A stretch of DNA of 53,338 nucleotides, from assembly GCA_020692245.1 (NCBI GenBank), contig JAIMKT010000008.1, positions 11,354 to 64,691 of the forward strand, written 5' to 3'. Under the pieces are notes generated by a model, which was not told the DNA's origin, searched no databases, and saw only the letters and a list, made by a program, of their open reading frames with translations. Positions 1 through 53,338 of this stretch are shown in pieces (position 1 is the first letter of the stretch; every line of letters begins with the position of its first letter). Made by a program: the position numbers and the translations under genes. Source of the stretch: Microcoleus sp. GA_180221_E-2-1-MAG-45_12 (GTDB lineage: Bacteria > Cyanobacteriota > Cyanobacteriia > Cyanobacteriales > JAAUUE01).

Positions 1-190
1 GCAGGCTATAGCGTCCAATATTTTCGCCCCCCTCCACAGATTCCAACAAAAAACTGTAGGGTTCCCCAGCACAGAGCTTGTACCACGCCGACACCGGAGT
101 TTCTAGGTCTGCCACCCATGACTGATACACTGGCACAAAATTACCTTGGGCTGCCAACTGGGAAAACTGCGAAAAATCGGGGTAAATCAT
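1..190 (-). CDS. trpE: Anthranilate synthase component I, N-terminal part, truncated by window edge
   Basis: Reverse-strand translation MIYPDFSQFSQLAAQGNFVPVYQSWVADLETPVSAWYKLCAGEPYSFLLESVEGGENIGRYS; typical TrpE N-terminus. Not in ORF track because truncated. Confidence 0.85.
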   Translation of the reverse strand, partial: MIYPDFSQFSQLAAQGNFVPVYQSWVADLETPVSAWYKLCAGEPYSFLLESVEGGENIGRYSL

Positions 191-235
191 AGGTTTAGAG
201 AAAAACTAATTTCAGCACCAGTTTATCAGAATTTA

Positions 236-308
236 ACTATCCACTATCCACTAATTACTATCCACTAATTACTATTCACTAATTACTGTTTACTGCTAAC
301 TGTTCACT
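236..308. repeat. Degenerate heptanucleotide tandem repeat (ACTATCC/ACTAATT/ACTGTTN), about 10 units
   Basis: Direct reading: actatcc actatcc actaatt actatcc actaatt actattc actaatt actgttt actgcta actgttc actg. Confidence 0.85.
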
Positions 309-312
309 GAAA

Positions 313-1683
313 TTACTCATTCATGTTTTTATAGGTTGCCACAGCAGAGGGAGAAATACGGTTGAGATAGCGGAAAATCCAATATTTAATAATAGAGTCG
401 AGAATTACTGGAAAAGTAGCAATAAACAAGAAATTAAAATCTCGATTTTCAGCTAGCCCTAAATGAATGAAAGTTCTTTCAATGATAATTTCCCAACCGT
501 GGGGAGAGTGGAACCCCACAAACATATCGGTGAGCAAAATAATAATAAAAGCTTTAGCACTATCACTCAAACCGTAGGCAATATCATCAATAAAGGATTT
601 AAGAATAGTAATTTCTTTTTTACTTCTCAATAGAACAGTGATAAAAGCTGTGATAGAAATCAGATCAGCAAAAATATTTTTGATAGCATTGTTACTCTGA
701 TCTTGATAGTCATCAGCAATTTCCTGCGCTTTCTGGCGGATTTCCTCTTCCTTCTCTGTTGCCGATAGAGCTGGAGACCTACCGATTAGGACTTGAAAGT
801 CTAGATTCCTCGCAAACTTATCTAGTTCTTCTAGGGCTTCTCTTTGGAGATCTTCATTGACAAATACTATCTGTTTATTTTCCGGGACAAAATTGTGCAT
901 TAACGGTGTAATGATTATTGCCTTAGCAAGTTGCTGCGTCAGAATCGGTACTATAACTAGAGTCAGAATAAACTTGACCGAAATAGAAGTTTTAAGTTTT
1001 GAACTACGATATTTACTGACGTATTCCTGTTCTGATCTGGGGTCTAGATCCCGTTGGATTTTGCTAAAAGTACCGAGGATAGTCCGGGGAACTAAGCCAG
1101 TAGAATCGGACATATTATTGCGATCGTTTCTTTTAACATCTTCTAGGAGCTTTGATCGATCTTCCTCTAGGGAACTTAGAGAGTTAAGATCCCGACTTGG
1201 AATGGGTTTTAGAGTTTCTTGGGAAGGAGCCGGACTCAAGGATTTTGCCAATTCATCAATAGCCGATCGAGAGGAGTAGCGATCGAGAATTTCATCAATA
1301 AAATTTAGCTTATTAATAATAATTGATGGCGGTAATTGGGCTTCAGGACTGGGGCGATATTTTTCTGGATGTTTCTCTAGAGCCGGATTAATTCGAGTAA
1401 CTTTTGCTTGTTGGAGTTCTCCCGGATTGAGGAGCGATCGACTAACTCGAAACTCTGCCAATCTTCCTTTTACCAAACCTAGTAACTTATTTAAATCTTC
1501 TTGAAAATACTTAAAAGTATTAAGTCCATAATCAGCAGATTCTAAAGCGACTTTTCGACCATTAAAGTGATCATCCTCCATTTGTTTAATCTTCAAAGCA
1601 GCTTTGTATGCCTCATCAAGAGAACGTTCAGGAGTTTTGAGAAACCATTCGTTGGAGCGATAAAGAAAATCTATAAAACCCAT
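313..1683 (-). CDS. pcxA: Proton extrusion protein PcxA / CemA family
   Basis: 456 aa; hydrophobic C-terminal segments, FVNEDLQREALEELDKFARNLDFQ and HSPHGWEIIIERTFIHLG motifs typical of the CemA/PcxA family. Confidence 0.85.
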   Translation of the reverse strand: MGFIDFLYRSNEWFLKTPERSLDEAYKAALKIKQMEDDHFNGRKVALESADYGLNTFKYFQEDLNKLLGLVKGRLAEFRVSRSLLNPGELQQAKVTRINPALEKHPEKYRPSPEAQLPPSIIINKLNFIDEILDRYSSRSAIDELAKSLSPAPSQETLKPIPSRDLNSLSSLEEDRSKLLEDVKRNDRNNMSDSTGLVPRTILGTFSKIQRDLDPRSEQEYVSKYRSSKLKTSISVKFILTLVIVPILTQQLAKAIIITPLMHNFVPENKQIVFVNEDLQREALEELDKFARNLDFQVLIGRSPALSATEKEEEIRQKAQEIADDYQDQSNNAIKNIFADLISITAFITVLLRSKKEITILKSFIDDIAYGLSDSAKAFIIILLTDMFVGFHSPHGWEIIIERTFIHLGLAENRDFNFLFIATFPVILDSIIKYWIFRYLNRISPSAVATYKNMNE

Positions 1684-1943
1684 GGTGGTAGAAAATAGTT
1701 AATTATCTGGTTAGAGGATGATAGAGAATTAAATTTAGTGCAACTTAAATATTTAGATATTTATAACAGATGTTTATAATGTAGATATTAACTAAAGTTT
1801 TTATCTAGAATTCTCAACTTTATCTGGCAACCCAAATTGTGAATCTACACTACACTATTAATCTCAGGTATTTAGCATATTAACTTACAGTTTAAAAAAT
1901 AGTTCAAAAATAGTTCAAGAAATAGTAGGGAAACCTAGAAAAT

Positions 1944-4244
1944 ATGATTTCAACTTGGATCAATGGGACAACCCGTAGCGGCAAGACGACTCGCTTGGTG
2001 GCAGGCTACTGCCAATGGGTAGAAACTCCCCCTAAGCCCCGGTTTTCTGGTGGAGGGTTTGGGCTTTCTCATCCGCCAGTTTTGGTGTTGGCTGCTAACG
2101 ATGATAGCAAACGGGAGCTAAATGAGCAGTTGACGATCGCCACTCAGGGAAAATATCCTGTCACCATTAAAAGCCCTCTTGGTTTTTTTCAGGAGGAAGT
2201 ATTATTATTTTTTCCACTATTAATCCAATCTTGGGCTGAATCTCAGCAATTACCCCAAACCCCGCCTCCTCTATTTCCCTTAAAGCTCCACCCCGAAACT
2301 GAACAGGAAATGGCAACTCGTCTCTGGCAAAACCGCCTCACGCCCTCCGTCCTTCAGCAGGCAGGAACTGGAGAATATCAGCTAGTCCGGCGCATTTTAG
2401 ATTTAATGATGTTGGCGGGTTTAAGTGGGGTGAGTTTAGAAGATATTCCGGTGATGCTACATCAGGGCTTAGCGGGGGAAGAAGACCCAGCTTTGTATCC
2501 CCTCTATGGTGAACTTTTGCAGGCATGGTATGACTGGTGCTGGCAACGGGGTTTTTTGACCTACGGAATTATTACCCAACTCTACTGGCGGTATCTGCTA
2601 CCCCACCCAGATTACCAAAGGAATTTGCTGCAACGAACGGCGGCGGTGTTTGCGGATGATGTGGATGATTATCCGGCGATCGCCTGTGATTTATTAGAAC
2701 TGCTCCTCGATCGAGGGGTACAGGGCATGTTTACCTATAACCCTAATGGCAAGGTACGACTGGGCTTAAATGCTGATCCAGATTATCTACTGGGCTTGGC
2801 TTCTCGCTGTCGGGTGGAAAATTTAACCGGGCTGGTCTTGGGAGAAAGTGGGGATAATTCTGGCAATATTGCCGAGACGATGGTGGATTTGGTGAGTAAT
2901 CCAGTGTTTCTGCCCGTGCTGCCGCCCAATCTCCGGGGCATCCAAACGGTGGCTCGATCGCAAATGCTCCGTCAGACAGCAACCACAATTATTGATCTGG
3001 TGCGTTCGGGAGTAGAACCGAGGGAAATTGCCGTCATTGCTCCGGGTTTAGATGCGATCGCCCGCTACACGCTCACAGAAATCCTCACGGCTCAAGGCAT
3101 TGGGGTCTATGGTCTGAATACCCAAAATCCTCTCAACAGTATGGCGATCATCCGGGGTTTGTTGACTTTGTTAGCTTTGGTATATCCGGGGCTAGGGAGA
3201 TTAATCACGGGGCAACGGGTAGCCGAAATGTTAGTTATCCTCAGTGGTAGATCACCTCAATTACCCAATCAATCACCCTCTCAATCTGCCAACGCTTCCG
3301 AAAAATCTCTCGATCAATTCTCAACCAGAGAAACCTACGATATCGATCCTGTCCGGGCTGGTTTATTAGTTGATCATTGCTTTGTGCCGGATCCAGAATT
3401 GCCGCAATTATTGCCAGAATCGAGCTTTCCCCGTTGGGATCGACTGGGAGCCAAAGCTACGGCTGCCTATGGAGAAATTCGTCAATGGATCGAAGAGCAA
3501 CGCCTCCAACAACAACAGAGGTTAGCTTTTAGTGCGATCGCTGTCCTCGATCGAGCCATGCAAAAATTTCTATTTCCCCGCCGCCATCTCAACTATGAGC
3601 AACTATCTGGATTGCGGGCTTTGATGGAAACTGCCCAACACTACTGGGAAGTAGACCAACGGGTACGCCAAAATCAATCCCAAAATCAATTCCAGCATCA
3701 ATCTTCTAATCCCTATCAACGCCCCAAACCCGGCTACGCCGACACGATCGCCCAATTTATCCAGATGCTAGACCTCGGTACTGTCACCGCCAATCCCTAT
3801 CCTGTCCAACGTTTCACCCCCCAAACTGTTAATAGTGTCACCCTTGCCAACATTTTCCAATATCGCCAAGACCGCAGTTTTCATCCCTACCATTTTTGGC
3901 TCGATGTGGGTTCGTCTTTCTGGCTGAGTGGCGGGGCGGCGACTCTCTATGCTGCCCCTATTTTCCTCAAGGGCTGGCGGGGACAACCTTGGACGGTGGA
4001 AAATGATTATGATGCGGATGATCAAAGGCTAAAACGGATTATTCACGACCTCCTCGGCAGGGTGGGGAAGCAACTTTATCTCTGTCATAGTGACCTTGCA
4101 GCGAATGGACAGGAACAAACAGGCCCTTTGTTAGCAGTGGTTAATGCGGCGCTGGCGATCGACACTTTTCCCGAAGACGATCCAGAAAATACTCAGGCTC
4201 CCAACACTGTCCCAAAAGTTACCCCAGAATTGTATCCAAGATAA
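1944..4244 (+). CDS. P-loop NTPase, AddB/UvrD-like helicase-related protein
   Basis: 766 aa; N-terminal Walker A-like GTTRSGKTT, internal AVFADDVDDY (Walker B-like), REIAVIAPGLDAIARYTLTEILTAQGIGVYG helicase-like segment. Confidence 0.55.
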   Translation: MISTWINGTTRSGKTTRLVAGYCQWVETPPKPRFSGGGFGLSHPPVLVLAANDDSKRELNEQLTIATQGKYPVTIKSPLGFFQEEVLLFFPLLIQSWAESQQLPQTPPPLFPLKLHPETEQEMATRLWQNRLTPSVLQQAGTGEYQLVRRILDLMMLAGLSGVSLEDIPVMLHQGLAGEEDPALYPLYGELLQAWYDWCWQRGFLTYGIITQLYWRYLLPHPDYQRNLLQRTAAVFADDVDDYPAIACDLLELLLDRGVQGMFTYNPNGKVRLGLNADPDYLLGLASRCRVENLTGLVLGESGDNSGNIAETMVDLVSNPVFLPVLPPNLRGIQTVARSQMLRQTATTIIDLVRSGVEPREIAVIAPGLDAIARYTLTEILTAQGIGVYGLNTQNPLNSMAIIRGLLTLLALVYPGLGRLITGQRVAEMLVILSGRSPQLPNQSPSQSANASEKSLDQFSTRETYDIDPVRAGLLVDHCFVPDPELPQLLPESSFPRWDRLGAKATAAYGEIRQWIEEQRLQQQQRLAFSAIAVLDRAMQKFLFPRRHLNYEQLSGLRALMETAQHYWEVDQRVRQNQSQNQFQHQSSNPYQRPKPGYADTIAQFIQMLDLGTVTANPYPVQRFTPQTVNSVTLANIFQYRQDRSFHPYHFWLDVGSSFWLSGGAATLYAAPIFLKGWRGQPWTVENDYDADDQRLKRIIHDLLGRVGKQLYLCHSDLAANGQEQTGPLLAVVNAALAIDTFPEDDPENTQAPNTVPKVTPELYPR

Positions 4245-4281
4245 TTGTTAGAATTAATTTTAACAATATCCCCAAGACTTT

Positions 4282-4302
4282 ATTTCGGCTCCGCTCAGTA
4301 AC
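4282..4302. repeat. Short palindromic element with TCGGCTCCGCTC core
   Basis: atttcggctccgctcagtaac directly upstream of the 4304 ATG; core matches the consensus TCGRCNNSGCTC also found at 37142-37165 and 37208-37231. Confidence 0.4.
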
Positions 4303-4303
4303 C

Positions 4304-4618
4304 ATGGAAAATAATCTCGATAATCTCGATCAACCCTGTATTTTTGTTTGTCAACATACCTCCTGCTTAGTAGCGGGAGCAGAGGCGGTATTGGCAGCTT
4401 TTGGAGAAGAAGTGGCGGGCTATAAAGTTGTGGGGTGTGAATGTCTAGGGCAATGTAGTACTAGTCCCACGGTGCGAGTCACGCCAGAGGAGATTTGGTA
4501 TTATCGAGTCCAACCAGAGGATGTCCCGTTAATCATTGAACAACATCTCAAAGGCGGCACACCAGTAGAAGCCAAAATGAACCCCCGTATCCATCTCCGC
4601 TTTCATTACGGCGGCTAG
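4304..4618 (+). CDS. (2Fe-2S) thioredoxin-like ferredoxin domain protein
   Basis: 104 aa with CQHTSC...GCECLGQCSTSPTVRV cysteine pattern of thioredoxin-like [2Fe-2S] ferredoxins. Confidence 0.8.
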   Translation: MENNLDNLDQPCIFVCQHTSCLVAGAEAVLAAFGEEVAGYKVVGCECLGQCSTSPTVRVTPEEIWYYRVQPEDVPLIIEQHLKGGTPVEAKMNPRIHLRFHYGG

Positions 4619-4658
4619 ATTAAATGGTCGATCGAGCTTGTTAAATCAATCTTTTTAA

Positions 4659-4950
4659 TTAGGGGTTCTCTCTTTCATTTAATTTTAGAACTTGCCAAAT
4701 ATCAGAGAAATCATCTGTCCAAACCTTAGATTTAGAAGTAGATTTTGTTGATAGGTTTTGCCATGGAAAATCAGTAATTAAAGAGCCTAAAGATTCTTGA
4801 TTTCTAGCTATAATTACCCAATGGGAGGCGGTTTTTCCCTGTTCTTTTTCTGGGGCTGTGATTGCTCGATCGACCTGACTATAGCTAATTAAATCTAACT
4901 CCTGAGCTAACTTTGCTAGAACTGGTTCGAGGTTAATAAATCGATGTCGT
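4659..4950 (-). pseudogene. C-terminal remnant of a spermidine synthase-like (MFS/SpeE-fusion type) protein
   Basis: Reverse translation [95 protein letters not shown], without an N-terminal portion. Confidence 0.5.
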
Positions 4951-5166
4951 CCTTATATTTGTCATCTGAAAGAATCCCCTCGTTCTACAGAAAGACATAG
5001 TGATTTCTGGATTGGGACTTAGGTCACTTTTTGGGTGGAGTCGATGGATATTTTTTCTGAACTGGTGGAGGCTTTGCTGAGTCTGAAGCCTCAAAATGTT
5101 GTTACTGTCTCCCATATTCCTGAAAAGTGCTGTAATAACCACGGCTTAAAACTCTCTAGAATTATT

Positions 5167-6261
5167 CTAAGAAACAGCTAAATTTTCATTTAAAACTTCA
5201 GTAATTAACCCCGAAGAAACTTGATCTGTCACTGTTGCTGCCCCAATTTCTGTGGGTAAAACAAATCTCACTCTACCGTCTTTAACCTTTTTATCAGTTT
5301 TCAAAAGTTCTACAATATCTTCGGCAACTAAACCCGCAGGAATTGTGATCGGTAAGTTGATTTTTTTAATTAGTTCTAATTGCCGATACTGGGAAGAATT
5401 TTGCCAGAGACCGAGTTTTGTAGCGATCGCTCCTGCTGCTGCCATACCGATCGCCACCGCTTCTCCATGGTTAACTACCCGATATTTCGTTAAACTCTCC
5501 ACCGCATGACCGATGGTATGACCATAGTTCAGGATCGCCCGTAATCCTGATTCCTTCTCGTCCTTGCTTACTACTTCTGCCTTTGCCTGACAGGAACGAA
5601 CGATAATAGTTTGCAATACTTCCAAGGACAGGGACTCCAACTTTTGCAAGCTTTCGAGGTCATAAAATAGCTCCTCATCCCAGATCACCCCGTACTTGAT
5701 CACCTCTGCCATGGCTGATCTGAATTCCCGCTTCGGGAGGCTATGCAATACTTCTGGGTCGATCAACACTAGCCGAGGTTGGTGAAAGGCGCCGATTAAA
5801 TTTTTCCCTTGGGGATGGTTGACTCCGGTCTTGCCGCCGATCGAGGCATCTACCATAGCTAGGAGCGTAGTCGGCACTTGGACAAAATTTATGCCCCGCA
5901 GCCAAGTGGCCGCCGCAAACCCCGCCATATCTCCCACCACTCCGCCACCAAGGGCAAGGATGGTTGAGGAGCGCTCTAGTTTCTGCTCAAGGGCTGTGCT
6001 GTAAACCTTTTGGATAGAATTGAGGTTTTTGTAGCGTTCTCCGGCGGGCAGCAGACAGCTATGGGTAATAAACCCGGCTTGGTGGAGGGAGTTGATCACT
6101 CGCTGACCGTAGAGTTGAAAAATCTTGGGATTAGAGACAACAAGAACTTTCTGCCCCAAGGAGAGTTGACTCAGGCGATTACCAACTTGGTCGAGGATTT
6201 GGGGAGCGATCGCAATATCATAACTCTGGGCAGGAATTTCTACTTTAATAACAACTTCCAT
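5167..6261 (-). CDS. aroB: 3-dehydroquinate synthase
   Basis: 364 aa; [46 protein letters not shown] hallmark. Confidence 0.97.
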
Positions 6262-6371
6262 AATTTTTCTCAGCTTCTCCAGACTTCTCTAAAATTCTCT
6301 GTACCTTGGTGTGCTTTAATAGTCTAAGATAATTTCTTAGTAAAAAATCATATTAATTACGGTCAATAATT

Positions 6372-6473
6372 ATGGAACTTTCTGGAGCGATCGCCTACTT
6401 TGGTTTTCTTGGTGCTGCCACTGGGGTAGCCTTAGTATTATTATTTGGCTTGAGAGCAATTAAATTAATCTAG
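6372..6473 (+). CDS. petL: Cytochrome b6-f complex subunit PetL (33 aa)
   Basis: ATG ORF MELSGAIAYFGFLGAATGVALVLLFGLRAIKLI*, single TM with LLFGLRAIKLI tail typical of cyanobacterial PetL; absent from the ORF track because of length. Confidence 0.8.
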   Translation: MELSGAIAYFGFLGAATGVALVLLFGLRAIKLI

Positions 6474-6495
6474 TTTAAGTTTAGATAAATTGTTT

Positions 6496-7407
6496 TTAGG
6501 AATGTTTTTGGAGCCATTTATTTAGAAGAGGATTTACTAATTCTGGAGCCTCATCTTGGGGGCAGTGACCAACTCCCGGTAGGGGAATAAACTCTTCTAC
6601 GGCGGGATAATTGGCGAGGCTTCTGCCCTGCTCGATCGGCTCCCACGGATCCCCAGTTCCCCAGAGGATAATTACCGGACAGGTAATCTGGGGTAATAAA
6701 TCTTCTGCCAACGGGCCTTGGGAATAGGAAATAAACGCTAAAAAGACATCGGCGGCTCCTTCAGTTTGGGAAGGTTGATAGAGAATTTCTACTAGTTCAT
6801 CAGTGACAGCCGCCAGATTTTTGTAGGCTTGGAGTAGGACTTTTTTGATGACTTTGGGGTTAGCTAATCGGGAAAAGAAAAAGTAACCCAAGGGCTTTTT
6901 GTTGAGAATATTTTGTAAAATTGGGGCGGAGTAACGGCGATACCAAGGTAATTGCAGACGGCGACGATCGTGCAACAACCGGAGGGAACAGTCGAGCATG
7001 GCTATCCCCAGCACCAGAGATGGATTCATTACCGTTGCTTGCAGGGCGACAATGCAGCCGATCGAGTTCCCCACCAAAAAAGCTGGAGATCGAGCTACTT
7101 CCTGACAAAAATCAATAATTTGCGCTGCCCACGTTTCAAAGGTATAGGTAACTTCTGCTCCCGGTGTCGGTTTTGCAGACAAGCCAAAGCCCAAGAGGTC
7201 GATCGCATAAACTCGATGCTCTGCTGCTAACTCCCCAATATTTTTGCGCCAATGGTCGCTAGAGGCTCCAAAACCATGAATTAAAATTACAGCTTTTCCC
7301 TCGGTTCCCGCAGTTTGGTAGCGAATCGAAAAACCCCGCCATGTCCAATAGTTAGTAATCACCGAATTTGAGTCTAAATCTGTTGTCATTTTTCTAATAT
7401 TTCTCAA
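6496..7407 (-). CDS. Alpha/beta hydrolase
   Basis: 303 aa; HGFGASSDHWRKN, GNSIGCIVALQ nucleophile elbow, GVGHCPQDEAPE. Confidence 0.9.
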   Translation of the reverse strand: MRNIRKMTTDLDSNSVITNYWTWRGFSIRYQTAGTEGKAVILIHGFGASSDHWRKNIGELAAEHRVYAIDLLGFGLSAKPTPGAEVTYTFETWAAQIIDFCQEVARSPAFLVGNSIGCIVALQATVMNPSLVLGIAMLDCSLRLLHDRRRLQLPWYRRYSAPILQNILNKKPLGYFFFSRLANPKVIKKVLLQAYKNLAAVTDELVEILYQPSQTEGAADVFLAFISYSQGPLAEDLLPQITCPVIILWGTGDPWEPIEQGRSLANYPAVEEFIPLPGVGHCPQDEAPELVNPLLNKWLQKHS

Positions 7408-7441
7408 GTTTTCTAATAATTAATCTAGTGACTAATTGTGA

Positions 7442-8434
7442 TTACTGCCACAAACAGGCAAGGGGAAATATTAGATATTCCATAAAAAATAGCTTCCAAA
7501 TAAACTGATAAAATCGAGCGATCGAGTCCTGACTTTCTAAATCTACATCCCATCCCTGCCACCATAATAAACCTAGAGCCACACTATGACTGATGATTAA
7601 AAAAGGAAGATTTACTTGCGGTAGCCATAGCCAACCCGCCCCGATCATCCCTAGATAAGCCACGGTCAAAATTCCCCGACACAGATTAAATACGGCTTGT
7701 TTGCCCAACTTAATCGTAAAGGTACTAATATTATATTGTTTATCTCCTTCTAAATCGGGAATATCTTTACCCAAGGCGATGGCGATCGTAAACACTAAAA
7801 TAAACCAAGTAATTGCCCAAACTGTGGTAGGAACTTGCCAATTATCTCTAGGAAATAAAGTATCTTGAAAGTGGAAAAATAAGCCTAGGTTAATCACTAA
7901 ACCCCGGACGGTGAGAATACACAAAGCTGCAAATAGGGGTAGTCTTTTTAATCTTATAGGGGGTAAAGAATAGCAAGTGCCAATTAACACGCTAGTTGCT
8001 ACCATTAATAACAAAAACTTTCCTAGAATCGAGGCTAAAACTAAAGCTAAGATTCCACAAACTATTACAATGATTCTCCCAGTTTGGACAGAAAAATCTC
8101 CCGATGCTAGGGGTAATTGTGGCTTATTAATTTTATCAATTTCAATATCTTCCAATTGATTTAAACCAACAATGTAGATATTTCCAGCAAGGCAAGCTAA
8201 CCAAGTTCCCAAAATTTGATTAGTGTATAAACTCCAGTTTTCTCCGAAGTATTGCTGTATTGACAAGGAAATATTGAAACCACTAGGTAGCTGTCCAGAG
8301 AGAGAAATCAAAAACAAAGCTAATACGCTTAAGGTTGTACCAATTACTGTGTGGGGGCGGGAGAATCGCCAAAAATAGAGGGCGAAGTTACCAAATTTAC
8401 TAGCGAAATTATCTGAGATATTAACTTGACTCAT
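7442..8434 (-). CDS. Homogentisate phytyltransferase (UbiA family)
   Basis: 330 aa; FSRPHTVIGTTLSV, NQLEDIEIDKINKP, KDIPDLEGDKQYNISTFTIKLG motifs. Confidence 0.92.
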   Translation of the reverse strand: MSQVNISDNFASKFGNFALYFWRFSRPHTVIGTTLSVLALFLISLSGQLPSGFNISLSIQQYFGENWSLYTNQILGTWLACLAGNIYIVGLNQLEDIEIDKINKPQLPLASGDFSVQTGRIIVIVCGILALVLASILGKFLLLMVATSVLIGTCYSLPPIRLKRLPLFAALCILTVRGLVINLGLFFHFQDTLFPRDNWQVPTTVWAITWFILVFTIAIALGKDIPDLEGDKQYNISTFTIKLGKQAVFNLCRGILTVAYLGMIGAGWLWLPQVNLPFLIISHSVALGLLWWQGWDVDLESQDSIARFYQFIWKLFFMEYLIFPLACLWQ

Positions 8435-8548
8435 GAATAATCAAAAAACCTTTTTTAGTAATTAACTTGTGTAACTTGTAATTGAGTTTTAGCTAGAGTT
8501 TTTAACCAGAATTTGTAGCTAGAATTTGCAGCTAAATTTAATAACTTA

Positions 8549-9394
8549 TTAACTCTTTGTACCACACAATAAGCCGTAGCGAATTAAGCTCCGTTGATAG
8601 CCACTCCGCATTAAAGGTAATACTAAAGCTCCCTCGATCGTCTCCCAGTTACTTTTTAGCAATCCCCCTAGGGCTTCCCAAGAAAATGCCGAAGCGATAA
8701 CCGCATCCCAAAACGGAGCTACAGCACTAGACCAATCTGCCGTGCGAATCTGCTGGAAGTTAAGCTCTTGGGCGAGGTTTTCATAGTCATCGATCGAGAC
8801 TACCGGAGGCAAACAATAAACTCGGTAAATTTCCGCTAAATGGCGTTGCTCTTGGGGCGTTAATTCCCCCGTGGCTGGGGTTGGGGGACGATGACACCAA
8901 GTTGCCATCAGCAGCAATCCTCCCGGTTTCAGGACTCGGTACGCCTCTTGGAGAAATTGCTTTTTATCAGGAAAATGTTCGGCACTCTCCAAAGACCACA
9001 CCAAATCAAAGCTCTGGTCAGCAAAGGGCATGGCTAAGGCATCAGCGACTAAAAAACTGGTGCGATCGCTCAACCCCTGACTTGCGGCTCGAACTTCTGC
9101 CCGGTTCGCCTGCACAGGACTAAGGGTGATACCTGTCACTTGAGCATGATATTTTTCTGCCAAATACAGGGAACTGCCCCCGATCCCGCATCCCACATCC
9201 AGAATTTGCCCCAGTTGCCCTACTTTCCCCCAAGCGAGTAACTCCTCGATCAGGTCTATCTGGGCTTGACGGCGTTCTTTGCGTTCTCGTCCAGTAGCCC
9301 CATAGTAGCCGTGGTGGAGATGTTCCCCCCAAATTTCTTCCCATAAGCCAGAGGAATTGTCATAAAATTGCTGAATGCGTTGATTAAGAGACAT
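8549..9394 (-). CDS. Tocopherol-type methyltransferase (gamma-TMT-like, SAM-dependent)
   Basis: 281 aa; FYDNSSGLWEEIWGEHLHHGYYG and ILDVGCGIGGSSLYLAEKY resemble gamma-tocopherol methyltransferases. Confidence 0.82.
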   Translation of the reverse strand: MSLNQRIQQFYDNSSGLWEEIWGEHLHHGYYGATGRERKERRQAQIDLIEELLAWGKVGQLGQILDVGCGIGGSSLYLAEKYHAQVTGITLSPVQANRAEVRAASQGLSDRTSFLVADALAMPFADQSFDLVWSLESAEHFPDKKQFLQEAYRVLKPGGLLLMATWCHRPPTPATGELTPQEQRHLAEIYRVYCLPPVVSIDDYENLAQELNFQQIRTADWSSAVAPFWDAVIASAFSWEALGGLLKSNWETIEGALVLPLMRSGYQRSLIRYGLLCGTKS

Positions 9395-9538
9395 AGGGAA
9401 GATTAAAAATTAGCTACTGGTGCATTCTAACATTATCTCTAGGGGCGAACTTTTGACAGCCAACAGGTACAAGCAAAGAGGGCGCAAAGCCTTGTACCCC
9501 TGCGAATATTTTTATTGATATTTTGGAAAATAGGTTTT

Positions 9539-10657
9539 ATGCTTTATCGGCGCTTTGGGAAAACTAACTTAAATTTATCCGTGTTTTCCTGTGGGACGAT
9601 GCGCTGTCTGGAATCTGCGGAGATTTTTCAGGAGACGATCGAGGCAGCCCTAGCTTCTGGGGTCAATCATCTGGAAACTGCTAGGGGCTATGGTAAAAGT
9701 GAATTGTATCTGGGGCAGGCGATCGCTTCTGGTCTGGGCGTACTACGGGAAAATCTCTACATCACTACCAAAGTATTACCCACCCCTGATCCCGAAAAAA
9801 TGCGCCGAGAAATTGATGCATCCCTAGAGCTTTTGCAGGTAGATTATCTAGACTGTATGGCAATTCATGGAATTAATACTTGGGAACATCTAGACTGGAC
9901 AAAATCTAGCTGGTCAGCAATTCAAGCTGCCCTAGATACGGGGAAAATTCGCCATGTGGGTTTTTCTACCCATGCACCCCTAGAAATTATTTTGGCAACT
10001 ATTCAGACTAATTTGTTTGAGTTTGTGAATCTGCATTACTACTATTTTTTTCAACGTCACGCTCCAGCGATCGACCTAGCCCATGCCCAAGATTTAGGAA
10101 TTTTTATTATTTCCCCTGCTGATAAAGGCGGCTTACTCTACGATCCCCCACCAAAATTGCAGGAATTGTGCGCTCCTCACCAGCCCCTAGATTTAACCTA
10201 TCGTTGGCTCCTGAATGATCCCCGGATTACCACCCTCAGTTTTGGGGCAGCAACGGCGGCAGAAGTAGCTCCCGTATTAACCAGTAATTATTCTCAACCC
10301 CTCAGCCCAACAGAAATAAAAATTTTTGAGAATCTAGAAACCCATTTGTCCCAAAGCCTCGGTACGGATAAATGTAGCCAGTGTTATGCCTGTCTGCCCT
10401 GTCCAGAAAATATTGCCATCCCCGAAATTCTGCGTCTGCGAAATCTAGCCGTTGCCTACGACATGACCAACTATGGAGAATACCGCTATGGAATGTTGGG
10501 AAATGCCGGACATTGGGTTCCCGGAGCCAAGGGCGATCGATGTACCCAGTGCGGTGATTGTCTGCCCCGTTGCCCAGAACAGCTACCCATCCCCCAACTA
10601 TTAGAAAACACCCATCAGAAGTTAAAAGGTTCCCCACGCAGACGGTTATGGGGATAG
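9539..10657 (+). CDS. Aldo/keto reductase with C-terminal 4Fe-4S cluster motifs
   Basis: MLYRRFGKTNLNLSVFSCGTMR start; C-terminal CSQCYACLPCP and CTQCGDCLPRCP. Confidence 0.92.
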   Translation: MLYRRFGKTNLNLSVFSCGTMRCLESAEIFQETIEAALASGVNHLETARGYGKSELYLGQAIASGLGVLRENLYITTKVLPTPDPEKMRREIDASLELLQVDYLDCMAIHGINTWEHLDWTKSSWSAIQAALDTGKIRHVGFSTHAPLEIILATIQTNLFEFVNLHYYYFFQRHAPAIDLAHAQDLGIFIISPADKGGLLYDPPPKLQELCAPHQPLDLTYRWLLNDPRITTLSFGAATAAEVAPVLTSNYSQPLSPTEIKIFENLETHLSQSLGTDKCSQCYACLPCPENIAIPEILRLRNLAVAYDMTNYGEYRYGMLGNAGHWVPGAKGDRCTQCGDCLPRCPEQLPIPQLLENTHQKLKGSPRRRLWG

Positions 10658-10705
10658 TTGCGACAAAATTTAGGGTAAATTCTGAGATTCAGGTCAATTC
10701 TAGGA

Positions 10706-11035
10706 TTAGAGAGGAGTGGGTAAACCTAGGGCTTGGAAGAAGCGATCGGACAGCCGACGATTACCCCGTAATTCTGCTAATTGGCGATGGTAGGTACTAC
10801 TCAGATCAAGACTAGCTTGGCGATTCACTGAGTCTCCCAGAATATCAGTAGTTATCCTTTTTTGAACTGTGGCTAAATTCAGGGTATTTGTCCGAAATTT
10901 TAGCAACCAACGATTTAAGGTTAATCTCCTTAACACCACTCCTCCTGAGATTGCCGCCATCTCACCTTCAGTTAATTCTGCCATGCACTCTGGGTTGAGG
11001 GGGCTGAGGTTACGGTAATTTTCTTGTTCACTCAC
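10706..11035 (-). CDS. Small protein with double-glycine leader (paralog A)
   Basis: 109 aa; leader ...MAELTEGEMAAISGG then Cys-free 77-aa core VVLRRLTLNRW...NRQASLDLSS...GNRRLSD...GLPTPL. Confidence 0.8.
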   Translation of the reverse strand: MSEQENYRNLSPLNPECMAELTEGEMAAISGGVVLRRLTLNRWLLKFRTNTLNLATVQKRITTDILGDSVNRQASLDLSSTYHRQLAELRGNRRLSDRFFQALGLPTPL

Positions 11036-11160
11036 AACGATTATTCCTTTACTTGGTTATTTGCTTTGGTATTTTTTGCTGTTTGTACTTGCTAATCAAG
11101 CATCCTAGAATTATCTAATTAGGGATTAACTAAGGATCAATTAGATAATTAATTTAGGAT

Positions 11161-11568
11161 TTAATTAGGCACAGGTAGTCCAACAGCCCGATAAAGACTA
11201 TCTGCTAGTTGTCTATTTCCTTCTAGGGCAGTTAACTGGGTATGAAACTGACTGCTCAGATCGAGATTAGCCTGACGATTGGTGACATCAGTTAATAGGT
11301 CTGTGACTCGAACTCTGATATTTGTTGTTTTAAGAATATTCTGTTGGAATTGGAATGTCCAACGGTTCAGGGCTTTCCGGCGGAGAATTGCTCCCCCACT
11401 CACCGCTGCCATGGTTTCTGGGTCTAGTTCTGCCACTAGCCAAGCAGAGTTAGAAGAGGGCAACAAAGAGTCTGTCTCTGGAGTTTGATGATTTTGAGTA
11501 TCTTGGTTCATGGATTTGAGATCAACTATTTTGATATTGCTTTCAGCATTGGGTTGCATACTTGCCAC
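11161..11568 (-). CDS. Small protein with double-glycine leader (paralog B)
   Basis: 135 aa; leader ...LVAELDPETMAAVSGG then Cys-free 76-aa core AILRRKALNRW...NRQANLDLSS...GNRQLAD...GLPVPN; homologous to paralog A. Confidence 0.8.
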   Translation of the reverse strand: MASMQPNAESNIKIVDLKSMNQDTQNHQTPETDSLLPSSNSAWLVAELDPETMAAVSGGAILRRKALNRWTFQFQQNILKTTNIRVRVTDLLTDVTNRQANLDLSSQFHTQLTALEGNRQLADSLYRAVGLPVPN

Positions 11569-11604
11569 TATTTTAAGGATATCTAGCTAAATTATGATGT
11601 TTTT

Positions 11605-12420
11605 ATGATTAATCTTCATTTCCAAATTCGGGGGCAAGGTACACCGATTCTTTGTCTCCACGGACATCCCGGCAATAGCCAAGCCATGACAGTATTTACC
11701 GACCACCTATCTCAAAACTACCAAACCATTACCCCAGATCTCCGAGGCTACGGCAAGAGCAAGCCTAGGGGCAACTTTCAAATGCTTGATCACCTTGAAG
11801 ATTTAACCCAGCTTTTGGATCAACAGGGGATCGATGAGTGCTTGATTTTGGGTTGGTCTTTGGGAGGGATTCTCGGCTTGGAGTTGGCTTTGCGTTTACC
11901 CCAACGGGTTAAGGGTTTAATCTTATTAGGGACGGCAGCGAGACCACGGGGCAGTCATCCAGCCATTAGTTGGCAAGATAATTTATACACAGGGATTGCT
12001 GCTTTGATTAATGCCGTATCTCCGGGGTGGCAGTGGAATATTGATACCTTTGGGAAGCGATCGCTCTTCCGTTACCTGATCCAAACCCATACCCCAGAGA
12101 CTTACCAATGGATAGCAAAAGCAGCCGTCCCTGCCTACCTGCAAACGACTCCCGAAGCAAATCAAGCCCTGAGTAAAGCTCTCCGTCAAGGTTATAATCG
12201 CCTCCCGCAATTGGCAGACCTCACCTGTCCTTGTTTAGTTTTAGCTGGGGCGGACGATCGACACATCACCAGTGCTTCTAGCCTCGAAACTGCGGAATAT
12301 TTACCCCAAGCCCAGAGCCATTGTTATCCACAAACAGCCCATTTATTTCCCTGGGAAATTGCCCCCGTCGTCCTCAGGGACATTGATCAATGGTTAGCCG
12401 CAAATTTTACAAAACTCTAA
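11605..12420 (+). CDS. Alpha/beta hydrolase
   Basis: 271 aa; LHGHPGNSQAM, GWSLGGILGLELA, TAHLFPWE. Confidence 0.92.
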   Translation: MINLHFQIRGQGTPILCLHGHPGNSQAMTVFTDHLSQNYQTITPDLRGYGKSKPRGNFQMLDHLEDLTQLLDQQGIDECLILGWSLGGILGLELALRLPQRVKGLILLGTAARPRGSHPAISWQDNLYTGIAALINAVSPGWQWNIDTFGKRSLFRYLIQTHTPETYQWIAKAAVPAYLQTTPEANQALSKALRQGYNRLPQLADLTCPCLVLAGADDRHITSASSLETAEYLPQAQSHCYPQTAHLFPWEIAPVVLRDIDQWLAANFTKL

Positions 12421-12704
12421 AGACTCTGACCGAGGAGATTCGGCTTTCCTCCCCGGTCAAATCCCCCCCCCAACTCTTCTTCGATCGTCAGGTTTTGTGG
12501 CTGTCGGCAACGATTGATCTGGAGGCTGAAGATACTAGCCCCTTCAGTAGTTAAATCTTCTACATAGCCTGTCTTGGCTGCGATCGCCTCCGCCTCATTC
12601 AAAAAAGGACCGAAATAGTAAGTGCATTTGGGGTTTTCAGTAATAATTTCTACCCAGAAAGCCTTACCTACCAATTGGAGAATCTTAATCCAGAGTTCTT
12701 TCAT
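12417..12704 (-). CDS. DUF1816 domain-containing protein
   Basis: MKELWIKILQLVGKAFWVEIITENPKCTYYFGPFLNEAEAIAAKTGYVEDLTTEGA; typical cyanobacterial DUF1816. Start moved to the internal ATG. Confidence 0.8.
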   Translation of the reverse strand: MKELWIKILQLVGKAFWVEIITENPKCTYYFGPFLNEAEAIAAKTGYVEDLTTEGASIFSLQINRCRQPQNLTIEEELGGGFDRGGKPNLLGQSL

Positions 12705-12765
12705 TGTTTTTTGCCTATTTACCGACACTAGTGAGTTAATTTGAGAATTGATCTGACAAATGCAG

Positions 12766-14835
12766 TTACATATGAATCAGTTTATCCCAACGTTGACGGC
12801 AGGTTTCATAGAGAACTAGCGCCGCCGCTACCCCAGCATTGAGGCTAGGAGTTTTCCCCGCCAAAGGAATTGAGACCACTTCATCACAATGCTCTTGAGT
12901 GAGGACATTTAAGCCCTTGCCTTCAGAACCAATAACTAATGCTACCGCCCCCGTGAATTTAACGGTGTGTATAACTTTACCGGAATCTGCTGTGGTTCCG
13001 TAGATCCAAAATCCAGCTTCCTTGAGTTGGGCTAAGGCTCGGTTGAGATTCACCACCCTTGCTACGGGCAGAAATTCTAAAGCTCCGGCGGCAACCTTAC
13101 GAACTGCGGCAGTAATACCGACGGCTCGGCGTTGGGGAATAATCACCCCTTGGACTCCGAGGGCTTCGGCAGTGCGGATCATGGAGCCAAGATTATGGGG
13201 ATCAGTAATCCCTTCGGCAATTAACAGGAGGGGATCAGGGCTGGCAGCTTTGGCTTTGGCAATGAGATCCTCTAGTTCCACATAGTCGTAGGCAGCAACT
13301 TGGGCAGCAATACCTTGATGGTTGGCTCCGTCAGTAATTTGGCTTAAACGGCGGGGGTCAACTTCATTAACCACGGCTCCTTCGGCTTTGGCTTGTTGCA
13401 ATAGAGAATAGAAGCGGGGATCATGGCGGAGTTGAGGGACTACCCAGATGCGGTTTAGTTGACGTTGGTTTTCTAGGGCAGCGATCACAGGATGGCGACC
13501 ATAGATTAGATCCATTTCTTCTTCGACCTCTGGTTCTGGCTCGAATCGATCGTAATCACCCCGATCGCCCCGCTCAGATCGATCGAACTTAGAAGCGTCC
13601 CGGCGAGATCCCCAAGAATTGCCTTCCTGTCTAAAATCTTTCCTTCTAGAGTCTGGCTGTCTAAAATCCTGCCGTCTTTGAGAATCAACTCGATCGACTT
13701 CCCTAGAGATTTTGGGAGGGGCTGGATAATCAACATCCTCGATCGCCATTTCCGGATCTACTACATCAAGAGAACTAGGAGAATCAAACTCGTCTTGATC
13801 TTCTTGATCTTCATGGTCTAATTGAGCTTCGTGATCTATCTGATCTATTTCAAAATCTTCTCCAGAAGCACCTAAATAATCCAAGGGAGTAGCTGTATCG
13901 AATTCTTCTCCAGAGTAATCATCAAAATCATTTTTTGAGGTGGATTTTGTCGAGAGGACAGGAGATGGTTTGGCATAATCAGAAAACTCTCGATCGCTGC
14001 CTTGAGTTAGTTTAGGTTTACCGATTCCTCTGCCTAGACGGGGTGTTCCTTGGCGATCGCCATAGCCAGTCTGTTTATCTGGGGATCCATTGCTATATTT
14101 CTGATCGTATCTATTCCCCCCTCGATCGCTGTACTTATCACCATATTTACCACTAGGTTTACCGTAGCGATCGCCACCCCGGTCATCCAGACTATTTCCT
14201 CTAGGGCTGTTTCCTCTGGGGCTGTAGCGATCATCACCTTGATCTCGCCGTGCTGGTCGCCGTTCTCCACCAAAATCATCTCTAAAGCCATCCCTAGAAC
14301 CACCAAAATCTCGCTCTTGCTCCCATCGGGGCTTGGCTGTGCGGTCTCGATAGGGGGCGGGGGACTTGCTAAAGGAATTACTACCACCTTGGGTCTTTTT
14401 CGCTTTCGGGGGTCTGCTGCCGGGAGCAGGGTAACGGGGGCGGGCATCCTTATCTCTGGGCGCAAAATCTCTAGGCGCAAAATCACCATCTTGACGACGG
14501 CGGGGAGCTACCTCGTTTTCATTACGGAAGTTTCGGGTCTCTCTAGGGGCAAATTCTTGATCTTCTCCTTGGTAGCGGCTTCTGGGAGACTTACCACCTC
14601 TAGCTGGGGCATCAGAGAAACGGGTAGGGCGATCGACAAAAGTATCACCACGATTGTCACGATTGTCACGGTTGTCACGATTATCACGATCATAGCGATC
14701 GCTACGGTCTGCAAAACGGTCGGCAGGACGATCGACACCCCGATAGGGACTGCGATCGACACGATGAGGACTGCTGCCCGCAACAGAAGATTGTTTTTTG
14801 CTCTTGGCAAAGGTCGGGCGGTTTTTCTTAGGCAT
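12766..14835 (-). CDS. rlmB: TrmH-family 23S rRNA (guanosine-2'-O)-methyltransferase RlmB with long disordered N-terminal extension
   Basis: 689 aa; C-terminal [23 protein letters not shown]...[29 protein letters not shown]...IGSEGKGLN SpoU signature; N-terminal ~440 aa R/D/G/S-rich. Confidence 0.92.
14644..14702. repeat. 9-nt tandem repeat (gattgtcac-type) encoding NRD repeats inside the rlmB extension
   Basis: caccacgattgtcacgattgtcacggttgtcacgattatcacgatcatagc; protein [15 protein letters not shown]. Confidence 0.8.
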
Positions 14836-15019
14836 GGCTTGGGGTAAAACTTAGGGGAAGGAATGAAATAATGGTTGCAGAGATTAATCCTCAGCCTTCC
14901 ATAATATCAGGAACTTAAGGAAATCTTTGGGCAGGAATAGCTAAGAAATGATGAAGCATATCCCTATACTGATCCCAGTTATGTAACGTTTTGTAACATT
15001 GGGGTTTACAAGTATCTTT

Positions 15020-15265
15020 CTACTCTTTTTGTAGCTTCTTTTTGATCTGACTAATAATCCCACTGAGAATTGCTCCCCCCATCAGTAGCCCGATCGCCGG
15101 AGTAAAGAGAGGATTCCAGAGCGTGTACCAGAGATCCAAGCCCAAGGGAATATTCAACGATCGACCCACCACTGCCGCAGCCAGCCAGAAGAACCCAAAC
15201 AACACCAAAAATACATCAGCAACCAGAAATAAATTTAACCACTCCAGTAATTTGTCCTTCATCAA
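15020..15265 (-). CDS. Small two-TM hypothetical membrane protein
   Basis: 81 aa with two hydrophobic segments (LFLVADVFLVLFGFFWLAAAVVG; FTPAIGLLMGGAILSGII). Confidence 0.7.
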   Translation of the reverse strand: MMKDKLLEWLNLFLVADVFLVLFGFFWLAAAVVGRSLNIPLGLDLWYTLWNPLFTPAIGLLMGGAILSGIISQIKKKLQKE

Positions 15266-15334
15266 TCCTGCTCCTAGAAAATAAATCTGTGAAAATAAAC
15301 TTGTCTATCCTCTTTATATTCCTTCTATTTTGTC

Positions 15335-15340
15335 TATAAT
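15335..15340 (+). promoter_or_regulatory. Putative -10 element (TATAAT) of the 6S RNA candidate
   Basis: tgtcTATAATagataaag upstream of the structured RNA region; no convincing -35 assigned. Confidence 0.45.
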
Positions 15341-15346
15341 AGATAA

Positions 15347-15535
15347 AGATTTTACGGCGATGTTGGTGACTGCCAATACTGTTTTTTGATCTATGTTGGT
15401 TTTTAAATGGGAGCTCAAGATTGTTTTGCAGCCGTATACCGAGCCAGTACTCGGAAACTTAAGCGAGATACAGTAGCACCCACCTGGTTCTTCCAGGTCA
15501 TAAACTGAGGTAAAACGGCATTGCGGTAAACAGAG
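15347..15535 (+). ncRNA. Probable 6S RNA
   Basis: About 185 nt between a TATAAT box and a terminator, no ORF; nested hairpins: GCAGCCGT pairing with ACGGCATTGC, CCGAG-ccagta-CTCGG, ACCTGG-ttctt-CCAGGT, CTGTTT pairing with AAACAG; resembles cyanobacterial 6S RNA as recalled, not searched. Confidence 0.65.
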
Positions 15536-15570
15536 ACTCCCTACTTAACGGTGGGGAGTTTTTAATTTTT
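15533..15570 (+). terminator. Rho-independent-like terminator
   Basis: gACTCCCtacttaacggtgGGGAGTTTTTaattttt: stem followed by T-tract. Confidence 0.75.
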
Positions 15571-15574
15571 CCCC

Positions 15575-18430
15575 CTAATTCCCCAAAGCTGTCCAGTCTT
15601 GAATAGTTTTGTTAGTCCATAGCCATTGGCGAGCTAAAATTTCTGGCTGATATTTAAGCCCATCTGCTTGCATGACTTGCTTATACAGATTAGCCGATTC
15701 ATTCAAAAGCAGGTTACGTTCCCTTCTCAAGAGATTGTCGCTGAGTTGATGAAAAACTAGAGCCAGACCAGCGTAGGTGTTGAGCTTGTCGCTATTCTCG
15801 ACGATCGCCATTGATGGGGAAATATTTGATGGGGAAATACTTGAGGGTGAGTTAGTTGATGAGGAATTTGTGAATGGGGATTGGAGGTTAGGATTAAAAT
15901 CATTTTTTAGGCTAGCTCCGGGCTTAATTTCTGAACTGATAGGACTACTAGAGCTAGATTCAATAATTCTCAAGGCAGTTAGCCACACATCTTTTGCCCT
16001 AGAAAAATCTCCCACTTCGTAGTAACTAAAGCCCAAAGCATTGAGGTAGACCACAGACTCTGGCTCGTTTTTACTAGCTGCCTCCCAGAACTGCCACACA
16101 TCTTCTAGACTATAATCCCGACCTCCAGTTTTGATAGACTGCCAAGCTAATCTGCCCCGGAGAAAGTTTAACTCTGGGGTTTCCGTTTGCTCTAGTCGGA
16201 CTTTATCAAGTGTTGTTTTGGCAGCTTCGAGGGCATTTCGATCGAGCAGTTCCCGGACTACTGGGATCCCTTTGGCAATTTCTCCATCTTGGAAGTATTG
16301 GCTCCCCAAGGCAGCAATGGCAGGAGTATCAGCAGTTTTGATATCAATTTTTTCTGGGGCAGCAGGAGTGATAGCAGGATTTACTGGAGAAGCGACTGGA
16401 GAAGTTATCTGAGAATTTACCTCTGGGCTACTAGAAACGAGGGGAAGAGGGGCGGGAGTTGAGATCTGATTGGTTTCAGGGGAAGATATCTGCTGTTGAT
16501 GATACCACCAGCCTCCGGCTCCGGCGATCGCTCCAAAGAGGATAAACACACTCAACCAAGCTCCCACGGATCCTTTACTAGGTTTAGCTTCTAGCTCAAG
16601 GGTTTGGGGCGATCGAGTTACTAGAGGAGTAGGAGTTTTTTGGTTTCTTTTGGTTTGTCTAGATGAGTTGGCAGGGGAATTGGTTTTAGGTTGAGAATTA
16701 GTTGGGGAATTAGTTTGATTACTAACCTGCTGGGGAGTTTGCGGGGTGGGTTGAGGAGATTGAGAAGAAGATTGAGAAGAAGATTGAGAAGTATTTTGGT
16801 TAGGAGTCTCCGCAGGCTTTTGGAGGGTGGTTTGATTAGTTGATTGGTTAGATAATGGGCGACCTACGGGGCTAATTTTTGGTTGCTCAAAAGTAACCGT
16901 TTCCCGACTATGGCGGAAAAAAGTACTCATATCTTCCGGCGCAATCAGGGGACGATCGCTATTATCTTGGTCTAACTCATCAAGGTTTAAGATATCTGGA
17001 TTCCCCGACTCTAAGCTATCGGCAGAATTGGCTTGATCGATCTCTTTATAATTTTTAGGCTCATAATCTCTAAGTTCTAAGCCCCTGTTCTTTTGCCCTC
17101 GATCGTCCTTGGTACTATCCCCAGCATTAAACAACTCCCCCGATAGATTTCTATGCAAATTCTGAGGAGAACCATTGCCAAAACTTTCCTGCAAATTCCT
17201 GTGAGGCAATCCCAACTCCTCTTGAGGCAAAGTCCAAACCTGCTTCAACTCCGACCCAGAGGTACTATCCTGCCACAGAAAACCATCAAAATCTGGATGG
17301 AGATACAAAACAGGCAAAGCCCAGTAGAGTTGATGGGAGCCATAGGTAGAAATGAGTCCTTGTCTAGCCCGACTAAGGCTAAGGTCGATCGGGTAGCCTT
17401 GGTTGAGGTTGCGATAAAATAGGCGGGTCATGGTCAGGGCAACATTATCAGGAATCCGCTCCGACATGGCAAGCACCGCCGGAATTCCCCGGTTAATCAG
17501 GCTTTGAGTTAAGTTGCCCGTGGTGGAAGTGACCTCCGAGGCAGCACTGTAGGCTCCCCGACAGGAATTAAACACGACTAATTGCACGCCATTATTACTC
17601 AGCAAACCTGCCAAATCATTGCCGCTGAGGGTTTCCGTCAAGCCGTTTTGATTATTAACTAAAAATAAATTTCCCCCATTAGAACCAAGATTGCTATGAC
17701 CAGAGTAGTGAAAAATATGATAATTGCCATGCTCTAGGGCGTAGGTTAGTTCCTCCCGTCCGGGTTGTTCGAGGATGGTGAGGTCTAACATGGGAGCAGC
17801 TAATCCTCGGTCTTTGAGTTCCGATCGCAAATGTTCCGCTTCTTGACGGAGTTCTAGACTTTCTTGATCCCCCGGTGCAGCAATCACCATCAAAATCCTT
17901 AGGGGTAGGGAGGTCGCTAGATGAGAATTGCGGGGAGTAACATTGGCTCGGGAGAGAATTTGATACCGAGAAAAAGTAATATCTGTAGTCGCAGCGAGGG
18001 GACAATTCCAGTGGTGCATCACTTCCCAGGGCAGGCGGGGCAGAGTTATACCCCGGAGACCAATTCGCAGCCGGAGTACCGATCGATAGTGTTGGGCGAT
18101 CGCCTGAGCCATCAGCCAGCTATCCCGGATGGTTCCTTGAAATAGCGCATCGTAGAGTTCCTGCCCCAGATCAACCAAGTTGGGAGCAAATTTCATATTC
18201 TCTAGGGAATTGTACTGTTGAGAAGTTCCCGTATCTCGCCCTTGGAGGATATCTTGGAGGGGATCATTCATTAACTGTCGTGTCCGAGCTAACCAATCTT
18301 CCACTGCCCAAGACACCTGCGCCTCAGCTAAGATTCCCCCCGCCGGCACGTTTTCGACTTTCAAATAGTAGCGATCGTCCCCCGTATGATTGATAGATAC
18401 GCTAAACTCCCAATTGACTGCTGATGCCAT
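15575..18430 (-). CDS. CHAT domain (caspase-like) protein with disordered linker, one TM helix and C-terminal TPR-like region
   Basis: 951 aa; YHIFHYSGHSN (His) and LVVFNSCRGAYSAAS (Cys) with IPAVLAMSERIPD; S/Q/T/N linker; TM GAWLSVFILFGAIAGAGGWWYH; VYLNALGFSYYEVGDFSRAKDVWLTAL TPR-like. Confidence 0.85.
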   Translation of the reverse strand: MASAVNWEFSVSINHTGDDRYYLKVENVPAGGILAEAQVSWAVEDWLARTRQLMNDPLQDILQGRDTGTSQQYNSLENMKFAPNLVDLGQELYDALFQGTIRDSWLMAQAIAQHYRSVLRLRIGLRGITLPRLPWEVMHHWNCPLAATTDITFSRYQILSRANVTPRNSHLATSLPLRILMVIAAPGDQESLELRQEAEHLRSELKDRGLAAPMLDLTILEQPGREELTYALEHGNYHIFHYSGHSNLGSNGGNLFLVNNQNGLTETLSGNDLAGLLSNNGVQLVVFNSCRGAYSAASEVTSTTGNLTQSLINRGIPAVLAMSERIPDNVALTMTRLFYRNLNQGYPIDLSLSRARQGLISTYGSHQLYWALPVLYLHPDFDGFLWQDSTSGSELKQVWTLPQEELGLPHRNLQESFGNGSPQNLHRNLSGELFNAGDSTKDDRGQKNRGLELRDYEPKNYKEIDQANSADSLESGNPDILNLDELDQDNSDRPLIAPEDMSTFFRHSRETVTFEQPKISPVGRPLSNQSTNQTTLQKPAETPNQNTSQSSSQSSSQSPQPTPQTPQQVSNQTNSPTNSQPKTNSPANSSRQTKRNQKTPTPLVTRSPQTLELEAKPSKGSVGAWLSVFILFGAIAGAGGWWYHQQQISSPETNQISTPAPLPLVSSSPEVNSQITSPVASPVNPAITPAAPEKIDIKTADTPAIAALGSQYFQDGEIAKGIPVVRELLDRNALEAAKTTLDKVRLEQTETPELNFLRGRLAWQSIKTGGRDYSLEDVWQFWEAASKNEPESVVYLNALGFSYYEVGDFSRAKDVWLTALRIIESSSSSPISSEIKPGASLKNDFNPNLQSPFTNSSSTNSPSSISPSNISPSMAIVENSDKLNTYAGLALVFHQLSDNLLRRERNLLLNESANLYKQVMQADGLKYQPEILARQWLWTNKTIQDWTALGN

Positions 18431-18628
18431 AACTTTTCCACCCTATTGATCGAAATTACCCAACATACCCGAATCACTCGAATTACCCAGCTTATCCAAA
18501 ATTATCCAAAGAAATAATCTGGCTTTACTTTCTTATTTCTAGGGATTTACCGGATATCCTGAAAGTTTCCCGTAAATAACACAAATCTATCCACACAAAA
18601 ATGGGTACACCCAAAGATGCACCCGAAC

Positions 18629-18657
18629 AGTTATCAGTTATCAGTTATCAGTTATCA
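18629..18657. repeat. Heptanucleotide tandem repeat AGTTATC x4
   Basis: agttatc agttatc agttatc agttatc. Confidence 0.9.
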
Positions 18658-18727
18658 GGAGGTAAGGGGAGGTACAGGGAGGTAAAGAAGGTACAGGGAA
18701 GTTGTAGTTCTCAACCCTTGTTGTTCC

Positions 18728-18762
18728 CTGTTTACTGTTCACTGTTCACTGTTCACTGTCTA
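18728..18762. repeat. Heptanucleotide tandem repeat CTGTTCA, about 5 units
   Basis: ctgttta ctgttca ctgttca ctgttca ctgtcta. Confidence 0.9.
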
Positions 18763-19299
18763 GTTGGTTTGTAGGGGAGAAGGGTAGGGTTCCTCAGTCA
18801 TGCTGGCGGGAATTTCAATTACGGGGCGGTTGACAGCAATCATGAGTAACTCTGGGCGGTTGCTGGGGGTTGGTTCCTGTACCATTTGTAGGGGTAGGCT
18901 CTGGGTAGAAGGACGCATTAAAGAAAAAGCTCCCACTGCCATAGCTGCGATCGCGCCTCCGAAGCCGATCATAAACCGTTGCTGCCGTCGTCGATCGACC
19001 CTTGCAAACACGCATTGGCAAAGTTCATGGGAAGATTTAGTCGGGACAGGGACAGGGAGGCTATCAAAATTTTGGCGGAGTTTGAGCAGACGCTGATAAA
19101 GCCTTTGCATTTCCTGATCATTACTCAACAATTGCTGAACTCGTTGCCGTTCGATCGCCGTCACTTCCCCATCTAGAAAAGCACTCAGCAGTTCAAAGTC
19201 ATCTTTTTCCAAACCATTCAACTCTGGAGATTTACCAAAGGAGTCGGCAGCAAAGTTTTGGTTAGGGTCTGGATTGTAAGCGTTGGTGTTGTCAAACAT
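18760..19299 (-). CDS. Anti-sigma factor-like membrane protein
   Basis: 179 aa; ELLSAFLDGEVTAIERQRVQQLLSNDQEMQRLYQRLLKLRQNF (anti-sigma/RseA-like N-terminus), TM FMIGFGGAIAAMAVGAFSLM; downstream of an ECF sigma gene on the same strand. Confidence 0.75.
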   Translation of the reverse strand: MFDNTNAYNPDPNQNFAADSFGKSPELNGLEKDDFELLSAFLDGEVTAIERQRVQQLLSNDQEMQRLYQRLLKLRQNFDSLPVPVPTKSSHELCQCVFARVDRRRQQRFMIGFGGAIAAMAVGAFSLMRPSTQSLPLQMVQEPTPSNRPELLMIAVNRPVIEIPASMTEEPYPSPLQTN

Positions 19300-19570
19300 T
19301 GGGTATCACCCCCTAAGGGATCGGGCAGAGTAATTTTTAATTCTTGATGTAAAAGATGGATGTGAAAATTGATGTTTTAGATGATCTAGATGGTCTAAAT
19401 TAACGGTTTGAAATTAATTGCAAAACAGCTTTTTAGGTATCTATTTTCAATGATCTAAATGATCTAGATTAACCATTTAATCATAGATTTCCTTAAGTAT
19501 CTAGCTATTCATTTCACTAATTATTGGTATTAATTTGGATTGCTTAATTCCTATTGTCTCGTTTAATTAT

Positions 19571-20224
19571 CTAGTGATCTAAATAATCATGGAGTAGAAA
19601 TTGTAGTCTGGCTCTTGCTCTAGCAATTCTAGATTTGACAGTCCCTAGGGAAACTTGGGTAATTTCAGCGATCTCTTCGTAGGATAAACCCTGAATTTCT
19701 CGCATGACAATCGTGGTTCGGAACACTTCCGGTAAGTCAGCGATCGCCGTCTGGAGCTGCTCATAAAATTCACGAGTACTCATATTTTGATCGGGGCTGG
19801 GCTGATCGGCAGCAATTTCCCAATCCATTTCCCCATCACTAAGGCGGCGGGGAGCATCAAGGGAGAGGGGATGGGCGTGGCGTTTGCGTTTGCGTAGCTC
19901 ATCATAAAATAAGTTCGTGGTGATTCGACTCAGCCAACCTTGGAACTTTGCAGGTTCCTGAAGACGCTGGATATGTCGATAAACCCGGAGCCACACTTCC
20001 TGAGCCAGATCAGCCCGGTCTTGCCAGTCAGGAGCGAGATGATAGAGAATTTTGTCCACATGGGATTGATACCGCCGGAGAAGTTCGGCAAAGGCGGCTC
20101 GATCGGGACTAGTTCCTAGCTGGCAAAACTGGATTAATTCGTAATTGGAAAGCTTATCTGGAGACACTGGTTTTTGAGGGATTGTCACCTCAGTCGACCA
20201 AGATACAGGAATTGATGTACTCAT
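19571..20224 (-). CDS. sigG: ECF-type sigma factor (SigG-like)
   Basis: 217 aa; DLAQEVWLRVYRHIQRLQEPAKFQGWLSRITTNLFYDELRKRKR and region 4 LPEVFRTTIVMREIQGLSYEEIAEITQVSLGTVKSRIARARARL. Confidence 0.88.
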   Translation of the reverse strand: MSTSIPVSWSTEVTIPQKPVSPDKLSNYELIQFCQLGTSPDRAAFAELLRRYQSHVDKILYHLAPDWQDRADLAQEVWLRVYRHIQRLQEPAKFQGWLSRITTNLFYDELRKRKRHAHPLSLDAPRRLSDGEMDWEIAADQPSPDQNMSTREFYEQLQTAIADLPEVFRTTIVMREIQGLSYEEIAEITQVSLGTVKSRIARARARLQFLLHDYLDH

Positions 20225-20312
20225 GGGTGGCTCTAGGAAAAATAATATAATTCTTTATTGCAGATATATTTGTAGATAGCTAGGTTTGCCCAATAGTTCC
20301 CGAAATTCAGGA

Positions 20313-20906
20313 TTAATCTAGGTCTGGTGGAGGAGATTTTTGTTCATAGTTGGGGGCATAGACTTGAAGGAGGCTACTGACCTGCCGGAGGACATCGGTA
20401 CCATTACTTTTGCCTAGGGCTGCCCGTTCCAAGCCAAAATCTGGGTGGTCTACATTCTGGGTGATAGCCTCCATTACCTGCTGGGTGATTAGCTCATGGA
20501 GGGCTTCCTTGGCTCTTTGGCGCTGATATCTGGCTCCTTCTTCCGTGGTGGCGTAGAGGGGCGGCAGGCGGTTGAGGGCGTAGGCAGCGATATCTCCCAC
20601 ATCAAGGACTCGATCGCTACTTTGTTCAATTTCAGCGACTCTAGTAATGGATTCGGTTAAAACCAATTCTTCCATGACATTAATAAATTGCTTCCGGGGA
20701 ACTGCAACTACTTCCCCCGTTAACAGTGCGCCCATCAGTCGATCGAGAGCCATGTATTCTTCGATGGACAACTCCGAGGCTGTATCGCAAATGCGCCCCA
20801 CTTCCGTTTCCATCACCGGGGTCAGATAGCCATCCTGTAGAGCCTGTTCAACAATTTTTTCTATGGTCATAAGTTTCCAATGTGGATCATGTCCCTCTGT
20901 CAGCAA
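20313..20906 (-). CDS. Late competence development ComFB family protein
   Basis: 197 aa; YMALDRLMGALLTGEVVAVPRKQFINVMEELV, DVGDIAAYALNRLPPLYATTEEG. Likely start MTIEKIVEQ. Confidence 0.8.
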   Translation of the reverse strand: MLTEGHDPHWKLMTIEKIVEQALQDGYLTPVMETEVGRICDTASELSIEEYMALDRLMGALLTGEVVAVPRKQFINVMEELVLTESITRVAEIEQSSDRVLDVGDIAAYALNRLPPLYATTEEGARYQRQRAKEALHELITQQVMEAITQNVDHPDFGLERAALGKSNGTDVLRQVSSLLQVYAPNYEQKSPPPDLD

Positions 20907-21048
20907 TTAGCTACTTCCCCAGAGTTGAGCAATTATATCTCAAAAATATCATAAGCCAATACAGATAAACGCAAAGGCTCTCAATAAACTACTGGCAAAT
21001 TATCTCCAGTTATTTCTGGCTGTTGCTAAATATTTATTTGGCAATTAT

Positions 21049-21396
21049 TTATTCGGCAATTCTCACCGCCGTGCCACTAGCTGCCACCATCAACATACTT
21101 CCGCCTCCACTGAGGCTAATAGTTTCGTAATCTAGATCAATGCCAATCACCGCATTAGCACCAAGTTTTTGGGCTTGCTCACTCATTTCCCGTAGGGCAG
21201 TATCCTTGGCTTCCCGGAGAGATTTTTCGTAGGCTCCCGATCGACCACCGACGATATCCCGAATCCCGGCAAAAAAGTCCTTAAAAATATTTGCTCCCAG
21301 AATGGCTTCGCCACTGACAATTCCTAAATGGGTGATGACTCGCTTTTCGCCGACGCTATCTGTAGTAGTTAAGATCATGTTTTTGTGAAAATCCAA
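21049..21396 (-). CDS. YbjQ/UPF0145 family protein
   Basis: 115 aa; [43 protein letters not shown]. Confidence 0.92.
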
Positions 21397-21521
21397 CTGT
21401 AAATAATGGGGAATAATGAGGATTATCCTGTAATATTCCCGATCGAACTCTTTAATATCTTTAGCTATGGTATGCCATGGGAGCCGAATTTGTCATGGGC
21501 TATGGTGAGGTATTTTTTGAG

Positions 21522-22583
21522 TTATTTTTCCTTAGACTCCTCTTTATATTTTTCCCGAAATTTTTCTTGATCGGGGGCATATTTTTCTAGACTCTTAAAG
21601 CCTGCCACTTCCGACAAAATGTACAGGGGTCTGCCCTTCACCTGCTCATAGATCCTGCCGACATACTCCCCCAAAATTCCGATACTCACCAACTGCACTG
21701 CCCCCAAAAAGAAAATACCAATCATAATTGTGGCAAACCCAGTGAGGGGGGAACCGGGAATTTGTAAGCGCCAGTAGAGAATTAGAATTCCCATAAAGAT
21801 GGCGGCGATCGAGGCAGCTAACCCAATATAGGTAGACAAACGCAGGGGAATCTTAGAAAAAGAGACTAAGCCATTAATTGCCAAGGTCAGGGATTTGCCA
21901 AAGGTATATTTTACTTCTCCGGCATAGCGGGGATCCCGTTCGTAGAAGACGGCAGTTTGTTGGAATCCCACCCAAGACCGTAACCCCCGCAGGTAGCGAT
22001 CGCGCTCTGGCATTTCATTCAACACATCTACCACCATGCGATCGAGCAAACAAAAATCTCCCGTATCCGTAGGAATATCCACATCCGCCAGATTCTTGAG
22101 GACTCGATAAAAAATGTAGGCAGGCAGCCGCTTTGACCAGCTTTCTTGGTGGCGTTTGGTGCGTTGGGCATAAACTACTTGGTAGCCTTCTCGCCAGCGA
22201 TCGATCAATTCGGGAATCAACTCCGGCGGATCCTGCAAATCTGCATCCAGAATCACCACCACTAGCCCTCTGGCATAGTTCAACCCCGCACTCACCGCCA
22301 CCTGATGCCCAAAATTTCGAGCAAAACTCAGATAACAAACCCGTGAGTCTTGAGCTTGGAGTTCCCGCAGCAAACTCAGGGTGCGATCGCTACTGCCATC
22401 ATTCACCAAAATCAACTCCACCGTCCCATCAAGGCTATCCATCACCTGCTGCATTCGCCGATAAAGTTCGGGAATACTTTTTTCCTCATTAAAAACCGGA
22501 ATAATCAAAGAATATTGAGGGCTAGGAGCCATAACCTCATGATTAGTTCTCTGGTGGTTACTGAGCAAGGGAAAATTTGTCAT
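21522..22583 (-). CDS. Family 2 glycosyltransferase (dolichol-phosphate mannosyltransferase/GtrB-like), membrane
   Basis: 353 aa; [39 protein letters not shown], two C-terminal TMs. Confidence 0.92.
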
Positions 22584-22598
22584 GGATTTAGCGCGGCT

Positions 22599-23231
22599 CT
22601 AGATAGATGATAACTCAGGGGATAAAGAATCTGGGTCGATAATGTACCCGGCTTGAATACTCGATTGTAGACCTGTTTCGATCACCTGCCAGAGTCCGGG
22701 GGCAAAGGCTTGGATGGGAGCCATCCGTTTTTTAATCTGTTGGGGAGTAATGTTATGAATGCGCCAAGTGCCGCCTTGGGTTTGCTGGTTTTGAAGGAAA
22801 GGCTGGAGACGATCGAGTACCGTAGCAAATTGGGCATCAGCGGTTTGTTGGGCTTCAAATTCATCCCAGATTCCCCGGATTTCGGGAGCTTGTTCTGGGG
22901 GCAGGAGACCAAAGAGGCGATCGGCAGCCTGTAACTCTCGCAAATTCTTATCTTCATTGCCCTGGGCATCATAACAAAACGTATCCCCTGCATCAATTTC
23001 TACCAGATCATGAACCAAGAGCATTTTAATCACCCGTAATAAATCTACCTCTGGGGGCGCATACTCTGCGAGGACGATCGCCATCATCGCCAAATGCCAA
23101 GAATGTTCGGCACTATTTTCCCGGCGAGAAGCATCGGTAATCAAATTCTGGCGGAGAATATTTTTGAGCTTGTCAATCTCGACAATAAATTGGAGTTGCT
23201 GGGCTAGTTTGGGGTCAATGGGATCAATCAC
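22599..23231 (-). CDS. HD domain phosphohydrolase (YfbR/HDDC2-like)
   Basis: 210 aa; RRENSAEHSWHLAMMAIVLAEYA, LLVHDLVEIDAGDTF. Confidence 0.9.
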   Translation of the reverse strand: MIDPIDPKLAQQLQFIVEIDKLKNILRQNLITDASRRENSAEHSWHLAMMAIVLAEYAPPEVDLLRVIKMLLVHDLVEIDAGDTFCYDAQGNEDKNLRELQAADRLFGLLPPEQAPEIRGIWDEFEAQQTADAQFATVLDRLQPFLQNQQTQGGTWRIHNITPQQIKKRMAPIQAFAPGLWQVIETGLQSSIQAGYIIDPDSLSPELSSI

Positions 23232-23232
23232 G

Positions 23233-24138
23233 TTACCGGATTCCTGCTTCTAAGATTTCTATAAGTTGGCGAATTTGGTGTTTGGTCATCTGTTGCATGA
23301 TCACCTTAGCGGCGGCTTTGGGTTCGAGGGGCAGCATGACTTGGGGAACTTTGGCGACTTCACAGAGTTTCTGGAGGGCTGGGCTGGGGGCGATCGCACT
23401 ATTTTTCCCTGTCTGAATCCAGTCACTGGCTTGTTTGATTTCCTTGATCACCACCGGGGCAAGGGCTTGGTAGGAATTATCATTATTGGCGATCGCTGCC
23501 TGAGCTGCCTTGATCAAGGTCTGCCAATTTTCCCGGGCTTGCTCCAACTGAGCCAACTGACTACACATACTCTGGAGTTGTTGCCGACTATTGGGGGTTT
23601 CTTTTTGCTTAAAGAGCTGCAACATTTGCCGGAGGATATTAATAGTCTGGGGGGCAAAATTGGTATCGGGGGTTTTGACTGCGGTGGCACTCTTAACTAC
23701 AGGGATGGGAGCCGGGGAGCCGCCACTCTGCCCTTGGAGATAGTTTTGGAGTTGGGCAAAAGTAGGTTGGGCGCTCTGCATAATCCTTGCCGCCTCTTCA
23801 TCCTGCAAGCCATAGGGGGTTTGCAACTTTTCTACCAATTCCTTGAGGATGTCATACCCACTCAAAAATAGAGTTTCTAGCTGCTGGTCAATTTTGATGG
23901 GATATTCCTTGAGAATCTTGAAGCCATCTTCTAGTTGGTGGGCTGTGCTTTGGATACTGGTGTAGCCCAACATCGCCGCTCCGCCTTTGACCGAGTGGGC
24001 AGCCCGAAATAGCTCGTTCATCCGCTCGTTATCTGAGATTACGGCTTTTAGCTCTAGCAGACCTTTTTCTAGAGTTTCTAGATGTTCGTTAGCTTCATCA
24101 ATAAAGTAGCCTAAGATTTCCTGCTTCCCTGAGTCCAC
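23233..24138 (-). CDS. Hpt domain-containing protein
   Basis: 301 aa; LFRAAHSVKGGAAMLGYTSIQSTAHQLED histidine phosphotransfer motif. Confidence 0.9.
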   Translation of the reverse strand: MDSGKQEILGYFIDEANEHLETLEKGLLELKAVISDNERMNELFRAAHSVKGGAAMLGYTSIQSTAHQLEDGFKILKEYPIKIDQQLETLFLSGYDILKELVEKLQTPYGLQDEEAARIMQSAQPTFAQLQNYLQGQSGGSPAPIPVVKSATAVKTPDTNFAPQTINILRQMLQLFKQKETPNSRQQLQSMCSQLAQLEQARENWQTLIKAAQAAIANNDNSYQALAPVVIKEIKQASDWIQTGKNSAIAPSPALQKLCEVAKVPQVMLPLEPKAAAKVIMQQMTKHQIRQLIEILEAGIR

Positions 24139-24290
24139 CAGCGTACTCCTTAAACATTAAATTTGCTGAATCTCGATCGACCACTGACAGTCAACCCAGT
24201 AGTCAATCTACAATCAATCTACAATACTAACGATATTAACTTATCGCTTCCCTTTCATGGCAATTCCCCAAGTTTTTCTCTAGTACTTTT

Positions 24291-24698
24291 TCATAGCTCT
24301 AGTCCGTGGGTGATCGCTGCTTGAATATAAGGGGTGGCATTTTGTATTTCTACTAAATCTACTGCAAAGTCGCTAATATCCTGCAATCTAGCTATTGATC
24401 GAAAATAAACATGTTCAGGTAAATCTTGAACAGCTAGATCTATGTCGGAGGTTTCATGGAAATATTCGGTAAGGATAGAACCAAAGAGGATAACTCGTGT
24501 TGCACCCCATTGCTTAAGAATTTGGGCGGCTTGCTGAGCCACTACCATGCCTTGCGATCGCCTCTTTTGTAATTTTTGTATCCGTGCCTCATCCCTTTGA
24601 GTTGCAGTAAAGCGATAGGATGCTATCTGCTCTGGAGTAATCAGGCTAGGCAATATAGGGGTGTTAGTATAATCACTTTTGTGAAGCATTGAACTCAT
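24291..24698 (-). CDS. Nucleotidyltransferase (MNT) domain protein
   Basis: 135 aa; ATRVILFGSILTEYFHETSDIDLAV (GSx10DxD). Confidence 0.85.
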   Translation of the reverse strand: MSSMLHKSDYTNTPILPSLITPEQIASYRFTATQRDEARIQKLQKRRSQGMVVAQQAAQILKQWGATRVILFGSILTEYFHETSDIDLAVQDLPEHVYFRSIARLQDISDFAVDLVEIQNATPYIQAAITHGLEL

Positions 24699-24907
24699 GG
24701 CTTCTTGTAATTATTGAGTAATTATTAATGATCTCCAATTTAGTCACCAATGCTAGGCAAATTTAGACTTTTCAGACATCCTCCTCGTGTCCTAGTATTA
24801 AGATCAAGAAATTTAATTAATCAGTAGCTTAGATGCAGGCTAGTTTCGATTAGGTTTAGGTTAATCTTAGATTAATCTAGTTTGGCAGATTTTTGGAGAG
24901 GAAGAGG

Positions 24908-25357
24908 ATGAGTGAAGATATTACCCAATGGCTAGAGGAGATCAAATCTCTGAAGCAAAAAATCTCAGAGCTAGAGCAGGACTTGGAAACCGCCCAAGCT
25001 AGTGCCGATAGCTGGCGACAGTTATACAACACCGAAGCCCAACAACGCCGCATTGAAAATAAATCAGCCCAACAACAAATGGAGGCTCTCAAAGAACAGG
25101 TACGGCAGTTACCGGGAGGAAGTTTGTTGGTGAAGGTCAATAATCCGATCGGGGAACTTCGCGCTGAAGCTGCTGCCCTAGATAAAGTTGAAGACCTGCA
25201 ATTGCACCTCAGTGAAGTCCTCGAAGAGCGCGATCGCCTATTTGCCTCCCTGAAGCTAGAACAGGAAAATCACTCCCAAACCCGCAAGAGTCTCACTGCC
25301 GTCATCGGTGATACAGTGGATCAATTAACTAGAGAGCGCCGCCAAAGCAAGGATTAG
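24908..25357 (+). CDS. Coiled-coil hypothetical protein
   Basis: MSEDITQWLEEIKSLKQKISELEQDLETAQASADSWRQLYNTEAQQRR heptads; ATG preceded by gaggaagagg. Confidence 0.7.
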   Translation: MSEDITQWLEEIKSLKQKISELEQDLETAQASADSWRQLYNTEAQQRRIENKSAQQQMEALKEQVRQLPGGSLLVKVNNPIGELRAEAAALDKVEDLQLHLSEVLEERDRLFASLKLEQENHSQTRKSLTAVIGDTVDQLTRERRQSKD

Positions 25358-25368
25358 TTGAGATAATT

Positions 25369-26307
25369 ATGATGAATAATCTTTATCGGATTGCAATTAT
25401 TGGTGGTGGGAAAGTTGGCAGCGCCCTTGCTCAGAGGGTAATCGAGAAAAATCTGGCGCAAGTGATTTTGTTGGATGTGGTGCCGGGAATGCCCCAGGGA
25501 ATTGCCCTTGATATGAATCAAGCTGGAGGTCTGGAGGGATACGAACGCCAAGTCTTGGGGACTAATGACTACGCTGATACCGCCAATTCGGAAATTGTGA
25601 TCATCACTGCCGGACTGCCCCGCAAACCGGGTATGAGTCGGAATGACCTTTTAAAAATCAATGGCGAAATTGTCACTCAAGCTGCTCAACAGGCGATCGC
25701 CCATTCTCCCCATGCAATCTTGATCCTCGTCACCAATCCCCTCGATGTCATGACCTACCTCGCTTGGCAAGCCACCCAAATACCCACCCAGCGGATCATG
25801 GGGATGGCGGGAGTTTTAGATTCGGCCCGATTTCAATACTTTATTGCCCAAGAATTAAAGGTTTCGATCCGAGATGTGAGTGCCTTAGTGTTGGGTGGGC
25901 ATGGTGATCTGATGGTACCTCTGCCCCGCTACTCGACGGTGGGGGGGATTCCCATTACGGAACTTATGGAGCCAGAGGTGATCGATCGCCTTGTAGAACG
26001 GACTCGCAATGGCGGAGCAGAGATTGTTAACCTGATGCGGACTGGTGGAGCCTACCTTGCCCCAGCTTCAGCTATCTGTACCATGGTTGCCTCAATTCTC
26101 GATAACCAAAAACGGCAAGTTCCGGCGGCGGTTTATCTAGAAGGACAGTATGGCTTAAAAGATATTTTTGTGGGTGTTCCCTGTCGTTTGGGGCAGCAAG
26201 GTGTAGAGAAAATTATCGAGCTAGAATTAACCCCAGAAGAGTTGGAGCAGTTGCATCGATCGGCCGCTTCTGTCCGGGAAAATATTCAAATTGCCTCCCA
26301 GAACTAA
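25369..26307 (+). CDS. mdh: Malate dehydrogenase
   Basis: 312 aa; IAIIGGGKVGSALAQ, TAGLPRKPGMSRNDLL, VLGGHGDLMVPL. Confidence 0.95.
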   Translation: MMNNLYRIAIIGGGKVGSALAQRVIEKNLAQVILLDVVPGMPQGIALDMNQAGGLEGYERQVLGTNDYADTANSEIVIITAGLPRKPGMSRNDLLKINGEIVTQAAQQAIAHSPHAILILVTNPLDVMTYLAWQATQIPTQRIMGMAGVLDSARFQYFIAQELKVSIRDVSALVLGGHGDLMVPLPRYSTVGGIPITELMEPEVIDRLVERTRNGGAEIVNLMRTGGAYLAPASAICTMVASILDNQKRQVPAAVYLEGQYGLKDIFVGVPCRLGQQGVEKIIELELTPEELEQLHRSAASVRENIQIASQN

Positions 26308-26616
26308 ATGAAGGGCGTTGCTGAATTAAGGTATTAAAATCATCTGTCACCCAAACTTGCTACCTAACGGACAAAGTGAGGGGCAATCAATGCTTCATTC
26401 GGTCGGTGCAGCAAGGGCTAGTTGGCGATTTCTGAAGCGTACGAAGTAAGTAGCTAAAGAATTATTAGTTTCCCTTCGTCAACCCAACCTAAATAGCTCG
26501 ATCGCACTTAACGGCAAAAGCCAGTGTCGGCAAATAACTCTAGAACTCCACCACCAACTTTCGCTCGTCCACTGCGCTGAAGTATTAGCTTGCTGTCAAA
26601 AACTACATAATCCAAT

Positions 26617-27315
26617 CTAAATTGTTAAATCTTGCTGCATTTGCTGGAGTCTTTCAAAATCTGCTTTATGCACACTCAGTTGACGCTGTGTAAGCCAGCC
26701 ATAAAAGTTTTGAATGAGAACAAAATATTCTTTAGCTATAGTTTCTATACAAAAACTGTCTCCAAGCCCATCTAAATAAGACTTTGCTCCTTTCCAGTTG
26801 TCCCATTGTTTGAGAATTTCGATGTCAATTTTAACTCTAAAATCAAAGTCTTCAAAGCCCTCAAGGAAAGTCATTTGTAGAGCTAGGATAGGTAGAGTGT
26901 AATGCTGACTATAGTTCCGTAACTCCTTTACAAAACTATGAATGGGCTGACTAATTACATCTTGTTCTAACTTTTTCTGATACTCATCCTTGAATGCTTT
27001 TCCAGAATATAACCTATTAACAATTTTCCTTGTATGTTCAATTAATGAAAATGCAGATGCTAGGAAATTATGAAAAAACCTTGAACTTTGCTCAAGTAAA
27101 CTCTCTATATTATCTCTATGGTCATTGTTGTACATAGCTAGAGAACTCCTTGAGTCTTTAAGATGCCCCAACCCTCTTGTAAGCTCATCAAAATTACCGA
27201 TAAAAACACTAAAACTAGCTTGCAAAGCCTGAAAGTTTCGGTAAATATCCATCTCTTTTGATTGTTCCAAAACATCAAAACGTTTACCAAACTCAGTTTT
27301 GTAACTCTCTTCCAT
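26617..27315 (-). CDS. Hypothetical alpha-helical protein with HEPN-like RNxxxH motif
   Basis: MEESYKTEFGKRF...; helix-rich; VKELRNYSQHYTLPI contains RNYSQH. Confidence 0.6.
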   Translation of the reverse strand: MEESYKTEFGKRFDVLEQSKEMDIYRNFQALQASFSVFIGNFDELTRGLGHLKDSRSSLAMYNNDHRDNIESLLEQSSRFFHNFLASAFSLIEHTRKIVNRLYSGKAFKDEYQKKLEQDVISQPIHSFVKELRNYSQHYTLPILALQMTFLEGFEDFDFRVKIDIEILKQWDNWKGAKSYLDGLGDSFCIETIAKEYFVLIQNFYGWLTQRQLSVHKADFERLQQMQQDLTI

Positions 27316-27548
27316 AGATACAACTCTTGAACACAAAATGCTTGACTTACAATACTCACAATATATGTATTAGACGGAGAATTTCTGTCTAATGTCACTA
27401 CTGTAGGACATATAAGCTGAATGTCAATATACCATACACTGGATATTACACGGAAAAATTCTGCCTAATTTTTTATTTGATTTTTTAGACCAATAAGACT
27501 TGGGTATTGCTGACAAGGAGTGTGAATTTGCATCTTGTAAAAATTTTG

Positions 27549-27824
27549 TTATGTACTTTTCTTTAAGATTTTTTCGTATTCTTCATGCGCCCCTATCCAA
27601 AACCATACTATCTCCTCAGTTTCCTCAAAACCTAATGCCCTGAAGTTCTTGCCCACTCTAACTGACCAGAGTTCTCCTACTTTTTTGAAGTGTAGTGATG
27701 GATGTCTAGGGTTATCTTTCAGAATTCTGTAGTTTTTATCTGCTAAAACTTGTATCTCTTGTGGTAACTGAGAATAAAATATCCAAAAACGAGAAGTAGT
27801 GAAGTGAGCTATATTTGACGGCAC
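27549..27824 (-). CDS. RelE/ParE-type toxin-like protein
   Basis: 91 aa; FWIFYSQLPQEIQVLADKNYRILKDNPRHPSLHFKKVGELWSVRVGKNFRALGFEETEEIVWFWIGAHEEYEKIL. Confidence 0.82.
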   Translation of the reverse strand: MPSNIAHFTTSRFWIFYSQLPQEIQVLADKNYRILKDNPRHPSLHFKKVGELWSVRVGKNFRALGFEETEEIVWFWIGAHEEYEKILKKST

Positions 27825-28006
27825 TTTCCTTCCCTAAATTCTTTCTTTGCTTCTGAAATCAAATGATCTAGTCTTCCCAGTTTCATATCCTCTTCAATTT
27901 CTTGATCCCAAACAGTTTCCCGATAATCATCGAGCCAATCGAGAAAATCTACCAATTCAGTTTTTGAAAGATTTTTTACTGCTTCTTTTATTTCTGTGCT
28001 ACTCAT
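27809..28006 (-). CDS. Cognate antitoxin-like small protein
   Basis: 65 aa; MSSTEIKEAVKNLSKTELVDFLDWLDDYRETVWDQEIEEDMKLGRLDHLISEAKKEFREGKCRQI; overlaps the toxin ORF by 16 nt. Confidence 0.78.
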   Translation of the reverse strand: MSSTEIKEAVKNLSKTELVDFLDWLDDYRETVWDQEIEEDMKLGRLDHLISEAKKEFREGKCRQI

Positions 28007-28119
28007 GGGGGTGTTGGATAAGCTTCAGACTATCTTTATCATTTTGGCTTTATTATAAAGTCTTTCTGATGCCGTTTTTTAGCATATACGCCCTAAAACG
28101 AGAATTACTGTCCTCAAGA

Positions 28120-28971
28120 CTAGTTATCTAAAGCTCCTTGTTTCATGGCAAAAGTTAGAGCAGTGAAAACAAAGATAATTACCAACAGAGAAAAGGCTGC
28201 ACCGAGAGGCCAGTTGTAGGAAATGCCGAACTGGGAAGAAATGAGATTTCCTAACATGATGCCATTGGTTCCCCCTACCAAACTGGGTGTAATAAAGTCC
28301 CCCATAGTCAGGGAGAAAACACTAATGGCTCCTGCCCAAACTCCGGGAATTACTTGGGGTAGGGCGACTCGAAAAAAAGTAGTCAAGGGTTTGGCATTGA
28401 GATCCGCCGAGGCTTCTAGTAGCTCTGGGGGCAGCTTTTCAAAGGCGGTAATAATGGGCAGAATCATGAAGGGGAGCCAGACATGGACGAAGGTGAGGGT
28501 GGTGGAAAATTGGTTGTAGAGAAATATCTGGCTGGGTCGATCGAACACTCCCAAAAATATCAACAGATTATTTAAAACCCCGTTGTAGCCCAGAATTACT
28601 TTCCAAGCAAACACCCGGACAAGATAGCTAGACCACAGGGGCAAAATCACTAGGAGGGTGAAAATAGTTTGATATTTGCCTGTATATCTGCCAATAAAAT
28701 AGCCTACAGGTAAGGCAATGATTATGTCGATAATTGTGACACCAAGGGCAGTGGCTAAGGTTCTCAGAATCACACTTTGATAGGAAGTATTGGTGGCGAT
28801 CGACCGAAAATTAGTAAGGCTAAATTCCCGGACAATTTCAAACCCTTCTAGTCGCCAGAAACTATAGGAAACAAGGATGGCGATCGGCAAAAAATATAGC
28901 AATCCCATCCAAATTACTGGCGGCAAAACCGTAGCATACATTCCCCAAGATTGGCTTTTTGTAGAGTTCAT
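28120..28971 (-). CDS. ABC transporter permease (spermidine/putrescine PotB-like)
   Basis: PVIWMGLLYFLPIAILVSYSFWRLEG, EAM-like ELLEASADLNAKPLTTFFRVALPQVIPGV. Start set to MNSTKSQSWG. Confidence 0.88.
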   Translation of the reverse strand: MNSTKSQSWGMYATVLPPVIWMGLLYFLPIAILVSYSFWRLEGFEIVREFSLTNFRSIATNTSYQSVILRTLATALGVTIIDIIIALPVGYFIGRYTGKYQTIFTLLVILPLWSSYLVRVFAWKVILGYNGVLNNLLIFLGVFDRPSQIFLYNQFSTTLTFVHVWLPFMILPIITAFEKLPPELLEASADLNAKPLTTFFRVALPQVIPGVWAGAISVFSLTMGDFITPSLVGGTNGIMLGNLISSQFGISYNWPLGAAFSLLVIIFVFTALTFAMKQGALDN

Positions 28972-29027
28972 AGATTGAAATTTGTGATTGAAATTTGTGT
29001 GATTTTGTCTGCGGTTGCCCTGCACCC

Positions 29028-30209
29028 CTACTTAGTGATTTCATCGGAAGAACCTGAAGATAACTGCCGCCATTTTTCGAGGAGGGCAAGTAGGGCTGGA
29101 GGCTTCAGAGATTGATGATTTTGGGTAATTAGGGCTTGTTGGTGGAGGAGTTTTGCCAATTCACTTCTGGGTCTGCCCGTGCGCTCTGTCCAGGCTTGGA
29201 GGAGGAGTTCTGGGGCAATGAGGCTACTGCCCAAACCTAGGGATTTTTGGAGTTTGATTTGTTCTGCTTTGCCGATCGTCTCCACCAGAAAATCTGTACA
29301 GTCTGCCTTTTCGAGGACAGCCGCGATCGCTTGCATATAGGCTTCACTATTATTCACTTTCGGCGTTGTTAAGGACACCACTCGCCCAAAACGTTGATTG
29401 TAGCCCCCTAGCAACACCAAGAAAATCACCCCCACTTGCAAGAAAACCACAAACACCGGAGTCTGTCTCAGATAGCTGGCCCAGTTTCCTACCCCAGATT
29501 TGGCAATTTCTTCTCGATCGCGGTAGCCGTGGAGGTATTCATCTACATAAATTTGATTGCTGGGATCAACTAGCTGGGTCAGAAGTTGAAAATTTCCCGG
29601 CTCTTTTTGGTAAGCATTGGCAGCGAGGTGGGGTGTGGTGGCGAGAATTAGTTCTCCCCGCTCAATTTCTTCCCGCCAAATGATGGATCCGTAGCGATCG
29701 CCCAAGATTTGATCTGCTGGCTGATCGGGTAATTGCGTTTCTGGAATTACCTCCCGGACTCGATTCATTAAAGGGTTAGGAATGCGCCGCCGACTAGATT
29801 GAATTTTCACCAACCCCGCCGCACTAGGATGGGTAGTCAAAAATTCCGCCTCCGTAACGGGCTGACTAACTCCCAAAACCACCAATTTATTACCCAAGGC
29901 TAACCAGGCTCGCTCTTTCGGGTCTAGGGAAAAATTTGCTATCGATCGGGGATAAACTTGCAGCAGGGTAATCCCTGTCCGTTGGTTGCTGGTCAGAGCC
30001 TCGATCGGTTTTTGCCAGCGCTGAATTTCCGCCCCCTGAGCCTGCATAGAAGCATACCAAGCCCCATACCCACTGGGTTGCCGACTAAAGGTAGAGCCAT
30101 CATTGAGGCGTTGCTGTTGAGGACTGGTGAAAATTGTAAATAACAGGATTAATCCCAAGAGGACGATCGCTCCCAGTTGCCATTTTTTGTTGGTAAAAAC
30201 TCTATTCAT
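29028..30209 (-). CDS. DUF4350 domain-containing membrane protein
   Basis: DGSTFSRQPSGYGAWYASMQAQGAEIQRW and C-terminal region; start set to MNRVFTNKKW. Confidence 0.8.
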   Translation of the reverse strand: MNRVFTNKKWQLGAIVLLGLILLFTIFTSPQQQRLNDGSTFSRQPSGYGAWYASMQAQGAEIQRWQKPIEALTSNQRTGITLLQVYPRSIANFSLDPKERAWLALGNKLVVLGVSQPVTEAEFLTTHPSAAGLVKIQSSRRRIPNPLMNRVREVIPETQLPDQPADQILGDRYGSIIWREEIERGELILATTPHLAANAYQKEPGNFQLLTQLVDPSNQIYVDEYLHGYRDREEIAKSGVGNWASYLRQTPVFVVFLQVGVIFLVLLGGYNQRFGRVVSLTTPKVNNSEAYMQAIAAVLEKADCTDFLVETIGKAEQIKLQKSLGLGSSLIAPELLLQAWTERTGRPRSELAKLLHQQALITQNHQSLKPPALLALLEKWRQLSSGSSDEITK

Positions 30210-30823
30210 TGGTTCAGAATCTCCTCCAGAGCCTGCTGGCATTGGCTAAACCTTTCGGCAGAAATAGGTCGGGTACTAAAGCAAAGTTCTTCGTGGGTAC
30301 GCAACAGGATTTTGTATAGAGAAATTTGGGGCAAGGAGGCAATGAGTTCTTGGTATTCTCGATCGGTGCGGCTCGGTTGTTGGGGAACGATTTCCCGGTC
30401 ATCTAATAGTTGGAGAAGGGCAAAATAGAGACAGCGACATGCCTCAGTGTAGTTACCTTGGGTTTGAAATTGTTGCGATCGCCTCAACCATTGGCTCACA
30501 GAGAGTTTGGTAACTAGGGGTTTTGATTGACGATTTTTAAGGGAGTTCGATCGATCTTGATTTTTTTTGAGATATCGTTGCAAAAAAGGCATCCCTATCC
30601 GACCCAAGAATAGCCCCAAAGCAATTAAAGCTAGACCCAACAATACCCAGAATAATAGTTGATATACCCAAGGCGGCAGAGCCAGAGATTCTAGCCAATC
30701 AGCAAGGGAAAAATCTGGCAGGTTTCTACCTAGCTGCTGGGTGCGGAGTTCCCACCACTCACCAAACTGTTGCCCCCATTGTTGAAGTTGCCAACCCCAA
30801 TTATGCTCTTCAAATTCATTCAT
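30206..30823 (-). CDS. DUF4129 domain-containing membrane protein
   Basis: TEACRCLYFALLQLLDDREIVPQQPSRTDREYQELIASLP; start set to MNEFEEHNWG; 4-nt overlap with the next gene. Confidence 0.8.
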   Translation of the reverse strand: MNEFEEHNWGWQLQQWGQQFGEWWELRTQQLGRNLPDFSLADWLESLALPPWVYQLLFWVLLGLALIALGLFLGRIGMPFLQRYLKKNQDRSNSLKNRQSKPLVTKLSVSQWLRRSQQFQTQGNYTEACRCLYFALLQLLDDREIVPQQPSRTDREYQELIASLPQISLYKILLRTHEELCFSTRPISAERFSQCQQALEEILNQ

Positions 30824-30881
30824 AATAGCTACAATAATAGCTACGAAATACCTCAATCCTTCAAAAATTACTCAAAAAATA

Positions 30882-31919
30882 ATGAGCCAACCCCTTAGAA
30901 GTAGTAAGTTTAGAGTCCAGTTTGCTAGCAAGGCAGCCTTGATTCGTCTAGTAATACTTCTGAGCATCTTGATGATTTTGGGGGTTTGGCTATGGTTAAC
31001 AAGTTTCTCGATGCCCGGACAAAGTTATCAAGAATCGCTGCCACCTCTACAGCCAGAAGAAATAGCACTTCAAAATTTATTACGACAAGATATCCAAAAA
31101 ATTGCGGTGGAGATTGGGGCAAGGAATTCTAGCCAATACGATCGACTAAATGCTACAAAAGTTTTTCTAGAGACTAATTTGGCTCAATCAGGTTATCAAG
31201 TACATCAGCAAGAATACAAGATTGACAACAATACTTACTATAATCTGGAGGTTGAGAAGATAGGGACTGAGTATCCCAAGGAAGTTGTGATCATTGCGGC
31301 TCACTACGATTCTGCTTTTTCCAGTCCCGGTGCTAACGACAATGGTACTGGTGTAGCCGCCGTCCTCGAACTAGCTCGAATATTTGCCAACAAATCTCCT
31401 AAGCGGACAATTCGTTTTGTGGAGTTTACCAACGAAGAGCCGCCCTTCTTTTGGACAGAAAATATGGGCAGTCTAGTTTATGCCAAACAAATAGACCCGC
31501 AGATAAAAGTTGTGGCGATGCTAAGTTTGGAAACTATGGGATATTTCTCCGATAGGGAAGGTAGCCAAAAATATCCTTTTCCTCTGAGTTTATTTTATCC
31601 AAACCAAGGTAATTTTATTGCTTTTATTGGTAATCTCAACTCTGGGGATTTAGTCCGTCGATCGATCGCCTCATTTCGTCGTCATGTCCAATTTCCATCA
31701 GAAGGAGCATCTTTACCAAGTTGGATCCCCGGTATTTCTTGGTCTGATCATTGGGCTTTTTGGCAACAGGGATATCAAGGAATTATGGTGACAGATACAG
31801 CTCCCTATCGTTATTTTCATTACCACACCCTAGACGACACCATTGATAAAATTAATTTTGATAAGTTGGCAAGAGTCGTATCTGGCTTAGTAAAAGTCAT
31901 CTCTGATTTGTCAGAGTAA
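30882..31919 (+). CDS. M28 family zinc metallopeptidase, membrane-anchored
   Basis: 345 aa; VVIIAAHYDSAFSSPGANDNGTGVAAVLELAR, FTNEEPPFF, SWSDHWAFWQQGYQGIMVTDTAPYR. Confidence 0.92.
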   Translation: MSQPLRSSKFRVQFASKAALIRLVILLSILMILGVWLWLTSFSMPGQSYQESLPPLQPEEIALQNLLRQDIQKIAVEIGARNSSQYDRLNATKVFLETNLAQSGYQVHQQEYKIDNNTYYNLEVEKIGTEYPKEVVIIAAHYDSAFSSPGANDNGTGVAAVLELARIFANKSPKRTIRFVEFTNEEPPFFWTENMGSLVYAKQIDPQIKVVAMLSLETMGYFSDREGSQKYPFPLSLFYPNQGNFIAFIGNLNSGDLVRRSIASFRRHVQFPSEGASLPSWIPGISWSDHWAFWQQGYQGIMVTDTAPYRYFHYHTLDDTIDKINFDKLARVVSGLVKVISDLSE

Positions 31920-31976
31920 TGGAGAGTAATACGTAATATTTCGGAAGTTAAGGTCTGGGTATTGCTAGTTAATATT

Positions 31977-32045
31977 TAGTTATTTAATCTAGTTATTTAA
32001 TCTAGTTGTTCAATCTAATCATTTATTCAATCTAATCATTTAAAG
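31977..32045. repeat. 13-nt tandem repeats TAGTTATTTAATC and related units
   Basis: tagttatttaatc tagttatttaatc tagttgttcaatc then taatcatttattcaatc taatcattt. Confidence 0.8.
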
Positions 32046-32186
32046 AATTAATCAGGATTGATATAGGATCGAATATTCATGTAGCTGAAAAACGCTGTAA
32101 TTATTAGTACGCCATTGGTATGATTCTGGTGCATCATTAAATATGCCATTAGTATAGTAATTGGTAATTCCTTCTTTCCCGGTACA

Positions 32187-34790
32187 ATGCCTAGAAAATC
32201 CATCACCAAAGAATTCTCTCAACACTCGGCCCAAGCTTCACTCCGCCGGGTTTTGATTATTCCTTTTGTCCTCCAAATTGTGGCGGTAATAGCGTTAATT
32301 GGTTGGCTCTCCCTCGAAAATGGGCAGCAGGCGGTGAATAATGTTGCCGGTCAACTCCGATCGAGCATCGTTGGTAGAATTGAACAACGCTTAGAAGATT
32401 ACTTATTTACTCCCCAATTGATTACCCAGCTCAGTCTTCAGGAGATTTTGAACCAACATATAAGTATTCAAGAACCGGAGGAATTGATCGATAATGTCCG
32501 AGGAAAGATGAGACTCTTTGATACTGTCAACCATATTAAATTTGGTTTTACGGACAAGAACTTTATTGGTTTAGAACAGTTTGATCAAGCGTCCTTTCGG
32601 GTAAATATTTCTAGACCTGAAAATAATTATGGATTTTCTACCTATAATCTGAGTTCGGGGAATCCAAATTTTTTAGGGTCAGAACAGTTAATTGAGACCA
32701 AACCTGAATTTGATCTACAGAGTCAGCCTTGGTACAAAGGAGCCGTGGAAGCAGGGAAGCCTGTCTGGAGTCCCATTTATACTCAGTTTAATACTCCCCG
32801 CTTGGCAATTACCTACAGCGTGCCGATTTACGATCGACAGCAACAGCTCTTAGGCGTGACTGGAGTAGATTTACCTCTATCCCAGATTGGAGAATTCCTC
32901 AAAAATCTCGTAGTCAGCAAGTCTGGGGAAACTTTTATTCTTGATCGATCGGGCTTTTTGGTGGCAAGTTCCGTCAAAGAGCGACCTTTTTTGATTATTG
33001 ATGGGCAGACCAGCAGACTGAGGGCTACTTCCAGCAACATCCCGACCATTGCTAAATCCACCGCATTTCTCTTCGATCGATTCCAAAATCTCACGCGAAT
33101 CAATCAAGAACAACAGTTAGATTTCCTCCTCGATGGCAAAAGAGAGCTAGTTCAAGTTGCTCCCCTGCGAGCTTATCCAGAGCTAGACTGGTTGATCGTC
33201 GTGGTCAATCCCGAAAGTGATTTTATGGGACAGATCGATGCCAATCGTCAATCAACTATCTATCTATGTTTAGGGGCTTTTATTTTGGCTCTAATAACTG
33301 GCTGGTACACTTCAGAGCGGATTCTCAGACCGATCCAAAGCCTTTCTAAAGCAGCAGATGCCCTGTCTAAAGGAGAATGGAACCAAGCCGTAGACGTGCA
33401 TAGTCAAGGAGAGCTAGGGGTGTTGGCACGGGCATTTAATCGGATGGCTCTCCAGCTCCAAGATTCCTTTACGGCTCTAGAGACCAAGGAAACAAAGGCA
33501 AGAACTATGGCAGAATTGCTGCAAGAAGCCCAAAAAGTGGCTCATGTGGGGAGTTGGGAACGGGACATTACAACTCAAAAAGTTACTTGGTCTGAGGAGG
33601 TGTTTCGGATTTTTGGGTTGGAGCCGAGGGCAGAATCCCTGTCTTATCAGGAGTTTTTGGCAAAAATTCATCCCGACGATCGTCAGCATGTTGCAGATAT
33701 TCTCTCCCGGTCTAGTGCGGCTGGTCAGCCCCATCAGATTGAGTACCGCCTCGTCCGCCCTGATAATTCTGTGCGCTACGTATTTAGCAAAGGTTTATAT
33801 AGTTACGATGATGCTGGAGAAATAACCAGAGCCTTTGGGATTGTGATGGATGTGACCGATCGCAAAGACTCAGAACTTGCCCTCCAAAAGTCTGCCATTG
33901 CCCTGCAACAAAAAGCTAATCAGCTAGAAATGACCCTAGAAGAACTGCAACGTACTCAAACCCAACTAATTCAGGGAGAAAAAATGTCCGCCTTGGGGCA
34001 GCTAGTTGCTGGGGTTGCCCACGAAATTAATAATCCTGTGAATTTTATCTATGGCAATTTAACCCATGCCCGCACCTACGCTGATAATCTCCTCGAACTT
34101 CTCACTATTTATCAACGGGAATATCCCGACCCTAGCCTTGCCCTCCAAGCCAAGATTGAAGATTTAGACCTCGATTTTGTGGTGATTGATTTACCGAAAT
34201 TGCTAGATTCGATGCAGGTGGGAGCCGAGCGCATCCGAGAAATTGTCAAATCCCTGCGATCGTTCTCTCGTCTAGATGAAGCGGAAATGAAATCCGTTGA
34301 TATCCATGAAGGTCTAGATAGTACCCTGATGATCTTACAAAATCGATTCAAAGCTAAGGGTAATCAACCGGAGATTATTGTCCACAAAAACTATAGTACC
34401 CTACCCCAAGTAGAATGCTATGCGGGGCAACTCAATCAGGTGTTTATGAATATTTTGAGTAATGCGATCGATGCGATCGAAACACCCCCGGAAGATTTTT
34501 CCTGCCCTGCCCCCCAGATTGAGATCCAAACAATGATCAAAAATAATAAATGGATCCAAATTAGCATCAAGGATAATGGTATTGGCATCAAGCCAGAGCT
34601 TCTCAATCGCCTTTTTGATCCTTTTTTCACCACTAAACCCGTCGGTCAAGGTACTGGACTAGGTTTAGCGATCTCCCACTCGATCGTGGTGGAAAAACAC
34701 AAAGGGAATTTGGACTGTAAATCAGTATTAGGAGAGGGAACCGAGTTTATCATTTCTATCCCGGTTAAACACCATGCTAGTCTAGGTTAG
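32187..34790 (+). CDS. Sensor histidine kinase (Cache-HAMP-PAS-HisKA-HATPase)
   Basis: 867 aa; GVAHEINNPVNFIYGNL H-box, DNGIGIKPELLNRLFDPFFTTKPVGQGTGLGLAIS, HAMP ERILRPIQSLSKAADALSKG. Confidence 0.93.
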   Translation: MPRKSITKEFSQHSAQASLRRVLIIPFVLQIVAVIALIGWLSLENGQQAVNNVAGQLRSSIVGRIEQRLEDYLFTPQLITQLSLQEILNQHISIQEPEELIDNVRGKMRLFDTVNHIKFGFTDKNFIGLEQFDQASFRVNISRPENNYGFSTYNLSSGNPNFLGSEQLIETKPEFDLQSQPWYKGAVEAGKPVWSPIYTQFNTPRLAITYSVPIYDRQQQLLGVTGVDLPLSQIGEFLKNLVVSKSGETFILDRSGFLVASSVKERPFLIIDGQTSRLRATSSNIPTIAKSTAFLFDRFQNLTRINQEQQLDFLLDGKRELVQVAPLRAYPELDWLIVVVNPESDFMGQIDANRQSTIYLCLGAFILALITGWYTSERILRPIQSLSKAADALSKGEWNQAVDVHSQGELGVLARAFNRMALQLQDSFTALETKETKARTMAELLQEAQKVAHVGSWERDITTQKVTWSEEVFRIFGLEPRAESLSYQEFLAKIHPDDRQHVADILSRSSAAGQPHQIEYRLVRPDNSVRYVFSKGLYSYDDAGEITRAFGIVMDVTDRKDSELALQKSAIALQQKANQLEMTLEELQRTQTQLIQGEKMSALGQLVAGVAHEINNPVNFIYGNLTHARTYADNLLELLTIYQREYPDPSLALQAKIEDLDLDFVVIDLPKLLDSMQVGAERIREIVKSLRSFSRLDEAEMKSVDIHEGLDSTLMILQNRFKAKGNQPEIIVHKNYSTLPQVECYAGQLNQVFMNILSNAIDAIETPPEDFSCPAPQIEIQTMIKNNKWIQISIKDNGIGIKPELLNRLFDPFFTTKPVGQGTGLGLAISHSIVVEKHKGNLDCKSVLGEGTEFIISIPVKHHASLG

Positions 34791-34864
34791 GGATAAATCC
34801 TAATCATGAATTTCAATTATAAATTTAGGTAAATACTAGCTCGATCGCAGCAAGGAGAAACAGA

Positions 34865-35572
34865 TTGGCTCAGGATGAGATGCTCAGTAAACTATTGTCG
34901 AAGGCTCTACAGCTATGGCTGCGATCGCAGGTATCCCAGGTGCAGACCCTAGAGTTGACAGTCCACGGCACAAACCAACAACTCCTCTCTGGAGAAATCC
35001 CCCAAGTTGATCTCACTGCCACCCACGCTGTCTATCAAGAATTGCACCTCAGCGAAGTTGCCCTGACTGGGAAAAATATCAAAATTAACCTCCGGCAAAT
35101 TCTCCGGGGCAAACCTATTCAACTCCGAGAACCCATTTCTCTAACTGGGCAATTAAAGCTCACTGCCCCAGACCTCGAAGCCTCCCTTACCTCCCCTCTG
35201 CTCTCCCAAGCTCTGGATGAACTTTTACAAACTCTTTTAGCCAATAGTTCAAATAGTTCAAATAGCTCCCCAGTTTTTTCCCAAATCCCTGCAAAAATCC
35301 ACTGGCAACAAGCAACTATAACTCCGGGAACTCTAACTCTAGTAGGCAATTCAGCCATCGCTTCTCCAGAATTAATCACCCTAGAAACTGGCTTGAATCT
35401 GACTCCACTTCATCAGTTTGCCTTGACCTCGCCTCGGTTACAACTTCCTACCCAGGGGGCGATCGACCTCAAGGATTTTCTTTTGGACTTAGGTAGTGAT
35501 GTGGCGATCGAGGAGTTATCAGTGACAGCCGGGCAGCTAGTTTGTCAAGGACAGTTAACCGTTCAGCCTTAA
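34865..35572 (+). CDS. DUF2993 domain-containing protein
   Basis: 235 aa; repeated beta segments (LLSGEIPQVDLTATHAVYQELHLSEVALTGKNIKINL); TTG start in the ORF track. Confidence 0.75.
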   Translation: MAQDEMLSKLLSKALQLWLRSQVSQVQTLELTVHGTNQQLLSGEIPQVDLTATHAVYQELHLSEVALTGKNIKINLRQILRGKPIQLREPISLTGQLKLTAPDLEASLTSPLLSQALDELLQTLLANSSNSSNSSPVFSQIPAKIHWQQATITPGTLTLVGNSAIASPELITLETGLNLTPLHQFALTSPRLQLPTQGAIDLKDFLLDLGSDVAIEELSVTAGQLVCQGQLTVQP

Positions 35573-35649
35573 AACCACCGCAAAAGAGAAAACTAAGTTA
35601 TTCTAGATAAAAGTGTTATGCAACATATACAAACAAAGGATAAGTAATC

Positions 35650-36126
35650 ATGACTTGGCGTGGAGAAAAAACAATTCAGGATCGGCTGTTTGCCTGCCTA
35701 CCCTATGCCCTTCCCTTAGTTTCTGTGATTCCTTTTGGTAGCTATCTGATAGCACAATTTCCTCCATTACAATTTTTATTTGTCCCTCTGATTCCCGTCA
35801 TCTTTATCTATGGGAAAATTCCTTTTGCAGGAATTGTAGTCTTCTTTCTTCTATTTCTGCTCGTAGTCCGCAATGAGAAAGTACCCCACTTTATCCGTTT
35901 TAATGCGATGCAAGCAATTCTGCTAGACATTGCCCTAACCTTGTGTAGTCTCTTGCTCGGAGTTCTGATGCCTGCTTTGGGACAAAACTTAATTACAGAA
36001 ACTCTGTTTAATATTATCTTCCTAGCTACTTTGGCTGCTTGTGTTTACTCGATCGTCCAATCTGTCCTCGGACGCTACGCCGAACTGCCCACTATTTCTG
36101 AAGCAGTTTATGCCCAAGTTCGCTAA
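35650..36126 (+). CDS. Tic20-family membrane protein
   Basis: 158 aa; four TMs, LPYALPLVSVIPFGSYL, HFIRFNAMQAILLDIAL. Confidence 0.87.
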   Translation: MTWRGEKTIQDRLFACLPYALPLVSVIPFGSYLIAQFPPLQFLFVPLIPVIFIYGKIPFAGIVVFFLLFLLVVRNEKVPHFIRFNAMQAILLDIALTLCSLLLGVLMPALGQNLITETLFNIIFLATLAACVYSIVQSVLGRYAELPTISEAVYAQVR

Positions 36127-36181
36127 GTCTCAAGAGAAATCTTAGATAATCCCTAGAAATTAGCAAAAAATCCTCCATCCC

Positions 36182-36973
36182 TTAGCAACTAGTTGTAACT
36201 TGCCGGATTGCCACGCTATTTTGCAGATGCCCAATGCCTTCGATTTCTACCCGCACATGATCGCCGGGCTTGATTTCACCTACGCCTTCGGGGGTTCCCG
36301 TGAGGATAATATCCCCCGGTAGGAGAGTCATGACTTGGGAAATATAGGATACAAGGAACTCTGGCGAAAAAACCATATCACTGATGGGGGCAGATTGCAC
36401 TGGCTCAGGATCATCATTCAGAAAGGTTTTTACCCGTGCTGCCGGGCTGATTTCTCTGACCACCCACGGACCTAAGGGACAGAAACTATCAAACCCCTTC
36501 GCTCTTGTCCATTGTCCGTCACTTTTTTGTAGATCCCTTGCCGTGACATCGTTGGCGATCGTGTAACCCCAAATTTTACTGCGAGCTTGGGCGGGGGTGC
36601 AATTACAAGCTCGATCGCTAATCACCAGAGCTAGTTCTCCCTCGTAGTCTACCCGTTGTGACTGGGGTGGATAATAAATTTCTTTGTCTGCCGCCGTAAT
36701 CGTCGTGGGTGGCTTGAGAAACAAAAGAGGTTCCTTGGGGACAGGGGTTCCCATCTCCGCAGCATGGGCCCGATAATTTTTACCGACAGCCACAATTTTT
36801 GAGGGGGCGCAGGGGGCAAGAAGTTGGTAGTCTTCAGGAGATAGCTCTAATCCATTAGGTTCTCCTTCTAACCAAGGCGGGGCATCAAGGACATGAACTG
36901 TTCGATCGAGGGTCAACAATCCATAATAGATTTGCCCCGGAGTAGTTCTCACACGGACGTAGCGCAATGCCAT
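36182..36973 (-). CDS. Fumarylacetoacetate hydrolase family protein
   Basis: 263 aa; KIVAVGKNYRAHAAEMG, VDYEGELALVI, GYTIANDVTARDLQ, ILTGTPEGVG. Confidence 0.94.
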   Translation of the reverse strand: MALRYVRVRTTPGQIYYGLLTLDRTVHVLDAPPWLEGEPNGLELSPEDYQLLAPCAPSKIVAVGKNYRAHAAEMGTPVPKEPLLFLKPPTTITAADKEIYYPPQSQRVDYEGELALVISDRACNCTPAQARSKIWGYTIANDVTARDLQKSDGQWTRAKGFDSFCPLGPWVVREISPAARVKTFLNDDPEPVQSAPISDMVFSPEFLVSYISQVMTLLPGDIILTGTPEGVGEIKPGDHVRVEIEGIGHLQNSVAIRQVTTSC

Positions 36974-37130
36974 AGAAATTTATAGATGGTGTTTATTAAA
37001 AAAAGTACCCAGCAAATCCCCACGCAGAAGTCAAATAATCGATTTAAATACTCGGCTATCCCCAGAAAAGGATTTGTTGAAAAGCAAGTTTCAAAGCAAT
37101 TATATACCGCTCTGTAAAACCTGTGCAAAC

Positions 37131-38417
37131 CTAGGCAACATCACTTCGGCAAGGCTCAGTGGCCTCAAAAATAGATAATTGCTTAAATTCACTGTTTACT
37201 TCCTGCTTCACGGTTCGACTTCGCTCACCGTACATTGTGGTTCTGCTATGACTAACAGAAGGTTTGTCCACTCCACAGGCAATCTTGGCAGAGCTTGCCA
37301 TTTGATCCAAACGAATCGGAATATTAATTCCTTCAAACCATCGTTGGATATTCTTAGCCGCATTCAAGTCCCTATCTTCCACATATCCACAGTCAAGGCA
37401 TTTATAAATACGCTCTTTCAGTGGCATTTTGTGACGATGGTTCCCACAGTTAGAGCAAATTTGACTAGAGGGAAACATTCTATCCACGAGGATGAGTTGA
37501 CTTGAAAACTTCTGAGTTTTGTACTCTAGTTGTCGGCGGAACTCATACATTCCACAGTCAGCAATAGCTCCTGCTAGCTTGTGATTCTTTAGAAATGCCT
37601 TGATACTCAAATCCTCAATCTTAATCTCGCTGTGGTTCTTGGCAAGATGGGTAGTGAGTTTATGAATGGCATCCTTACGAATATTGGAGACTCTAGCGTG
37701 AACTTTTGCCAGACTACGGACTGCTTTAGTTCTGTTTTTAGAACCTTTCTCCTTACGGCTAACTGCCCGTTGCAAGTGTTTGAATCTCTTACTCATTCTG
37801 CGATAAGCCTTGGGGTTAGGAAAGACTTCACCGTTAGAACAAACAGCTAATTCCTTGATGCCAATGTCCACACCAACAGATGGGCGGTTAATGGCTACTT
37901 CTGGTAATTGGATTTCTTGTTTGACAGAAATAAACCATTTATCAGCCTGTCTGCTTATGGTGCAATTATGTATGGCGGTCATGGGTAATGGTTCCGCTAG
38001 TCTTACCCAGCCAATGCTAGGCAGATTTATTCGCTTACCATCGTTCCTGATTTTGGGATTAGCTACGGTTCCATACTCAAGGTAGAAAGAATCACTGCGA
38101 CCTTTTTTCTTGAATCTGGGAGCCTTGCTGATTTTCTTAAAACATCTATCCCATGCTGTTCTCAGATCGGCTACTGCCTTTTGGGGAATAGCTTTAGAAA
38201 CCTCGTAATACCATTCACAGTTAGGCTTGACTTCGGCAATTAATCGCTTATGTAGATCAATGGCTGAAGGAGCTTTTTCTTTGTTCTCAAGACATGATTG
38301 CACAGTAGCACAAGCCCAGTTGTAAGCGTGTCTAGCTACGCCAGAAGCTTTTCTAAAAAGGGTTAACTGTTTGTTGTTGGGTTTTAGTTCGGTCTTGAAA
38401 CTAAGGAGCATGGTCAA
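37131..38417 (-). CDS. tnpB: TnpB RNA-guided endonuclease / OrfB transposase
   Basis: 428 aa; SVGVDIGIKELAVCSNG, IKIEDLSIKAFLKNH, CSNCGNHRHKMPLKERIYKCLDCGYVEDRDLNAAKNI zinc ribbon and DRDLNAA. Confidence 0.95.
   Translation of the reverse strand: MTMLLSFKTELKPNNKQLTLFRKASGVARHAYNWACATVQSCLENKEKAPSAIDLHKRLIAEVKPNCEWYYEVSKAIPQKAVADLRTAWDRCFKKISKAPRFKKKGRSDSFYLEYGTVANPKIRNDGKRINLPSIGWVRLAEPLPMTAIHNCTISRQADKWFISVKQEIQLPEVAINRPSVGVDIGIKELAVCSNGEVFPNPKAYRRMSKRFKHLQRAVSRKEKGSKNRTKAVRSLAKVHARVSNIRKDAIHKLTTHLAKNHSEIKIEDLSIKAFLKNHKLAGAIADCGMYEFRRQLEYKTQKFSSQLILVDRMFPSSQICSNCGNHRHKMPLKERIYKCLDCGYVEDRDLNAAKNIQRWFEGINIPIRLDQMASSAKIACGVDKPSVSHSRTTMYGERSRTVKQEVNSEFKQLSIFEATEPCRSDVA
37142..37165. repeat. 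24-nt palindromic in-frame insertion (CACTTCGGCAAGGCTCAGTGGCCT) in tnpB copy 1
   Basis: Absent from copy 2; CACT/AGTG arms around TCGGCAAGGCTC. Confidence 0.7.
37208..37231. repeat. 24-nt palindromic in-frame insertion (ACGGTTCGACTTCGCTCACCGT core) in tnpB copy 1
   Basis: Absent from copy 2; ACGGT/ACCGT arms around TCGACTTCGCTC; adds MYGERSRTV-type residues. Confidence 0.7.
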
Positions 38418-38604
38418 GATGCTTGAAGATATTTTTGTATGATATCAATCCCTTACCTCCCTGTACCTCCTTCCCTTAACCTTTAAAAAAATCTTCCGCC
38501 CCATCCCCATGGGTAGTATAATTAAAAATCCTTGCTTCTGTATTACTAAAAGTATTTTATTACTCAAGTTATTCTAGGAAGCCTCAAGTCCATAAGGAGA
38601 AAAA

Positions 38605-38952
38605 ATGGCTCAACAACTTTATGAAACTATGTATATCCTGCGTCCAGACCTTAATGAGGAGCAGGTAAATGCCACGATCGACAAATACCGCACTTTCTTA
38701 GTAGAATCTGGGGTTGAAGAAGTAGAAATTAAGCTCATGGGTCGCCGCCGTCTTGCCTACGAGATCGATCGATTTCGGGATGGGATCTATGTGCTGATGA
38801 ACTATGCCGCCCTAGGCAACCATGTAGCACCGATGCAACGGACTATGCGTCTCAGCGAAGAGGTAATTCGTTACCTAACTCTTAAGGTGGAACCCCCCAA
38901 ACCTGTGAAGGAACCCTACGTGGCTCCCGAAGCAGTTGCGGTGGAAGCTTAG
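38605..38952 (+). CDS. rpsF: 30S ribosomal protein S6
   Basis: 115 aa; YETMYILRPDLNEEQV, LMGRRRLAYEIDRFRDGIYVLMNY; SD aaggagaa. Confidence 0.97.
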   Translation: MAQQLYETMYILRPDLNEEQVNATIDKYRTFLVESGVEEVEIKLMGRRRLAYEIDRFRDGIYVLMNYAALGNHVAPMQRTMRLSEEVIRYLTLKVEPPKPVKEPYVAPEAVAVEA

Positions 38953-38959
38953 AAAAACT

Positions 38960-38990
38960 CCCCAAGATTACTAGATTGGGGTATAGTTTA
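38960..38990 (+). terminator. Possible terminator after rpsF
   Basis: CCCCAAgattactagaTTGGGGtatagttta hairpin; weak T-tract. Confidence 0.5.
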
Positions 38991-39071
38991 ATCGTGATTT
39001 TTAGTTATAATTTATCGTGTTGGCGGGAGATGATTGCTGAGTCTAGGCTCCAAGTCCACTCCCAAAATTTA

Positions 39072-39917
39072 TTATTGAGGTTGGGGATTATTTCTAACTA
39101 ATGCTTGGAAATCCATCATGGCTCGATCGTAATCATTGCCCGCCACGTCGATAAAATCATTATGCCCCGCTTCCTCTACCCAAAGATTTTGTTTAGGCTG
39201 ATTAGCAGTATTGTATAGTTCCTCTCCCTGAGCAAAGGGAATCACTTCATCTTTCCGACCGTGCATGATCAAGACTGGCGATCGCACCAAAGGAATCTTC
39301 GTAACGTTAGAAAATTTATCAAAGGGAAAGATATTCCCCACAGCCAAGAACTTAGAAATACTTAAAAATGGACTTTCAAGGATCAGTCCTCCCACAGGTT
39401 GACGACTAGCCAAATCCACACTTGGTCCACTGCCAATCGATCGACCATAAACCAAAACTTGACTAGCTGGGATTTTTAATTCCCGTGTTAGATAATTAAA
39501 AGCCGCATCAATATCAGCGTAGGTATTCGTTTCCGTTGGTGTCCCTTCACTCCTGCCGTAGCCTTGATAATCGTAGGCAAAAATACTAAAATCCAGACCC
39601 TGAATTTTCCGCAAAATAAACATCACATCTCCCAAGTCCTCCGCATTGCCGTGACTGTGGAGAATTGTATAATTTGCCCCTGCATTGGGCAGATAGACCG
39701 CCGCAATTCTATTACCATTACTACTCTGAAGCATAAAGCTCTGTTCCCTCGAACCGACTAACTCCTGCACATTGCCATAGCTACTAGGGCGGGGCAGAAA
39801 AATAATATTGTCGGTGAGAAAATAGGCATAGGCAGCGATACAAACATAGATAAAAAGTAGCGAGAAAATAACTCGTTGTAGAGAAAATTCTCCTAGTAAG
39901 ATGCGTTTCCAGTTCAT
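39072..39917 (-). CDS. Alpha/beta hydrolase (BEM46-like)
   Basis: 281 aa; LHSHGNAEDLGDVMF, YDYQGYGRSEGTPTE, VYGRSIGSGPSVDLA, EEAGHNDFIDV. Confidence 0.92.
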   Translation of the reverse strand: MNWKRILLGEFSLQRVIFSLLFIYVCIAAYAYFLTDNIIFLPRPSSYGNVQELVGSREQSFMLQSSNGNRIAAVYLPNAGANYTILHSHGNAEDLGDVMFILRKIQGLDFSIFAYDYQGYGRSEGTPTETNTYADIDAAFNYLTRELKIPASQVLVYGRSIGSGPSVDLASRQPVGGLILESPFLSISKFLAVGNIFPFDKFSNVTKIPLVRSPVLIMHGRKDEVIPFAQGEELYNTANQPKQNLWVEEAGHNDFIDVAGNDYDRAMMDFQALVRNNPQPQ

Positions 39918-40000
39918 GGCTTCAGGGGCTGAGGATAATAGAAGTGATTTGTTACAGGCATGATTCCTTATCGCTATTCACGATCGCTATTTGGCAAAAC

Positions 40001-40810
40001 TTAGTCATAATCTAATAAAACTCTTACCCATTTGGGGGGGCGGGGAATGGCAATTTTTAGTCGATCGAGAGTCACCATCGATACTATATGTACTACAAAG
40101 ACATAGACAAAGCTGTTAAACACAATACTTGCCAAGGCAAAACCCTGTACCATCCACACTTCTGGCACTTGCCACCAACCAAACCGCAGAAACAACCACT
40201 GAAGAAACTCAGTAATTTGGGCAATCACTAAAGAGAATAGGTCTTCCCCCATCATCAGGGACAATAGCCAAAACCGAAAGAAAAATCCAAAGGCAGAAAT
40301 CATGGCTCCAAATAAAATTGACCATCCCCAACTTGCCCCCCGCCGCCAGAGAGCGCCTAGCTGGACTCCCATCACCCCAAAGGGAATCGTATAAAATATC
40401 CCCCGCGTCGGCCCCATGAGAACAGACAATAGCAACGCCGAAACCAAGGCTGCCATCCATGCTGACCTTGCTCCCCAACGGAGATAAACTAGGGCGATCG
40501 GCAACGGAAAGAATACCCGCAAAACTGGGCCCGTGGGGAAATAATAATCAATGAGCCACAACAAACTGGCAGTGCTAGCCAGAAAAGCAGTTTCTACTGT
40601 AGCGAGGGTAGTTAGCTGCTGTGGGGAAAGGCGAGAAATTCGACCCCCAAGGGTAACTCTATTGGCTGTAGTTGAGGGACTAACTGGATTTGCCATCGCC
40701 TCATCTACCCAATTAGACATTTCTGGTGATGAGTCCGGTGGGGTAGAAAAATTAGTACTGTCTGGATTGTTATCTGGATTAGACTCCAGAGAATCGTGGG
40801 GATCATGCAT
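40001..40810 (-). CDS. DUF2232 domain-containing membrane protein
   Basis: 269 aa multi-TM; FPTGPVLRVFFPLPIALVYLRWGARSAWMAALVSALLLSVLMGPTRGIFYTIPFG. Confidence 0.82.
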   Translation of the reverse strand: MHDPHDSLESNPDNNPDSTNFSTPPDSSPEMSNWVDEAMANPVSPSTTANRVTLGGRISRLSPQQLTTLATVETAFLASTASLLWLIDYYFPTGPVLRVFFPLPIALVYLRWGARSAWMAALVSALLLSVLMGPTRGIFYTIPFGVMGVQLGALWRRGASWGWSILFGAMISAFGFFFRFWLLSLMMGEDLFSLVIAQITEFLQWLFLRFGWWQVPEVWMVQGFALASIVFNSFVYVFVVHIVSMVTLDRLKIAIPRPPKWVRVLLDYD

Positions 40811-40831
40811 ATATCAAGCAAGACTGAAGGG

Positions 40832-41215
40832 CTAAAGGGCAAGACCGAGAATTTCTTGAGCTTTCTCTAGAATTTCATCGGGGTCAAAGGGTTTAGTCAT
40901 GTATAAATCTGCGCCGACTTCTATGCCTTTGTTGCGATCGAACTCCTGCCCCTTAGCTGTCAGCATAATAATAAATACCTTAGTAATTTCTAAATTTGTC
41001 TTCACCGCCTTACAGACATCAAAGCCATTCATCTGGGGCATCATCACATCCAGAAATACTAAATCTGGTTTTTCAGTTTGGATAATTTCTAAGCCTTCAG
41101 CACCGTTAGTAGCGGTCAAAATTTCGACTCCTTCATCTTCCAACTCTTCTAAGGTCTGGGTCAGGAGCAGTCTGATATGAGGTTCATCATCAACAATTAA
41201 TATTTTTTTACTCAT
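40832..41215 (-). CDS. Single-domain response regulator
   Basis: 127 aa; KKILIVDDEPHIRLLL, LVFLDVMMPQMNGFDV, ADLYMTKPFDPDEIL. Confidence 0.94.
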   Translation of the reverse strand: MSKKILIVDDEPHIRLLLTQTLEELEDEGVEILTATNGAEGLEIIQTEKPDLVFLDVMMPQMNGFDVCKAVKTNLEITKVFIIMLTAKGQEFDRNKGIEVGADLYMTKPFDPDEILEKAQEILGLAL

Positions 41216-41228
41216 CTTTATCCGCTAC

Positions 41229-42692
41229 CTAGTAGATCACTTCAAAGACTTCCACCGCATTGTGCTTCCCCTTTACATTAAGATTGCCCACCGACTTAAA
41301 ATCAAACTTATCTTGATTTAGCTCATAGATACTACGGCTTACAAGGATCTGACCGCCCTTTGCTAAGGATTGCAACCTAGAGGCAATATTTACCTCATCT
41401 CCTATAGCAGTATAATCCATATGTTGCGGGGAGCCAACATTTCCCACCACCACTTCTCCAGAGCTAATCCCAATACCTGTATGGAAATTTTCTCGGATCC
41501 AATCTACAGGCAGATGTTGCAGGCGCTGCTGCATGGCGATCGCAGTCTCAATGGCTCTCTGCTCATGATTTTCTAGATGGGAAGGTGCGCCAAACATGGC
41601 TACAATCATGTCTCCCACAAACTTATTCACTGTGCCGCCGTAGCTAAAAATCTCCTCTACCATGGCTGTGAAATATCCATTTAAGTATTCCACGATTTGC
41701 TCTGGGGCAAGGAGTTCACACTGGGTCGTAAAGTTGCGGATATCAGAAAATAGAATAGTGACATTTTTTTTCACTGGAGCTAGGGAAATATCTCCCTCGA
41801 CATCAAAAATCGCATCTACAACTTGGGAAGCTACGTAGCGTCCGAGGTTAGTTTTGATCCGTTCTTCTTGGAGCTTATGTTCGTGGAGCAGAGTATTATC
41901 AATGGCAGCAGCAGCTTGGGAAGAAATGGCAATCAGGAGTTTGAGATCAGCAGCGGTGTAAGAGATGGGAGACTCATGACTCAGCAAGATTAGACCAATA
42001 ACCTTACCTTTCACATGCAAAGCATTACAGATCAGAGAACCTATGGGGTAGGGTCTAGGGATAAATCGGGAATCCTCTAGGACATTATCAATAATTTCAG
42101 AACTGCTATGGGCAATAATATCGCCGATAATCCCTTGATTGATTTCCCAAGGATCATTAAAGATTAATTCCTGCCCAAAAGCAGCGATCGTCTTGAGTTT
42201 ATTCTCGTGATCCTCACCATTGGGAGTAATTAGTAACAAACATCCAGAGGTGGATTTAATTAATCTTTTCGCTTCAGAAAGAACAAAACCAGCGATCGCC
42301 TCAATGTTTAAGTAAGAACCCAGTTCACTAGATACCCGATACAGGAGATTAATTTCTTTATATTTTTCTAGAGTGTCAGCAATCAGAGATTTTTTTTCCA
42401 ATTCCCGCACCACCAGATAGTTGAGCAGGGTGGCGATCGATCCCCCCGCCTCCCCGATCACCCAGCCCAAGATATCTGACTCTGCTTGAATCGGGAATTT
42501 AGGTGGTGATTGAGTTGATACTTTCGTCAAAAGTTTGTCTGAAGGATTGGTTTCTAGGGCTAATTTATTCTCTAGCAGGACTTTTCCCTCTTGGTCAGTA
42601 ATCGTTACGGCTTGGGGGATTAACTGCAACATCTCTGCCAACAGAGAGCGATGTTCTGGTTTCGATACAAGCCGCTTAAGACTGGTCGCCAT
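41229..42692 (-). CDS. GAF domain-containing class III adenylate/guanylate cyclase
   Basis: 487 aa; VTILFSDIRNFTTQCE, VNKFVGDMIVAMFGAPSHLENH, HTGIGISSGEVVVGNVGSPQHMDYTAIGDEVNIASRLQ. Confidence 0.93.
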   Translation of the reverse strand: MATSLKRLVSKPEHRSLLAEMLQLIPQAVTITDQEGKVLLENKLALETNPSDKLLTKVSTQSPPKFPIQAESDILGWVIGEAGGSIATLLNYLVVRELEKKSLIADTLEKYKEINLLYRVSSELGSYLNIEAIAGFVLSEAKRLIKSTSGCLLLITPNGEDHENKLKTIAAFGQELIFNDPWEINQGIIGDIIAHSSSEIIDNVLEDSRFIPRPYPIGSLICNALHVKGKVIGLILLSHESPISYTAADLKLLIAISSQAAAAIDNTLLHEHKLQEERIKTNLGRYVASQVVDAIFDVEGDISLAPVKKNVTILFSDIRNFTTQCELLAPEQIVEYLNGYFTAMVEEIFSYGGTVNKFVGDMIVAMFGAPSHLENHEQRAIETAIAMQQRLQHLPVDWIRENFHTGIGISSGEVVVGNVGSPQHMDYTAIGDEVNIASRLQSLAKGGQILVSRSIYELNQDKFDFKSVGNLNVKGKHNAVEVFEVIY

Positions 42693-45600
42693 GGTCTGGA
42701 TTCCTATCTGAGAGTAAAAATAACACTACGTTAGTTAAGCCAGTTTCTAGGTGCAGGGTTTTGACTAAATCCTGTTGAGCAGAGAGGAGATCGCTGACGA
42801 TAATCACATCAGGTTTTTCTGTACGAACCTTTTCCAAAAATTCTTGGCGATCGTGAGCCTCTGTCACAATATAACCCTTTTGTTGCAATATCTGCGAAAG
42901 GGTCTGGACGGTAGAGATATTATCATCGACCACGAGAATCCGCTTTTTAGATACGCCTTGAGCCAAGAGAGCCTTCACCTCATCTAGGAGCAGTTTACTG
43001 TCGATCGGCTTGGTCAGGTATTTATCCACACCTAGGTTATAGCCACGGGATTTGTTATCGTCTACCGAAAGAATCATGATCGGCATATCCATGTATTCTG
43101 GATCATTTTTGAGGATCGCCGACACATCAAAGCCGCTAATTTCCGGCATTTTTACATCCAAGATCAGTAGGTCTGGCTTCCCTGCCTTCACTTGGGCGAT
43201 CGTATCCCGTCCATCCACAGCCTGCTGCACAATGTAGCCCTCCCCGCTCAACTCTTGCCGCAATAGTTCTCTAATACTAGGGTCATCATCCGCAATCAGG
43301 ATCACTTTGGGATGGTCTTCAGGAATTTGGTTCTGTTGCGCAATCTGTTGCTTGAGGTGTTCCAGAAATCGCTGGCGATCGATGGTCTTCACTTCCGTTT
43401 TTATCCGTTCAGACACTGGCAAGCTAAAGGAAAAATTACTACCCACCCCCACAGTACTCTCTAGCCAAATCCTGCCGCCATGATGTTCAATAATTTCTTT
43501 GCAAATAGGCAGCCCCAACCCTGTGCCTTGGGGTTTATCAGTCAAGGTATCCCCCACCTGCTTAAATTTCTCAAAGACCTTGGGTTGGTCGGCAACACTG
43601 ATCCCTAAACCCGTATCAATCACACTGACAATAATTTCTGGTTGTACATAGGCAATTCTACAGGTGATCCCTCCTTGGTCAGTGAACTTCACCGCATTAG
43701 ACAGGAGATTGATCACAACCTGAATCAAGCGATCTTGGTCTCCTAAGGTAATGGGAATATCTTCCGCAAAATCTCGGATTAACTCTAGATTTTTTTGGAC
43801 AAACAACGCCGAAGTAGCCGCGATCGCCCGCTCAATGATCTGGGTGATCTGTAATGGCTCCTGTCGCCAGTCAGTTTTCCCCGCCTCCATTTTGGCAATA
43901 TCCAACACATCATTAATCAAGGAAGTCAGGCGGACTCCCTCAGAAATAATAATGTCAATATTTTCACTCACCTGCTTTACTGCCCGATTCACCTTTTTCT
44001 CTTCTGTATTAACAGCGGGCAGAATATTCTCTTCTAGTTTCTTTTTAATAATCTTGGCAAAACCCAGCACCGAAGTTAGAGGCGTGCGAAGTTCGTGGGA
44101 AACCGTAGAAATAAAATCCGTCTTCATCCGGTCTACTTCTTTTTCTGTGGTGATATCTCGAAACAGGATCACAGCCCCCACAAGAACTTTTTCCTTAAGA
44201 TGGTCATGCTCTGGATGAATTTCTGGATAAACTGCATCTTCCTTTTCTTTGATAACTGCGGTGGCTACTGCCTTGCCAATCCGATTGTTTGCCAGAGCCA
44301 ATTCGGCGGTATAAATATTGCTGGGGTCTACCTTGGCTTGGGCGATGAGTTGGTTGACCTCTTTGCTAAATAAATCTTGGCAGAGTTCTCCGGTCAAATC
44401 CACATCTCCAAGATCAAAAAGCCTAGATAAAGCCGGATTGAAGCGGGTTATGGTACCGTCGGGATCCGCCACTAGTAAGCCATCGGCAATATTATCAATA
44501 ATGGAACCAAGGTTAGCCAAGGTGTCTTGGAGTTCTGCCGTAGCTGCACTAATCCGGACTTCTAGTTGATCTGTAGATTGACTGAGTTGCCCAATCATTT
44601 GGTTAAAAGCCCTTGCCAATAGCCCAATTTCATCTTCTGTGAGGACAGGGGCTTTGGATTTGAGATTGCCACCCGCGACTTGGATTGCTGTGTCAGCGAT
44701 CGCCATCAGGGGCTGGGTAATGCGGCGAGACATCAGGTATACAGCCACTAGTAAAATTCCGGCAGAGCTTAACCCAATTAATAAAATATCCCGCGCCAGA
44801 CGGTTCGCAGGGGCAAAGGCTTCTGCCTGACTCATTTCTGCCAACAGGGCAAGGTTTTGATCCGTCAACCAGCGATAAACCCCAATTACCGGGACTCCAG
44901 CATAGTTGGTATAGGAGCCAATCCCGTCCTGTCTGGCGATCGCTGCATCAATACCTACACTCTTCACCCCATTGGGAAATTCTTGGCTAGATTGTGCTCC
45001 AGAAATAAAAATATTTTTTCCTTGGGCTTGGGTAACTAAATAGGTTTCGCCACTTTCCCCCAAGCCAGTCCGCTCCCGAATCAACTCATCAACTTCAATC
45101 AGATCCAAGTCAACGGTAATCGCCCCCATGGTGATATTTTGTTGGTCAACAATGGCGGTGGCAAAGGTGATGGCAGACTTCCCAGTATTAGGGACAGTGT
45201 AGAAATTGGGGACGATCGCCCCCGCTCCTTCCCGGGTAAAGTAGGTAGTCGGCGCACCGAGGGGTTGGAATTTGCCAAGACGGGAGCGATCAGTAGCAAA
45301 GACCACAAATCCCCCATTATCTGTAATCAAAAAACTCTTGAGATTGGGCTTGGTTTTAATCAGTTCACTAAAATAATTTTCCAGCCTTGTATAGGATTGA
45401 GTATATTCAGCAGAATCACTGTCTCTGGTTAACAGAATTTCAATTTCCTTCTGGATATCCGGCTGCTGACTAATGAAGATGACATCTTGACGCTGGTTTG
45501 TGACCCAAATTCCCAACTGATAATCCTTGAGAGCAGTAGCAACGGTGAGGCGATCGCTGACCGATCTTTCTAAGGCACTTCTGGCTCTGGTATAGGCTGC

Positions 45601-45717
45601 GGTAGAAACAATACTCACTGTCACCACCGAAAGAATAGAGAAATAACCTACCAATTGTGTCAATAGACTTGTTTTCCAGAATTTCATGGTACTAGGGGGA
45701 GACTGGGGGTCAATCAA
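42676..45717 (-). CDS. Hybrid histidine kinase (Cache-HAMP-PAS-HisKA-HATPase-REC-REC)
   Basis: 1013 aa; FISTVSHELRTPLTSVLGFAK, GTGLGLPICKEIIEHHGG, two receiver-like domains (KVILIADDDPS..., RILVVDDNIS...). Confidence 0.94.
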   Translation of the reverse strand: MIDPQSPPSTMKFWKTSLLTQLVGYFSILSVVTVSIVSTAAYTRARSALERSVSDRLTVATALKDYQLGIWVTNQRQDVIFISQQPDIQKEIEILLTRDSDSAEYTQSYTRLENYFSELIKTKPNLKSFLITDNGGFVVFATDRSRLGKFQPLGAPTTYFTREGAGAIVPNFYTVPNTGKSAITFATAIVDQQNITMGAITVDLDLIEVDELIRERTGLGESGETYLVTQAQGKNIFISGAQSSQEFPNGVKSVGIDAAIARQDGIGSYTNYAGVPVIGVYRWLTDQNLALLAEMSQAEAFAPANRLARDILLIGLSSAGILLVAVYLMSRRITQPLMAIADTAIQVAGGNLKSKAPVLTEDEIGLLARAFNQMIGQLSQSTDQLEVRISAATAELQDTLANLGSIIDNIADGLLVADPDGTITRFNPALSRLFDLGDVDLTGELCQDLFSKEVNQLIAQAKVDPSNIYTAELALANNRIGKAVATAVIKEKEDAVYPEIHPEHDHLKEKVLVGAVILFRDITTEKEVDRMKTDFISTVSHELRTPLTSVLGFAKIIKKKLEENILPAVNTEEKKVNRAVKQVSENIDIIISEGVRLTSLINDVLDIAKMEAGKTDWRQEPLQITQIIERAIAATSALFVQKNLELIRDFAEDIPITLGDQDRLIQVVINLLSNAVKFTDQGGITCRIAYVQPEIIVSVIDTGLGISVADQPKVFEKFKQVGDTLTDKPQGTGLGLPICKEIIEHHGGRIWLESTVGVGSNFSFSLPVSERIKTEVKTIDRQRFLEHLKQQIAQQNQIPEDHPKVILIADDDPSIRELLRQELSGEGYIVQQAVDGRDTIAQVKAGKPDLLILDVKMPEISGFDVSAILKNDPEYMDMPIMILSVDDNKSRGYNLGVDKYLTKPIDSKLLLDEVKALLAQGVSKKRILVVDDNISTVQTLSQILQQKGYIVTEAHDRQEFLEKVRTEKPDVIIVSDLLSAQQDLVKTLHLETGLTNVVLFLLSDRNPDHGDQS

Positions 45718-45837
45718 GAATGGCTAATTAAAGATAGCTAATAGAGTTAATTTATTGAGTTTAGCCGATTCACAGACAAGTCAGTTAAGTTATTTAAAGA
45801 GTTAAGTTATTCACAAGTTATTTACAACTTATTTACA

Positions 45838-47286
45838 TTATTTCCATGCAGTAAAAATTTCCTTGATATCAGCGATCGCCTCCTCTGCTGCCTGTTCTGG
45901 AGAGATATTATCCCTAATTATCCGCACCAAAGCCTTACCCCATACCTGTTGGGCTGGCACTTGACTGTAGGCAGGATTATTCACGATGGGCAGGAGGCGG
46001 GAAGGTTGGCGGTACTGCTCTGCTGCTGCCGATAGGTGAGGGTCTTCAGGATTATTCCAAAAAGGCTCATTTAGTTGATCTTTGAGGACAGGAAAAATTC
46101 TCCCCTTGTTGGCTTCCTTTAAGAATATATTTAGATTCTCTGGCTTTACTAAGTAATTCAGGAATTTTTGTCCCGCTTCTTGGTTTTTGGAAGCCGAAAA
46201 CATTACTACCTGCCGGATACTAGCTAGGTATACCATTGGTGATCCATCAGGTTTGTTGGGAAACTGGATAGTGACAATTTTGTTGAAATATCGATCGCGG
46301 GAATTTTTGTTGTAGATATTATCCGGCAGTTTCTGGCTGAGGGGAATGGACACCGTAGGGTTCTGGGTCATAATTACTTGACGACTGAGAAACCCAAAGT
46401 TATTAGTTGGATCACCCCACCTGATCGCCTCTGGCGGATTGTATCCCTTCTTTTGAATGTCTGAGAGCAACCTAAAAGTATTCACAATTCCCTGCTTTGC
46501 TTGGGGATTATCGATAATCAACTCCCCCTGCTCATTGACAATCTTGACATTAAAAGCTTCTAAGATATGTTCAAACTGCCAAAAATTATCTGTGCCAACA
46601 TCAGAAACTGTCATGCCCAAACCATAGATATCCTTCTTGCCCTTCACCCGGAGATTATCCTGAGCCTGCTTCCACACCGCCCAAAAACCCTGCCAATCCC
46701 TAGGAATATCCTCAACAGTCAGATTAGCTTCTTCAATCAAATCTCGCCAGAACATAGTATGTAATTCCTGCTGACCAATGGGAACTCCATAGTAACTCCG
46801 GTTTTTTACCACATTATTGCGATACCGCACAGATTCTAGAGCTGCTGGTACGTAGGCATTTTTAATTGGTTCTAGGACACCACTCACATCTGCCAACTGC
46901 CCATCCCAAGCCAGCCGAGGATAAAGATTGTAATCTCCCGTAAACGTCAGCAAAATATCTGGGGGATTCCCCTGAGCCAGAGCCTTTTCCACCTCACCCT
47001 TGATATTAATATCCTGCATCAGGGAAATATCTGCATCAATGCCACTTGTCTTTTCCCAATCACTAACTAATTTGGTAATTACCGCATTTTCTTCTGGGAT
47101 CAAACCCTGAGCCCACCAGATCCGGAGGGGCAAGGCATTGTCATCAGCATTGGACTGGGTTGTAACTGAAGGAGTAGCTAGGGGACTAACTTGGATATTG
47201 CTAGTCTGAGTCCCCGGACTACAGGAAGTTGTGATCCCAAAAGTTAGGAAAAATAAGGTAAATAGAAGAAAAATACGTTGTCGCAT
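45838..47286 (-). CDS. ABC transporter substrate-binding lipoprotein (extracellular solute-binding family 1)
   Basis: 482 aa; lipobox-like TFGITTSCSPG; LPLRIWWAQGLIPEENAVITKLVSDWEKTSGIDADI. Confidence 0.9.
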   Translation of the reverse strand: MRQRIFLLFTLFFLTFGITTSCSPGTQTSNIQVSPLATPSVTTQSNADDNALPLRIWWAQGLIPEENAVITKLVSDWEKTSGIDADISLMQDINIKGEVEKALAQGNPPDILLTFTGDYNLYPRLAWDGQLADVSGVLEPIKNAYVPAALESVRYRNNVVKNRSYYGVPIGQQELHTMFWRDLIEEANLTVEDIPRDWQGFWAVWKQAQDNLRVKGKKDIYGLGMTVSDVGTDNFWQFEHILEAFNVKIVNEQGELIIDNPQAKQGIVNTFRLLSDIQKKGYNPPEAIRWGDPTNNFGFLSRQVIMTQNPTVSIPLSQKLPDNIYNKNSRDRYFNKIVTIQFPNKPDGSPMVYLASIRQVVMFSASKNQEAGQKFLNYLVKPENLNIFLKEANKGRIFPVLKDQLNEPFWNNPEDPHLSAAAEQYRQPSRLLPIVNNPAYSQVPAQQVWGKALVRIIRDNISPEQAAEEAIADIKEIFTAWK

Positions 47287-47354
47287 GAGGCAGATATTTC
47301 GAGGTAGGAGAAATTAGTTTCAGGAAAGTTCCTGAATAGGGTAATATTGATGCT

Positions 47355-48643
47355 CCGCTCTGTAAAACCTATGCAAACCTAGGCAACATTAGAAATAGAT
47401 AGTTGTCTAAATTTACTGCTTACTTCCTGCTTCGGCGTGGTTCTGCTATGACTAACAGAAGGTTTGTCCACTCCACAGGCTATCTTGGCAAAGCTTGCCA
47501 TTTGATCCACACGAATTGGAATACGAATTCCTGCAAACCATCGTTGGATATTTTTTGCCGCATTCAAGTCTCTATCTGAAGTATGTCCACAGTCAAGACA
47601 TTTATAGACACGCTCCTTTAATGGCATTTTGTGACGATGATTCCCACAGTTAGAGCAAATCTGACTAGAGGGAAACATTCTGTCCACGAGGATGAGTTGA
47701 CTTGAAAACTTTTGAGTTTTGTACTCTAGTTGACGGCGGAACTCGTGCATCCCGCAGTCAGCGATCGCCCCTGCTAGTTTGTGATTCTTTAAGAATGCCT
47801 TGATACTCAAATCCTCAATCTTAATCTCGCTGTGGTTCTTGGCAAGATGGGTAGTGAGTTTATGAATAGCATCCTTGCGAATATTGGACACTCTAGCGTG
47901 AACTTTTGCCAGACTACGGATTGCTTTAGTTCGGTTGTTTGAGCCTTTCTCTTTCCGACTAACCGCCCGTTGCAAGTGCTTTAATCTCTTACTCATCCTG
48001 CGATAAGCCTTGGGATTAGAGAACACCTCACCATTAGAACAAACAGCTAATTCCTTGATGCCAATATCCACGCCTACAGAGGGGCGGTCACTGGCAACTA
48101 AGGGTAATTCAATCTCTTGTTTAACAGAGATAAACCATTTATTAGCCTGTCTGCTAATGGTGCAATTATGCACGGCGGTCATAGGTAAAGGTTCTGCTAG
48201 TCTCACCCAGCCAATGCTAGGCAGATTTATTCGCTTCCCATCATTTCTGATTTTGGGATTAGCTACGGTTCCATACTCAAGGTAGAAAGAATCCCGTTGT
48301 CCTTTTTTCTTAAATCTGGGAGCCTTGCCTAGTTTCTTGAAACATCTGTCCCATGCTGTTCTTAGATCGGCTACTGCTTTTTGGGGAACATACTTAGAAA
48401 CCTCGTAATACCATTCACAGTTAGGCTTTACTTCGGCAACTAATCTTTTATGGAGATCAATAGCCGAAGGAGCCTTTTCCTGATTAGTAAGGTATTCTTG
48501 CACGGTAGCACAAGCCCAGTTGTAGGCGTGTCTAGCTATGCCAGAGGCTTTTCTAAATAGGGTTAACTGCTTATTGTTTGGCTTTAGTTCGGTTTTGAAA
48601 CTAAGTAGCATGGTCAAGCTGTTTTAAGATATTTTTGTATGAT
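47355..48643 (-). mobile_element. IS200/IS605-type TnpB-only element, copy 2
   Basis: Same terminal sequences as copy 1; complement of TTGAT at 48644-48648. Confidence 0.75.
47379..48617 (-). CDS. tnpB: TnpB RNA-guided endonuclease / OrfB transposase
   Basis: 412 aa, near-identical to the 37131..38417 protein; intact DIGIKEL, IEDLSIK, zinc ribbon, DRDLNAA. Confidence 0.95.
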   Translation of the reverse strand: MTMLLSFKTELKPNNKQLTLFRKASGIARHAYNWACATVQEYLTNQEKAPSAIDLHKRLVAEVKPNCEWYYEVSKYVPQKAVADLRTAWDRCFKKLGKAPRFKKKGQRDSFYLEYGTVANPKIRNDGKRINLPSIGWVRLAEPLPMTAVHNCTISRQANKWFISVKQEIELPLVASDRPSVGVDIGIKELAVCSNGEVFSNPKAYRRMSKRLKHLQRAVSRKEKGSNNRTKAIRSLAKVHARVSNIRKDAIHKLTTHLAKNHSEIKIEDLSIKAFLKNHKLAGAIADCGMHEFRRQLEYKTQKFSSQLILVDRMFPSSQICSNCGNHRHKMPLKERVYKCLDCGHTSDRDLNAAKNIQRWFAGIRIPIRVDQMASFAKIACGVDKPSVSHSRTTPKQEVSSKFRQLSISNVA

Positions 48644-48794
48644 ATCAAGTCTTGCTGATTATTCATTTTTTTGCTTTTCTGCTCAGTTTTTTGGTGAGTG
48701 TTGCAAAGATTTGGGTCTCCTAAATCTTTGTATATCTAGATATTTTGTCAACTGCCAGAAACCCCTAAGTTAACCCTTAAATTCAACTATTAAA

Positions 48795-48983
48795 CTAAAC
48801 TACGAAGAAATTCAAAGTCCCGACAGCAATTACTAGAAGTGACCAAACCCCAGCTCCTAAAAACAGTAGCTTTTTGGATTGATCCCAGTTTTGGGGAGAG
48901 GCATAGGCAACTGGCACACCAACTACCAGCACAAAAGATAGAGCAACAAGGGAATAGAGGGCAACTTGAAATACGATCGACAT
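48795..48983 (-). CDS. psbZ: Photosystem II reaction center protein Z
   Basis: [62 protein letters not shown]. Confidence 0.97.
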
Positions 48984-49210
48984 TTCTTTTCTCCTAACAA
49001 CAATTTATTAAATACTTAACTCCGGGTAGCTAGGCTTAATAGCCCCCAGAAAGTAAGCAGACAAGGGAAAACATTTACTAAAGACTTTTTAAACGTTTAC
49101 TACACTATTAGCTAAACTACCAAAGATTTGCCTTAATTCAACATTTATTTTGGAAAAATCCGATCTCTATCTTGGGCTACATACCGGACTATTGCCTAGC
49201 TATTACTCAA

Positions 49211-49840
49211 CTACTTGACTTTTTGCTTGATAAAAGTCGCCAGTTGAATTAACTGCTTCTTCAGAGCATCAACCTCCCCTTGGAGTTTATTAACTTTTTC
49301 ATGGAGGGCTGCAATCTCGCCGCTATTTTCTGTCCCTGCTGTTGGAACTGCTGCCGCTGGTGCTGCTGCTGCTGGAGCCTCCCGTGGGAGTTTTGATTTC
49401 TGCATGGCATCTTTGATCGCTGCCACCAGTTGATTTTTTTCAAAGGGCTTTTCGACAAAGGAAAAATACTTGAATGGCTCATGAATTTTCTCTGTCACCT
49501 CTTCTTTACGGCCAGACATCAAGACTAGGGGGATTTTTTGAAGAGTAGCACTCTTTTGAATTTCCTGAAACACTTCCCAGCCGCTCATTTTCGGCAGCAG
49601 AAAATCCAGCATGATCAGATTGGGGTTTTCTTTTTTGATCAAAGATAAACCTTCTAAACCATCTTGAGCTTCTAAAACCTCGAAGTTACCCGTTGGCAAC
49701 ATCTCCCTGACTCGGATCCGAATTACCTTGCTATCATCGATAACTAAAATCTTTTGTTGTGCCACGATCGACTCCTTGAGACTTTGCCTGATTATCTCTA
49801 TACTTGTCTGCTTTTCTTGGTTTTGCTTGCCTAGATTCAC
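49211..49840 (-). CDS. Response regulator with C-terminal Ala-rich linker and coiled coil
   Basis: QQKILVIDDSKVIRIRVREML, NLIMLDFLLPKMSGWEVF, SFVEKPFEKNQLV; linker APAAAAPAAAVPTAG then coiled coil. Actual start may be an internal GTG (VAQQKIL). Confidence 0.9.
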   Translation of the reverse strand: MNLGKQNQEKQTSIEIIRQSLKESIVAQQKILVIDDSKVIRIRVREMLPTGNFEVLEAQDGLEGLSLIKKENPNLIMLDFLLPKMSGWEVFQEIQKSATLQKIPLVLMSGRKEEVTEKIHEPFKYFSFVEKPFEKNQLVAAIKDAMQKSKLPREAPAAAAPAAAVPTAGTENSGEIAALHEKVNKLQGEVDALKKQLIQLATFIKQKVK

Positions 49841-50108
49841 GAAAAAAGCTCAATCTAGGAAGGGACAAGTTAGCTAAACAAGTTTATTTTGCCTAATTTA
49901 AGACCATTGTATCAAGATCCCAGTTAACTGAAGCAATCTCTGATATTTCTCTTATTTCTTGCTAATCCTTCCTGACTTAATTTTGGGAATTTAATATCCC
50001 GAAGATTCTTAGAGGAATGCTGGGGACGATCGCTGGAGATTGCTCTAGAGATTGCTATAGTAGCTTTAGAATCTTGAGTAATTTTCTTTGCTATTCTTTT
50101 CCCTCACC

Positions 50109-51089
50109 ATGTCTCAACCATCTCCCCAAACTGCTAGAACCATCGACTCCTTCTCTCCCAAAACCCAATCCTCCAACTTCCCACCCACAGAAACTTCATC
50201 TCCAGAAACTTCTCCCCAAAAATTACTTCCCCTCCCGCCTTGGCTCCGGCAACCCTCGATCGGCAAAGCCTCAGAAATTTCCCTAGTCCAACAAATTATT
50301 AAACAACGCCAGATTCATACTATCTGTGAGGAAGGACGCTGCCCCAACCGGGGAGAATGCCATAGCAATAAAACAGCAACTTTTTTGTTGATGGGCCCTA
50401 CCTGTACTCGGAGTTGTGGATTTTGCCAAGTGGATAAGGGTCATGCTCCCATGGCTCTGGATCCCTTAGAACCCCAGAAGATTGCTGAATCTGTGCAAAT
50501 TTTGGGCTTGCGTTATGTAGTATTGACGGCAGTAGCTCGGGATGACTTGGCAGACCACGGGGCGGGTTGGTTTGTGGCAACTATGCAGGCGATTCGATCG
50601 AGCCAACCGGGGACAGATATCGAAGTGCTGACGGCGGATTTTTGGGGTGGTCTGGGGGCAGAGGCAAGCCAACGAGAACGGGTGGGGTTAGTCGTGGCTG
50701 CCAAACCTGCTTGCTATAACCATAATATTGAGACAGTGGCAAGGTTACAGGGTAAAGTCCGCCGGGGAGCCAAGTACGATCGATCCCTGGGAGTTTTAGC
50801 CATTGTCAAGGAACTGAACCCGGAAATCCCCACAAAATCTGGGTTAATGCTGGGGCATGGAGAAACCAAGGCAGAAGTGATCCAAGCTATGCAAGATTTG
50901 AGGACTGTGGGCTGCGATCGCCTCACTCTAGGGCAGTACCTCCGTCCCTCTTTGGCGCACCTGCCCGTGGAAAAATATTGGACGATCGAAGAGTTTACCG
51001 AACTAGGAGAAATTGCCCAAGAGTTGGGGTTTAGCCATGTGCGATCGGCTCCCTTGGTGCGGAGTTCCTACCACGCTGGTGAAAGTTAA
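50109..51089 (+). CDS. lipA: Lipoyl synthase
   Basis: [39 protein letters not shown], radical SAM; start set to MSQPSPQ. Confidence 0.96.
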
Positions 51090-51159
51090 ACTAGTAGAAT
51101 TTGTATATCAATTATTTTGCTCACCATTATAAGTCCCAACTCTAAATCTTCTTAAACCC

Positions 51160-51642
51160 ATGGCATCTCCCCCATCTCCTGAAGTCACCCTCCGCAATCT
51201 CCGGAAACTGAGTAATATTTTAGAAAATGCCATAGGTATTCCCGGAACTCCCTACCGCATTGGGCTTGACCCGATTATTGGGATCATCCCCGGTGGTGGC
51301 GACTTGGTAACAGGCTTGCTATCTTTTTATATTGTGTTCACGGCGGCTCGGTTGGGTCTACCACGGGAAACCTTGGGGCGGTTGGTGATGAATGTGCTGA
51401 TTGATGTCTTGGTGGGAACTATGCCCGTATTTGGCGATTTGTTTGACGTGGCGTGGAAGGCAAACAGTAAAAATATGGATTTGTTAGAGAAGCATTTTTC
51501 TGTTCCTCAGACTACCAAGAAGGCCGATCGAGTCTTTATCTTTTTGATCTTGGGGGGATTATTACTCGCCATTCTTACCGTGTCTGCCGTGCTGGTTTGG
51601 GTCGTTGCGACTTTGTACCAATTCCTGACTACAGGTGGTTAA
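51160..51642 (+). CDS. DUF4112 domain-containing protein
   Basis: 160 aa; IPGTPYRIGLDPIIGIIPGGGDLVTGLLSFYIV, DVLVGTMPVFGDLFDVAWKANSKNMDLLE. Confidence 0.9.
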   Translation: MASPPSPEVTLRNLRKLSNILENAIGIPGTPYRIGLDPIIGIIPGGGDLVTGLLSFYIVFTAARLGLPRETLGRLVMNVLIDVLVGTMPVFGDLFDVAWKANSKNMDLLEKHFSVPQTTKKADRVFIFLILGGLLLAILTVSAVLVWVVATLYQFLTTGG

Positions 51643-51678
51643 ATGGGGTTTTAAGAGCGACTAAAGTCGTAACTACAA

Positions 51679-53338
51679 TTAACTAGGGACTTTGATTCTG
51701 GTTATATTGCGCCATTTTTCTTGTAGTCTTTGCAGTTCTCGGAGCCGGAGCCGGAGCCTTTGAGTGTTGGGAGTTTGGGAGCCGTAGCGCCAAGCAATGT
51801 AGGCTTGAGAAATTTCTGTAATAATGGCGGTCTGGTCAGAGCTTAAATTGGGAGCGCAGGTTTGGACGTATTCCCAAGGAGTCTGGGCAGGGGGTTTGGG
51901 ATAGCCTTGGTTCGTTTGGAGGTAGAGCATTTGTTGATAGATACTTTCCATGGGGGGTAATTTTCGCAACCAGAGGGCATAACTGATCGATCGCCAGCGT
52001 TGCCACCCCAACCAACCGAGGAAACCAAGGACGATCGCCCCTATACCCCCAGCCAGAAGACCCAACCAACTACCGAAGATCACTGCCCAAATTCCCCCAA
52101 AGATAAAGGTAATCCCCTTAATTATATTTTCCCAGATCAAACTAATGAGACTAGTCAGCGGCGAAGGCAACCAGCCAGCTATCCAACTCCAAATTTGTTG
52201 AAGGACACTAAAGGTCTGCGTATCTTCGATCCCCGGTGGAATTAGCTCCATACCCGGCAGGGGATTAAAGGTAAACCAGCCGTAATCAGGGAAATAAACC
52301 TCCGTCATCATAAAAGCATCGGTATTTCTCACCGTGTAGTAGCCAGTGAAGGGGTTAAACTCTCCGGTATTGAAGCCAGCAACTAGACGAGCCGGGATGC
52401 CGATCGAGCGCAGCATCATCGTATAAGCCGTGGCAAAATGATCCGGTTGTCCCCCTTCCAGACGGAGAAAATTAGTTACGAGGTCTTCATTGTCCTGAAG
52501 AATAGGTAAATCTGGCTGGACTCGATAGGTTTGCTTGAGACGTTGGGCAAGAAATAGGGCAGTTTGGTAAGGATTGGTGAGGGGATTGGGCGATCGACCA
52601 AGCAATTCCTCAGTTTTTTGTTTCACTTCCCCAGCAATGGTCGGCGGCATTTGTAAATAATAGCGGCTAACTCCCGTGGGATAGGTCGTCCCTGCCTGTT
52701 CTAGTTCTCCTTGGTTCCGATAAGCCACATCAGAAATCACACTGTAGGTAAAACCTTCAATTAAACCAAGGGGCGATCGAATCCCACCTTCTGGATCCAA
52801 ACCTACTTCTAGGGTCGGAAAGAAAATTTCCCTCGCATGGGCAAGAGCCGGAATCACATTGGGCAGGTCACTCACCGCCGTGTAACTCTGGATTACTTCT
52901 TTGGTTTTTGCCTTAGTAAAAGCAGAGGAGAGAAAGAAGCGATAAGTCCAGCCCGGTCTTTGGATTCTGAGAATTTGTCGATCGCGGGAGATTTGCCAGC
53001 CCTGCCCCGTGTAGCGATCGAACGCCAACACCCGCCAAAAACCCGGAGCCTGAGATCTCACCCGCATCACCTCTTGGGGAACCAACTCCCCCCGGAGATT
53101 CTGATTGATCTGACTGCTAAAACCATAGTACGATCGACTATCTACCTGCCCCCCGTTGCCGCCCTGTTCCTGCCCCAAATCTCCCACTTCATAACCGGGA
53201 TTCATAATTCCCTGATCCACCCCTTGAAATCTTGCCTCATCCACATCCAAGGGCGAACTCACCGGAAATGTTTGGAGTTGGTAGCCGGGAAACCGGGGCA
53301 TGAGGGCAAAGAGAGTCAGCCCTGAGACGAGAATTATG
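51679..53338 (-). CDS. Transglutaminase-like (TgpA/DUF3488) membrane protein, truncated at window edge
   Basis: GQPDHFATAYTMMLRSIGIPARLVAGFNTGEFNPFTGYYTVRNTDAFMMTEVYFPDYGWFTFNP transglutaminase core; reading frame stays open upstream (IILVSGLTLFALMPRFPG). Confidence 0.92.
   Translation of the reverse strand, partial: IILVSGLTLFALMPRFPGYQLQTFPVSSPLDVDEARFQGVDQGIMNPGYEVGDLGQEQGGNGGQVDSRSYYGFSSQINQNLRGELVPQEVMRVRSQAPGFWRVLAFDRYTGQGWQISRDRQILRIQRPGWTYRFFLSSAFTKAKTKEVIQSYTAVSDLPNVIPALAHAREIFFPTLEVGLDPEGGIRSPLGLIEGFTYSVISDVAYRNQGELEQAGTTYPTGVSRYYLQMPPTIAGEVKQKTEELLGRSPNPLTNPYQTALFLAQRLKQTYRVQPDLPILQDNEDLVTNFLRLEGGQPDHFATAYTMMLRSIGIPARLVAGFNTGEFNPFTGYYTVRNTDAFMMTEVYFPDYGWFTFNPLPGMELIPPGIEDTQTFSVLQQIWSWIAGWLPSPLTSLISLIWENIIKGITFIFGGIWAVIFGSWLGLLAGGIGAIVLGFLGWLGWQRWRSISYALWLRKLPPMESIYQQMLYLQTNQGYPKPPAQTPWEYVQTCAPNLSSDQTAIITEISQAYIAWRYGSQTPNTQRLRLRLRELQRLQEKWRNITRIKVPS

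What the first reader, a model, noticed from the sequence alone, without database searches (positions are those of the whole stretch)
10706..11568. Tandem pair of Cys-free paralogous proteins with double-glycine leaders: candidate undescribed secreted peptide family
Two adjacent same-strand genes encode leaders ending in AELTEGEMAAISGG and AELDPETMAAVSGG, followed by 77- and 76-aa cores. The cores share LRRxxLNRW...F..N.L...R.TD.L.D..NRQAxLDLSSxxHxQLxxLxGNRxLxD....A.GLPxP. Double-Gly leaders normally direct export by peptidase-containing (C39) ABC transporters. The cores lack Cys and are larger than typical class II bacteriocins, so they match no RiPP family I recognise. No transporter or obvious tailoring enzyme is in the window, though a 4Fe-4S aldo/keto reductase and an alpha/beta hydrolase flank the pair. 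They may be substrates of a transporter encoded elsewhere.
Basis: partly seen in the sequence, partly recalled or inferred. Interest (0 to 1): 0.7.

Follow-up and report, generated by a model that had tools for sequence, protein, structure and literature searches.

The report
Scattered cyanobacterial double-glycine secreted protein family
Two neighbouring cyanobacterial genes belong to a previously unnamed family of small, basic, helical proteins that carry a cut-off export tag and are probably secreted by the cell's only peptidase-type exporter, which lies elsewhere in the genome; it is a new family of a known kind.

Summary
Window 10706-11035(-) and 11161-11511(-) encode paralogues (52% identity) with double-glycine leaders and Cys-free 77/76-aa cores. 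Both are conserved in a sister species under purifying selection and match nothing in Pfam, NCBIfam, PHROGs or PDB.

The pair is only part of the picture. A leader-motif scan of the host genome led to six further loci with the same leader and a remotely related core (hxRWxxxF...NL...QR): eight dispersed loci here and six in the sister species. No convincing member turned up outside the genus in 390 genomes of the class or 390 of the order. A profile built without the pair recovers P0001 at E=8.6e-6.

Subfamily B is predicted as a confident five-helix domain (core pLDDT ~90) with no PDB or viral fold match.

Most likely these are PCAT-processed secreted proteins. EbfG-like extracellular or matrix use seems more plausible than a classical bacteriocin, but that is inference. 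A new precursor family of a known kind.

The parts
10706..11035 (-). P0001 precursor gene (109 aa, GTG start)
   Evidence: ORF; orthologue with dN/dS 0.03/0.59; recovered at E=8.6e-6 by a profile of subfamily B only
10940..11035 (-). P0001 double-glycine leader (32 aa, ends MAELTEGEMAAISGG)
   Evidence: sequence; L-12, E-8, M-7, I-4, G-2, G-1 fit the consensus quoted in PMC3140520, with Met for Ile/Leu at -7
10709..10939 (-). P0001 core (77 aa, no Cys, pI 11.8, net +8)
   Evidence: core-only link to subfamily B
11161..11511 (-). P0002 precursor gene (116 aa, ATG start)
   Evidence: orthologue in L006
11392..11511 (-). P0002 double-glycine leader (40 aa, ends VAELDPETMAAVSGG)
   Evidence: sequence; the N-terminal part is hypervariable between species (leader dN 0.52) while the residues before GG are kept
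11164..11391 (-). P0002 core (76 aa, no Cys, pI 11.2, net +5)
   Evidence: dN/dS 0.07/0.37; low-confidence helical model
11109..11150 (.). 12-bp inverted repeat AATTATCTAATT...AATTAGATAATT between the two genes; the sister species has the AATTAGATAATT arm and tandem TTAATCCCTAG units here
   Evidence: read; function not tested

Best explanation
The two genes encode substrates of a peptidase-containing ABC transporter (PCAT, C39 type). Shown: canonical double-glycine leaders; conserved, Cys-free basic cores; membership of a dispersed genus-specific family whose leader motif (L-12, M-7, [ST]-3, G-2, G-1) is shared although the cores have diverged; and one catalytically complete PCAT gene per genome. 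Inferred: the C67 transporter binds the leader, its C39 domain cuts after GG, and the mature 8.7-10.5 kDa helical protein leaves the cell, perhaps with an HlyD-type adaptor and TolC encoded elsewhere. Also inferred, and weaker (about 0.4 on its own): the mature proteins act extracellularly for the producer's own community (surface, matrix or biofilm, as EbfG1-4 do in Synechococcus elongatus) rather than as a classical bacteriocin.
For: Leaders: all ten compared have M-7, G-2, G-1; nine have L-12 and one Ile. P0002's leader diverges (44% aa identity) while its core is 92% identical. Family: profile A7 built only from subfamily B finds C42 at 7.2e-8, P0001's orthologue at 1.3e-6 and P0001 at 8.6e-6. 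Core-only profiles without leaders rank C42, P0001's orthologue, P0001 and C54 above every one of 4,650 decoys (E 0.016-0.064 against 0.83 for the best decoy). Transporter: the C67 PCAT is 715 aa and matches PCAT1 4ry2 at E 4e-114, with Cys, His and Asp aligned; the sister species has the same gene next to the same threonine synthase-like gene. The only other C39-like gene is HlyB-type (TIGR01846 over cut-off) and lacks the DCGAAC-like Cys motif. Structure: subfamily B core is a five-helix domain, core pLDDT about 90, pTM 0.71 from seven sequences. Precedent: PteB exports EbfG1-4, small GG proteins without homologues in other cyanobacteria (PMC4997328). Against a bacteriocin: no gene recurs among the neighbourhoods inspected by eye, so no shared immunity partner.
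Against: No transcript, proteome or export data. No HlyD-type gene lies beside the PCAT; nine HlyD-like matches exist and none passes the curated cut-off. P0002's core and that of its orthologue are not found by the subfamily B core profile, and the profile-profile P was only 0.009; P0002's membership rests on its 52% identity to P0001. The model of P0002 is poor (pLDDT 53). Four of ten leaders have Ala at -8 and three have Thr at -4, off the consensus. Function is by analogy only.
Confidence: 0.75

Rival explanations
1. Orphan bacteriocins: the mature basic helical proteins are secreted by the PCAT and kill or inhibit competing cyanobacteria, with immunity encoded elsewhere or intrinsic.
For: Double-glycine leader and PCAT are the standard class II bacteriocin and microcin route; cores are basic (pI 10-11.8) and helical; Wang et al. 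call such cyanobacterial precursors bacteriocins (PMC3140520).
Against: No recurrent neighbour that could be an immunity gene at five loci; cores under purifying rather than diversifying selection; many dispersed paralogues; larger than typical class II peptides.
Confidence: 0.25
2. Signalling or developmental secreted proteins, in the way HetC is proposed to export an unidentified regulatory peptide.
For: PCATs in cyanobacteria are proposed to export signals (HetC, PMC10986499), and no GG gene lies near hetC, so dispersed substrates are expected.
Against: Cores of 76-98 aa with a predicted folded domain are large for a peptide pheromone; no receptor gene recurs nearby.
Confidence: 0.12
3. Cytoplasmic small proteins in which the GG is an ordinary turn; the leader resemblance is coincidental.
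For: No adjacent transporter; export not measured.
Against: The same leader with L/I-12, M-7 and GG precedes remotely related cores at every intact locus compared, here and in the sister species; leader and core evolve at different rates in P0002; an intact PCAT is conserved in both genomes.
Confidence: 0.08

Closest known systems
EbfG1-4 / PteB of Synechococcus elongatus PCC 7942
   Same: Small GG-leader proteins, several paralogues, lineage-restricted, exported by a C39 PCAT (PMC4997328)
   Different: EbfG genes form one operon beside pteB, and EbfG1-3 form amyloid (PMC9981879); here genes are dispersed, the exporter is orphan, and the best model is globular and helical
CTB family bacteriocin (NF038167)
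   Same: Cyanobacterial small proteins with a GG leader of similar type
   Different: One family member (C42) reaches only 12.7 bits against a cut-off of 32, mainly over the leader; P0001 and P0002 do not match
Cyanobacterial NHLP / N11P double-glycine precursors and bacteriocin gene clusters
   Same: GG leader, C39 transporter, very diverse cores (PMC3140520)
   Different: No Nif11 or nitrile-hydratase-like leader found, short leader of 25-40 aa, no HlyD/SurA/LanM cluster, precursors not beside the transporter
Mersacidin/lichenicidin lantibiotics (TIGR03898, PF16934)
   Same: Weak match at the leader end
   Different: TIGR03898 is below its cut-off and PF16934 reaches only E=0.008; cores have no Cys, so no lanthionine is possible

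Membership tests
Double-glycine (C39/PCAT) export substrate | Leader with L-12, E-8, hydrophobic -7 and -4, GG at -2/-1 | tested here: met
   P0001 fits all of these positions; P0002 all but E-8 (Thr)
Double-glycine (C39/PCAT) export substrate | Catalytically complete C39 ABC exporter in the genome | tested here: met
   C67, PCAT1 alignment with Cys, His, Asp kept
Double-glycine (C39/PCAT) export substrate | Cleavage after GG and appearance outside the cell | not testable with these tools
   needs experiment
EbfG | Sequence homology to EbfG1-4 | not tested
   EbfG sequences were not fetched; PMC4997328 reports no homologues of mature EbfG in other cyanobacteria
EbfG | Gene cluster next to the C39 transporter | tested here: not met
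   genes on C101, C128, C15, C5, C121, C42; exporter on C67
CTB family bacteriocin NF038167 | Score above curated cut-off 32 | tested here: not met
   best 12.7 bits in C42, none for P0001/P0002
NHLP / Nif11 (N11P) precursors | Nif11 or nitrile hydratase alpha-like leader domain | tested here: not met
   no such Pfam/NCBIfam hit
Lanthipeptide | Cys in the core for thioether rings | tested here: not met
   no Cys in the six cores computed
Bacteriocin | Antimicrobial activity and immunity gene | tested here: inconclusive
   no recurrent neighbour; activity not testable

The most novel reading that the evidence does not exclude
A genus-specific repertoire of at least eight dispersed genes encoding folded, basic, five-helix secreted proteins with a fold not seen in PDB, all processed by one orphan PCAT: a private extracellular toolkit of this cyanobacterium, in which the exporter has become a general secretion route for folded proteins rather than a dedicated bacteriocin transporter.
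Probability: 0.3. Interest if true: 0.6.

Novelty: new member of a known kind. Interest (0 to 1): 0.42.

Why it matters
The main survey of cyanobacterial double-glycine precursors screened regions next to transporters (PMC3140520). Here the precursors are scattered and the exporter stands alone, so that kind of survey would miss both. The result gives a concrete candidate substrate set for an orphan PCAT and a testable parallel to the EbfG/PteB system, whose mature proteins likewise lack homologues in other cyanobacteria. It also suggests that lineage-specific PCAT cargo families are under-counted.

Tried and rejected
Family libraries and PDB sequence search: nothing above cut-off.

Phage tail-sheath resemblance: the subfamily B profile hit tail-sheath-like proteins in two genomes (L074, L075; E 5e-4 and 9e-4 per genome, 390 genomes searched). 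Rejected as chance: about 0.2-0.4 such hits are expected over the search, and no sheath structure appears among the Foldseek hits (the sheath identification is my own reading of the sequence).

L042, L043, L008 and other weak hits: long, frame-broken or otherwise unconvincing ORFs. L087/L089 in other genera are GG-leader proteins with unrelated cores; L089 reaches 23.8 bits to CTB, also below cut-off.

The first decoy test used loci that the profile itself had selected and was therefore biased; it was repeated without them. Plasmid and viral-contig searches: nothing. Source habitat of the sister MAG: not found in the library.

Full report
OBSERVATION. Two minus-strand genes lie between a 4Fe-4S aldo/keto reductase (9515-10657 +) and an alpha/beta hydrolase (11605-12420 +). 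P0001 (10706-11035) has leader MSEQENYRNLSPLNPECMAELTEGEMAAISGG and a 77-aa core; P0002 (11161-11511) has a 40-aa leader ending VAELDPETMAAVSGG and a 76-aa core. They share 52% identity over 91 aa. Neither core has Cys, though the P0001 leader has one. No Pfam, NCBIfam, PHROG or PDB sequence match is significant.

REALITY. Both genes are syntenic in a sister species, Coleofasciculaceae cyanobacterium SM2_1_6. P0001 has dN 0.03 and dS 0.59. P0002's core has dN 0.07 and dS 0.37, while its leader has dN 0.52 and dS 0.68. The core is constrained and the leader is free except for its last residues, as expected of a removable leader.

A LARGER FAMILY. A leader pattern scan of the host genome gave 22 hits against 8 for the reversed pattern. 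Three hits in short ORFs at leader position share an RW motif in the core: P0001, C42 and C128. Searching with the C128 protein found more: C128 (two genes), C15 (cut by the contig end), C5 and C121 here; C445, C440 and C90 in the sister species. I call these subfamily B, C42/C54 subfamily C, and the window pair with its orthologues subfamily A. In all there are eight loci in the host genome and six in the sister (plus the C69 pair).

IS THE PAIR REALLY PART OF IT? A profile made only from subfamily B finds C42 at 7.2e-8, its orthologue C54 at 5.7e-7, P0001's orthologue at 1.3e-6 and P0001 at 8.6e-6. These matches include the leader, so I tested cores alone. With subfamily B cores as profile, C42, P0001's orthologue, P0001 and C54 are the four best non-members, ahead of 4,650 decoys (E 0.016-0.064 against 0.83). 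With B plus C, P0001 and its orthologue are top at 0.015 and 0.0044 against 1.4 for the best decoy. In the reverse directions the best non-member is again a family member, though weakly for A alone (0.63). A profile-profile comparison aligns the same RW helix, P=0.009. P0002's core is not found directly; it joins through P0001. I judge common ancestry likely (about 0.85), not proven.

DISTRIBUTION. No member outside the genus was found at E<=0.01 in 390 genomes of the class with the combined profile. In 390 of the order with the subfamily B profile, hits outside the genus are weak, mostly long or frame-broken ORFs; L087 and L089 carry similar leaders on unrelated cores. There are no relatives in plasmids or viral contigs. 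The first-look filter of the genome search may miss very remote members, and the collection holds only part of known diversity.

MACHINERY. The genome has two C39-like genes. C67 encodes a 715-aa PCAT that aligns with PCAT1 end to end (E 4e-114) and keeps the catalytic Cys, His and Asp. It follows a threonine synthase-like gene by 12 bases, and the sister species has the same arrangement. No HlyD-type gene is adjacent; weak HlyD-like loci lie on other contigs. C58 encodes a 972-aa HlyB-type exporter with an N-terminal cyclic-nucleotide-binding-like region and a C39-like domain without the catalytic Cys motif (the domain reading is mine). The only evident processing exporter is therefore C67.

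STRUCTURE. Cores are basic (net +4 to +8, pI 10.0-11.8) and Cys-free. AlphaFold2 gives a confident five-helix domain for the mature part of the C121 protein (mean pLDDT 79.5, pTM 0.71, core about 90, first 14 residues disordered), with no PDB or viral structure match at E<=0.001. AlphaFold DB was not available. P0002 is predicted helical at low confidence only (pLDDT 53), so the fold of the window pair itself is not established.

HOW IT PROBABLY WORKS. The precursor is made; the leader helix and GG are recognised by the C67 C39 domain; it cuts after GG; the mature protein is exported, perhaps through an unlinked adaptor and outer-membrane channel. Each step after translation is inferred from the leader, the intact exporter and precedent: PteB of S. 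elongatus needs its Cys to export EbfG1-4 efficiently, small GG proteins without homologues elsewhere that support biofilm (PMC4997328), of which EbfG1-3 form amyloid (PMC9981879). No immunity-like partner recurs beside the five neighbourhoods inspected by eye, which argues mildly against bacteriocins. The discussion of HetC notes that no GG-leader gene lies near hetC, so PCAT substrates may lie far from their exporter (PMC10986499).

VERDICT. What is added is the family: dispersed, multi-copy, genus-restricted in what was searched, with a probable folded helical product and a single orphan exporter. It is a new family within a known kind, not a new kind of system.

Noticed in passing
window 11109-11150: 12-bp inverted repeat AATTATCTAATT/AATTAGATAATT between the two precursor genes; the sister species carries tandem TTAATCCCTAG units at the same place.
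   Followed up: partly
L006:8776-9917: The aldo/keto reductase beside the pair is split into two ORFs (212 + 163 aa) in the sister MAG but intact in the window: frameshift or assembly error.
   Followed up: no
L054:164-562 and L054:1985-2368; L055:2-226: Recent duplicates (about 82% identical) on either side of a 274-aa ORF (854-1678) that reads like a methionine aminopeptidase (not searched); a third copy is cut by a contig end, so the array may be longer and the assembly broken by it. The linker right after GG varies most.
   Followed up: partly
L087:1378-1795, L089:1369-1813: In other genera of the order, GG-leader proteins with near-identical leaders (MSDHI...SDLFI..SEKE.ES.SGG) and cores unrelated to this family; L089 is below the CTB bacteriocin cut-off (23.8 against 32 bits).
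   Followed up: partly
L074, L075: Tail-sheath-like proteins in two genomes gave weak matches to the subfamily B profile (E 5e-4 and 9e-4 per genome); taken as chance.
   Followed up: partly
window 12766-14835 (-): Protein whose C-terminal part reads like an RNA methyltransferase, with a long low-complexity Arg/Asp-rich N-terminal extension.
   Followed up: no
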